64,000 nt of DNA from Sphaerolaimus hirsutus. Taxonomy: Eukaryota; Nematoda; Chromadorea; Monhysterida; Sphaerolaimidae. Below, one piece after another: positions 1-64,000 of the stretch. The stretch is taken from NCBI GenBank assembly GCA_964036195.1, contig OZ038451.1, forward strand, positions 20,968,318 through 21,032,317, given 5' to 3'. The stretch's first letter is position 1. Every line of letters begins with the position of its first letter. The notes under the pieces are model-generated. The model was not told the DNA's origin. It saw only the letters and a program-made list of their open reading frames with translations, and did not search any database. The position numbers and the translations under genes were made by a program.

Positions 1-1678
1 GCGTGCCAATAATGATAAAGCATGCCTTTTTGTATTAAGATGAAAAAATCGTTGTTGTGAATAAGTTAACGTATAACATTATAACAGGGATGACTTTTTT
101 CAACTTTGTATGAAAATCGCATGCGTAAAAAAATTGTTGGCACATTTCCAGCGGGAACCACGCGTGCACGGTTAAAGTGACTGGAGTATAACTGTAATTG
201 CAGAACTGGAACCCCTGGAGCTGCCCCCAAAAATTTCAGCATCAATAAACTGCATTTCATCTGGAAGAAAAACCCTCTTTTGATGAAAATCATTTGTAAA
301 AATACATTTTCCGCTTTTCATCTATCCCTTATTTACAATCTATATGAAACACTACAGGAGTACAAATCTACAAGATATCAACTAGCAACTTTCCCATTAA
401 CACATTCATCAATCTTAAAAAACAACAATTAAATTCTAGATTTATCAATAAATTATCATAACCCAAATCCCCTTTGCACCCAGACCAAGATTCTTTCATC
501 CAAAAGCATAACAATGGGCCCCAATCAGTGTCTTCTCAAAGCCGGCAACAAAATCGGGAAACAAGTGGGACTATAACCTACCAAAGAGTGGACCAAAGAA
601 AGCCAGTAGTAGCAAAAAGTGGACATTTTCGGGTGAGACATACAAGAGGTAACAGGTGGGCAAGGCGTAGAAGAAGGATTACAGGTAGATTTTATTGTAA
701 TGTATGAAAGGGTTTTTGTGGGAAAGTGAAATTGGAAGGGTGAAAATGTTTGATCAGGGGTGGAGGGGCAGTTTGACACATTGTCAAGTGGCAAGATAAC
801 TGATGAGTTAAAAATATATGAAGCAGTAAGTGATAATATTGTCACTTTTCTCATCACTTACACATACCGTATTACCTCAAATATATGGGGTACTTATATT
901 GATTTTGTCAGTTTTTTCAGTGTTTCGATATACCTTACATTAGAGGGTACCTTATATTAGAGGTATACCTTATATTGTTTTCACCAAACTTTGCAAACAT
1001 ATTACCATCAGTGAACAACAATGCATTTCATTTTATAAAACTGGAACATAACAAAATGGCGAACCAGGCCTAATAAAAATTGACACAGATGTCTTGGTGC
1101 CCTTCCGCTCAATTTTCATCGTTGTCCACCATGTTTGGTAACGTTTTTCTAACGATTTTACACGTTTTGGCACGCAGCCAGCTGTCTTATATTAGAGGTA
1201 TAACTTATATTGGAGGTATGCCTTATATTGATGGTAATACAGTAAATATCAAGTGAGATAAGAGATTTTTGTTGTTAGAATGACAAGTAAAGTTATCATT
1301 CATCACATTTCTTGCGAAATATAGTTGCGCAGGCATGTTTTTCTCAGTTTTTGTTTTTTACTGTTCTGGCAGTTCCAAAACCAGATTTTTGTCAAGAGTT
1401 GGCAATTTTTAGTTGCCCAGTTTATGACAATTGCCATCATTGATTAAGGTTTGTTATCATTGATGATAGCAAAATGTAAACCAATTGTCAATGGCCAGTC
1501 CCACATACCGTAAAGTGACAAACAACTGTAACAGGCAACATTTCTCGATATCAAAGATCCTAAAAATTACCCTATTTAGAATTGAAAATTTATGGCCCAC
1601 CCATCAAACACTCAAAAAAAAAAACATCCACAAAATAAAAACAAACAACCTCAAAAACTCTCCCCCCCTTCAACCCAG
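1..1678. other. Intergenic, no supported gene; one TIR element inside
   Basis: No stretch here combines an open frame with credible splice borders and recognisable protein. Short open frames around 474-860 overlap on both strands and resemble nothing I know. The main content is the TACCGTATTACC inverted-repeat element at 865-1,244, listed separately. The rest is AT-rich sequence without visible structure. Confidence 0.5.
865..1244. mobile_element. TIR element with TACCGTATTACCTCAAATAT ends
   Basis: The left end reads TACCGTATTACCTCAAATAT and the right end, near 1,222-1,244, carries the degenerate inverse (TATATTGATGGTAATACAGTA with mismatches). The interior near both ends repeats the motif CTTATATTRGAGGTAT several times. 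No transposase frame is present, so this is non-autonomous. It looks like a relative of the TACCGTATTTCCTCGA family seen many times in the window, with a different sub-terminal repeat. Confidence 0.6.
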
Positions 1679-1802
1679 GCCGCGTTCTATTCGGCATCGA
1701 TTTCGCCGCGGCCAACAAGCGCACCTCGCGCGAGTCCAGCACCAGCTCGGAGCTGGTACCCGTGGACGACCCGCTCATCGTGTGCAGTTGCTACGAGCAC
1801 AG
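1679..1802 (+). CDS. Possible orphan coding exon, unknown protein
   Basis: After a pyrimidine-rich tract and CAG at 1,676-1,678, an open, unusually GC-rich segment encodes RVLFGIDFAAANKRTSRESS followed by TSSELVPVDDPLIVCSCYEH, up to a possible GT donor at 1,803. The base composition contrasts sharply with the AT-rich flanks and codon third positions are G/C-biased, as in the confirmed exons of the window. If the donor is not used, the frame stays open to a stop at 1,954-1,956 and adds a hydrophobic tail (GLLCWLGVSVVAAVNWTLVV), which would make this a terminal exon. I do not recognise the family, and no partner exon was found on this strand; the rest of the gene may lie left of the window. Confidence 0.4.
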
Positions 1803-2587
1803 GTGCAACGGGGGCAGACAGAGCAGGGGCACCCCCACGACTATGGGAGGTCCGGGGGGTCCCAGGGTGCAGGGGGGTACCAGGGGGTTGCTGTGCTGGC
1901 TGGGGGTTAGCGTTGTGGCGGCGGTGAATTGGACATTGGTGGTTTGGGCTAGATGAATGGTTTGGATGTATTGATGATATTTAAATAGATATGTATTTAA
2001 TTGTGTATTTTTTTGTATTTACATGTGGATGATTATTGCTGCCATTACCCTGTGATATTAGAATTGGTTAAAATGATGTTGGGAAAATGTATTTACATGT
2101 ACCTGGATAACACAAGAATTCTTGGTACTCTGACTGGTAAATTTCATAAACATTCCCTGAGCGAATATAAGCGTTTTATCATTTTTGGAAGTCTATAAAA
2201 ATGCAAAATCCACCATCCCAACATCTAATAAAAACGAAAAAAATGAAGATTATTTACCTGTTTCGCATTCAGAAAGCATCGCCATCTACATTTGTGTAAA
2301 AATTATCATTGTAACAGTGCATAATTGTAAATTCATTTTGTTGTATGATCACGATATGTTTTCGATTGAAACATTGCTCATTTCTGCACTGATTGGTTTG
2401 GTGTCATTACAAAAACATCAAAAACGTGATATGTAAAATGAGCACAGAGGAACGTGAACGCAATGATTAACATAAATTTAGAAGGATTTTATCCTTTTCA
2501 ACAATTCAACAAAAAGAAACAGTCTCCGAATTCGGGATAAATTCCGGACTACGGACTATGTACTGCTAAGCGTCGAGTAAAAAAAGA

Positions 2588-2977
2588 TACCGTAAATCCT
2601 CGAAACGTCCCCAGGGGAGTTATTTTTTCGTCAGAATATTTTGAGGGGGGAGTTAATCGAGGGGGGGGGAGTTATTCGAGGGGGGAGTTGTTTTTGTCGG
2701 AATATTCCGTACATAAATATGCACGTCGCCCTGTCGGATAAACATATTTTGTGTTATCAATACATAAATATAAACGTTGCACACGCTGCACTGCATTTGC
2801 ATTCGATGAATCAGACCAAGGCTTTTTTGGTCTGTCTGGCTTCATCGAAATGTTTTTTATGTGACATTGAAATGTTGCATCGATAACAGGGGGAGTTATT
2901 CGAGGGGGGGGGGGTTTCCTCATGCTCGCAAGAGGGGGGAGTTATTCGAGGGGGGACTTATTCGAGGATTTACGGTA
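2588..2977. mobile_element. TACCGTAAATCCTCGA inverted-repeat element
   Basis: The left end TACCGTAAATCCTCGAA at 2,588 is matched by its inverse TTCGAGGATTTACGGTA ending at 2,977. Flanking TA may be the target duplication. Sub-terminal sequence is a G-rich degenerate repeat built on GGGGGAGTTATTCGAGG. There is no transposase. This is the clearest full-length copy of a family that recurs at 3,588, 6,502, 15,609, 17,078, 18,300 and 33,681. Confidence 0.8.
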
Positions 2978-3392
2978 GGTAATTTAATACTTTTCCCGAA
3001 ATTCGTCACTTGACAAAGTGCCCGGTTGCACAAGAAATTCACTTCCATTCCGGTACTAATCGATTCAATTCGCCAATTTCAAACAGCTTCAAATCGCGGC
3101 CGCATCTGCGAAATGTTGCCGATACGGGAGGATTAACAATGTCTTTTTTCAAACATGAAACTGCAAAAATAACGGAAATTCGTAAAAAAAGATCCTCTCT
3201 TATGTATTTATAAATAGGTTTTTTCACTGTCAGCTGTCAGCTGAATATGCGTGAAAATTCACCCTCTTTTGGTATAACTACCCCCACAACATGAAATGAT
3301 GCACCCTAATGACAGAGTACGCGATCAATTTGAGAAAAGTTTTGTAGATATCGTATCTCCTCTAATTATCCACCACTAGAGAATCTGCGAAA

Positions 3393-3478
3393 ATATTAGG
3401 TTGTCAACTAAGTAACCTTAATTTTTTGCGTATGTGTGATCGCAAAAAATTAATGTTACTTAGTTGACAACCTAATAT
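3393..3478. mobile_element. 86-bp hairpin MITE
   Basis: Two arms of about 38 bases (ATATTAGGTTGTCAACTAAG and onward) are near-perfect inverted copies separated by about 10 bases (around TATGTGTGAT). Ends beginning TTAGGTTGTC next to TA resemble mariner/Tc1-type termini, so it may be a minimal mariner-derived MITE; that assignment is inference. One mismatch pair near the loop is the only disruption I see, which suggests a young or conserved element. Confidence 0.75.
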
Positions 3479-3587
3479 AATCCACCCGCCATAGTTGAAC
3501 CTGGGAAATATCACCCCCTAACAGTTTATTGCACGCTTACATACTTATGTCCCACGCAAAAACGCGCCGATGCAATACCTATCTATC

Positions 3588-3832
3588 TACCGTATTTCCT
3601 CGAAATAACCCCCCTCAAAATGGGCACTATGAATTTGTGGTCCGGGAAATGCATAACCGACGTTCAAAACACTTACTGTGTTACGTTAGAACATCGTTTA
3701 TACCATCTACATCCTTATAAAGGCTGTAAAAACTTATAAATGGTGGTTATTGTTGCATTTTTCACGTTTTTCTCTCAAAATTTTCACTCTGAAAAAATAA
3801 ACCCCCGGGGGGTAATTCGAGGAAATACGGTA
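3588..3832. mobile_element. TACCGTATTTCCTCGA inverted-repeat element
   Basis: TACCGTATTTCCTCGAAATA at the left end is matched by ATTCGAGGAAATACGGTA at the right end. The sub-terminal sequence is CCCCCC-rich, continuing the G/C-rich pattern of the family. The element lies 152 bases beyond the stop codon of the M16 gene, so it could fall in or next to its 3' untranslated region. Confidence 0.8.
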
Positions 3833-3983
3833 CCTAGCTACACACTTAAACACAGCAAAAAAATTTTTAACGATGCATTTTTATTGCATGAAACGTTTTT
3901 TAGAACAGTTCAAATTTGATTAACGATGACGTCTGGAGTGAGTATTTAATTCAGGAAACTGTATAACGTGAAGACCGCGGATA

Positions 3984-6900
3984 CTAAACACCCAAAACGT
4001 ACTTTTTGAAGCCCTTCATAGTTTTGGCCAACATTCTGGGCGGGCAGGTGACAGCCATGCCGGACATTTTCTGATCAAACAGCGAGGGTAGATATTTTCT
4101 TGCCACCGGCAGTAATTGGTCACTTTGCACGGCCATTATGCGATCACATTGTCGTTTGACTAATCCCTGAGTATTGATTGAGGGGTGTTTTATGTAGTGA
4201 TGTAAAAAGCGCCAAGACTTTGACACCAAGCGCCAAAAGCGCCAAAAGCGCCATGGCGCTTTTCCGACTCCCAGCGGCAAGCGCCAATGGCACCAAAGCA
4301 AAATGGCGCTTTTTGCTTTGGCGCTAGCGCCAGGTATTTTTTCCTGGCGCCGAAAAAAATAGCGCCTTGGCGCTTTTCATGCGCATGGCGCCAAGCGCCA
4401 ATGGTTCCACAGCAAGATATCGCCAAGCGCCATGGCGCTTTTTGCTCTGGCGCTACCGCCAGTCGCCAGCGCCATAGCGCTTTTACATCACTAGTAAAAA
4501 CCTGCAGTGGAAGTGAATATATTTACATGAAGTTCACTGACTACACTTTGCAATGAAGTCTACCATATACCATTGGAATAAAAAATCACAGAAATGCTTC
4601 TAATCACATTAGATCGATCGCAGTATCGGTGACCTTGTTTAAAAAATTTTTTCACGTGACAATATGGATATATTCTTTATAAAGCACGCAGACCAATTCC
4701 TTTTGCTGCAACGCACACAGCAGCGCCACGCGCATTCGGGCGCCAATGAAAAATAGCCCCAAAGGACCAAAGGTGCCTGTGTTTTGGCGCCAGCACCATG
4801 GCGCTGTTATATAAGGGGTGAGAAAGTTTGATGAAAGTTTTTCGACAGTGACAGGTAATTATGTTATAAACTTCTTGTCACTTAACAATACATTTTTTTG
4901 AAAATAAACTTTTAAAAGCTTGTCTAATCGAAACCGGAAATCTTCATTACACAGGCACAATGTACTACAGGTACACCCAATCCCACCCAAAATTCACCTT
5001 GTCCAGTCTCCTGACAAAAGCCATGAGCGACTCGTCGCTGGCGCAGTGCACGCTCGCCTCCCGCTCGATCAACTCGAAGACCAAACTGCGCCGCGCCGAG
5101 CTCACGTCCGCCGAGCTCGGCACACTGCCGCCCGACACGAAGCTCGTCTGGCAAATTGGGGGGATAATGATTGAGTGCATGCCTGTATGTAAATGTATAC
5201 AGCATGCAAAGATGCGAATTCAGTTTTCATGCGAATATACCAGGCGGCAGTCCCGGCCTCTAAAGTCATGTGTCAAATGTCATGTAAAATATCAATGAAA
5301 AAGACAAGATTTTATACTGGACTTTGCATGACATTTGACACTTTACAGGATCTGGGAATGGCACCATGTGACAGTCCCGCACACTGTTATTTTAAATCTG
5401 TACGACTTTCTATATAAATATAAAACACCACAGCACATTCTCACACACAAATATAAAACCTAACACAAAACAAATTCGAACAAATTACCCCCTCAAAAAA
5501 ACGCACCACGACTTTCCTAGTGCCCTCATAAGCAGCCACCGGCTGAGCACATCTATACAATTCCAACATAATCACACCCACATCGCTTTGCATCGCCAAA
5601 TTGGCACCATACGCCAGGCCATTGCCGCGTATTTTCTGCCACAGTGGCCCCTCGGTTTGAGTGAGAATTTGCGTGAACAGACGCAGGGGTGCCCAGTCGG
5701 GGTGCTCCTGGCCGTGGGGGGTGGCGCACCACTGGATTTTGTGGGGGTGGGGGCAATTTGAGTAGGTTGGAGTAGCAAGGTGTTTCAAATTTAAAATGAA
5801 CTGGAATAGACATATGTCATGCCATACACTAAAGGCCTAAAGGAACATCAAAATGTTTTCCACACAACAGATAACACTCACTATGGGTTCAATATGGCAC
5901 AGAATTTATCAGATGACTTTATGAAAATGTGGTAACTCTGATATGTATGAATAAAATCCTATACACCACAAAACTTACAAGAGCATAAAACATTGCGTGT
6001 AAAAGTACATAAATATTTGGCGCACCATACAAAATTGTATTCAAATAAAAAAATACATTCACACCTAAAAATTTCAATGCTTCAATTCACAAGAACCAGA
6101 GAATACCCACCAATCAAATTACTCACCACAAAAACATGACTAGATTCCTTCCCGCCAACAGCCATTATAGCGCCGCAATCCAGGGATCTCAAAGGATCAA
6201 TCAAAGTTGGCTCTTTTCCAAGCGGCGACAAAAGTTCACTTCTGACAATATCGGCACTTCCACGCGGAAAATACTTTTTCCAGGGATCCAACAAAGTGGA
6301 TTCATTACCTTTGGCATCACCATTCTCGTTGGCGCTGTGCCAAGAGGTTTGCTGTAGCATGTCCAAGTTGCACATGATGTGCACCGCCATGTTTGTGTCC
6401 GCCGTCAGAACGGTGTAGAGGTTTTGTAGACGATTTACAACAACCTGGGTGGGATTTTCTTAATTAACAATACAGTGTATGGGCTACAAATCGGAAAAAC
6501 CTACCATGGGTTATTCGAGAGGGGCTTAATCGAGGGGAGGGTTTTTTCGCCAGAAATTTTATGAAATTCCACATACCTACTCAATTGTTAGAAAAATCCA
6601 AGAACGACCTAGATGTAGAAGTGTTTCTATAGAAATATTCAAGTGTACCTATATATTTTGGTATAGACCATGTCCTAACGTGTGTTCTGCATTACACAGA
6701 TCACAAACTGCGATACTTGTATGTACATTCTCGCTAAACTCATTGTGGGTGGGGTATTTAGCGGGAATTATTATTTCCCCAGCTCATTCAGTACTTCGGG
6801 AGGGGGGGGGGGTAAATTCAAGGTTGGGTAAATTTAAGTGGGGGATAATTTGAGGAAATACGGTATCTGCCATGGGTCCCATTCCGCAGAAACAAGTGAC

Positions 6901-9900
6901 AAAAGAAGTGGTAAGAAAAGTTATAAGTGGTAAGTCAAGTGACGTAGTACGTATAAGTGACAAGTAGATTTATTACAAAGAAAAAACAGTGATAAAACGC
7001 AACAAAAAAAAAATGTAGTTGTCACCGTCCACTTGCGGAAATGTCACCAAGATGTATTTAGGTTTACTCACGGCATCTTTATTGTCGCCCTGTAAATCGC
7101 TCAGCATTTTCATCAGATTTTGTTCATTTTTCACCGGCTGCGCCATTGGAGGCAGGCTGCCTACAAATGCAAAGGGAAAACAAAATCGTTCACTTTCAAA
7201 TCAAACCATTCACAAAAAATACACTGTAGGAACCAATGGTCAAAATGGGACCAGGCCTTATTTATAATGCAGTTTTATTTTGGCGCCCTGGTGGGGTGCC
7301 ACTCCCAGACACTGTAAAATGCCAAATGTCATGCAAAGTATCGAAAGTCATGTAAAATTTCATGACTAATATCAAACGTCCAATAAAAACTTTTTTTATT
7401 ACATTTTACAGTAACTAGGGCCCCTGGGCGCCTGACGTAAAGGCCAACGCAGTAAAAAATGATAGCCGAGAAATATATGACATGAATTTGACATGACAGT
7501 GTCACATTGACAGATATGTACCCAACTTCACATGTGACGAACTGTTGCTTGAGAAAAATGATTGTCAAATTGTGCTGTGCAAAGTTATACCTATGTCAAA
7601 CTTGTCTGAGCCATGATTTTTTCAAATTAAGGTCCCATTTTTCAGGCTCAAAACAATCCTAGTGAAGACAAATTCCCGGCAGCCCAACAAAACAAACCTT
7701 CCTCATAAAGAAAACAGCCGGACAAAACTTCGGTCATCAAATGCGAGTCCCTTTTCTGGCTGGATATTTTTCCGAGTATTCGCTGCACAGCCACGGCGAC
7801 CCTATCGGCGTCGATCACCATTTGACGTAATAAACGGTGCAACCATAAAACCGCCTGGCTGTAGCGCTCGTAGCTGGTCTGCGTGGCGGGTAAAATGGCA
7901 AAAAAAAATTCGAAAATGAATGTATTTGAATTGAAAAAAATTCGAAAATTTGAAACTACCTTTGGAAAAAATCTAAATTCAAAGACATTTTAGAAAAAAA
8001 CACATCAAAACTTTAAACCCTTTTGTCCAGAGGGTTTACCAGTAGGCGAGGTCTAGTATGGGGGGTTAAAATATGGTTACACTCAAAACGCTCCTCCTCC
8101 ATCCTGAAAATTTTGTTTGGCTACACTAACCCGCTGCAAGGGAGTAAATAATTACCGTAATACCTTGAATACCCCTGTACCTCTGTCCGAATACCCCCCC
8201 CTTTAGAAACTCCATAGTATGACATTGTAAGGATTGTGGGTAGGCCACAATGAAAAGCAGCACAGATTTTGCAAAACAGTATAAAATATTTACAAAAACC
8301 TGAGCCAATTTACAAAAATCAAACGCATGATCAAGATATTTTACCCAGCAATAATCTGTTGATAAAGAAAATTCTGTTATAAAATGCCCCACCCCACAAA
8401 TTATGGCGACTAAACACCTTTAAGTATATTTATGTACCCAGCGAAAAATCCATCCACCGTAAATCCTAAAAATAGTTTCTCAGGGGTTCATCAGACCTAC
8501 GGTAATTGCGAGGGAACTATATTCAATGGGGAACTATCAAAAAAGCGGAAAACTGATCGAGGGTATACGATAGGCAAGCCCGCATAAAACAAACCATCAA
8601 TGAAAGCACAACGAAATGACCGTAATCCCCCAAATTGAGTTCAAACTCCACAGACTGTAAATCACACCGCAGAGCATTGACAACACTCTCATATGGAACA
8701 ATTGTGTCAGTGTCGGTGCGAAGGGGCGATTCAAACAGCATGCTAGTAAGCACTAAAAGCTCAGCTCGTTGTTGAGGGGTCAGGGGCCTGCGTGTTTTGG
8801 TGGACTATGTATGGTGAAAATGTGTTTGAGGGTCTAGATGTTTGCAGTGGCAAAATGGAATTTGCAAAATGATAAATGTATTCCGACCGTCAAATCTGCA
8901 AAACCCCATGAGAAAAACAACAAAAGGTTATATTCTTCTGGTCACATTACATCGCTATAACTACTAGAGTATTTCATTTTGGTGTAAAATTTGTCCCGTG
9001 TCGTGGCTTTATCCATCACAATTTCCCAAAAAATCTCGGGAGATTTATATTTTTTAAATGTAAGACAATGTAAAAAAATTAAAATTGATTTATCTTTTTT
9101 CTCCATCTTGCATTTTTTTATGAGATCATTCATATTTATGTATATTTACTCTGCGTTTTTCACAGACATTAAATTATATTTCATTCTTGAAGATTGTCTA
9201 AAATTATATTTTCTGAGAATCACCAATGTTTCGGAACGCTAGTCACAATAGCATGATAGCAAACTCAGCACAATCATTCAGACAGAGCAATACAGGCGTC
9301 AGAGTTGCAAGTGTAAATAATTGCGGCATACGAAAACTTTCCGCTATGGAAACCATTTTGCAAAACCATTGTGTGCAAATGAATTTACACTTTGCAGATG
9401 CAAGGGGCAAGCTTCAAATATCAGCATCAGGAAAAAAGTGACCTCACCTGCTATCAAACAGGACATTAATCGCCACGAAATTGGTCTGGCAATCATCCAA
9501 AATCACCGGCCAAGGCAATTCATTCACATCAAAAGCTTCACACACTTCACTTTTATCAGTTGCCGCCAAATTTGAGTAGGTTTTTATGCTATGAAATCGC
9601 AAATCATCCAAACTTTCCACCAGCATTCTGTTGAGAAATTCGGATGTTGGTTGATTCGCCTGGGGTGTGGTGCAAATGATTTATGGCGATCGAATGGCGC
9701 CATGGCGCTGGCGCCATTTGAGCAATGGCTCAATGGTAAGTGCGATTAATTGCGCCAGGTGTTTCTGGGCCGGTTTTGAAGTGCCATTGGCGCTTAACGC
9801 GAGGTGCCATATTATTTGATGGCGATATATGGTGCCCCCGGCACTGTTTTTCTTTGCGCTTTTCCAGCATTACACATGATGTCATTACACTTTCTAATGT

Positions 9901-12900
9901 AAAAATAATAAAAATTTCTGTAAAGCTAAGAACTTTTGAAAATATAAATGAAAAAATCCAACCTCATTCATCCGAACAGCCCGCTGCAACAATATGTCAC
10001 ACTCTTTCAAACCCCCCTCACCCAACTCATTTCTTCTCTTTTCTAAGCGGTTTTTCTCATCATTCATGAGTTTTTGGCTGTGTGCCAAACTGGGTTCAGC
10101 CATCACACACACATGGGGCACATTGGGGCCAATATACTTGGATAAAAGTGATGTCCAAAATGTGGCCTGTGCATTTGATTGCATGATGATTTGATGGTGG
10201 TATGAAAAATGCTAATTTTGTGACCACTTTTTAAGGTGGGGAAAAAGGTGAATTCATTTTCGATTTTTAAAATTTTAAAATTTAAAACTGACAAAAATAC
10301 GTATAGAACTTTCGAATTTATTCCAATAGATTATTGTATTTTAGTTTTTTTGTTTCATTTTAGTTTCAAGTGAGCACATTTGTATTTTCCCGCTATGAAT
10401 AGATCCGTGTGAAATTGATTTTCTATGTTTCGTTTTTGCCATTTTCGGTTGTTAGAAATTTTTTTTCAGAATTTTCTCGAAAAAACCGATATTCAATGTT
10501 TCTTACGCGGTGGAATAAAAACTCAAGTTCAAAAAAATATAACGAATTTTTGAAAAGTTTTTATTTTGCCATCCTTACACCGGTTTCTCATTTCTAAATA
10601 ATTGAACCCACCTCCTCCTTAGCCAACTGTTCAAACGTCCGTTTATCATTGAAACACTTTTCCATATATTCACTCGTTTCAAGGCCATACAGAAAATCGT
10701 GCGACATGCATTCTGACAGAATTTCGTGGGGTTCGCTTTCTTGACGCTGGAGGCACTCATTTTTTGCATGCTCCACAATGTTTCGTAGCTGTGAAATGAC
10801 GAAATTGAGCACGGTATGGTGTAATAAATGGTTATTCAGGAAATTGATGATAAAAACGTGTTTTTTACAGGCGCGTTTTTACCTTTTTATTCATTTTCAC
10901 CTTCTCACCACCGAGTTTACCCAGTAGATTCTAAATCACTATGTACCTAGTATTCAGCTATTCCGACTGTGTGTCTACCTATTTTTTTCCTTTCTATTTT
11001 AGTTATATCCCTTTTTGCCCTCTGAATTCCCCTTTTGCAAAACCAAAATGTTTGTTAACCCAAAATTTGTTAACCAAAATGTCTGCAAGGTGCCACACCT
11101 AAAATATCAACTTTAAATAAACACTCAAAATTTAAATAAATAAAAATTAAACCTCTCACCCTGTCCATATCAATTTCAATTTGGCCACTTTCCAAGGCAC
11201 CTAAAATTTCCATAAACTTTGGCCGAATTTCTTCCATTCGCTCAGTGGGCACCCCTGTGAAAGTGCACATTATCAGCGATCGCCAAAGATCACTCATTGA
11301 CATGTCGACCTTGAAATAAATAGAAAAATAAGTTTTTCACCTTGAAAAAAGCAAAAAAATTTTTTTTTCAAAAATTAAAAACATCATCTTCGCGCACCTT
11401 GCTGCACAATGGTTCAGGACATTGCACAAACGCTTTTTCCAATGGAGAGGCGGCATTCTCGGACAGATACTCAGTGAGAATATCTAGTGCACGTGCAGTG
11501 TACAAATCCTGCGTTATGGTCCGTTATTGTGGCGTCAAATGACCAAAAGAAAAAAACAACAACATCAAGTTTGAACGCCACTTTTTTACAACAAACGGTA
11601 TTTATAGTACTGAAAGAGTATTTACAACAAAGAGTACTGAACCTATCGCGCATTGTGCGACGTGACAAATTTCACTGACAGGCAAGCACTCGGGACCAGA
11701 GTTGTTAAAATACCGGTATTTTTGGAAAGTGTATTTACACTTACACTTACACTTTCCAAAAATACCAAATTTGGACCAAATTTAACCAAACAAATAAAAT
11801 CAAACGAACCCTGGCACAAGGTCCCGACCATCCAAAGCGGACAATCGTTCTCGTTTCGTCATCGCAAACGCACGCTATTTTTTCCACGACATTTTCCGCC
11901 AATGTCGGAATTTCGTATCTAAATGGTTGCGAAAAGTCGGCCATTTTCAACCCCCCTCCTGACGCCAAGGCGTCACTTTCAATTGACGACAAAATTTCCA
12001 AAATTTGATCTTGCTGCTGTGGGCTGACCCCCGTGACGAGAATGTGCATGTTGTCGAGATGGTAGAACTTTTTGTGGTAGGCGCGCACCTGTAGGGTGAT
12101 TTTTAAGGTTAATTTTTAGGTTCAGGTTCGGGGAATAGTAACCAAAATAATTTCCTCGGGATAGATAAATAAATAGCTGATGAGTTATCCCAGGAATAGA
12201 TAGATAGATAGCTGGAGCGTTCGGGGGTGACCCCGCATACTGAGCCCCTGTTCCGTTGACTAATGGACACATGAAAGAAACTGACGGGTTTCATTTTGCG
12301 AAGACGTAGGGGTATAGCTAGGGTGTCAAAAAAAATTTTTTACGGAAAACGGAAACGGAAATTTTTTTTCAGAGGCCGGAAAACGGAACGGAAAACCGAA
12401 AAAAATTTGCACTTGGCGGAAAACAGAAACGGAAAAAAATTTTCACTGGCCGGAAAACGGAAAAAGGGGCCGGAAAAACGGAAAAAATGAAATTTGCATG
12501 GTTACGGACAAATTTGCTGAAATTTTGCTAGAAAACAGATAAAATTTGCTGAAATTTTGCTGGGAACAATTTTTTTTACATAATTGACAATCTGTATGTA
12601 TTTTTCCCAGTTTGGCTGGAACAGAAAACAGAAAGTTGAGCCCAAAAAGGTAAAATGAGGCGGAAAAACAGAAAATTGAGGCAGAACACGGAAAAAAGGT
12701 GGAAAAACTGGAAATTAAGCCAGAAAACGGAAAAAAAGCGGAAAAACTGAAAAATTTTCCGGAAAACGGAAAAAAAAATTTCAGCAGCCAGAAAACGGAA
12801 AAAATTTGCCTGCGGAAAACGGAAACGGAAATTTGACACCCTGTATAGCTAGGATGTAGGGGAGCCGTATTTAGATCTAGATGAGTACTGGGTCTAGATG

Positions 12901-14838
12901 AGTAGCGAGCCTACATCGCAGGGAACATTTACTTATATTACTGGGCACAGAACGGAAAAAGCTTATGGATACAAAAGGTAACAAGGAAAATCAACCAAAC
13001 TCCCCCCCCCAATAAAAACCAACCATCTCATTATTGCAGCTATCCCTCAAATTTTTCAATCTCCCGCCAGTTTCATATCTATATCCACAATTTTCCGGAT
13101 ACAATTCATGTTTTATTTTCCTCTCGAGAACATCTTCCATGTCATTTTCATTTTCCTGCATCTCCGAGTAAACTACCCCCGCGTCTTCACCTGAAGCAGT
13201 GATGTGGTGCACCTGGGCAGTGAGTTTTTTTCTTGATTTTTTTCCTTCAAATTATGGTTACAGTTTTAAACATCTTATATTTAAAACAATCTTCCAAGAA
13301 AATATAAAAAGTTATATCTATTTATATTTTCCCCAGGCTTCTCCAGAGAATTTTTTTTTATATGGGGCCAATGTAAAAATATCACATTTAAATTCATGCC
13401 CTCCGCATTTTTCTAGGGGTTTGCCGGGGATCCAGTACGGTTCACCAAAATGCCTACAAACCAGTTTTGATTACAGTTATACTCGGCGGACACCACATTT
13501 AGTATGGAAACCTGCCATAACCCATCTGAATAATGAAGCAAAAATTAGTCTTTTTCATAATATTTATTGTAGTTTTTGCTGTGTAATAATTAATAACGAA
13601 ATTTATCACAAGATTTTTCTTCGTTAAATTATGGTAGGATTCTGCGGATACTTTGCGGTCCGCCGAGTATACCATTCATTTAGGAGTTTCGGGAATTTTT
13701 CAGAAAGTTTTTTAGTGTGAAAAGCTCTAAAAGACACGTCAGTTTCTGACCACTCCGACTATTTGCAAAATTATAGATATACGAGATCCTAAAAAAGAAT
13801 ACTCAATGTCGATCTCAACATTCGACGACCAAAAATACGCTGAATAAAAATCCCCCCCCGTACCTCAGTCATAAACTGTTCCTGAGTCAACAAAGGGTTC
13901 AAAATGTGATCCAAATAAATGGGCAACATATTCAACATGCCCTTGACGCCGCAAGTGCTCAACGTATAACAAGTGTAGTCTTCAGAAGTGACAGCATTGG
14001 TGCCGCTGGCAAAACACGCATTGGCTACCATATCTAGAACCCCTTTCCTGAGGCATTCCCAAACCCTGTATAATGCTCTGAAAAATGTAAAATGTCATAC
14101 AAATTGTCAAAAGTGATGTGAAATGCCCTGGAAAATAGCAAATGTACGTTTGCCATATTGCAGGCCATTTGACATGACATTTAGGTAGTTTGCGTGACAT
14201 GTGACATTTTGTAGCGCATTTTACAGGGTCTGGGAGTGGCACCAGGGGTAGCTTTGAGACCCCATGAAAACTAGGTGTTCAAGTGTGTGAGGCAATCCGT
14301 CATCTGTTAGGGCTTCCGTGGCTGCGTGGGGGGGGGGGGTTGTTTGAAGGAGTGGGGTGGTTTGGTGTTGCGTTTCAGTATATAAATTCCGTGCCTGTGC
14401 ACCGACTGTTCTTTATGTTGAGAGCAGAGGTGGAAAACTTTACACAATAAATATCAAGATTTGAAACTTTACGACAAACAAGCAACCCCATCGGGACACA
14501 CATTGCTGGCAGTTAATTGGAAACGAAAATAATTAAAATGCCATTTCCTCGCAACAGAGTCAAGTGACACGACTATCAAGTAACCGCTCACATACAAAGT
14601 TCCGTGTCACTTTCCATAATTTGTCACTTGAAACAACTAAAGGTCCACGAGACGCCCACACACCCCAATCCCACCCGTTCGAATAATCCCCCACCCGCAA
14701 ACCTAAGTACACAAAAGCGTGGACCAGGGGCCCGCCCACATCCGCCATAGTACATCGCAAACCGGACTTTGGCGCCAAATATTTGCAAACGTCGATCAAT
14801 CCATTGGCTTTGCATTTTCCCACGAGCTTCCATGACAT
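3984..14838 (-). CDS. M16 family zinc metallopeptidase, C05D11.1/YOL098C-like
   Basis: Predicted cytosolic M16 (pitrilysin/insulysin clan) peptidase of the C05D11.1/yeast YOL098C branch, cleaving peptides inside a two-lobed chamber; the substrate is unknown. Seventeen exons, 5' to 3': 14838-14703, 14321-14243, 14047-13864, 13212-13024, 12088-11810, 11508-11398, 11309-11160, 10788-10612, 10166-9963, 9659-9448, 8787-8595, 7878-7698, 7160-7072, 6444-6127, 5731-5507, 5147-4998, 4166-3984. All borders are GT/AG and phases agree; the sum is 3,060 nt, 1,019 residues, normal for the branch. The inverted zinc motif HTLEH is at 57-61 and a downstream ligand candidate Glu150 lies in VVYSEMQ. Later family blocks include GPLWQKIRGNGLAYG and a C-terminal FKKYV. 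The ATG at 14,838 begins MSWKLVGK and reaches the conserved SGLR..MADVGGPLV block. No signal peptide is seen. Intron 2 is an introner-like element. Confidence 0.93.
4196..4493. repeat. GGCGCCA-rich palindromic element in last M16 intron
   Basis: Ends TAGTGATGTAAAAAGCGCC and GGCGCTTTTACATCACTA are inverted copies. The interior is almost wholly made of degenerate units of TTTGGCGCCA on both strands. It lies in the intron between the last two M16 exons. Similar GGCGCC-rich patches occur near 4,720-4,810, 9,690-9,830, 19,395-19,485, 24,050-24,085, 28,265-28,300 and 59,255-59,330. The ends resemble hAT termini, but I could not find an 8-bp target duplication. Confidence 0.65.
5240..5366 (-). mobile_element. 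Family-1 introner-like element, internal to an M16 intron
   Basis: On the minus strand it begins GTGCCATTCCCAGATCCTGT and ends with the degraded inverse (GCCGGGACTGCC). This is the same terminal repeat that bounds the introns at 14,048-14,242 and 34,087-34,268. Here it sits inside the intron 5,148-5,506 and does not supply its splice sites. The interior shares the ATGTCAAATGTCATGCAAAG motif of the family. Confidence 0.6.
6502..6865. mobile_element. TACCGTATTTCCTC-family element in M16 intron
   Basis: The right end GAGGAAATACGGTA is intact at 6,852-6,865; the left end near 6,502 is degraded (TACCATGGGTTATTCGAG). The G-rich GGTTATTCGAGAGGGGCTTA sub-terminal repeat identifies the family. It lies in the intron between M16 exons 6,127-6,444 and 7,072-7,160. 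Confidence 0.6.
6875..7048. mobile_element. Family-2 (CAAGTGGACAAGTG) element, degraded, in M16 intron
   Basis: Ends GTCCCATTCCGCAGAAACAA and GTCCACTTGCGGAAATG are inverted relatives of the GTGCCAATTCCGCAAGTGG ends of the element at 17,945-18,196 and of FIP1 intron 2. The interior has repeated AAGTGGTAAG units. It begins about 23 bases inside the donor side of this intron and so does not define the splice sites. Confidence 0.5.
7295..7432. mobile_element. Family-1 element, partial, in M16 intron
   Basis: The left end GTGCCACTCCCAGACACTGT is nearly identical to the family-1 terminus; the right end is degraded (TTTTACAGTAACTAGGGCCC). The interior carries ATGTCATGCAAAG-like units. It lies within the intron 7,161-7,697 and away from both splice sites. 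Confidence 0.5.
8153..8504. mobile_element. TACCGTAATACC-family element, diverged, in M16 intron
   Basis: TACCGTAATACCTTGAATAC at 8,153 starts a CCCCCC-rich segment typical of the TACCGTATTTCC family. A plausible inverse (CCTACGGTA) ends at 8,504, and a second end-like sequence, ACCGTAAATCC, occurs near 8,457, so two elements may overlap. The interval lies in the intron between M16 exons 7,698-7,878 and 8,595-8,787. The exact right border is uncertain. Confidence 0.4.
11715..11766. repeat. Inverted repeat in M16 intron
   Basis: GGTATTTTTGGAAAGTGTA at 11,715-11,733 and its exact inverse at 11,748-11,766 flank a 14-base spacer made of TTACAC units. It sits in the intron 11,509-11,809. It may be a remnant of a small inverted-repeat element. 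Confidence 0.6.
12320..12842. mobile_element. hAT-like element with 8-bp duplication, GGAAAACGG interior
   Basis: The ends AGGGTGTCAAA and TTTGACACCCT are inverted copies, and the 523-bp element is flanked by an exact 8-bp direct repeat GTATAGCT (12,312-12,319 and 12,843-12,850). Eight-base duplications are the signature of the hAT superfamily. The interior is mostly degenerate repeats of GGAAAACGGAAA, which give spurious open frames rich in K/R/F. There is no transposase. It sits in the M16 intron between exons 11,810-12,088 and 13,024-13,212. Confidence 0.85.
14048..14242 (-). mobile_element. Introner-like family-1 element forming an entire M16 intron
   Basis: This 195-bp intron splits the TGG codon in SYPWKGVLD, just after the zinc-motif exon. 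On the coding strand it starts GTGCCACTCCCAGACCCTGT, whose first two bases are the splice donor, and ends with the inverse ACAGGGTTTGGGAATGCC followed by TCAG, whose AG is the acceptor. The terminal inverted repeats therefore coincide with the intron to within a few bases. The protein reads correctly across the junction, matching the family. The donor-side terminus is nearly the same as that of the intron at 34,087-34,268 in the unrelated FIP1 gene. Confidence 0.85.
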
Positions 14839-15608
14839 TTTGGAGTCAAAGATGCGATTTTTTTTCGTTTGAAAAATCTTTGAGACTAAAAAATGCGAAA
14901 AATGTTATTACGTGAGGAAATTCAAACAGGTAATTTTTGCTAGGTAAATCATTTGAAAATGTGAATGGTTACAAATGAATTTGGTTCATTGGGCAATGCA
15001 AGAAATCTAGGAATCAAGTGTATGATTTACTATTACAGTATTTCAATTCGGAAACAATGTTGAGAGCGGTGTGACGTTTTCGTGAAAATGATAAAAAATT
15101 TCATAAAAAAGATTGTTAATTCAATTCAGAGGTTTTGATAACCGCTGTTTGAATATCATATACCATCGTTTCAAAAAAATTCTTACCGCAATCAGCTCCC
15201 TGCCAAAATACCATCAAAAAGGCACACCGCACCATGAAAATGTTCTTAAAACAATTTACGTTATCGTAAACCTCTGAATGAGCGTTTTCATAATCAATGT
15301 TTTTTATCCTTGAATGTTTTCTTAAAATATTCACACACAAAATTTTCAAATCTAGTAATTTTTTAGTTACCCAAGCAGTTTACGGATATGCATTCGTGAT
15401 TTTTTCGAACTCATTTTTTGGGAACATGGATTTATGTTCGTTCAAATCTGGAACTGGGCCCTGGTAGTGTTTTTGGAATGGATTTCTCCCGATCAGAAGT
15501 TATGCGAGGAAATTAATACCACACATCAGTATCGGAAGAAATTCACCAAATGCCGTTCAAAAGTGAACTGAATAATTTCTCATAAAATTCTTAGAATGTT
15601 ATAGAATG

Positions 15609-17608
15609 TACCGTATTACCTCGAATTATCCTTCCCCCCCTTGAATTAACCCCCCCTCAAAATGGGCTGGGGAAATAATACCCCCCTCGAAATACCCCCC
15701 CCCCTTCGGAATGATGTAAACTGGTGGCAAATATAAATGGGAAATCAGGTACCTCATTTTTCATAACTATCTCACAGGGAAACGTGCAGCCCAATATGGC
15801 TGCCATTTGATGTGGGGCTGCCCACAACATTTGCCTACATATATGCCAAGTGGCACCCCCTGGCACCCCCCTGTTCTGCTGCTACAGATTGATGAATGTT
15901 TTTTTCCAATTTTTTTCCGGCAAATATAAACGGGAATTTTCAAAAAACACACAAAATACAGCTGCAGTAAAGTGCACAGCCGATTTTTTTGTGTGCTGCC
16001 AACACAACCAATGAATGCACTTGTGTTGGGTCCTTTTCAAATAAAATAAAAATTACTTATAGCTTTCCCACAGCCATATTTTGACTGCTGGTAAGTTGGG
16101 AGTATAATTTGGCCCCTGGTCCACTGACACCCACAGAACTTGCTCCCAGACAGCAGGCATGGACCACAAAAACATGACAACAATGATTTTAAACTTTGTG
16201 ATTATCAAAATTGTAGTTGTGATTGAAAAACTGTGATTTTCAATTTTCTGGGCATGACCTCTTCATTTGTTTATCCCAGTCACACTAGACACAGGGCACA
16301 TTGCCCATTGGCCCCTATAGGTTTTTATCAAATAATTAGTGTCCACATTGGATGGGCACAAGTATTTTGTCATTTGTGTCAAGACACTGCAGGCGCCAGA
16401 CACGCTGTCAGGCGATTGCCCCCTCTACGCAGGGCCATTTTTATCATTGGCTATAAAAAATACTTGAATGCAAAAATGGAGCCCAGGAGCAGCCATATGT
16501 TGCCCCGGACACCAAACAAGCCAATTCTGGCCCCCATGTGCACCATGAATAGCTTGGGATAGTGGATTGTTCACTTTTTCAAACCTACGTTTTTCTCCAA
16601 AACAAATTTCATGTTTGATCAACAACGCCACCATTGTGTGGGGCTTCTGGGGGTTCTGACTGGGTAGAAAAGTTGCACATGATTACAATCTACCAATGTC
16701 AAAAAAACTTTTTGGTCTCAGATGTCCATAAAAAAATTTATCAATAATTTTTGTTTCATCAGGAACAAAAATTTGTATGGAAGTTCCATTTATATTTGCC
16801 AGAAAAAAAACATGAAAAAAAAATATTCTGCATCAAGGGTGGCCTGAGGGGGGTGTCCCCTAGGGTATATATAGTAAATACTTGGGGGCACCCTCACACA
16901 AGATGAAAGTCTAACAGCTTGCATGTGGGATTTGTAAAGTACAATTAAGTGATTTTCCCGTTTATATTTTCCACCAGTTTACGTCATGTACATTATAAAT
17001 ACGTCATGTGCGCAATGTACATGATGTATATTACTGTTAATTTGCATTGCAGCTACACATAGAGTAGTTTGTGTAGCTACCGTATTTGCTTGAATAATCC
17101 CCCTGGGGGATTATTATTTCGTCAGACATTTTTGAGGGGGGAACTATTCGAGGGGGGGAATTATTCAAGGGGGGGAATAATTATATCGTCAAAATATTCA
17201 AGCATGTTTCCATCAACTCATTTCACGAAATATGCTTCATAAACACAATAACATGCCATTTTTGTTAAAATTAGGTATAAAAAATTAATCAATCTTTAAA
17301 GGGGGGGATTATTCGAGGGGGGGGGGTTATTATTTCCTCACTCGTCTTACAGGGGGGGATTATTCGAGCGGGGAGATTATTCAAGGGGGGGAACTATTCA
17401 AGCAAATACGGTATCTACGTTTTTATGTCCAAATATATCCTGTTTGGACACATTTATGACCTATTTTGGGTACGCAAATGCCTACTATTTACTACGATCC
17501 TTACGAAAATTTCTGACGAAATAATAACCCCCCCCTCGAATTAACCCCCCTCAAATTTTGCTGGCGAAATAATAAACCCCCATGGGGGTATTTCGAGGTA
17601 ATACGGTA
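15609..17608. mobile_element. About 2-kb TIR element with TACCGTATTACCTCGA ends
   Basis: TACCGTATTACCTCGAATTA at 15,609 is matched by ATTTCGAGGTAATACGGTA ending at 17,608. Both ends have the variant ATTACCTC rather than the ATTTCCTC of neighbouring copies, so they look like a true pair. The sub-terminal sequence is CCCCCC-rich on both sides. I found no transposase-like frame in the interior, and another family copy is nested at 17,078-17,413. An alternative is two separate solo ends. Confidence 0.5.
17078..17413. mobile_element. Nested TACCGTATTTGCTTGAATA element
   Basis: TACCGTATTTGCTTGAATAA at the left and TTCAAGCAAATACGGTA at the right form matched inverted ends sharing the private variant GCTTGAA. 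The interior holds repeated GGGGGGATTATTCGAGGG on both sides of a short AT-rich core. The intact pairing and private variant indicate a distinct insertion inside the larger element at 15,609-17,608. Confidence 0.8.
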
Positions 17609-17944
17609 ATCATAAATATTAAGGGTCGGTCATGGTTCCAGACTTGAAACGAATATAAATAAAATCATTGAAACGAGTATAAATAAAATCAATGTTCAAA
17701 AATTAATAATGTTTTGTTGGAATTTGTGTTTCTTTTGAACAAAATCTACAACTTTACACATTAGTCAACTTTTAGGCACTTTTGATCAATGAAAATTCGC
17801 AGACAATTCAAATTTTCTAATTCGACTTTTTCAGAAAAAGCCACAGCCTTCAATGATACCCCAGAAATTAGCTCCTAACCTTTGAAAACGCAAGATAATT
17901 ACTAAGATGAGAAAACAAAAAAAAATAGTTTGAACCGAACAGCG

Positions 17945-18196
17945 GTGCCAATTCCGCAAGTGGACAAGTGGCAAAAAGTGGCATCGCGTAAGGTCAAGTG
18001 GGAAGATTTAGGAAGTTAAGTGGCGAGAAATGTGGTAAGTGGCAAGACAAGTGGCAAGAAAATAGGCAACAAATACTCACAATCAAGCTTATGAATAGAT
18101 TTTCATTCACTGAACTACTAGACACTTACTAATTTACTAAAAATTAACTTTATGTACTTAACACTTTTCAGAACACTTGTCTACTTGCGGAATGGC
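17945..18196. mobile_element. Family-2 element outside a gene
   Basis: The left end is GTGCCAATTCCGCAAGTGG and the right end CTACTTGCGGAATGGC is its inverse. The interior has AAGTGGCAAG/GACAAGTGG units. The same ends bound FIP1 intron 2 (36,251-36,748), so this is a copy of an introner-like family in an apparently non-coding location. Confidence 0.7.
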
Positions 18197-18299
18197 TCGC
18201 GGGTAGTTAAATACATAAAGGACTTCAATTTACAATAAATATATTTGGCTATTAAAAATCACAGATGAAAAACTCAACCCTTGGTAGCATTCAAAAATA

Positions 18300-18662
18300 T
18301 ACCGTATATCCTAGAAATACCCACAGGGGTTTATAACTTTGCCAGCACATTTCGACAGGGAGTAATTCGAGGGGGGCATATTCAAGGGATGTCATTCGTG
18401 AAGGAATGTAGTAGCGAAAAAGCAAAAACATACCCAAACTGGTAATAGGACCAAACCCGATATATTTGGACATATAATAAATGGATATATCTGCACAAAC
18501 TAGTAAATGTGTAGCTTTTAGCAGCATTTAATCCATTATGTACATTGCATACATGATGTACATTATTCGAGACGGTGATATTTCGACGGGAGGGGTATTT
18601 TTTCCTCAAGTCGCTTAGACCTGGGGGTATTTCAAAGGGAGATAATTCGAGGAAATACGGTA
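18300..18662. mobile_element. TACCGTATATCCTAGA/TTCGAGGAAATACGGTA element
   Basis: The left end TACCGTATATCCTAGAAATA and the right end AATTCGAGGAAATACGGTA are imperfect inverted copies. The GGGGTATTTC and TTCGAGGGGGGC sub-terminal repeats are those of the family. No transposase frame is present. Confidence 0.7.
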
Positions 18663-19603
18663 CATGGAAAGCTGGCTAGTTCAATGGTCATGAATGACTT
18701 TTCAAATAAATAATAATAATCACAGATAGCGCAGGCAATGCATAGAATAGTGGAAAATGTGAAACAGATAAACATAACCCAAAATTATTTACAAGCTGAT
18801 GTACCATCCATAGTAGAAAATACTCCCAATTAGGTATTTTAAGCTATTGAAAAATATCATGCGCAGGCTAGAAATGGTCGGACTTTTGACCGCTTTTATG
18901 TTTAATTTTTTTTGAAAGCGGTAGCTGAAATTTTCAGTAACGATTTTTTTTGCATCAATGCAATTTCACACACGGTAAATAAATACAAATAAATATTGGG
19001 TTGAGAATGTTTTCACCAGAAGCGTTTTTTTGGCAAATATCTAAAAAAATACACAATTTTTTTGGCAATAAATAAATAAATACATACATGAATATTTGCC
19101 GCTATAAATGGATTTTATGATCAGATTATGCACCTATTTAAACATCGTAAAACATTCAATGTCAATATGGCAAGAGTGAATTAATGGACATGCTATCGCA
19201 AAAAAAGTTTCACGTATGAAGTTAAGCCGACCAAAAATGGCACTATTTTTACGGGTCAAATTGGAAAGAGCAATATATTTACACATGGCGTAAATTTTCA
19301 ATAAAAGTATCAGCAAAAACATCAACGCAAAAAACAAATACTATAGTCTACTGACAACACACTTCACAACGAAATCTACCAAAACTATTCCGAAGCAACT
19401 TATGGCGCCAGTGCCATGGCACCAACGCCATTTTTATTCTGGACCAGGGGCTTGGCGCACCAGCGCCAGTGCCATGGCGTGTTCCAGTAAACTCGAGTGA
19501 CCTAGTGCCATATAATTTCGGACCAGTTAGATACAAATACTTTTCCTAAATTTAAAATACCTTGCGACGTTCTATTCGTTTCATAGTGGATTTTAATATT
19601 CAG

Positions 19604-19783
19604 TCGATTTTTTTGGCACAATTAGAGTACGTTGCATTTTTGGATCAGCGCCAAGAATCGTTGATGGGATTGGATCGTTACATTCCGGAGAATGGCAATA
19701 AGTCACTTGCACTTATCCACCACTCTGAATGTGAACACGATTGGGGAAATATTTCTAGAAAATTCATATTATCCGAACAATGA
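19604..19783 (+). CDS. Possible terminal exon of an unknown plus-strand gene
   Basis: After an AG at 19,602-19,603 in a T-rich context, an open frame of 59 codons runs to TGA at 19,781-19,783. It contains LEYVAFLDQRQESLMGLDRY and SLALIHHSECEHDWGN, whose composition looks protein-like. It would end 132 bases from the stop codon of the minus-strand F-box gene, a tail-to-tail arrangement. I do not recognise the sequence, found no partner exon, and see no in-frame upstream ATG. It could be chance. Confidence 0.28.
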   Translation, partial: SIFLAQLEYVAFLDQRQESLMGLDRYIPENGNKSLALIHHSECEHDWGNISRKFILSEQ

Positions 19784-19915
19784 ACCCAACGGACGAAAAA
19801 GATAAAAAAACACACAGGGCACTGGGGCTGGATTCAATTTGACGTAAGACAACCTCAGAGCCTCAAGAGCGCCCTACGCCCGAATCGAATTTGGAACCAG
19901 GCCAACAATATCAAA

Positions 19916-22900
19916 TCAAACCACGCAAGTCATACAACAGGCGCCTTTTTCCCCTCGCAACAAATGTCTAGCCATTTCCCTCTCATTAAATCGATCTTCC
20001 TTTTTAAATGGTCCGTTGGCAGCTTGCCACATTTCGCCGTAATAATTCGCGACCACGATTTGTCCGTTGGAACGAGTGATCATATCGCGGAGTAGGTCGT
20101 CGTCCACCTTTGGTACGAGTGAGGTGTGAACCTTTTTAGATAGATGAATGACATAATGTTGCACGGCACACTCAAATTTTCAGTTGCAGTTCGAACACTT
20201 TTTCAAGGGCGGAATTAAAATCGGGGGTGGAATTCAAAAACGTCTGAACCGCCCTCGATTTCAATTCCGCACATGAAACGTTCGAACACTTTGACGATGG
20301 CGGAATTGCCTCGAATTGTGCAGGGGCAGAATTAATTCGGAAAGGGCGGAAAGCGCAAAGCGTTTGAACAATGTCCGCACTCTTTTGAGTGTGCGGTGCG
20401 CCATCTAGGCAAGAAAACATTGGAACACTTTCTAGAGGGTGGAATTCAGTTTAAGTTTACACAAATATGCCACACAGTGAACTTCAATATCTTTAAAACA
20501 AGTGGGTATTACTAAAAAATTTCTCTATTCATTTTTGAAGACAAAGCTTAGATCTACCTATAAAATATTTTTCACAAATATATTTGGCAAGATAAGTGAG
20601 ATGTGTTTCTCACAACAACCTTCTCTAATGGGTGGAATTGAAAGTCAAGGGCGGAATTGAAAGTGTCCCAATCATTTTGAAACTTGCTGCGTGGAAATGT
20701 TATGACACGCAAATCAGCGAAAAGTGTACAAATTCGCCCGGACTCCGTTCGAATGTCCAAAAAATGCCGTAAAAATCCTTCAAAAAAGCGTTCGAACTGC
20801 ACTTGGAGTTCCGCCTTGGCGGAACTCAAAAACGTTCGAACTGCACTTGAAAATTTTGAGTGTGCGGTGCGCCATTTATTCAATTGAATATTGAACAGAA
20901 TTGAAAGCAGTTAATTTATTTTGAGCTGTTATCATTTTGCATGTGACGCGTGAAGTTGATCTATTTATACTATTTACCGTATTTAGATTGAACAAACGGT
21001 TTGTGAATTAAAAATTTTGTTGATAAAAAAGGTCGAATAGAAAGAAATACAGCGTCAAAAATACGTATTCAATACACAAAGACAACAGGGTAAACTCGAG
21101 TGAATTATTGTTATTTGGAACATTTGCGATACTAATACTTTTAGCCAGTTGCATTTTCTGGATAGGTGCCAAATTTTCAATGCGCATATTACGCGCATTA
21201 ATGGTGGCATGCGCGCATTATTGGACTATTTCATAGATGAATAAAACTAAAACTCTTCATAACTTTTTGGTAATTATAGCAACAAGTCACTCGAATACAA
21301 CTTGTGAACACCCATCCAACTCACCAAGTTACAATTTCTCACATCCAAAAATCTCAACTCAGTTAAATAATTTTGCGGAACTCTGGCCAGACCCGAACCT
21401 CGAATTAGATCCAGACCTACCACATCTAACAATCTCAGTTTTCCAAGTCTTTTTATAATGTAATTTAGACCCTTTTCCGTCACTGACCAACACCACGAGA
21501 GACAGAGTGCTTCCAGCTGCAAAAAAATGACATATTAAATAAAATAAAAATAACATTTTTGTGCTGAACTGAAATAAATTTTGTCGAATTTAATGAAGTT
21601 TCCCGTCATTTCACAAATAAATCGTATGAGCAAACATTGGCACGCTGCCAATGTAAGTCAAAGCAAGTCAACATCCCCTAAGGTGGGAACCGTAACCGGG
21701 CTGTGAGTTTTACGGTAGGGTATCTCCATTTTGCGGTAAACATTACGGTACGGTACCCTCCCCATCACAACCTGATCACAGCCCTTAGTCAACGCCTCGA
21801 CGACATCGTCATTCATGCAATTGCACTCTGCCATGTGCAGCCAGGTGAGTTGACGGAGTTGCATGGATGCGAACATGTCAACTAAGCCCTCGGCCGTCAA
21901 CTCGGACGCTTTGCGCAAGTGCAGGTGCTCCAGGGTGCTGAGGTCCTGCGTGGAGGGGGGTAGTTGACAGTTGTCTTTTAGCTATTTTTCCTCCTACAGC
22001 TTCAAAAAGCCTATACATTGAACACCCCTTCCCTAAATTTTTTGTCAGCGTCTATCCATCTGGAGAAGCTATTTACTATCTATATGAACCACCCGGGGGG
22101 GGGTCCAAATTGACTGAACCCCGCCCCAAAATGGTTCAAAACGATAAAAAAACTTCCCACCAAACAAAAATCATCCACAAATGACCAAAAAAGGAAATTA
22201 ACCCCCCACCAAACCCACCCTCAAATAAAGCAACCCCTGATCGGTAAAATTATACGCAAAAGACACCGTGAGCTTTTTCAAATGCTCGCACTGTCTCAAA
22301 TAGAAAATGGCATTGTCTGTGAGATCGGCGCCATCCAGGTGCAATTCCATCAAAGTGGACCCGTGCTGGTTGGCGATCGCTTCCACGCCGCTGCGCGATT
22401 GCGATCGATTTTGAGGGTGGAATGGCTTTTGATAGTTGAGAATGTACACTAAACAGTTGACAGTCGATCAGTGGTCAACTGGAAATTGCAGGATTTTGCA
22501 CACATTTGAGGTTGGGAATGGATCAGTTATTTTTTCTATAACCTCTAGTTGCCGGAGGCTGACCATTACGCGTTGTCGTTGAATAAATGTTTACATTTAC
22601 TGGATTGATGTAAAAATTATGTTTGTAATGGATTATATCAGTTGCCAAGCGTAAAAAATTTTATACTCACTGAAAAATAAATATTTAAATTCAATATTTG
22701 CTTCACTCGAAAGATACATTTTGAAAAACTCTAAACTCAACTGAAATTTATTGATGCTGCGTCGTAATTGTGTTCGAAAATGACTCAACCGTTCACAAAA
22801 ACATAAAAATAGGCGGGTCGTTTGACAGAGAAATCAAATTTCAAGCATCGTCGCAACAAAAAAACTTTAACAAACCTATCAGTGATAAACGGCACTCCAT

Positions 22901-25396
22901 CAATATTGATTAAAGTCAAATATCTGCACTTTTCCGCCAATAACAAAGCACCTAGATCGGTGATTTTCTCGCAATGAGACAGACAAACTTGTCGCAAATG
23001 TTGCCAACCTAAAACAACTACTTCCAATGTGACATCTGTGATCTGCAAATGTTCAGAGAAATATTGGTATGTTTCAGCGGCGTGCATATGTATTTGTTGT
23101 GACGAAAAAATTTTTAAGTTGGGAAAATGGCTGAAATTTACGAATATGTCCAATTTCGGATAAAAACCCGCATTTTCAAACAGTCACCGTGGAATTTCAT
23201 CAAACCATTACAACGCTAAAAAGTTTAGTTCATGCAAAAAATACATCAACTGTTCCATAACCTAAATATGTATACTTAGGTGAAAAGGTACCATGCACTG
23301 TGGACCTAGTTCGCGCTGGCAGCGTGCCAGCCATTACTCATGCATGCGCCTCTTGTAAAATAATTGAAGCATATAATGTCGTTCTTATTTAAAATTCACA
23401 CTGCATATTTTTATACTTATCATTAAATTTTATTAAGTTTACATCAATGAATTTTATTAAGTTTACAACTGTCGATTGTAAAAGTAATCGTTGGCACTCT
23501 TAAATGAACCCATAAATAACAGCGCGAGCATAGTATCGAATCAACGGAGTACACAATTAAACCAAAAAGATAAAACGTCAACTTCCACACGCACCGCCGG
23601 TATGCCCTCCAAATTTATTTTGACCACATTCGGAGCCGCGTCGATAATTTCATCCAAAACGCCAATATCCAGTTGAGAATTGAAACCCAAGTCCAAATTT
23701 GTCAACTGCGGCAAACTGACGTCAACTCCGAATGCGTGCGGAGGGAACGAAGTCTCCCGCCCAATGAAATATGACAGAGATCGGACGCCGTGCGCTACCT
23801 GAGTAGTAAATTGTCTATGAATGGTTTTTCATGGAAATGCAATTTGGAAAGGGTACGGGTATTTCAGGATTTGCAGTCACAAATCCGGTATAATGTAAAA
23901 TGTTCTTTTTTGGTCAGACTTCTGAATTTTGCATGGCGTTTGACACAGGGACGTAGCCAGAATTTTTGAGCGGGGGGTCGGATTGTATACGGAGCCCAGC
24001 GAACGGGGGGGCGGCGCCCCCCCCTAAAATTTTACCCCCGTAGTAAGGAAATGGCGCCATGGCGCTGGCGCCATTCGTAGGCGCCAAAACAGCAGTATAC
24101 GTCTGTATTTTACAGGCATATACAGCGACATGGACAGGAATTGTGTCCATTTTCGCTGGCTTTGAGGCCGCGGAGACTGGTCAGCCGAAAATATATGTTC
24201 TGGCGGGAAAATGCGCGCTTGCGCGCAAAACTTTTTCATACTGTCGACAAAATCGTCTTCTGAAAGTGCCATTTCTGGCACATTTTTTGGTCCGGCCCAG
24301 GAAGGGGGGGGGCGGCCGCTCCCTTGGTTTGACATGAATTTTTGAAGTGAAAATATTTTTTAAAGACCCATAATTCTTTTTAAAATACGTCTTTTTAAAA
24401 CCTCCGGAGCGTCGGCCCGGTTCCAAAATCGAGACTCCAAATCCATAAACCTAAACACCATCAAAATCCAAGGTGTCCAAAACCTCACCTGCGGCAGTAC
24501 CATAGCAAAAGCGGCAATACACTTTCTCAAATGTTTCCTATCATCATCGCATTTCGCATTAAAAGCCTTTTCAATAGCTTTCGATGGCTGAAATTCAATT
24601 TTCCGCCACAATCTCGGCTCGCGAGAAATCATGTACAAATATCGACATGTGGCAGCTGCGGATGCGCAGATTTCGGATTGCGGGAGGTAAGTTAGAATTT
24701 GGACCAAAATGTCAGCTGGTAGGGTGAGAAATGGGTTGTCTGCCTGTAGGGGGGCGGGGTTATTTGGCGATTTTAGGGTTCTGCATTTTTGAAACAGTTT
24801 ACAGCAGAAGCATTGAAACAGTTTACAAAAGAAGAAATTTTGAGTACTTTTTCAGCAGGTATTTTGCAGATTTTCTGACACCCAAGCATGCAATTTCACG
24901 TACTAATTAACGATGTTGGTTGTTTTCACTGATTTTGTAGCATTCTTAGTGTCAAAGCTTTCACATTTTCGTGCTGCGTCGGTCTATAATGAAAACTGTG
25001 GTTGTTGTATTTTTATGAAATCCATCCAAATGTCATTCCAGACGCTCCAAGTATGAAACAGTGTCACTTTTGCGAAAATCTCATATCATTCCTGCCACAA
25101 AAAAATTTTTGGGCCAAAATCCCAACTTCACAAATCCATAAAAAGTCAACCCACATTGACATCATCCTGTCCCTCTTCCTGGGAAACAGACATTCCCTCA
25201 CACTTCACATTTGAGCCGACCACTTCAGCAAAACAAGACGGTGATGGACTAATCATAGACTGTTCAGGACTGGCCAGCCACTTGGCACAGTGCCAAGTTT
25301 CTGACTGTTCCGATGCACTGTCAACTGGATGGCAACTCGATGACGCTGTGGTGCATGGTTGTATTGGCTGTGTTTCCGTGGATGTGTTTCCATTTT
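19916..25396 (-). CDS. F-box / leucine-rich-repeat protein (FBXL-type)
   Basis: Likely substrate-recognition subunit of an SCF (SKP1-cullin-F-box) ubiquitin ligase. Exons 5' to 3': tentative 25396-25155, then 24743-24489, 23798-23595, 23042-22876, 22390-22219, 21945-21772, 21516-21325, 20131-19916. The last seven have GT/AG borders, matching phases and 460 codons including the stop. The exon at 24,743 carries an F-box (LPADILVQILTYLPQSEIC, then REPRLWRKIEF). The next five exons are leucine-rich repeats of the cysteine-containing type (LTNLDLGFNSQLD, CLSHCEKITDLGALLLAEKC, LEALCLSWCWSVTEKG). The last exon ends with QIVVANYYGEMW and a cysteine-rich tail. The tentative first exon is S/T/Q-rich and joins in phase 0; its 5' border and the true start codon are unresolved. 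Which FBXL orthologue this is I cannot say. Confidence 0.85.
20162..20876. mobile_element. Composite TIR element in F-box gene intron
   Basis: The left end GGCACACTCAAATTTTCAG at about 20,165 and the right end GAAAATTTTGAGTGTGCGG with GTGCGCC beyond it (20,850-20,876) are inverted copies. Next to both are inverse TTCGAAC motifs and GGGCGGAATT repeats. A second copy of the right end (TTTTGAGTGTGCGGTGCGCC) occurs at 20,385-20,404, so two elements or one element with an internal duplication are present. It lies in the last intron of the F-box gene. Confidence 0.65.
21675..21771. repeat. ACCGTACCGTAA-type degenerate repeat in intron
   Basis: A short stretch of degenerate TACCGTAA/TTTGCGGTA units (such as GGTACCGTACCGTAATGT on the minus strand) begins directly at the donor of this F-box gene intron. 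The same motif fills FIP1 intron 33,248-33,463 and the patch 35,877-35,945. Its borders are unclear. Confidence 0.5.
23946..24326. mobile_element. hAT-like CAGGGACGTAGCC element with 8-bp duplication
   Basis: The 381-bp element starts CAGGGACGTAGCCAG and ends GCTCCCTTG. It is flanked by exact 8-bp repeats GTTTGACA (23,938-23,945 and 24,327-24,334), as expected for hAT insertions. The interior has poly-G/poly-C tracts, GCGAACGGGG and a GGCGCC patch. It lies in the F-box gene intron between the F-box exon and the first LRR exon. Relatives are at 28,155-28,421 and 59,145-59,573. Confidence 0.75.
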
Positions 25397-26809
25397 CTGG
25401 AAGATATGATATTGGGCAGTTGGGTGAGAAACTGGTTGGAATGAGTGTACAGACAGAAATAGGGTTGGGAATTTTCAAAATTTTCGGGTTCCGAAAATGT
25501 GCAGGTATGGGGCACTCGCCGTACTAGGGTAGGTTAAAAATCTATTTTTAAGCAACCAAATTTTTTTAGATCATCTATTTTTTATAGAGTGAGAGTATTG
25601 AAAAACGACCGCGCATAACCAAGCGGACCCGCAAATAAAATAAGTTACAGTTTCCAATTACAGTTACTTACTGTAGTTACAGTTTCGGAAATAACAGTTA
25701 TGGATGTCGACAGACAAGTGGATTTGTGTCTAGAGCGAAACAAGATTGATACGGGTTCTGAAAAAAGTCTTCACAAAAGTTTGAATTAATTTGTATCCTT
25801 TGTGGGAATGCGCGCGTAGGCTTTACTTTTTGGCGCCCGGTATACGGAAATGTTGCATCGCGGATTAGCGATGTGACAATGAACTCAAAATTCAAGCATG
25901 GAGCTTAACAGAGTTCCATGTACTCCAAGAGGACGATCATCACCAGGCAATGATAAAAAATACAACGATAAAAACATAAAAAACCTTCATATCCAACCAC
26001 GGGGCGCGGAGGTACAACAAAGTCGCGCACTGGCGCCTTGCCAAACCACCCCAAACCGAGCATCTGGGTGTATCAAATAAAATTAAAAAAATATACGAGA
26101 AAATTCTCAGGGGGGGTATTCGAAATACAAAATATTCGTTCAAAAGGTTTTCATTTGACGACAAAATTCAGATTTTTAAAAATATTGTTGCAGTTAAAAA
26201 TGGGAAATTTGACGTGTGTGGCGGCTTGTTTTGATGGTGATTTGATCAGCCTCGCTGCATCAACAAACATCAATTTTCATACACGACTTTATAACGATCA
26301 CAAAATCTCTTTTTCTTGTCGTGTTTGTTGCCAGAATAGTTCTAATCAACCTAGCTAACAAAGCTAAATCGCACAATTCTGACAAAAACAATGACAACAA
26401 GAAAAAAGTGTGATCTAGGCACATTCATTATGAGGTCATGAAGATTGATGTTTGAAGCAGCGAGGCAGATAAAATCATTATCAATCGAGACATTTCACAC
26501 CCCAAATTTTCCATGTTCAACACAACAAGATGCTTGAAAGTTCTAAATTTTATCGCCACAAAAAAAACGTGTGAAACGCTCACAGAGTAAAGCGTAAAGG
26601 CATGGAAAGCGTAAAAGTATTGTAAGCGTGCATTAACGCAGATGTAAATTGATAAAATGGCGCAATAAAGATTGACATCTTCAGGCGATTTTATAGTGGA
26701 TTACAAAAACTTTCAATAAACAAGCAATTTTAGTGCAATAATCGATAATCAAAATAAATCGATTTAATCAATTTAATACAATTCATGTTTCAACAGAAAA
26801 ATCAACGTT
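25397..26809. other. Intergenic between F-box gene and FIP1 3' end
   Basis: No gene is supported. Near 25,646-25,700 the unit AGTTACAG repeats several times. An inverted-repeat element occupies about 26,199-26,512. ATTAAA motifs lie just past the FIP1 stop (minus strand, 26,770-26,785) and could serve its polyadenylation. Any missing 5' exon of the F-box gene would fall in the left part of this interval. Confidence 0.45.
26199..26512. mobile_element. Inverted-repeat element, about 0.3 kb
   Basis: The arm at about 26,199-26,280 (including GCCTCGCTGCATCAACAAAC) is inverted at about 26,438-26,512 (including TGTTTGAAGCAGCGAGGC). Identity is high near the inner ends and lower toward AATGGGAAATTT/AAATTTTCCAT at the outer ends. 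There is no coding capacity. It is a fold-back or MITE-like element; superfamily unknown. Confidence 0.6.
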
Positions 26810-29800
26810 TCAATCAGATTCTTGCTTGGGTTCCTTCTTTGTGCGTTTGGAACGTTTACTGGTGCTTTCCTCGCGACTCCCTTCGCGCTTGCTGCTGCAA
26901 ATTGACAACTTTAAAGTGTAAAGTGGCACTTTAAGCACATGGGCAGCCGATGGGGTGGGTGCGGCAGCTATCTATATATCTCCGGGAGAAAACTTGTGTA
27001 CCTATCCCCTGAATGCCCTGGATTAAACGTAAAATAAACGTTAAAAAAAGCATTTTTCTCAGCAACACGTGAACGTCACATCAATTAAACCGCGAAAAAA
27101 CCTAATGTTCTATTTTCCACCTACAATATTTCTTCTAATAGAAGAGCGCCGTTCTATTTTTTTGTCGACTTTTGTACCTGCCGTTCTATTGGAGGCTGCC
27201 GTTCTATTTTTTCACCACTTTTTTCACACATTCTTTATTTGAACATATTTAGTTTTATTTATTTATTAACTTGAGCAATATTTTGTCATCAGAGCATCAA
27301 TTTGAAAGTTTCATATATGTTTGAATGCTTTGAACGTTACCGCCATTCATTTTTCATATTCCTTGCTTTTTGGCACTCTTCTAACATAATTTCTACCTGC
27401 CGTTATATTGGAGGCTGCCGTTCTATTGTTTTCGTGTGTGCAAAAATGCCAAAACCCGCTGTTCTATTGGAAGTGCCGTTCCATTGGAGGTATACCGTTC
27501 TATCAGAAGAAATACGGTAGTTTTCTCCCAAAACCCCCGCAAAAGTAAAAAAAAATCGACAAACCGTTTCTTTTTCCTATTATCATCATCGCTGCCGTCA
27601 TCCCGACGGCGGCTCGATCGCTCGCGAGATCGGCGCTTACCTTCAAAAAAAAAATTAAATTAAAAAAAGAAGAGGAGGGCTAGGGATTAGGGTAAATATT
27701 GGACAATATAAACCGGCCCATAGAACTGAGAATCCCGAAATTTTGCCAGACACAGCAGCGAGAAAAATGCGACATGTTGAAATGCCACATGAACCGTCGA
27801 AGTTAAATTTATTATTTTACTGTAAGACGGTCAATATACTCGGATGACATTACGCCGTACATTTTTCCGTAGGAAACACTCCGTCATGACGTGATCACTT
27901 TCGTCGCCGTCATCATCTCTCGCCATCACGTCGTCTTGATGGTCATCACTTTCTCGTCACCACGTCTTCCATAAGTTCTCGGCTGGCCGTCTGCCGGCCA
28001 AAGACATAACTCTTATCTGTTTGTAGAGTATCGTGTCTGCCGAGTATATTAATGAAGCAAATTTGACTGAAAAAAGATAAACTAGCGGACTAAAACCTGC
28101 CGTCCACGAAAAAATCAAATCACCGTCATTCCGGCAGAAAAATAAATCCAACCAGGGACGTACGCAGGATTTTTGAGCGGGGGGGGCGGATTGTTTACGG
28201 AGCCCGGCGAACGGGGGGGGGGGCGGCGCCCCCCCCTAAAATTTGGCCCTATTGTAAAGGAATGGAGCCTTGGCGCTGGCGCCATTTGTAGGCGCCAGCG
28301 CCATAACTCCATTCCGCTATCATAGGGCCAAATTTTAGGGGGGGGGGGCGCCGCCCCCCCCCGTTCGCCGGGCTCCGTATACAATCCGCCCCCCCCGCTC
28401 AAAAATCCTGGCTACGCCACTGGTGTGCACGTAAAATGCATCCTGCATTAACCACTTTTTGAGATAGAGAGGCAGAATGATGAAATTTGGTAGTGACAGT
28501 AATGACAATATGAGCTAGGCTTATGATATCATAGCTAATGTTGGTTAGTGCTGGCACATTGCCAACACTCGTGGCTTACACTAGCCAAAGTTTCATGATC
28601 ACAACTTAAAGCAGCATTGAGCTAGAGCACCATTTGTACATCAGTACAAAATGACCGAAATTGTAACCCCCACAGTTCCTCAGTGGGTGGAGCTAGAGGG
28701 GTGAAATTTTGGGTGAAAACTCATCACACCTGATATCTTAACCTGTCGAAATTTTATGACCATAGCTTACCCCTAGCGCGAATGGCGAGCACTGCCCGGG
28801 GACTTTTCAGCCGGACCATGTACATAAGTTTGAGACTGATGCAGGCAGAGATTGTGTATATGTTGGGAGACAGAAACACTTCATATTTTCGTGAAAAACT
28901 CTAAATATACATCTGCCAGTGTATAAAGTGTTCCACACATATTCCGTTGCAGATATTCTACATTTAATTAAAAATAAATAATATTAGTCATTTTTCTCAC
29001 TTTTTTGCATTTTTTGTCTCTCCGAAAACATAACTTAACTAACTTAACTTAAAACATAACTAATGGCGTCACGACAAATACATTGTGTCCCAAAAAAGGA
29101 ATGCGCACCTGCTCGCATCCGAATAGGACGCAGGGCTTCGTTCACGTTCGCCAGCCCCATAGGCACCGGGTGGCCCACCGAAACCGCTGTAAATATTTTA
29201 CAAATACTTTTATGTGTGGGTGGGGTTTTGTCAACAATATCTTTTTTTTAAATTGAAAAAGACTTTTGCTCTTCTCTCAAAATACAAAAAATAGGTACGG
29301 AAACTTGTAAATGTTTTGAGGACACACAAATTTACTTACCTTATGCCGCTTTACACAGTTGGTACCATATATTGGAAAATTATTTGCAAAACTAATTCTG
29401 GTGAAAGCACTGTTGTTAATCACGCGTGAACCATTCAACCATTCTGTCTTCTAACCGGCTTTGGGAATTTCGCTTGTCAACTGTAGAACTTTTCGCACTA
29501 TAAAATTTTGCACATTTTAAGAAACTTACGGCGCGCCGACATTGGGCGGCATTCTCAATCCGGGCGGTGCGAAACCCTGACCGAATCCTGAAAAAACGAC
29601 AAAATTTGGAAAATGGACATTTTTAAAAAGACATCAGAAAACCGTTTAAAATAAATTCTTTAAATTACCTGCTGGTACGCCGGGTGGGCCGGAAACTCCG
29701 GGCGGCATGATGCCGGGCGGGGGCAAATCTACGCGTGAAAATATTTTTAAGAAATGGTCTCAAACTAAATTCAGACTGTGCTTTTCGACGCTAGGAAAAG

Positions 29801-32800
29801 TTGAAAATTAAACATTCAAATTTGTAACCAAAGATGTTGAAACAAAAATGCAGTAGATAAAAAGCGTCCCAAAAAGCATCTCTACTGAGGCACCGGTGTG
29901 TATAGCACTTCAAAAACTTTACGGAGTGAAATAAAAAAAGGGAATAAAGGTGCCCAACTCTAAATACCCCACACTGCAACAATTTAGAGCAAATAAAATT
30001 GAAACCCGAAAATTCCCAAAACAATGCACAACGTGACAAACCTTCATCTAGGCTCAAACAACCCAACACCAGATTTCCTGCACAATTTACCATAACACTA
30101 CCATAATCCACCGAATACAAATACACCAATTGAGGAGTTTGTTTCCGAAACCCGTTATCTCCACGTTTTTCAATTTTGTCAAAATTGCATTTGAAACTTT
30201 GGCATTGGCCCGAGCCAGCATGGTTTGAGTGACAATGCTTGCCAAATTTTTTTCGAAAAGGCCATGAATTTCTCTACATTCACCATATTTACAACCCTCT
30301 GGCTGGCAAATTTGGTCAAAGTTATGGCCACTTGATTGACATCACATCAACATACGTACATGGGAGATTTGTTCCTTAACGGGTTTCGAGTGCAAAATGC
30401 ATTTTTGTATGGGATTGCGCTCCCTCCCTACTAAATTTGTAACGGGTTTCGGGTGCAAAAAATGGTAGATTTTTTTTGGAGATAACGGGTTTCGAGTGCA
30501 AATTCACTTATTTTAGGCTGGAGATAACGGGTTTCGGATGCAAAATTCCATTTTTTTTCAAAAATCGGTATCTCTGTATCTCGGGATCGGTATGAGAAAT
30601 TGAGATGATTTTTTCTATCGAGAAGAAAAACATTTATATACGTCAGATCCGCACTTAACTCTATTTTTTTCACTTTGGTCCTAACGGGTTACGGAACCAA
30701 ACGCCTCAATTGGAAACATTTCTTTACATTTAAAGGAAAACTAATTTGTGCACAAAAAAACTTTTCCCCTCACTGGAGCAAATTCACTGCACCATTTGCA
30801 GGCCACCCTAATTTTACACTACATAAAATAAACCTGATGTTCAACCTAGGATTTGGAAAAAAACGTTTTTTTTAACTCGATGTTTTTTTTAATAAAAAAA
30901 CGTTTTTTTTTAAAAGCTCCCAGATGTGACCTAGTGTCAACATATATAGGTATATCAGACACTGGCAATACTCTGTGATGTTAAATATGACCATATAATG
31001 GCTGTGGAGCCATGGGATAGCATTATAAGTGGTGATTTGTGTCAAAAATATCCATTTTTCGTCGACATATCGTTCGTATATCGCCTTATAGTCGAATGTT
31101 CGTGACTTCAGGTAAAGTTTGGCACGGAATGGTGATCAAACAAGGTTATAAAAGGAGGTTGTTACTTTGGGAGTGAAGTTACACACTGTGGAGGTACATG
31201 GAAGCACATTACCTCAATATTATATATTACAGCAACATATGTCGGCTTATTCACCCATGGTAGCACATAGAAATGGATGTTTTGATACTAAAAATGCAAC
31301 AAAACCAATGAAAACAACCACCAATGTCAATTTGTGTGTGAAATTGCGCGCTTGCGCGCAAAAATTTTGCAAAATACCTTGTGCTTAGTACTAAAAATTT
31401 CGGCCGATGTTTTTTTAAAAAAAAAACATTTCGGACGTCATGTTTAAAAAAAAAAAAAACGTTTAAAAAAAAAACGTTTAAAAAAAAAACGTTTAAAAAA
31501 AAACATCGGCCAACCCTAGTTCAACCAAATATCAAGTTGAAAAGCGACTCAAAACCCAAACCATTATCTCTCCAACTCACTAGTGGGCGGCAGCATGCCC
31601 CCTTGCCCCTGATTGGGGTGCATGCCGGGCGGGAAATTGCCGGGTCTGTTGCCCTGCAACGGGTTCATCATGCCCGGCGGCGGCACGGACATGTTGATGT
31701 TGGGCGGCGGCCGCATGAAACCGGGCGGTGGGCCACCGGGTAAACCTGAGGGGCATGGATGGCACTTGCTTTTTTAAATGATTTTTTTTCAAACGTCAAA
31801 GCATTTAAAAAATGATTTTTGGCAAAAGCTTGTGGAAGTTTTCGCCCGATTTAAAATCGCTATGCCTATTCATTCCTTTTCTAATTTTCAGCCAATTTTT
31901 ACTATTTATACATGTATTTATTGTTAAAAATATATTTTACAACTAGATTCAGCTATTTTTCAACTTTTTTATCTTCTACACCTACATAAAGCCTATAAAT
32001 GAACATCAGCGAAACCTCCCCAAAACCCACAATGTTCCAGCTATCTCTCCGTCCAGAAACGCGCTTTAACATCTACCCAAACCCCCGCGAGGGGGGGGGG
32101 GTCCAAATCCAAACAACCCAACCCCAACCCACCCATAATGCCCGCAGTAACAGTAGGAATAGCCGAGGGCGCGGCGCTGCTCACCACGCTTGATACAGAC
32201 GCGGGCGGCCCTTGAGTACCCCCTTGTGCCTGGCTGCACACGGGCACCCCCTGCTGCGGTCGCTGTTGCAATGGAGGGGTGCTGATGGAAGGGGGCGGAG
32301 CGTGAGAGACTTCGTGCTGATTGGTCGAAGTGGGCGGCGGCTCGGAGACTGGGGGATGGGGGGCGATGTGATTTTATGGTTGAATATCTGTTGTTTTTTT
32401 TTCGTTTGAGCGGCTATCTAACCCCCTCACAAATCGCCGAGCTATCTGTATAGTGCGGAAGCCGCTCGGCCATCTACCTATGCCGAATTATAATTTTCGG
32501 CTACTATACCCTGGACAAACACCAAATGTGCCCACACACACTAGTTTTCACCGTGACTTCGTGTGAAAACTGAAATTTTTTCAAATGCAAATTGATGAAC
32601 ACGGTTGAATGATTTTATTTAAGTTAAATTTGAATTTAAATCAATGAAAGCTTAAAATTGAAAATTTGAAAACTAAAACACATATAGCATACAATAAGAG
32701 TAGGCTGGATGTCGCCATGTCGCCATTTCAGTTTTCACATCAGTCACGGTGAAAACTAGTGTGTGTAGGGCCAATGGACCAAATTTTTGCTCAAAATCGC

Positions 32801-35800
32801 AAATTTTCATTCCTGTTTACCCATTTTCACCTTTAAAATCACTAGTTCATATGCATTTTTTAACGTATTTTCAGTTATATTTCCCCTATTTTGAGCGATT
32901 TCCCCCGTTTTTTGCCTTCTAAACCTTTAAAAAACCTATACATTCCACACCCGCGACACCCCAAAAATCAGCGATTCTTTATCAATCCAAACCCCCGCTA
33001 GGGTTACAATCCTGGAGACCCCCGGCAACCCCCCAACTGAGACCCCCGCCCCGAACCCACCCTGCGGCGGGGGGCTGGCCCTATCCACCCCTGGCGGCCC
33101 GCTGGAAGTCGACTGATTGGCAACGGCCCCTGTGTCGCCGAGCTGCTGCTGCGGCGGGTTGCCGGTGCCCTGGGCGGGCGGCTGGCTCGAGGTCAAGGTC
33201 GAGATGGCCACCGGCACGGACACCATGCTCGACGGCACCGAAGCGATCTGGGTGTGGGAGATGGATGGAAGATGTGGGGCGGAAACTTAATTTACCGAAA
33301 CGTATCGCCAAATTGGAAAAATTTACGGTAAATTTACGGTACCGCAAAATTTGAAAATTTATAACCGTACCGCAAAATGAATAATTTTCGATAACGCAAA
33401 ACGGAAGTTCACCGCACCGTAACGTTTACCGACAAAAAATTTCACCAGGATCAAATCATTTACCGATTGTATCTGCTGTTGCTGCTGCGGCTGGGTGCTC
33501 TCTAATTTTATAACCTGCACATTTTGCTGCTGGGGGCTTTCAAACTTGACTGGAAGCACGTTCTGTTGGCTGCCGCCCAAAACTTGGATTGAGCTGGTTT
33601 GCTGTTGTGGCGGCGGCTGTGGTGAATTTGAGTTGACAGAACCAAAGTGAATATGTAAACTAAAGTGGGAAGAGCTGAGTTACCGTTAGTCCTCGAATAA
33701 GTCCCCGGGGGAGGTTTGTTGTGATACTTTTGGACATCAAAAGTCATTAAAAACGACTGGGCATATTCAAAAGGGAGTTGCAGTAAGCGGGCTTACTCGG
33801 GGATTTACGGTACTTATGCGAAACTTAACCAGCTATTTATGCAGAATAATTCTTGCTAAGAACATTTCGTTCTCGGTGAATCTCGGCGTGCAAACAAACC
33901 AAAACCACCTCAAATTCGCTGAACTTTCAACTCTGCAAATTCACTTTTGCATATGCAAAAAGAGTTTTAAAAACCCACCTGCGAGACATCTGTCTGCGAT
34001 GGGTGCCTGCCACTGGCCTGCGAAGTGCCAACGGTCCCCCCATGTCCAATCACTTGATTCTGTTCCTTGCTCCTCTGCTCAGCTGCCTGGGGGCACTCCC
34101 AGAGGCTGTAAAGTGCCCTGGAAAGTGTTAAGGGTCATGTAAAGTGTTAAAAGTCTTGTAAAACGGCCTGGAAAATGCCATTTTTCAGGGCATTTTACCT
34201 TACTTTTTTGGCATTTTGCATGACATTTGACATTTTCCAGGGTACTTTACAGGGTCTGGGAGAGGCACCTGCGCGTATTGCTGGGCCAAATTCACAATTA
34301 ATTTTGGCCCCTGGCCCTGATTTTGGCCCTGCTGAACGTTTTGGTTTTGTTGATTTTGATTTTGTTGTTGCGTAGATTGCTGTTGTTGCATTTGGGAAAA
34401 AGCGTTGCTGCCGCCGATCGTCGGTATGCCGTGCGGCGTTTTGTTCTGCGTTTTTTGGGTGACCTTTTTGGTGTGGGATTGGCAATTGACAATTTTTGGG
34501 TTTAAGGAACATGTAAAAATTGACATAACTAGTAAAATTGGCGAAAAAGTTAATGCTATTTGAAGCTAAGAAGTTGGGAATATTAGAATAAATATAATCA
34601 GAAATGGGCTCACACACATTAGTTGACATCAAAATTCGTGTCAATTAAATTAAACCAAATTTTGGTTAATTATGTCGTTTCAAATCACTTACGTGATAGA
34701 GCACAGTGAATTTTTTATCGTCACACTCAATTTCCATTGTTTCTGTTAAGTGTGATCCTTTGGAAAAAAACTGTTTGAGCCTTTTAGTTGACACGAATTT
34801 GCGATGGCAACTAGTGTGTGTGGGGCCCAATGGTCCGACATTAATAGCGGGTTCACGCCAAAGGGATCGGTCCGAATGGGGGATCTCGTTTGGTAATTTT
34901 ACAGTGACAAGAAAAAAACAGTACAAAATGTCCGGATTTTTGAGTCCCGATCACGAAACCCAAATCCCAATCCCAGCTACTAAAATATCCCAGACGCGGT
35001 CCCGAAAACCCATTTGACAGTCCCATTTGAAACCCAATATCCCCATAAAAACCACAACGAAAGTAGGCTCACTCCATTTTCTCACCTGCGCATTAGCCAA
35101 GTGGGCATTTGGCTGTCCGATGATAATTTGTTGAAAAAACGCTTTGTTCGCTGCGGCCGCGTTGCCGCCGTACTCAGAGCGCAGTTTTCGCTGCCTCTCG
35201 CAGTACATGTTCCATGTGTCTGCGATGTTTGAGGGTTTTGTGATTGATCCAACTGTTTTTGGATTGTTTTAAAAATTGCACAATACCAGAAAAGTACTAA
35301 AAAAGAAAAAAAATTGTAAATTGGCAGGTGTCCTTGTAAAAACGGTTATGCCTGTTTTTTAAATACGTTTTTAGACGTTAAAAACACCAGTCATCCTCTA
35401 CCACAACATAAATAAATAGGTAAAAAATTAACTGCCAATGTTTAGAAATTTCAGAGAGCCACTTTTATAAAGTGGGCGGAGTTAGTGGTAATTTGTTCTG
35501 AAAAACGTCACTTTCATCGTAAAAAATCGCCAGACCCGACCTTCAGTGAATCCATAATTAAAGTAATCTGTAATATCCGCCCCCGGCTTTCTCCAAGGTT
35601 TTTCTTCCAACGAAGCGAGTTCAAAATCGAATATTTGCACGCCATTCACCTCTGCAGTTGCATCTACGTCCATTTTACCTGCGTTTACCTGGTTTTTTAA
35701 TTAAATTAATACATAACGTTGTATTCATTATCGTACTGTCATATATTTTTTACCTTAAGATCGATATTAAACCTATAAAGTACCAATTGAGCAAGTCGAC

Positions 35801-37926
35801 TAGAAAAGTGATAAGTGATTAATTAGGTTATGTTTAAGTGACAGGTGTAATCGATTTCAGATTTACTTACCACTTATGGTACGGTAAATTGACCACGTTT
35901 CGGTGAACGATACGATACGGTAAAACTTCAATTTACCGTGGTAATTTCTGAAACCCCAGAGCACCCCCCACCAAAAAAACGTTTCTCCACCATTCATTAA
36001 CCCATTTATCCCCATTTCACACCAACAACGTAAACATCACCCCAAATACCCCCCCCCCAAACTCACCCTGCACAACCTGACTGCCACTTCCAATGCCCTT
36101 TTGCATAGCAGCAAACGGAACAGTGGGCCTGATGGGTCCCACGCGAATGCGGACGTTTGTTCCATCGCCTCCTTCGTTGTCCGAATCGTCCGAGTCGACG
36201 TCGGATGCGAAAACTGGCTCATTTATGTTCGACTGCTGCTGGACTTGGTCCTGGGGCCAATTTCAAGAGTGGACAAGTGGGGGAAAGTGGTAAGTGGTAA
36301 GTCGAGTAAGTTGGCTCTTCTGATGTGACAAGTGTTAGGTTTTGGGGAAGGTTGTCACGGTTTGAGACAACCTAAGATGATGGAAAACTACAATGAAAAC
36401 GTCTGATGAAATTTTGGATCGGTACCATATTGAGCCTATAGATATTAAATTTTCTCATCTCTGAAATAGAACTTTGATACAATAGATATAGCCAACAAAT
36501 TAGAATAATTAAATACATGATATTGCCACATTTGAAGTGAACAACTTCGGTCAAAAATAGCAACATGGTAAATGTGTGAACCACAATACATATTCACAGA
36601 TCCACACGCAACCACAAAAGCTGCTCTAATATTCCCATTGAAAAATGAACCAGTCACTTAAATTGGTCACTTAGTCCACTTGTCCGTCACTTTTTCACGA
36701 CTCACGTCTGCACTTACCACTTCACTTGTCCACTTGAGGAATTGGCACCTGGTCGACTGCGTTTGGGGATGATGGGTCCAAGTGCCCCTCGGTGCCGGGG
36801 GGAGCTGCAGTGGGAGGGGGGGATTAGGGGTGACTTTTTGGATTTGGATTGAGTTTCGTGGGTAGATAGTGCTTGCTTAACAAGGACATAAATATGATGT
36901 TTGATAAAAAGCAATATTTGGAAACACAAGTAGAAATTAGGGCTCAAACGATATATTGTATCGAATATCGGATATCGACCATTTTTTAATATCGAATATC
37001 GAATATCGATATCGAAAATTTTGAAAAAATATCGAATACCTATATCGAATATCGACCATTTTTTCGATATATCGAACCTGTATTGTGTCCCCAAATTTAT
37101 TTTTCATTTTCATTTTGAGATGTTTATGGTTGATCTGATGTGCTTATAGTATTGTATTTGATGAGTAAAAGTACAGTATTTATAATGTCATTGTTGTTGG
37201 AGTGCTAAATTTGAAGCCAGAAAACGCTGATATACTTTTTTTGCAACATGCCCTTAAGCAATTAGGTTATAAGGATGAACTGTAATATCTACCAATTGTT
37301 ATTTGTCTGATACACTTTGATTCATCATGTTTTTCTTCTATTTTCTACCATTGAGTGATGTAAAGCTTGTTAAAATCACTTGTACCATTCACATTTCAGT
37401 AAAGAGATGATTAAACATGTGTGCAACCACATGAAAATACAATATGCGACTTGAAATATGCCTTGCTATACCAAAAGCATATCGCAATATCGAATATCGA
37501 TATCGAGGTTCCATATCGTATCGATATCGAATATCGAGTTTCAGAAAAAAATATCGAATATCGATATCGAAAATTTTGAAAAAATATCAAATATCGAATA
37601 TCGATATCGAAAAGTCATATCGTTTGAACCCTAGTAGAAATGATACAAAGTTGCAAAAAGTAACGAAAAACCAGACAGATGAAATTAACTAATTCAATAG
37701 AAAAGACACAGATATACACTATGACCTTTTTAGATAAATGTCCGTTAATGTATAACACACATGATCATTTATTTATTTATTTGATCATTTATTTAATGTT
37801 CAAATTATTTTCATTTGTCTCAAATATGAAATACTGGCAAATTTCCAACAAACCAGAACCTAGAACATTCCCATCCTCGCTCCCCAAGTCATCTTCTAAA
37901 CCAGCCAATGCTACACCGGCCGACAT
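26810..37926 (-). CDS. FIP1L1: FIP1-like factor, CPSF subunit for mRNA polyadenylation
   Basis: Nuclear subunit of the cleavage and polyadenylation specificity factor that binds poly(A) polymerase and U-rich RNA. Exons 5' to 3': 37926-37860, 36804-36749, 36250-36067, 35678-35541, 35219-35086, 34445-34269, 34086-33979, 33616-33464, 33247-33061, 32348-32133, 31745-31581, 29728-29669, 29587-29530, 29186-29109, 27640-27565, 26894-26810. Borders are GT/AG and phases fit, except between the 14th and 15th, where one exon with length 2 modulo 3 must be missing. The start MSAG matches FIP1L1; an acidic stretch (DSDDSDDNEGG) precedes the diagnostic Fip1 core KPWRKPGADITDYFNYGF + TEDTWNMYCE at about residues 131-158. 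Glutamine-rich and proline/glycine-rich segments follow, then an Arg/Asp/Lys-rich tail (SRERSSRRRDD, TKKEPKQESD-stop), as in FIP1L1. Two introns are introner-like elements. Confidence 0.9.
27095..27519. repeat. CCGTTCTATTGGAGG repeats ending in ATACGGTA, FIP1 intron
   Basis: Units of GCCGTTCTATTGGAGG and CCGTTCTATT recur across the segment, which ends GAAGAAATACGGTA at 27,519. The terminal ATACGGTA resembles the TACCGTAT ends of other elements here, but the left border is degraded. It lies between the last two FIP1 exons. Confidence 0.45.
28155..28421. mobile_element. CAGGGACGTA palindromic element in FIP1 intron
   Basis: CAGGGACGTACGCAGGATT at the left and AATCCTGGCTACGCCACTG at the right are inverted; the arms continue through TTTTGAGCGGGGGG, GGAGCCCGGCGAACGG and poly-G/poly-C, so almost the whole element folds on itself around a GGCGCC centre. 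No target duplication is evident. It belongs with the elements at 23,946-24,326 and 59,145-59,573. Confidence 0.75.
28422..29108. other. Rest of FIP1 intron 14, unexplained
   Basis: This part of the intron between exons 29,109-29,186 and 27,565-27,640 shows no repeat end and no credible open segment. The missing FIP1 exon must lie somewhere in 27,641-29,108. An acidic D/E-rich reading near 27,880-27,980 (minus strand) is the best but weak candidate. Confidence 0.4.
30126..30713. mobile_element. TIR element with CCAATTGAGG ends and CGGGTTTCGAGTGC repeats
   Basis: The left end CCAATTGAGGAGTTTGTTTC and right end GAACCAAACGCCTCAATTGG are inverted, and the pairing continues inward through CGAAACCCGTTA/TAACGGGTTACG. 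The interior has about five degenerate copies of ATAACGGGTTTCGAGTGCAA. It lies in the long FIP1 intron between exons 29,669-29,728 and 31,581-31,745. No transposase is present; the superfamily is undetermined. Confidence 0.75.
31400..31520. mobile_element. GGCCGATGTTTTTTT palindromic element in FIP1 intron
   Basis: GGCCGATGTTTTTTTAAAA near 31,403 and AAAAAAACATCGGCC near 31,500-31,512 are inverted. Between them, AAAAAAACGTTT repeats three or four times. The right end continues AACCCTA, the same terminus as the TAGGG hAT-like elements; the left end is degraded. Confidence 0.5.
32528..32772. mobile_element. CACACACTAGTTTTCACC inverted-repeat element, FIP1 intron
   Basis: The left arm GCCCACACACACTAGTTTTC followed by ACCGTGACT is inverted at the right as AGTCACGGTGAAAACTAGTG followed by TGTGTAGGGCC. 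The arms are about 30 bases and nearly identical. It lies between FIP1 exons 32,133-32,348 and 33,061-33,247. Related ends bound 34,606-34,828 and 37,977-38,191. Confidence 0.75.
33248..33463. repeat. FIP1 intron filled with TACCGTAAATTTACC-type repeats
   Basis: Most of this 216-bp intron consists of degenerate units such as GGTAAATTTACGGTACCGCA and TTTGCGGTACGGT in both orientations. The acceptor side has about 45 bases of ordinary sequence. The same repeat occurs at 21,675-21,771 and 35,877-35,945. Whether it is an element that made the intron or an insertion into an older intron cannot be told here. Confidence 0.5.
33681..33812. mobile_element. Short TACCGTTAGTCCTCGAATAA element, FIP1 intron
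   Basis: TACCGTTAGTCCTCGAATAA at the left and ACTCGGGGATTTACGGTA at the right are imperfect inverted ends of a 132-bp copy of the TACCGTATTTCC family. It lies in the intron between exons 33,464-33,616 and 33,979-34,086. Confidence 0.7.
34087..34268 (-). mobile_element. Introner-like family-1 element forming an entire FIP1 intron
   Basis: The 182-bp intron begins GTGCCTCTCCCAGACCCTGT on the coding strand and ends with the inverse ACAGCCTCTGGGAGTGCC plus CCCAG. The exons on both sides read in phase 0 (ending LAQQYAQ, resuming AAEQRSKEQ). The donor-side terminus differs from that of the M16 intron at 14,048-14,242 by one base in the first twenty. The interior also shares ATGTCAAATGTCATGCAAA and CCTGGAAAATG units with the other family-1 copies. 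Confidence 0.87.
34606..34828. mobile_element. CACACACATTAGTTGACA inverted-repeat element, FIP1 intron
   Basis: GGGCTCACACACATTAGTTG at the left and GCAACTAGTGTGTGTGGGGC at the right are inverted, with inner matches GACATCAAAATTCGTGTC/GACACGAATTTGCGATG. It is a diverged relative of the element at 32,528-32,772. It lies in the intron between exons 34,269-34,445 and 35,086-35,219. Confidence 0.65.
36251..36748 (-). mobile_element. Introner-like family-2 element forming FIP1 intron 2
   Basis: On the coding strand the 498-bp intron begins GTGCCAATTCCTCAAGTGG then ACAAGTG and ends CACTTGTCCACTCTTGAAAT then TGGCCCCAG. These are inverted copies lying exactly at the splice borders. Both exon-side junctions carry CCAG, which could be a remnant of a target duplication supplying the acceptor. 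Sub-terminal AAGTGGTAAG units match the non-genic copy at 17,945-18,196. The middle is AT-rich and unrelated. Confidence 0.75.
36938..37633. mobile_element. hAT-like element with 8-bp duplication, ATATCGATATCG interior
   Basis: The ends TAGGGCTCAAACGATAT and ATATCGTTTGAACCCTA are inverted copies. The 696-bp element is flanked by exact 8-bp repeats GTAGAAAT (36,930-36,937 and 37,634-37,641). Both sub-terminal regions are built from degenerate ATATCGAATATCG units, with an AT-rich unique core. No transposase is present. It lies in FIP1 intron 1. Confidence 0.88.
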
Positions 37927-38669
37927 TCTCCTGAAATGTTTAAAAAAATTTCTAGGTGTGATAAAATATTTGTAATGTCGCTGCACACATTAGTTTACTA
38001 ATGAAATTTTTAAAAATTAGTAAACTCATAAATCAGCATTTAACGCATTCCAGTTTACTGTGAAAATTCATGTTTACTATCCGTCAACTGTAGTTAACTA
38101 GTTTCAGTAGACTCAAATGCTATTCAAAGTTGATTTATGAGTTTCGCAAATTTTCAGTTTACCGGCATCAAACTAGTGCGTGCAGCGCCAATGTAGCGAG
38201 TTCAAAATTTTCACCACTTAACATGACGGTGTGTCAGTGTTTTTTTGTATAATTCAAATTCATGCATTTAAATCATATTGTTGCTATATTAACTAGGGTG
38301 AGAAAATTTCAATGAGCCACACCGTAAAATATCGCTAATCAAAAAGAGTGCAAAGTGTGTCAATGGAAATACAAACAGCATGTGGAATGTGATACTTCTG
38401 ACATTTTGAAAATATTAAATAACTCGCAGTGTGGCATTTTATTGCCGTTTGCGCAGTATTTTCCAGCTGAATTATTAAAGCATTTATTAAAGCATTTATC
38501 ACATCAGCTAGCATCCCGACAGAGTTTCACCGATTTCAAAATCCGCAAGTGCAAGAAAGTGACAAGTAAATTTTCAAGTCAAGAAAATGTCACGTGTCAC
38601 CCAATTTGCAACTTTTCTCAACTTTCAGCTGCAACTTAACAAAGTGCAAAACTGTCGATTAAATAAAAG
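37927..38669. promoter_or_regulatory. Divergent intergenic region FIP1 / 183-aa gene
   Basis: The start codons of FIP1 (minus, 37,926) and the unknown plus-strand gene (38,670) are 743 bases apart and face away from each other, so both promoters should lie here. An inverted-repeat element with ends CGCTGCACACATTAGTTT and AAACTAGTGCGTGCAGCG occupies about 37,977-38,191 and overlaps the likely FIP1 promoter or 5' untranslated region. No TATA box or initiator can be assigned with confidence. Confidence 0.5.
37977..38191. mobile_element. GCTGCACACATTAGTTT inverted-repeat element
   Basis: Ends GTCGCTGCACACATTAGTTT and AAACTAGTGCGTGCAGCGCC are inverted with a few mismatches, and inner segments (AGTAAACTCATAAATCA against TTGATTTATGAGTTTCGC) are inverted too. 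It resembles the CACACACTAGTTT family of 32,528-32,772 but has its own outer sequence. It sits in the divergent promoter region. Confidence 0.7.
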
Positions 38670-40120
38670 ATGGCAGCAGCAAGTGGGAAGTATGAAGAAA
38701 CATTGCGCATGATCTACGCCCACGACGGAAGTTTCAGATCTACTGGTGAGTGTTTTTCAATAATAGAAATATATTGTTATTTTTTAAATATTTCAATTTA
38801 TTAAAATGATTTTATTTATTTAAAAAAATTTTACATTCAAAACTTTTCAGCAGACAATTTCTATGGGATTGAAGCGGAAATCGCTTGGATCTATAGACAG
38901 AGATTGGAATACGCTTTGCGGCCATTTGAAAGGTGTTTTTTTTAGGAAATTGCAAAAAGTTGACAAATTGCCAAAAAATGTTGTTGTTTTTTCAAGGCTC
39001 AACCAGCCACAGAAGACATTTAGACGATTTGCACATGATCAAAATCCTGGGAAATTTGTGTCAGCAGCAGCTGATATTCACATGGTGAAGGTGAGTCAAG
39101 TTTTCGATAATTTTTAAAAATACAAAAATGTGGGGGTTCAAAATATTCAGGGTTTTTCATGGTGTAGAAGGCGAAAAGGGGAAAAATCGCTAAAGCTACG
39201 TATTTATACCGAAAAAGGGTATAGAAATCCAAACAAGAAAAAATACATACAAAAATATGTGTAGCTATGATAATAATTTTGCAACGGAAATTGGCTAAAA
39301 AGCGATTTTGAACGAAAATTGGGGCAAAATTGCCAAATATTAGCTCCAGGAGGGTAGATAGCTGGTCGATTTGGGGGGGGGGGTGTTCAGCAGATGCTAG
39401 CCAATATATTCGTTACAGGGTATAGAGATAGCTGAAGCGTTTATGGGTAACCCCCACTCCCCAGAAACCATTAACTATACGCTGATCGTTTCCAATGGTC
39501 CAAAATATCGACAAATAGCCATGGTAACTTAAAACGCAAAAACAATGCAGATGCTCTATAAATTTGACAAACTGCAGCAGCCAGCTTTCTACACGGTCGC
39601 CGATATGGCAATACAATATGGAGTTGAATACGCGATGAAAATCATGGAAACTTCCACAGAGGATTTGAAAACTGAGGTTTGATATTCTACATAATTTTGG
39701 TTCTGAGGTTTAAAATATTTTGAACCTTGGACCAGAAATAATCACAAATAAGGTTCAAACTGGATTGACTTTTTGGGATTCGGGTTTGAAAATTTTCGGT
39801 ATCGGTATTTTCAGATTTTGGGGACTGGGGTTTAGAGATCGGGACCGCTGAGTCCCGGAAATTATCGGCATTCGGGATCCCGTTTGAACCCCAATCAGAA
39901 AAATTGTTTCAGACTATAGAAATTTCGATGTCGGTTTCTATTTCAGCTCGGCACGAAGCCAAAGGCTTACGCGCTGCAACTAAACAAACACGAGTACAAC
40001 CAGCTTATGGAGCAGTATTTGTGTGCCAATGATCAAGCCAGTGCCGTTGCCAGCGCGCTAAAAAGAAATGAAAGGAGGAGAAAATTCATAATGCATTACG
40101 TCGACACGAAAATGAAGTGA
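38670..40120 (+). CDS. Unrecognised 183-residue protein, five exons
   Basis: Exons 38670-38745, 38851-38932, 38997-39090, 39551-39676 and 39947-40120 join with GT/AG borders and consistent phases (1, 2, 0, 0) to 552 nt: 183 residues plus stop. The start ATG at 38,670 has AAAG before it and follows an AT-rich leader. The protein begins MAAASGKYEETLRMIYAHDG, has DNFYGIEAEIAWIYRQRLEY in exon 2 and AFYTVADMAIQYGVEYAMKI in exon 4, and ends in a basic tail (KRNERRRKFIMHYVDTKMK). It is tyrosine-rich, likely mostly helical, with no signal peptide or membrane segment. I do not recognise the family and assign no function. It is divergent from FIP1. Downstream, a different frame shows a zinc-ribbon-like CxxC pair (see findings), so the 3' end could be more complex. 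Confidence 0.72.
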
Positions 40121-42059
40121 AAGTTGTGATTTTTTACGATTCCTGCGCAAGATGTGAAAACGCTGTTGTAAATTACAGTATTAAATGTCACACTTGTAAC
40201 AGAATGAATACGGAAATGTCAAAGCTCAGTTCGCAACATAAAACCGTTCAAAACAAGACACTAAAGTATTGAAATGCCCTTCAAAACTACTTGGATCAGT
40301 GCCAAAAACATAGAAGCGCACCTTGTATCCCGCAAGACGAAACAGCGACTTCTATGCAATTATTGCGACCTTACAGGGACTGCATGAAGATATCTGCGTA
40401 GTTTTTAGAGTGAGAAAAGATCTGGTCGGTCATCGAAGGATTCAAAGATCGAAAGTTTTCTTTTTCTCAATCGCAGCTATCAGTCGTACTAAAAAATCTC
40501 GGAAAAGTGAAAATCCGACTGATTCGAAAAAAATCAGGGAAAAAAATATAGCACAAAGCTACTTGAATGTATGTCAAAAAACGGGACATATGCCACAAAT
40601 TTGTCTCGCTTAGTGGTACCAGGATTAATCCACTGATATTTTACCTCTCTGATACCCCGTATGACAAGTTGACAGCCGGCCAAAAACTTTCGAAATCGCT
40701 TTAAATATAATAATAATAATTGCTAGAAATATGTATGGGGAGTTCCATTCTTAAAGTTCACAAGCGCCAAATCCAGAAAAATCGAGTTAAGCGTGGATTT
40801 GACCTCCACGTATAGTTTTTCACATTTTAGAAAAAAAATCAGCATTATAGTCCATTTCGTTCCCGAGATACACTGGTACCGTTTTTCAGAAAAATCACAA
40901 TTTTCACATCGAAAGTGCACATATCCATCTCAGATCCCCTATGAAAAACAGGAATTTCATTTTGTAAGTGCACATATCCATCTCGGACCACCGGAGTTTC
41001 ATTTCATAAGTGCACATATCCAAAAAAATAGTTTCATTTCCAAAAATGCACGCGTGCTTCGGCGCGGCCGCAAAGAGCTGGCCGGAATTCCCATACAAAA
41101 AAGTTTCATTTCCAAAAATGCATACGTGAATTTCCAAATCTATTTTGCACTATAAATCAAATATGCGTGCATATATTGATCTGAAAATTTAGGTTGAGGT
41201 ACTTTTAGACACGGGCTTTGCAGTGATGTGATTCGTTTTATCCTACGATGCACCGTTAAGAAGTTATTTAACATTTAATTTCAAATGTTCAGATTTGTTC
41301 CCAATTTTGGGTGACTTACAAAATCCCACATAACTTCCTAAATATTTCCCGGCCAACAAAATTTGTGATTACAAAATTTGTAGAGAAATGTCGGATCTAT
41401 CTTAAAAGTGCGGGGCAAGCGTCGTCCCCCAAACATAGCGCCGTCGGGCCAGCGTCAAACTTTAAAATGCAATTTTGAAAAATCGAAAAACTTGGATATA
41501 TGCATTTTTAGAATGAAACTCCCCATATATAACCATGTATTTTAACGAAATAGCGATTATGAATGTGAAAATTTTAACGATTTTGAGAAAAGATAGGGGA
41601 AACACAATCGCTACATTGCGCGAAATACAATACGCAACCGGAAACTTGGATGTATACCAATTTGCACTAAATGACCCGCTCCTGTACACCGATCAGACGT
41701 AAAAATTGATAAGGTCATTTATGTGACGTTGGCCTACCTCCAAGTTACGAGTTGCGCATTGTACGAATGAAAGTGAAAGCTCAAAAATAGCTCAACATCG
41801 CTGAAATTGTTTTATTATTTTGCCACATTTCACATTCCTCATCGCTATTGGCGTCTATATGAGTCAGTCTACGAGTCAATAGCCACTCCAGGAACAAAAG
41901 CTGGACACCAAAAAAAAAATGAAAATTGTGAAAATGGTCCTAAGGTACTCCAATGGGTCCAGTAAGTTATGCAATACATGTAAAATTTTCATTGTATATA
42001 TCGCATATACTTGAAAGTGAATATTTCCAAAATGGGGCATTTCTGACATAATTTGCTAT
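40121..42059. other. Interval between 183-aa gene and satellite array
   Basis: At 40,085-40,250 an out-of-frame open stretch encodes a CxxC-x10-CxxC pattern. A TIR element occupies about 40,732-41,529. The rest, up to the first clear satellite monomer near 42,060, is unassigned; 41,900-42,060 may be a very diverged monomer. No gene is supported. Confidence 0.5.
40732..41529. mobile_element. TIR element with TATGGGGAGTTCCATTCTTA ends
   Basis: TATGGGGAGTTCCATTCTTA at the left is matched by TTTAGAATGAAACTCCCCATA at the right (about 41,508-41,528, two mismatches). The interior includes three direct copies of AAGTGCACATATCCATCTC-type units (40,910-41,020) and two copies of AGTTTCATTTCCAAAAATGC (41,030-41,115). 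No transposase is present; the superfamily is undetermined. Confidence 0.6.
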
Positions 42060-45000
42060 TTGGTGCCCAACTATCAATACATAATAGCTATATTTTATAC
42101 CATTGGAAAGCTGAAATTGTGAACTTTCATTATCCACTGCTGACCAGTAGGTTCAATGTCATAAGTTTATACATAAGGTTTCAAAATGTACTGCATGAAC
42201 AAATCTGGGTCAATCAAATCGCATGTGAGGCCAAAACTAAGGAGACGTAACGGCTATATTTTATACCGTTGCGAAGCTGAGAACCTCCTCTTTCAGAATC
42301 CACAGCCTCCCCAGAGGCTCGCGTTAGCATTTTTATACCTAAGATTTCAAAACGTGCTGCACACACTACTCTTGGGTGATCGCATTGCATGTGAGGCCAG
42401 AACTAAGGAGACGTAACGGCTATATTTTATACCGTTTTGAAGCTGAGAACCTCCTCTTTCAGAATCCACAGCCTCCCCAGAGGCTCGCGTTAGCTTTTTT
42501 ATACCTAAGATATCAAAACGTGCTGTGCACACTACTCTTGGGTGATCGCATCGCATGTGAGGCCGAAACTAAGGAGACGTAATGGCTATATTTGATACCG
42601 TTGCGAAGCTGAGAACCTCCTCTTTCAGAATCCACAGCCTCCCCAGAGGCTCGCGTTATGATTTTTATACCTAAGATTTCAAAACGTGCTGTGCGCCCTA
42701 ATCTAGGGTTGATTGTATTGCATGTGGGGCCGGAACTAAGGAGACGTAACGGCTATATTTGATACCGTTGTGAAGCTGAGAAACTCCTCTTTCAGAATCC
42801 ACAGCCTCCCCAGAGGCTCGTGTTAGCTTTTTTATACCTAAGATTTCAAAACGTGCTGCGCACACTACTCTTGGGTGATCGCATCGCATGTGAGGCTGGA
42901 ACTAAGGAGACGTAACGGCTATATTTGATACCGTTGCGAAGCTGAGAACATCCTCTATCAGAATCAACAGCCTCCCCAGAGGCTCGCGTTAGCATTTTTA
43001 TACCTAAGATTTCAAAACGTGATGTGCGCACTAATCTAGGGTTGATTGTATCGCATGTGGGGCCGGAACCAGGAAAAACTAAATGCTGTGGTCTATACCA
43101 TTGGAAAGCTTAGAAAATTCTCTTTCAGAAACTGCCACTCTCCAGAAGGTTCACCGTCACGATTTTATACATAAGATTTGAAAACGTGGAATGCGCCCCA
43201 ATCAAGGGTTGATTGTATTGCCTGTGAGGCCGGAACAAGGAAAAACTAAATGCTGTGATTCATACCATTGGAAAGCTGAGATAATTCTCTTTCAGATAGT
43301 ACCACTCTCCAGAAGGTTCACCGTCACAGATTTATACCTAAGATTTCAAAACATGCGGTTTGCAGAAATCCAGGGTCAATTGTATTGCATGTGAGGCCGG
43401 AACTAAGGAGACATAACGGCTATATTTGATACCGTTGTGAAGCTGAGAACATCCTCTTTCAGAATCCACAGCCTCCCCAGAGGCTCGCGTTAGCATTTTT
43501 ATACCTAAGATTTCAAAACATGCTTTGTGCAGAAATCGAGGGTCGATTGTATCACATGTGGGGCCAAAACTAAGGAGACGTAACGGCTATATTTGATACC
43601 GTTGTGAAGCTGAGAACCTCCTCTTTCAGAATCCACAGTCTCCCCAGAAGCTCGCGTTAGCATTTTTATACCTAAGATTTCAAAACGTGATGTGCACCTT
43701 AATCTAGGGTTGATTGTATCGCATGTGGGGCCGGAACCAGGAAAAACTAAATGCTGTGGTCTATACCATTGGCAAGCTTAGACAATTCTCTTTCAGAAAC
43801 TGCCACTCTCCAGAAGGTTCACCGTCACAATTTTATACATAAGATTTGAAAACGTGGAATGCGCCCCAATCAAGGGTTGATTGTATTGCATGTGAGGCTG
43901 GAACCATAAAAAACTAAATGCTGTGATTCATACCATTGGAAAGCTGAGATAATTCTCTTTCAGATAGTACCACTCTCCAGAAGGTTCACCGTCACGATTT
44001 TATACCTAAGATTTCAAAACATGCGGTTTGCAGAAATACAGGGTCAATTGTATCGCATGTGAGGCCGGAACTAAGGAGACGTAACGGCTATATTTGATAC
44101 CGTTGCGAAGCTGAGAACCTCCTCTTTCAGAATCCACAGCCTCCCCAGAGGCTCGCGTTAGCTTTTTTATACCTAAGATTTCAAAACGTGCTGCACACAC
44201 TACTCTTGGGTGATCGCATCGCATGTGAGGCCAGAACTAAGGAGACGTAACGGCTATATTTTATACCGTTTTGAAGCTGAGAACCTCCTCTTTCAGAATC
44301 CACAGCCTCCCCAGAGGCTCGCGTTAGCTTTTTTATACCTAAGATTTCAAAACGTGCTGTGCACACTACTCTTGGGTGATCGCATCGCATGTGAGGCTGG
44401 AACTAAGGAGACGTAACGGCTATATTTGATACCGTTGCGAAGCTGAGAACATCCTCTATCAGAATCAACAGCCTCCCCAGAGGCTCGCGTTAGCATTTTT
44501 ATACCTAAGATTTCAAAACGTGATGTGCGCACTAATCTAGGGTTGATTGTATCGCATGTGGGGCCGGAACCAGGAAAAACTAAATGCTGTGGTCTATACC
44601 ATTGGAAAGCTTAGAAAATTCTCTTTCAGAAACTGCCACTCTCCAGAAGGTTCACCGTCACGATTTTATACATAAGATTTGAAAACGTGGAATGCACCCC
44701 AATCAAGGGTTGATTGTATTGCATGTGAGGCCGGAACAAGGAAAAACTAAATGCTGTGATTCATACCATTGGAAAGCTGAGATAATTCTCTTTCAGATAG
44801 TACCACTCTCCAGAAGGTTCACCATCACGATTTTATACCTAAGATTTCAAAACATGCGGTTTGCAGAAATCCAGGGTCAATTGTATTGCATGTGAGGCCG
44901 GAACTAAGGAGACGTAACGGCTATATTTGATACCGTTGTGAAGCTGAGAACATCCTCTTTCAGAATCCACAGCCTCCCCAGAGGCTCGCGTTAGCATTTT

Positions 45001-48000
45001 TATACCTAAGATTTCAAAACATGCTTTGTGCAGAAATCAAGGGTCAATTGTATCACATGTGGGGCCAAAACTAAGGAGACGTAACGGCTATATTTGATAC
45101 CGTTGTGAAGCTGAGAACCTCCTCTTTCAGAATCCACAGCCTCCCCAGAAGCTCGCGTTAGCATTTTTATACCTAAGATTTCAAAACGTGCAGTTTGCAG
45201 AAATCCAGGGTTGATCGTATTGCATTTGAGGCCAGAACTAAGGAGACGTAACGGCTATATTTGATACTGTTGTGAAGCTGAGAACCTCCTCTTTCAGAAT
45301 CCACAGCCTCCTCAGAGGCTCGCGTTAGCATTTTTATATCTAAGATTTCAAAACGTGATGTGTGCCCTAATCTAGGGTTGATTGTATCGCATGTGGGGCC
45401 GGAACCAGGAAAAACTAAATGCTGTGGTCTATACCATTGGGAAGCTTAGAAAATTCTCTTTCAGAAACTGCCACTCTCCAGAAGGTTCACCATCACGATT
45501 TTATACATAAGATTTGAAAACGTGGAATGCGCCCCAATCAAGGGTTGATTGTATTGCATGTGAGGCCGGAACCAGGAAAAACTAAATGCTGTGATTCATA
45601 CCATTGGAAAGCTGAGATAATTCTCTTTCAGATAGTACCGTTCTCCAGAAGGTTCACCGTCACAATTTTATACCTAAGATTTCAAAACATGCGGTTTGCA
45701 GAAATCCAGGGTTGATTGTATCGCATTTGAGGCCGGAACTAAGAAGACGTAACGGCTATATTTGATACCGTTGCGAAGCTGAGATCATCCTCTATCAGAA
45801 TCCACAGCCTCCCCAGAGGCTCGCGTTAGGATTTTTATACCTAAGATTTCAAAATGTGCGGTTTGCAGAAATCCAGGGTTGATCGTATTGCATGTGAGGC
45901 CGGAACTAAGGAGACGTAACGGCTATATTTGATACCGTTGTGAAGCTGAGAACATCCTCTTTCAGAATCCACAGCCTCCCCAGAGGCTCGCGTTAGCATT
46001 TTTATACCTAAGATTTCAAAACATGCTTTGTGCAGAAATCGAGGGTCAATTGTATCACATGTGGGGCCAAAACTAAGGAGACGTAACGGCTATATTTGAT
46101 ACCGTTGTGAAGCTGAGAACCTCCTCTTTCAGAATCCACAGCCTCCCCAGAAGCTCGCGTTAGCATTTTTATACCTAAGATTTCAAAACGTGCGGTTTGC
46201 AGAAATCCAGGGTTGATCGTATCGCATTTGAGGCCAGAACTAAGGAGACATAACAGCTATATTTGATACTGTTGTGAAGCTGAGAACCTCCTCTTTCAGA
46301 ATCCACAGCCTCCTCAAAGGCTCGCGTTAGCATTTTTATATCTAAGATTTCAAAACGTGATGTGTGCCCTAATCTAGGGTTGATTGTATCGCATGTGGGG
46401 CCGGAACCAGGAAAAACTAAATGCTGTGGTCTATACCATTGGGAAGCTTAGAAAATTCTCTTTCAGAAACTGCCACTATCCAGAAGGTTCACCATCACGA
46501 TTTTATACATAAGATTTGAAAACGTGGAATGCGCCCCAATCAAGGGTTGATTGTATTGCATGTGAGGCCGGAACCAGGAAAAACTAAATGCTGTGATTCA
46601 TACCATTGGAAAGCTGAGATAATTCTCTTTCAGATAGTACCGTTCTCCAGAAGGTTCACCGTCACGATTTTATACCTAAGATTTCAAAACATGCGGTTTG
46701 CAGAAATCCAGGGTTGATCGTACTGATTTGAGGCCGGAACTAAGAAGACGTAACGGCTATATTTGATACCGTTGCGAAGCTGAGATCATCCTCTATCAGA
46801 ATCCACAGCCTCCCCAGAGGCTCGCGTTAGGATTTTTAGACCTAAGATTTCAAAATGTGCGGTTTGCAGAAATCCAGGGTTGATCGTATTGCATGTGAGG
46901 CCGGAACTAAGGAGACGTAACGGCTATATTTGATACTGTTGTGAAGCTGAGAACATCCTCTTTCAGAATCCACAGCCTCCCCAGAGGCTCGCGTTAGCAT
47001 TTTTATACCTAAGATTTCAAAACATGCTTTGTGCAGAAATCGAGGGTCGATTGTATCACATGTGGGGCCAAAACTAAGGAGACGTAACGGCTATATTTGA
47101 TACCGTTGTGAAGCTGAGAACCTCCTCTTTCAGAATCCACAGCCTCCCCAGAAGCTCGCGTTAGCATTTTTATACCTAAGATTTCAAAACGTGCGGTTTG
47201 CAGAAATACAGGGTTGATCGTATCGCATTTGAGGCCAGAACTAAGGAGACGTAACGGCTATATTTGATACTGTTGTGAAGCTGAGAACCTCCTCTTTCAG
47301 AATCCACAGCCTCCTCAGAGGCTCGCGTTAGCATTTTTATATCTAAGATTTCAAAACGTGATGTGTGCCCTAATCTAGGGTTGATTGTATCGCATGTGGG
47401 GCCGGAACCAGGAAAAACTAAATGCTGTGGTCTATACCATTGGGAAGCTTAGAAAATTCTCTTTCAGAAACTGCCACTCTCCAGAAGGTTCACCATCACG
47501 ATTTTATACATAAGATTTGAAAACGTGGAATGCGCCCCAATCAAGGGTTGATTGTATTGCATGTGAGGCCGGAACCAGGAAAAACTAAATGCTGTGATTC
47601 ATACCATTGGAAAGCTGAGATAATTCTCTTTCAGATAGTACCGTTCTCCACAAGGTTCACCGTCACGATTTTATACCTAAGATTTCAAAACATGCGGTTT
47701 GCAGAAATCCAGGGTTGATTGTATCGCATTTGAGGCCGGAACTAAGAAGACGTAACGGCTATATTTGATACCGTTGCGAAGCTGAGATCATCCTCTATCA
47801 GAATCCACAGCCTCCCCAGAGGCTCGCGTTAGGATTTTTATACCTAAGATTTCAAAATGTGCGGTTTGCAGAAATCCAGGGTTGATCGTATCGCATTTGA
47901 GGCCAGAACTAAGGAGACGTAACGGCTATATTTGATACCGTTGTGAAGCTGAGAAACTCCTCTTTCAGAATCCACAGCCTCCCCAGAGGCTCGCGTTAGC

Positions 48001-51000
48001 TTTTTTATACCTAAGATTTCAAAACGTGCTGCGCACACTACTCTTGGGTGATCGCATCGCATGTGAGGCTGGAACTAAGGAGACGTAACGGCTATATTTG
48101 ATACCGTTGCGAAGCTGAGAACATCCTCTATCAGAATCCACAGCCTCCCCAGAGGCTCGCGTTAGGATTTTTATACCTAAGATTTCAAAACATGCTTTGT
48201 GCAGAAATCGAGGGTCAATTGTATCACATGTGGGGCCAAAACTAAGGAGACGTAACGGCTATATTTGATACCGTTGTGAAGCTGAGAACCTCCTCTTTCA
48301 GAATCCACAGCCTCCCCAGAAGCTCGCGTTAGCATTTTTATACCTAAGATTTCAAAACGTGCGGTTTGCAGAAATCCAGGGTTGATCGTATCGCATTTGA
48401 GGCCAGAACTAAGGAGACATAACAGCTATATTTGATACTGTTGTGAAGCTGAGAACCTCCTCTTTCAGAATCCACAGCCTCCTCAAAGGCTCGCGTTAGC
48501 ATTTTTATATCTAAGATTTCAAAACGTGATGTGTGCCCTAATCTAGGGTTGATTGTATCGCATGTGGGGCCGGAACCAGGAAAAACTAAATGCTGTGGTC
48601 TATACCATTGGGAAGCTTAGAAAATTCTCTTTCAGAAACTGCCACTATCCAGAAGGTTCACCATCACGATTTTATACATAAGATTTGAAAACGTGGAATG
48701 CGCCCCAATCAAGGGTTGATTGTATTGCATGTGAGGCCGGAACCAGGAAAAACTAAATGCTGTGATTCATACCATTGGAAAGCTGAGATAATTCTCTTTC
48801 AGATAGTACCGTTCTCCAGAAGGTTCACCGTCACGATTTTATACCTAAGATTTCAAAACATGCGGTTTGCAGAAATCCAGGGTTGATCGTACTGATTTGA
48901 GGCCGGAACTAAGAAGACGTAACGGCTATATTTGATACCGTTGCGAAGCTGAGATCATCCTCTATCAGAATCCACAGCCTCCCCAGAGGCTCGCGTTAGG
49001 ATTTTTAGACCTAAGATTTCAAAATGTGCGGTTTGCAGAAATCCAGGGTTGATCGTATTGCATGTGAGGCCGGAACTAAGGAGACGTAACGGCTATATTT
49101 GATACCGTTGTGAAGCTGAGAACATCCTCTTTCAGAATCCACAGCCTCCCCAGAGGCTCGCGTTAGCATTTTTATACCTAAGATTTCAAAACATGCTTTG
49201 TGCAGAAATCGAGGGTCGATTGTATCACATGTGGGGCCAAAACTAAGGAGACGTAACGGCTATATTTGATACCGTTGTGAAGCTGAGAACCTCCTCTTTC
49301 AGAATCCACAGCCTCCCCAGAAGCTCGCGTTAGCATTTTTATACCTAAGATTTCAAAACGTGCGGTTTGCAGAAATACAGGGTTGATCGTATCGCATTTG
49401 AGGCCAGAACTAAGGAGACGTAACGGCTATATTTGATACTGTTGTGAAGCTGAGAACCTCCTCTTTCAGAATCCACAGCCTCCTCAGAGGCTCGCGTTAG
49501 CATTTTTATATCTAAGATTTCAAAACGTGATGTGTGCCCTAATCTAGGGTTGATTGTATCGCATGTGGGGCCGGAACCAGGAAAAACTAAATGCTGTGGT
49601 CTATACCATTGGGAAGCTTAGAAAATTCTCTTTCAGAAACTGCCACTCTCCAGAAGGTTCACCATCACGATTTTATACATAAGATTTGAAAACGTGGAAT
49701 GCGCCCCAATCAAGGGTTGATTGTATTGCATGTGAGGCCGGAACCAGGAAAAACTAAATGCTGTGATTCATACCATTGGAAAGCTGAGATAATTCTCTTT
49801 CAGATAGTACCGTTCTCCACAAGGTTCACCGTCACGATTTTATACCTAAGATTTCAAAACATGCGGTTTGCAGAAATCCAGGGTTGATTGTATCGCATTT
49901 GAGGCCGGAACTAAGAAGACGTAACGGCTATATTTGATACCGTTGCGAAGCTGAGATCATCCTCTATCAGAATCCACAGCCTCCCCAGAGGCTCGCGTTA
50001 GGATTTTTATACCTAAGATTTCAAAATGTGCGGTTTGCAGAAATCCAGGGTTGATCGTATCGCATTTGAGGCCAGAACTAAGGAGACGTAACGGCTATAT
50101 TTGATACCGTTGTGAAGCTGAGAAACTCCTCTTTCAGAATCCACAGCCTCCCCAGAGGCTCGCGTTAGCTTTTTTATACCTAAGATTTCAAAACGTGCTG
50201 CGCACACTACTCTTGGGTGATCGCATCGCATGTGAGGCTGGAACTAAGGAGACGTAACGGCTATATTTGATACCGTTGCGAAGCTGAGAACATCCTCTAT
50301 CAGAATCCACAGCCTCCCCAGAGGCTCGCGTTAGGATTTTTATACCTAAGATTTCAAAATGTGCGGTTTGCAGAAATCCAGGGTTGATCGTATCGCATTT
50401 GAGGCCAGAACTAAGGAGACGTAACGGCTATATTTGATACCGTTGTGAAGCTGAGAAACTCCTCTTTCAGAATCCACAGCCTCCCCAGAGGCTCGCGTTA
50501 GCTTTTTTATACCTAAGATTTCAAAACGTGCTGCGCACACTACTCTTGGGTGATCGCATCGCATGTGAGGCTGGAACTAAGGAGACGTAACGGCTATATT
50601 TGATACCGTTGCGAAGCTGAGAACATCCTCTATCAGAATCAACAGCCTCCCCAGAGGCTCGCGTTAGCATTTTTATACCTAAGATTTCAAAACGTGATGT
50701 GCACACTAATCTAGGGTTGATTGTATCGCATGTGGGGCCGGAACCAGGAAAAACTAAATGCTGTGGTCTATACCATTGGGAAGCTTAGAAAATTCTCTTT
50801 CAGAAACTGCCACTCTCCAGAAGGTTCACCATCACGATTTTATACATAAGATTTGAAAACGTGGAATGCGCCCCAATCAAGGGTTGATTGTATTGCATGT
50901 GAGGCCGGAACCAGGAAAAACTAAATGCTGTGATTCATACCATTGGAAAGCTGAGATAATTCTCTTTCAGATAGTACCGTTCTCCACAAGGTTCACCGTC

Positions 51001-54000
51001 ACGATTTTATACCTAAGATTTCAAAACATGCGGTTTGCAGAAATCCAGGGTTGATTGTATCGCATTTGAGGCCGGAACTAAGAAGACGTAACGGCTATAT
51101 TTGATACCGTTGCGAAGCTGAGATCATCCTCTATCAGAATCCACAGCCTCCCCAGAGGCTCGCGTTAGGATTTTTATACCTAAGATTTCAAAATGTGCGG
51201 TTTGCAGAAATCCAGGGTTGATCGTATCGCATTTGAGGCCAGAACTAAGGAGACGTAACGGCTATATTTGATACCGTTGTGAAGCTGAGAAACTCCTCTT
51301 TCAGAATCCACAGCCTCCCCAGAGGCTCGCGTTAGCTTTTTTATACCTAAGATTTCAAAACGTGCTGCGCACACTACTCTTGGGTGATCGCATCGCATGT
51401 GAGGCTGGAACTAAGGAGACGTAACGGCTATATTTGATACCGTTGCGAAGCTGAGAACATCCTCTATCAGAATCAACAGCCTCCCCAGAGGCTCGCGTTA
51501 GCATTTTTATACCTAAGATTTCAAAACGTGATGTGCACACTAATCTAGGGTTGATTGTATCGCATGTGGGGCCGGAACCAGGAAAAACTAAATGCTGTGG
51601 TCTATACCATTGGAAAGCTTAGAAAATTCTCTTTCAGAAACTGCCACTCTCCAGAAGGTTCACCGTCACGATTTTATACATAAGATTTGAAAACGTGGAA
51701 TGCGCCCCAATCAAGGGTTGATTGTATTGCATGTGAGGCCGGAACAAGGAAAAACTAAATGCTGTGATTCATACCATTGGAAAGCTGAGATAATTCTCTT
51801 TCAGATAGTACCACTCTCCAGAAGGTTCACCATCACGATTTTATACCTAAGATTTCAAAACATGCGGTTTGCAGAAATCCAGGGTCAATTGTATTGCATG
51901 TGAGGCCGGAACTAAGGAGACGTAACGGCTATATTTGATACCGTTGTGAAGCTGAGAACATCCTCTTTCAGAATCCACAGCCTCCCCAGAGGCTCGCGTT
52001 AGCATTTTTATACCTAAGATTTCAAAACATGCTTTGTGCAGAAATCAAGGGTCAATTGTATCACATGTGGGGCCAAAACTAAGGAGACGTAACGGCTATA
52101 TTTGATACCGTTGTGAAGCTGAGAACCTCCTCTTTCAGAATCCACAGCCTCCCCAGAAGCTCGCGTTAGCATTTTTATACCTAAGATTTCAAAACGTGCA
52201 GTTTGCAGAAATCCAGGGTTGATCGTATTGCATTTGAGGCCAGAACTAAGGAGACGTAACGGCTATATTTGATACTGTTGTGAAGCTGAGAACCTCCTCT
52301 TTCAGAATCCACAGCCTCCTCAGAGGCTCGCGTTAGCATTTTTATATCTAAGATTTCAAAACGTGATGTGTGCCCTAATCTAGGGTTGATTGTATCGCAT
52401 GTGGGGCCGGAACCAGGAAAAACTAAATGCTGTGGTCTATACCATTGGGAAGCTTAGAAAATTCTCTTTCAGAAACTGCCACTCTCCAGAAGGTTCACCA
52501 TCACGATTTTATACATAAGATTTGAAAACGTGGAATGCGCCCCAATCAAGGGTTGATTGTATTGCATGTGAGGCCGGAACCAGGAAAAACTAAATGCTGT
52601 GATTCATACCATTGGAAAGCTGAGATAATTCTCTTTCAGATAGTACCGTTCTCCAGAAGGTTCACCGTCACAATTTTATACCTAAGATTTCAAAACATGC
52701 GGTTTGCAGAAATCCAGGGTTGATTGTATCGCATTTGAGGCCGGAACTAAGAAGACGTAACGGCTATATTTGATACCGTTGCGAAGCTGAGATCATCCTC
52801 TATCAGAATCCACAGCCTCCCCAGAGGCTCGCGTTAGGATTTTTATACCTAAGATTTCAAAATGTGCGGTTTGCAGAAATCCAGGGTTGATCGTATTGCA
52901 TGTGAGGCCGGAACTAAGGAGACGTAACGGCTATATTTGATACCGTTGTGAAGCTGAGAACATCCTCTTTCAGAATCCACAGCCTCCCCAGAGGCTCGCG
53001 TTAGCATTTTTATACCTAAGATTTCAAAACATGCTTTGTGCAGAAATCGAGGGTCAATTGTATCACATGTGGGGCCAAAACTAAGGAGACGTAACGGCTA
53101 TATTTGATACCGTTGTGAAGCTGAGAACCTCCTCTTTCAGAATCCACAGCCTCCCCAGAAGCTCGCGTTAGCATTTTTATACCTAAGATTTCAAAACGTG
53201 CGGTTTGCAGAAATCCAGGGTTGATCGTATCGCATTTGTGGCCAGAACTAAGGAGACATAACAGCTATATTTGATACTGTTGTGAAGCTGAGAACCTCCT
53301 CTTTCAGAATCCACAGCCTCCTCAAAGGCTCGCGTTAGCATTTTTATATCTAAGATTTCAAAACGTGATGTGTGCCCTAATCTAGGGTTGATTGTATCGC
53401 ATGTGGGGCCGGAACCAGGAAAAACTAAATGCTGTGGTCTATACCATTGGGAAGCTTAGAAAATTCTCTTTCAGAAACTGCCACTATCCAGAAGGTTCAC
53501 CATCACGATTTTATACATAAGATTTGAAAACGTGGAATGCGCCCCAATCAAGGGTTGATTGTATTGCATGTGAGGCCGGAACCAGGAAAAACTAAATGCT
53601 GTGATTCATACCATTGGAAAGCTGAGATAATTCTCTTTCAGATAGTACCGTTCTCCAGAAGGTTCACCGTCACGATTTTATACCTAAGATTTCAAAACAT
53701 GCGGTTTGCAGAAATCCAGGGTTGATCGTACTGATTTGAGGCCGGAACTAAGAAGACGTAACGGCTATATTTGATACCGTTGCGAAGCTGAGATCATCCT
53801 CTATCAGAATCCACAGCCTCCCCAGAGGCTCGCGTTAGGATTTTTAGACCTAAGATTTCAAAATGTGCGGTTTGCAGAAATCCAGGGTTGATCGTATTGC
53901 ATGTGAGGCCGGAACTAAGGAGACGTAACGGCTATATTTGATACCGTTGTGAAGCTGAGAACATCCTCTTTCAGAATCCACAGCCTCCCCAGAGGCTCGC

Positions 54001-56555
54001 GTTAGCATTTTTATACCTAAGATTTCAAAACATGCTTTGTGCAGAAATCGAGGGTCGATTGTATCACATGTGGGGCCAAAACTAAGGAGACGTAACGGCT
54101 ATATTTGATACCGTTGTGAAGCTGAGAACCTCCTCTTTCAGAATCCACAGCCTCCCCAGAAGCTCGCGTTAGCATTTTTATACCTAAGATTTCAAAACGT
54201 GCGGTTTGCAGAAATACAGGGTTGATCGTATCGCATTTGAGGCCAGAACTAAGGAGACGTAACGGCTATATTTGATACTGTTGTGAAGCTGAGAACCTCC
54301 TCTTTCAGAATCCACAGCCTCCTCAGAGGCTCGCGTTAGCATTTTTATATCTAAGATTTCAAAACGTGATGTGTGCCCTAATCTAGGGTTGATTGTATCG
54401 CATGTGGGGCCGGAACCAGGAAAAACTAAATGCTGTGGTCTATACCATTGGGAAGCTTAGAAAATTCTCTTTCAGAAACTGCCACTCTCCAGAAGGTTCA
54501 CCATCACGATTTTATACATAAGATTTGAAAACGTGGAATGCGCCCCAATCAAGGGTTGATTGTATTGCATGTGAGGCCGGAACCAGGAAAAACTAAATGC
54601 TGTGATTCATACCATTGGAAAGCTGAGATAATTCTCTTTCAGATAGTACCGTTCTCCACAAGGTTCACCGTCACGATTTTATACCTAAGATTTCAAAACA
54701 TGCGGTTTGCAGAAATCCAGGGTTGATTGTATCGCATTTGAGGCCGGAACTAAGAAGACGTAACGGCTATATTTGATACCGTTGCGAAGCTGAGATCATC
54801 CTCTATCAGAATCCACAGCCTCCCCAGAGGCTCGCGTTAGGATTTTTATACCTAAGATTTCAAAATGTGCGGTTTGCAGAAATCCAGGGTTGATCGTATC
54901 GCATTTGAGGCCAGAACTAAGGAGACGTAACGGCTATATTTGATACCGTTGTGAAGCTGAGAAACTCCTCTTTCAGAATCCACAGCCTCCCCAGAGGCTC
55001 GCGTTAGCTTTTTTATACCTAAGATTTCAAAACGTGCTGCGCACACTACTCTTGGGTGATCGCATCGCATGTGAGGCTGGAACTAAGGAGACGTAACGGC
55101 TATATTTGATACCGTTGCGAAGCTGAGAACATCCTCTATCAGAATCAACAGCCTCCCCAGAGGCTCGCGTTAGCATTTTTATACCTAAGATTTCAAAACG
55201 TGATGTGCACACTAATCTAGGGTTGATTGTATCGCATGTGGGGCCGGAACCAGGAAAAACTAAATGCTGTGGTCTATACCATTGGAAAGCTTAGAAAATT
55301 CTCTTTCAGAAACTGCCACTCTCCAGAAGGTTCACCGTCACGATTTTATACATAAGATTTGAAAACGTGGAATGCGCCCCAATCAAGGGTTGATTGTATT
55401 GCATGTGAGGCTGGAACCATAAAAAACTAAATGCTGTGATTCATACCATTGGAAAGCTGAGATAATTCTCTTTCAGATAGTACCACTCTCCAGAAGGTTC
55501 ACCGTCACGATTTTATACCTAAGATTTCAAAACATGCGGTTTGCAGAAATACAGGGTCAATTGTATCGCATGTGAGGCCGGAACTAAGGAGACTAACAGC
55601 TATATTTTATACCGTTGCGAAGCTGAGAACCTCCTCTTTCAGAATCCACAGCCTCCCCAGAGGCTCGCGTTAGCATTTTTATACCTAAGATTTCAAAACG
55701 TGCTGTGCGCCCTAATCTAGGGTTGATTGTATTGCATGTGGGGCCGGAACTAAGGAGACGTAACGGCTATATTTGATACCGTTGTGAAGCTGAGAAACTC
55801 CTCTTTCAGAATCCACAGCCTCCCCAGAGGCTCGCGTTAGCTTTTTTATACCTAAGATTTCAAAACGTGCTGCGCACACTACTCTTGGGTGATCGCATTG
55901 CATGTGAGGCTGGAACTAAGGAGACGTAACGGCTATATTTGATACCGTTGCGAAGCTGAGAACATCCTCTATCAGAATCAACAGCCTCCCCAGAGGCTCG
56001 CGTTAGCATTTTTATACCTAAGATTTCAAAACGTGATGTGCACACTAATCTAGGGTTGATTGTATCGCATGTGGGGCCGGAACCAGGAAAAACTAAATGC
56101 TGTGGTCTATACCATTGGAAAGCTTAGAAAATTCTCTTTCAGAAACTGCCACTCTCCAGAAGGTTCACTGTCACGATTTTATACATAAGATTTGAAAACG
56201 TGGAATGCGCCCCAATCAAGGGTTGATTGTATTGCATGTGAGGCCGGAACAAGGAAAAACAAAATGCTGTGATTCATACCATTGGAAAGCTGAGATAATT
56301 CTCTTTCAGATAGTACCATTCTCCAGAAGGTTCACCGTCACGATTTTATACCTAAGATTTCAAAACATGCAGTTTGCAGAAATCCAGGGTCAATCGTATC
56401 ACATGTGAGGCCGGAACTAAGGAGACGTAACGGCTATATTTGATACCGTTGTGAAGCTGAGAACCTCTTCTTTCAGAATCCACAGCCTCCCCAGATGCTC
56501 GCGTTAGCATTTTCATACCTAAGATTTCAAAACGTGCTGTGCTCCCTAATCGAGG
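42060..56555 (+). repeat. 166-167 bp satellite array, forward orientation
   Basis: About 87 head-to-tail monomers of 166-167 bp. Type A carries AAGGAGACGTAACGGCTATA and CCTCCCCAGAGGCTCGCGTT; type B carries AAAAACTAAATGCTGTG and CTCTCCAGAAGGTTCACCGT. Both share TATACCTAAGATTTCAAAAC and GCATGTGAGGCCGGAAC. A/B monomers are arranged in higher-order blocks of 5, 6 and 7. The period of open frames is incidental: monomer length is not a multiple of three, and frames change between copies. The first one or two monomers (about 42,060-42,240) are the most diverged, as expected at an array edge. Confidence 0.97.
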
Positions 56556-56569
56556 GTCAGTCGGCTATA
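56541..56569. other. Orientation switch (head-to-head junction) in the satellite
   Basis: Left of this point monomers read AAAACGTGCTGTGC; right of it they read GTGCATGCAGCACGTTTT, the inverse. The spacer between (CTCCCTAATCGAGGGTCAG and a few bases more) has no second copy that I noticed in the window. The junction therefore forms the centre of a very large imperfect palindrome of satellite DNA. Confidence 0.9.
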
Positions 56570-58690
56570 GTGCATGCAGCACGTTTTGAAATCTTAGGTA
56601 TAAAATCGTGACGGTGAACCTTCTTGAGAGTAGTAGATTCTGAAAGAGAATTTTCTCAGCTTTCCAATGGTATAGACCACAGCATTTAGTTTTTCCCAGT
56701 TCCGACCTCACATGCGATGCGATCACCCAAGAGTAGTGCGCACAGCACGTTTTGAAATCTTAGGTATAAAAATGCTAATGCGAGCCTCTGGGGAGGCTGT
56801 GGATTCTGAGAGTGGATGTTCTCAGCTTCACAACGGTATAAAATATAGCTGTTACGTCTCTTTAGTTCAGGTCTCACATGAGATGCAATCACCCAAGAGT
56901 AGTCCATGCAGCACGTTTTGAAATCTTAGGTATAAAATTGTGACGGTGAACCTTCTTGAGAGTGGTAGATTCTGAAAGAGAATTTTCTCAGCGTTCCAAT
57001 GATATAAACCACAGCATTAAGTTTTTCCTGGTTCCGACCTCACATGCAATGCGATCACCCAAGAGTAGTGCGCACAGCACGTTTTGAAATCTTAGGTATA
57101 AAAACGCTAACGCGAGCCTCTGGGGAGGCTGTGGATTCTGAAAGGGGATGTTCTCAGCTTCGCAACAGTATAAAATATAGCCGTTACGTCTCCTTAGTTC
57201 CGGCCTCACATGAGATGCGATCACCCAAGGGTAGTGCATGCAGCACGTTTTGTAATCTTAGGTATAAAAACGCTAACGCGAGCCTCTGGGGAGGCTGTGG
57301 ATTCTGAGAGAGGATGTTCTCAGCTTCGCAACGGTATAAAATATAGCCATTACATCTCCTTAGTTCCGGCCTCACATGAGATGCAATCACCCAAGAGTAG
57401 TCCATGCAGCACGTTTTGAAATCTTAGGTATAAAATCGTGACGGTGAACCTTCTTGAGAGTAGTAGATTCTGAAAGAGAATTTTCTCAGCTTTCCAATGG
57501 TATAGACCACAGCATTTAGTTTTTCCTGGTTCCGACCTCACATGCAATGCGATCACCCAAGAGTAGTGCGCACAGCACGTTTTGAAATCTTAGGTATAAA
57601 AATGCTAACGCGAGCCTCTGGGGAGGCTGTGGATTCTGAGAGTGGATATTCTCAGCTTAACAACAGTATAAAATATAGCCGTTACATCTCCTTAGTTCAG
57701 GTCTCACATGAGATGCAATCACCCAAGAGTAGTCCATGCAGCACGTTTTGAAATCTTAGGTATAACATTGTGACGGTGAACCTTCTTGAGAGTGGTAGAT
57801 TCTGAAAGAGAATTTTCTCAGCTTTCCAATGGTATAGACCACAGCATTTAGTTTTTCCCCGTTCCAACCTCACATGCGATGCGATCACCCAAGAGTAGTG
57901 CGCACAGCACGTTTTGAAATCTTAGGTATAAAAACGCTAACGCGAGCCTCTGGGGAGGCTGTGGATTCTGAAAGGGGATGTTCTCAGCTTCGCAACAGTA
58001 TAAAATATAGCCGTTACGTCTCCTTAGTTCCGGCCTCACATGAGATGCGATCACCCAAGGGTAGTGCATGCAGCACGTTTTGAAATCTTAGGTATAAAAA
58101 CGCTAACGCGAGCCTCTGGGGAGGCTGTGGATTCTGAGAGAGGATGTTCTCAGCTTCGCAACGGTATAAAATATAGCCATTACATCTCCTTAGTTCCGGC
58201 CTCACATGAGATGCAATCACCCAAGAGTAGTCCATGCAGCACGTTTTGAAATCTTAGGTATAAAATCGTGACAGTGAACCTTCTTGAGAGTAGTAGATTC
58301 TGAAAGAGAATTTTCTCAGCTTTCCAATGGTATAGACCACAGCATTTAGTTTTTCCCGGTTCCGACCTCACATGCAATGCGATCACCCAAGAGTAGTGCG
58401 CACAGCACGTTTTGAAATCTTAGGTATAAAAATGCTAACGCGAGCCTCTGGGGAGGCTGTGGATTCTGAGAGTGGATATTCTCAGCTTCACAACAGTATA
58501 AAATATAGCCGTTACGTCTCCTTAGTTCAGGTCTCACATGAGATGCAATCACCCAAGAGTAGTCCATGCAGCATGTTTTGAAATCTTAGGTATAACATTG
58601 TGACGGTGAACCTTCTTGAGTGTGGTAGATTCTGAAAGAGAATTTTCTCAGCTTTCCAATGGTATAGACCACAGCATTTAGTTTTTCACG
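56570..58690 (-). repeat. 166-bp satellite array, inverted orientation, first part
   Basis: About 13 monomers of the same two types in reverse orientation. Open segments recur at 830-base distance (for example 57,044 and 57,874; 57,210 and 58,040), indicating a five-monomer block. Monomers here share private variants (AGATGCAATCACCCAAGAGT, TTCTTGAGAGTAGTAGATTC) not seen in the forward arm, so the two arms have been homogenised separately. The array is interrupted at 58,699 by a transposable element. Confidence 0.95.
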
Positions 58691-58698
58691 GTTCCAAC

Positions 58699-59813
58699 TA
58701 GGGTTGGGAATTTCAAAATTTTCGGTTCCGGTTCTCGGTTCTCGGTTCTAAAAATTTTTGGTTCGGTTCTCGGTTCTCGGTTCCAAAAAATTTTCGGTTC
58801 CGGTTCTCGGTTCGGTTCTTAAGTTCGGTTCCGGTTCGGTTCTTTCGGTTCCAAATTTTAAAAAATTTTGGTTCCGGGTAATGAAAAAATCGGGTATCGG
58901 GTAATGAAAAAATCGGGTATTGGGCAATAATAAGCTGAATAAAGGAAAAACAACATACAGTTGTAAATAGTGTAGCAAACATCATACATGAAACCATGTG
59001 CAAATCCAAACAAAGCAGCTGTTTCAATCTCATTTCAAAGTGCCCTGGATATTCTGCCGCAGCTAACCCGCGACAAGGCAACCCATAAAATTTGAATTTG
59101 AACAAGTTTTTTTTATTTTTTGTAACATGCAATCACCCGTACACAGGGACATATCCAGGATTTTGGAGCGGGGGCTGCTTGTTTACGGAGCCCAGCGAAC
59201 GGGGGGGGGGGGGCTCAGCCCCCCCCCCCTAAAATTTTTACTATGTGGTGGCAGAATGGCGTCATGGCGCTGACGCCATTCGAAGACGCCACGCCATGGC
59301 GCCATTGGCATGGGCGCTGGCGCCAAAAATCACTTATATCTATGTAAATATACATACATATTCATATAGCGACAACCCGGCCATTTCATCTATTTAAAAG
59401 AGTACAGGGCAAATTCTTTCAAAATACCCCTGTATGATGGACAAATGCGCGCTTGCGCGCAAAATTTTTTTCACTACACCTTCAAAAGTTGTACTAAAAG
59501 TAGCATTTTCAGCAACTTTTTTAGGTCTCGCCCGGGAAGGGGGGGGGAGGACTGCAGCCCCCCCCCTGGATACGTCCTTGCCCCTACATCTGTGGGAGGA
59601 AAATGTCCAAAACGCAATGGTGCAAATGTTGCATTTTGATAGGATTATTGTAAAAAATTTCGGTTCTTTCGGTTCTTTTGTTCGGTTCCGGGTCTAAGTG
59701 TCGGTTCTCGGTTCCGGTTCGGGTATTTTTTTCGGTTCCGGTTCTCGGTTCTCGGTTCCAAAATAGTGCTCGGTTCTCGGTTCGGTTCGGTTCGGTTCGG
59801 TTCCCCAACCCTA
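58699..59813. mobile_element. hAT-like element inserted in the satellite, GGTTCTCGG interior
   Basis: The ends TAGGGTTGGGAATTT and CCCCAACCCTA are inverted. The element is flanked by exact 8-bp repeats GTTCCAAC (58,691-58,698 and 59,814-59,821); the duplicated bases are ordinary satellite sequence, so removing the element and one copy restores a normal monomer. Both sub-terminal regions consist of degenerate GGTTCCGGTTCTCGG units. A second element is inserted inside at 59,145-59,573. Confidence 0.9.
59145..59573. mobile_element. CAGGGACATATCC element nested in the hAT-like element
   Basis: The element begins CAGGGACATATCCAGGATTT and ends GGATACGTCCTTG before CCCCTACA. Flanking 8-mers CCCGTACA and CCCCTACA differ by one base and could be a target duplication. 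Long poly-G and poly-C tracts, GGAGCCCAGCGAACGGGG and a GGCGCC patch place it with 23,946-24,326. It also shares ATGCGCGCTTGCGCGCAAAA with 24,210-24,230. Confidence 0.7.
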
Positions 59814-59821
59814 GTTCCAAC

Positions 59822-62800
59822 CTCACATGTGATGCGATCACCCAAGAGTAGTGCGCACAGCACGTTTTGAAATCTTAGGTATAAAAACGCTAACGCGAGC
59901 CTCTGGGGAGGCTGTGGATTCTGAAAGGGGAGGTTCTCAGCTTCGCAACAGTATAAAATATAGCCGTTACGTCTCCTTAGTTCCGGCCTCACATGGGATG
60001 CGATCACCCAAGGGTAGTGCATGCAGCACGTTTTGAAATCTTAGGTATAAAATCTTGATGGTGAACCTTCTTGAGAGTAGTAGATTCTGAAAGAGAATTT
60101 TTTCAGCTTTCCAATGGTATAGACCACAGCATTTAGTTTATCCTGGTTCTGACCTCACATGCAATGCGATCACCCAAGAGTAGTGCGCACAGCACGTTTT
60201 GAAATCTTAGGTATAAAAATGCTAACGCGAGCCTCTGGGGAGGCTGTGGATTCTGAGAGAGGATGTTCTCAGCTTCGCAATGGTATCAAATATAGCCATT
60301 ACGTCTCCTTAGTTCCGGCCTCACATGAGATGCAATCACCCAAGAGTAGTCCATGCAGCACGTTTTGAAATCTTAGGTATAAAATCGTGACGGTGAACCT
60401 TCTTGAGAGTAGTAGATTCTGAAAGAGAATTTTCTCAGCGTTCCAATGGTATAAACCACAGCATAAATTTTTTCTGGTTCCGACCTCACATGCGATGCGA
60501 TCACCCAAGAGTAGTGCGCACAGCACGTTTTGAAATCTTAGGTATAAAAACGTTAACGCGAGCCTCTGGGGAGGCTGTGGATTCTGAAAGGGGATGTTCT
60601 CAGCTTCGCAACAGTATAAAATATAGCCGTTACGTCTCCTTAGTTCCGGCCTCACATGAGATGCGATCACCCAAGGGTAGTGCATGCAGCACGTTTTGAA
60701 ATCTTAGGTATAAAAACGCTAACGCGAGCCTCTGGGGAGGCTGTGGATTCTGAAAGGGGATGTTCTCAGCTTCGCAACAGTATAAAATATAGCCGTTACG
60801 TCTCCTTAGTTCCGGCCTCACATGAGATGCGATCACCCAAGAGTAGTGCGCACAGCACGTTTTGAAATCTTAGGTATAAAAATGCTAACGCGAGCCTCTG
60901 GGGAGGCTGTGGATTCTGAGAGAGGATGTTCTCAGCTTCGCAATGGTATCAAATATAGCCATTACGTCTCCTTAGTTCCGGCCTCACATGAGATGCAATC
61001 ACCCAAGAGTAGTCCATGCAGCACGTTTTGAAATCTTAGGTATAAAATCGTGACGGTGAACCTTCTTGAGAGTAGTAGATTCTGAAAGAGAATTTTCTCA
61101 GCGTTCCAATGGTATAAACCACAGCATTAAGTTTTTCCTGGTTCCGACCTCACATGCGATGCGATCACCCAAGAGTAGTGCGCACAGCACGTTTTGAAAT
61201 CTTAGGTATAAAAACGTTAACGCGAGCCTCTGGGGAGGCTGTGGATTCTGAAAGGGGATGTTCTCAGCTTCGCAACAGTATAAAATATAGCCGTTACGTC
61301 TCCATAGTTCCGGCCTCACATGAGATGCGATCACCCAAGGGTAGTGCATGCAGCACGTTTTGAAATCTTAGGTATAAAAACGCTAACGCGAGCCTCTGGG
61401 GAGGCTGTGGATTCTGAGAGAGGATGTTCTCAGCTTCGCAACGGTATAAAATATAGCCATTACATCTCCTTAGTTCCGGCCTCACATGAGATGCGATCAC
61501 CCAAGGGTAGTGCATGCAGCACGTTTTGAAATCTTAGGTATAAAATCGTGATGGTGAACCTTCTTGAGAGTAGTAGATTCTGAAAGAGAATTTTTTCAGC
61601 TTTCCAATGGTATAGACCACAGCATTTAGTTTTTCCCGGTTCCGACCTCACATGCAATGCGATCACCCAAGAGTAGTGCGCACAGCACGTTTTGAAATCT
61701 TAGGTATAAAAATGCTAACGCGAGCCTCTGGGGAGGCTGTGGATTCTGAGAGTGGATATTCTCAGCTTCACAACAGTATAAAATATAGCCGTTACATCTC
61801 CTTAGTTCAGGTCTCACATGAGATGCAATCACCCAAGAGTAGTCCATGCAGCACGTTTTGAAATCTTAGGTATAACATTGTGACGGTGAACCTTCTTGAG
61901 AGTGGTAGATTCTCAAAGAGAATTTTCTCAGCTTTCCAATGGTATAGACCACAGCATTTAGTTTTTCCCGGTTCCGACCTCACATGCGATGCGATCACCC
62001 AAGAGTAGTGCGCACAGCACGTTTTGAAATCTTAGGTATAAAAATGCTAACGCGAGCCTCTGGGGAGGCTGTGGATTCTGAGAGAGGATGTTCTCAGCTT
62101 CGCAATGGTATCAAATATAGCCATTACGTCTCCTTAGTTCCGGCCTCACATGAGATGCAATCACCCAAGAGTAGTCCATGCAGCACGTTTTGAAATCTTA
62201 GGTATAAAATCGTGACGGTGAACCTTCTTGAGAGTAGTAGATTCTGAAAGAGAATTTTTTCAGCTTTCCAATGGTATAGACCACAGCATTTAGTTTTTCC
62301 TGGTTCCGACCTCACATGCGATGCAATCACCCAAGAGTAGTGCGCACAGCACGTTTTGAAATCTTAGGTATAAAAATGCTAACGCGAGCCTCTGGGGAGG
62401 CTGTGGATTCTGAGAGTGGATGTTCTCAGCTTCACAACGGTATAAAATATAGCCGTTACGTCTCCTTAGTTCAGGTCTCACATGAGATGCAATCACCCTA
62501 GAGTAGTCCATGCAGCACGTTTTGAAATCTTAGGTATAAAATTGTGACAGTGAACCTTCTTGAGAGTGGTAGATTCTGAAAGAGAATTTTCTCAGCTTTC
62601 CAATGGTATAGACCACAGCATTTAGTTTTTCCCGGTTCCGACCTCACATGCGATGCGATCACCCAAGAGTAGTGCGCACAGCACGTTTTGAAATCTTAGG
62701 TATAAAAACGCTAACGCGAGCCTCTGGGGAGGCTGTGGATTCTGAAAGGGGAGGTTCTCAGCTTCGCAACAGTATAAAATATAGCCGTTACGTCTCCTTA

Positions 62801-64000
62801 GTTCCGGCCTCACATGGGATGCGATCACCCAAGGGTAGTGCATGCAGCACGTTTTGAAATCTTAGAGGTATAAAATCGTGACGGTGAACCTTCTTGAGAG
62901 TAGTAGATTCTGAAAGAGAATTTTTTCAGCTTTCCAATGGTATAGACCACAGCATTTAGTTTTTCCTGGTTCTGACCTCACATGCAATGCGATCACCCAA
63001 GAGTAGTGCGCACAGCACGTTTTGAAATCTTAGGTATAAAAATGCTAACGCGAGCCTCTGGGGAGGCTGTGGATTCTGAGAGAGGATGTTCTCAGCTTCG
63101 CAATGGTATCAAATATAGCCATTACGTCTCCTTAGTTCCGGCCTCACATGAGATGCAATCACCCAGGAGTAGTCCGTGCAGCACGTTTTGAAATCTTAGG
63201 TATAAAATCGTGACAGTGAACCTTCTTGAGAGTAGTAGATTCTGAAAGAGAATTTTCTCAGCTTTCCAATGGTATAGACCACAGCATTTAGTTTTTCCTG
63301 GTTCCGACCTCACATGCGATGCGATCACCCAAGAGTAGTGTGCACAGCACGTTTTGAAATCTTAGGTATAAAAATGCTAACGCGAGCCTCTGGGGAGGCT
63401 GTGGATTCTGAGAGTGGATGTTCTCAGCTTCACAACGGTATAAAATATAGCCGTTACGTCTCCTTAGTTCAGGTCTCACATGAGATGCAATCACCCAAGA
63501 GTAGTCCATGCAGCACGTTTTGAAATCTTAGGTATAAAATTGTGACGGTGAACCTTCTTGAGAGTGGTAGATTCTGAAAGAGAATTTTCTCAGCGTTCCA
63601 ATGGTATAAACCACAGCATTAAGTTTTTCCTGGTTCCGACCTCACGTGCGATGCAATCACCCAAGAGTAGTGCGCACAGCACGTTTTGAAATCTTAGGTA
63701 TAAAAACACTAACGCGAGCCTCTGGGGAGGCTGTGGATTCTGAAAGGGGATGTTCTCAGCTTCGCAACAGTATAAAATATAGCCGTTACGTCTCCTTAGT
63801 TCCGGCCTCACATGAGATGCGATCACCCAAGGGTAGTGCATGCAGCACATTTTGAAATCTTAGGTATAAAAATGCTAACGCGAGCCTCTGGGGAGGCTGT
63901 GGATTCTGAGAGTGGATGTTCTCAGCTTCACAACAGTATAAAATATAGCCGTTACGTCTCCTTAGTTCAGGTCTCACATGAGATGCAATCACCCAAGAGT
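59822..64000 (-). repeat. 166-bp satellite array, inverted orientation, second part
   Basis: About 25 further monomers in reverse orientation, continuing to the end of the window. Near-identical blocks recur at about 498, 830, 998 and 2,823 bases (for example 60,159 and 62,982; 62,316 and 63,314). Most A-type monomers have a T-to-C or A-to-G variant set shared across the arm. A rare insertion (TTAGAGGTATAAAA at about 62,862) marks one monomer. Confidence 0.95.

Follow-up and report, generated by a model that had tools for sequence, protein, structure and literature searches.

Introners are introns that resemble one another, with similarity that reaches up to both splice sites, and many of their families have terminal inverted repeats (TIRs) and target-site duplications (TSDs), according to the parts of a 2022 survey used here (Gozashti et al.; PMC9860276). 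The same parts describe a Chrysochromulina introner whose 5' splice site is carried by the element and whose 3' site is co-opted, report introners from no more than two groups when animals and land plants are taken together, both of them animal, and claim no homology between introner families (PMC9860276). A paper on intron gain in nematodes names introners as intron sources in general, in the sections used here (PMC9169325). Among transposons, the NuwaI group of PHIS (Harbinger-like) elements is described, in the portion of the source consulted, as found in animals only, with a 3-bp CWG TSD and TIRs that usually start with GGG and are 12–61 bp long (PMC4482050).

Introners made from DNA transposons are already known, and they are rarely reported in animals. 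Algal MITE-like introners that use TSD bases as a splice site were reportedly described by Huff et al. in 2016. The literature that we searched yielded no nematode introners with terminal inverted repeats, and the family described below may still be published.

Here we examine an intron of a FIP1 gene in a window of 64,000 nucleotides (the whole stretch of DNA analyzed), which lies on contig C2 of a genome of 348 Mb and 762 contigs. As in the introners of the survey, the element would bring one splice site and the TSD would provide the second; here, however, the duplicated triplet is CWG and a single long palindrome makes up the element. The CWG TSD is shared with NuwaI as described, and the non-donor end of the element, GGGGCAC, also starts with GGG, whereas its donor end starts with GTG and its inverted repeat spans nearly the whole element. 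The algal introner MITEs reportedly differ in hosts and target site.

Results

One element forms a predicted intron in two unrelated genes

The original prediction placed the same element as an intron in the FIP1 gene and in an M16 peptidase gene, and the sequence bears out the exact coordinates of both introns on the minus strand (Table 1). As it had also noted, the first 20 bases differ at a single position, with T in FIP1 and A in M16 at position 6. The likeness extends well beyond these bases: bases 1–177 of 182 in the FIP1 intron align with bases 1–191 of 195 in the M16 intron at 71.4% identity over 192 columns (E = 5e-26), with a score of 119 compared with at most 27 in 1000 mononucleotide shuffles. 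On the minus strand, positions 34268 to 34087 (the FIP1 intron) read GTGCCTCTCCCAGACCCTG...GGGAGTGCCCCCAG (GTGCCT...CCCCAG), and positions 14242 to 14048 (the M16 intron) read GTGCCA...CCTCAG. The first lies in codon phase 0 and the second in phase 2.

The inverse of the 5' terminus had been noted at the acceptor. It is present there in both introns, although in imperfect form (TGGGAGTGCCCC in FIP1 and TGGGAATGCCT in M16), and CAG follows each. As a qualification of the introner reading, the AG of the acceptor is not the element's own end but the duplicated target CAG. Compared with its own reverse complement, each intron is 76–77% identical and makes one long imperfect hairpin; the predicted fold of the FIP1 intron with 10-base flanks is −87 kcal/mol (z −9.6), and that of the M16 copy has a z of −7.8. 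Among the 16 modelled introns of the two genes, end-inverted repeats are strongest in these two (23.5 and 20.0, the next best being 12.5).

Table 1. Positions of the two element introns, their exons and further element copies in the window.
Feature	Position	Strand	Basis
FIP1 intron, one full-length copy of the element (probable introner)	34087..34268	-	sequence; alignment with M16 intron
Parts of FIP1 intron: element; 3' target-site copy CAG	34090-34268; 34087-34089	-	
5' copy of target site, CAG, last bases of upstream FIP1 exon	34269..34271	-	sequence; family TSD CAG/CTG
FIP1 exon preceding intron, ending ...LIVNLAQQYAQ, phase 0	34269..34463	-	open frame across four modelled exons; region not conserved
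FIP1 exon following intron, starting AAEQRSKEQNQ...	33979..34086	-	open frame
Fip1 motif, first part, GADITDYFNYGFTE	35518..35628	-	Pfam PF05182, E 1e-16; place computed from frame
DTWNMYCERQRKLR in later FIP1 exon	exon end 35086	-	translation
M16 (C05D11.1-like) intron, second full-length copy (probable introner)	14048..14242	-	fold; consensus; alignment with FIP1 intron
M16 copy flanks: CTG on 5' side; CAG at 3' end	14243-14245; 14048-14050	-	
M16 exon 2, ending ...DDGLPHTLEHLVFMGSQSYP + TG	14243..14321	-	gene model; motif spacing in homologues
M16 exon 3, starting G + KGVLDMVANACFASGTNA...	13864..14047	-	gene model; motif spacing in homologues
Further copy, sense, inside M16 intron ~5148-5506, away from splice sites	5243..5365	-	nhmmer E 4.6e-13; gene model
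Further partial copy, antisense, inside M16 intron ~7160-7698	7295..7422	+	nhmmer E 8.1e-20; gene model

The M16 gene offers a conserved protein at the join. Its product is a C05D11.1-like protein with a Pfam peptidase M16 C-terminal domain (E = 5.9e-5). Joining ...CCCTG to GAAAGG gives HTLEHLVFMGSQSYPWKGVLD and restores the conserved motif HTLEHLVFMGSQSYPW-KGVLD, the spacing of which is kept in 111 of 120 homologues among the matches listed, while reading through the element in the joined frame meets a stop within 10 codons. On this sequence evidence, the case that the M16 segment is a real intron is strong. The FIP1 join (QQYAQ-AAEQR) falls within a Q-rich, poorly conserved stretch. Support for this intron comes from its GT-AG ends, an open frame over four modelled exons, a stop on read-through and the fact that the M16 intron is the same element. 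In the gene model, these four exons have no in-frame join to the FIP1 exon that precedes them.

A tree of 37 M16 homologues from nine groups (flatworms, tunicates and tardigrades being absent) places the protein on a long branch adjoining nematodes. The COX1 of the host reads well in the invertebrate mitochondrial code and is ~70% identical to that of insects and a priapulid; among the 120 matches listed are closer sequences, with neighbours at 91% and 82%.

A profile search of the window found four element copies. Genome-wide copies placed at random in introns, away from splice sites, had been named as evidence against an introner, and this pattern is seen in part: two of the four window copies coincide with splice sites and two lie within larger introns, and among the sampled genomic copies (below) support for such coincidence is confined to some. 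A 16-base terminus pattern, with up to three mismatches allowed, has five matches in the window (0.28 expected), four of which are element copies. A search of the window against Rfam had no hits at gathering scores.

Some further features of the two genes and the window may be recorded. The donors of both element introns have C at +5, and nearly all other modelled donors in M16 and FIP1 have G there. Host acceptors in these genes are not of the TTTTCAG type, which is that of C. elegans. A 40-base repeat occurs in two adjacent FIP1 introns, in opposite orientations and with 87.5% likeness between its two copies (34611-34649 and 34783-34822); it is perhaps another small repeat family. Between 43500 and 54500, the window holds units repeated at ~1-kb spacing with near-identical 90-aa open frames.

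The element is a near-palindrome flanked by CWG duplications

The conserved 5' end recurs across the genome: GTGCC[AT]CTCCCAGAC has 2017 exact occurrences and its reversed control has none. We took the first 72 listed places, which are consecutive, form 70 loci and all lie on contig C1, and kept the 64 copies with a recognizable 3' end (in the other 8, no stretch within 500 bases matched the 3' end at 13 or more of its 19 bases). Exact 3-bp duplications flank 35 of the 64 copies (24 CAG, 10 CTG and 1 ATG, hence 34 CAG or CTG), as located by a 3'-end finder that gave a bonus to matching triplets; with this bonus removed, 18 of 30 match. The triplet before GTGCC is CAG in 30 of 64 copies and CTG in 20, and the triplet after the 3' end is CAG in 35 and CTG in 13. 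Based on the CAG and CTG duplications in the sampled copies, the TSD is CWG. Across the genome, 1606 of the 2017 5' ends are preceded by CAG or CTG.

A consensus built from 45 copies of 140–235 bases, the two window introns among them, is a palindrome of ~190 bases with a 4-base loop. Identity of copies to this consensus ranges from 72.6 to 95.5% (median 88.2%), the FIP1 and M16 introns standing at 87.4% and 86.2%. The element ends, GTGCCACTCCCAG and CTGGGAGTGCCCC, differ at two positions, and one of these gives GT at one end only (GTGCCAC at one end, GGGGCAC at the other). All three near-full copies in the window have GT at one end only. Outside the window, a profile applied without the GTGCC search recovered 20 near-full copies, of which 18 have GT at one end, one at both and one at neither, although the profile was built from GTGCC-ended copies and favours similar ends.

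The same profile found 91 clusters beyond the sampled copies in 360 kb, including the four in the window; therefore, the wider family is larger than the count of 2017. Some related copies, at L067 2075-2302, L040 271-468 and L076 4732-4928 among others, end differently (GTGCCAATC, GTGGCAGTC and GTGGCAATC) but keep the design of GT at one end. The translated element matched no protein. An autonomous element was sought in the fetched loci through distant 3' ends and open reading frames (ORFs) of at least 280 aa; one such ORF was found, in L075. Stretches found by pattern scans in viral contigs (0 and 7) and in genome contigs (11) were set aside as chance, the element profile giving only short matches round the seed on those 18 loci (best E 0.019 among the best 15 rows).

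CAG is in excess on the acceptor side

A CAG on one strand is a CTG on the other, and thus equal counts are expected without selection or strand preference. In the genome-wide counts, which come from exact strings with different copies at each end and so compare populations rather than pairs, CAG stands directly after the element 768 times and CTG 427 times, and directly before it CAG stands 890 times and CTG 716 times. The CAG excess is larger at the 3' end than at the 5' end (odds ratio 1.45, p = 2.5e-6), as expected if selection for splicing keeps or creates AG. The 5' end also has a CAG excess (p = 1.6e-5), for which an acceptor gives no direct explanation; possible sources are a more favourable context at the end of the exon, the retention of CAG insertions and a bias of the transposase itself. 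Mixed pairs in the sample lean the same way, with seven copies that have CTG before and CAG after and one with the reverse (two-sided p = 0.07). The M16 copy belongs to the former kind.

Removal of the element in silico restores conserved proteins

Joins were modelled in silico by removing the element together with one target copy and reading the frame across. This yields matches to conserved proteins, over the join or next to it, in calmodulin-like, acetylcholine-receptor, adhesion-GPCR and cadherin genes. Of 20 sense peptides, 5 have a Pfam domain that spans the join or lies at it, the other 15 giving none or weak unrelated ones: a ligand-gated channel ligand-binding domain in L032 (E = 1e-18), 7tm_2 in the adhesion-GPCR-like gene of L054, a cadherin domain beginning at the join in L041, an EF-hand pair in L031 (28.3 bits, just under the cut-off of 30) and PAN_1 in L059 (20 bits, just under the cut-off of 21.4). 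None of 10 antisense spliced peptides reached a Pfam cut-off. Because the first ten sense peptides were picked by eye for a known-protein look, and the rest of both sets were taken from longer open frames, the sense and antisense rates are no fair contrast. Alignments with solved structures run ungapped across the join in L031 (calmodulin) and L032 (acetylcholine receptor alpha-7), and the match of L087 with SETD3 has a gap at the join. Joins with protein support are thus those of M16 and five fetched loci, one of the five (L032) being without AG. In L054, two sense copies on the minus strand (3204 and 4486) appear by eye to sit in separate exons of a single adhesion-GPCR-like gene, and one of the two has Pfam support.

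We also compared the coding frame on the left and right of the 64 sampled copies. With 90 bases per side, the two frames agree in 19 copies at exact removal and in 17 and 20 when the join is shifted by three, compared with 11, 7, 11, 7, 7 and 9 at out-of-frame shifts of +1, +2, +4, +5, −1 and −2. With 60 and 120 bases, 16 and 18 agree at exact removal, compared with 5–11 and 6–10 out of frame. A three-base periodicity is evident. Other controls weaken the test: at 90 bases, 18 of 64 copies have a left flank in agreement with the element itself (8 and 11 copies with flanks of 60 and 120 bases), and agreement is also seen in 554 of 2792 comparisons within contiguous DNA of the loci. The agreeing copies lean towards the sense orientation, 15 to 4 at 90 bases (p = 0.02), 11:5 at 60 bases and 13:5 at 120 bases. 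A joint-score version of the test set sense barely apart from antisense (15 vs 13 copies), and ORF length across the join separated neither CAG copies from the rest (p = 0.13) nor sense from antisense copies (p = 0.47). On each strand, ORFs at joins exceed those at control positions in length (p = 0.025 and 0.027). We nevertheless rejected this as evidence: G+C is 0.50 in the flanks and 0.42 in the controls, and G+C-rich controls have equally long ORFs (median 105).

Most sampled copies show no coding join. Three copies in apparent sense coding exons, in L032, L047 and L087 (element at 1500, 1500 and 2499 on its own strand), have CTG or CCG rather than AG at the 3' end. In L032, the conserved receptor sequence is kept only when a segment with a CCG end is removed. 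In L087 and L047, where the exons were judged by eye to be sense coding, CTG follows the element, and GGGAC takes the place of the GGGAG of other copies; for L087, the codon test points to the antisense strand, contrary to the SETD3 match. These three copies may reflect non-AG splicing, the use of nearby AGs with small protein changes, or unspliced alleles.

Discussion

We propose that the FIP1 intron is an introner, namely a non-autonomous near-palindromic MITE (consensus ~190 bp) whose insertions target CAG or CTG and duplicate those three bases, and we put the probability of this reading at roughly 0.88. Its presence in unrelated genes and in different codon phases, the CAG/CTG TSDs and the restoration of protein on exact removal all speak for the introner named in the original prediction. 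Our confidence comes from the M16 motif, from the duplications together with the GT at a single end, and from the protein joins; the codon test does not carry it.

Other histories could leave similar traces. An ordinary MITE might have settled in pre-existing introns, with the flanking intron sequence later lost and the element left as the intron by chance. The two window copies within larger introns and the many genomic copies without a coding join fit this account; however, exact trimming to both splice sites would have been needed independently in FIP1, in M16 and at the other coding joins, the CWG duplications directly flank the element, and the CAG excess is greater on the acceptor side, all of which make it improbable. 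Introners may also spread through RNA, with spliced introns reverse-splicing into new transcripts and then returning to DNA, as fungal introners without TIRs or TSDs are read in the parts of the survey used here (PMC9860276). For the present family we consider this very unlikely, given its marks of DNA transposition: inverted ends with 3-bp CWG duplications, an antisense copy within an intron, and CTG-CTG copies without AG.

Programmed elimination, in which the segments are cut from somatic DNA and not from RNA, would account for coding sequence being restored even at the CCG end in L032. DNA excision needs neither the sense lean of the frame-agreeing copies, seen at all three flank lengths, nor the enrichment of AG at the 3' end, and the elements are present in the assembly; we judge the chance of this explanation to be slight in the extreme.

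Under the introner reading, the element would insert at CAG or CTG and duplicate the three target bases, and its end starting with GTGCC would provide the 5' splice site. Where a CAG on the sense strand of an exon is hit, the upstream copy of CAG would remain as the exon end and the downstream copy would become the 3' splice site, and removal of the intron would restore the original reading frame exactly. Splicing would take place in vivo, transposition would probably depend on a transposase of PHIS/NuwaI type, a DDE enzyme with a Myb/SANT partner, and the donor may have arisen when GGG became GTG in one of the terminal repeats. Judged by TSD and terminus, the family would be introners derived from a MITE resembling NuwaI, with some of the MITE copies acting as introns and others not.

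These features invite a broader and more tentative idea, to which we give somewhat less than even odds: a CWG-target animal transposon may stand one base change from being an intron maker, with GGG-to-GTG creating the donor and a target CAG supplying both exon end and acceptor. Landings at CTG would then be repaired later or removed via non-AG acceptors, as perhaps in L032.

The origin of introns has long been a question, and there are few reports from animals of introns that mobile DNA has made. In this family the copies number in the thousands, and a simple rule gives the source of both splice sites. Its CAG and CTG targets are, moreover, an internal control that helps to part transposon preference from selection for splicing.
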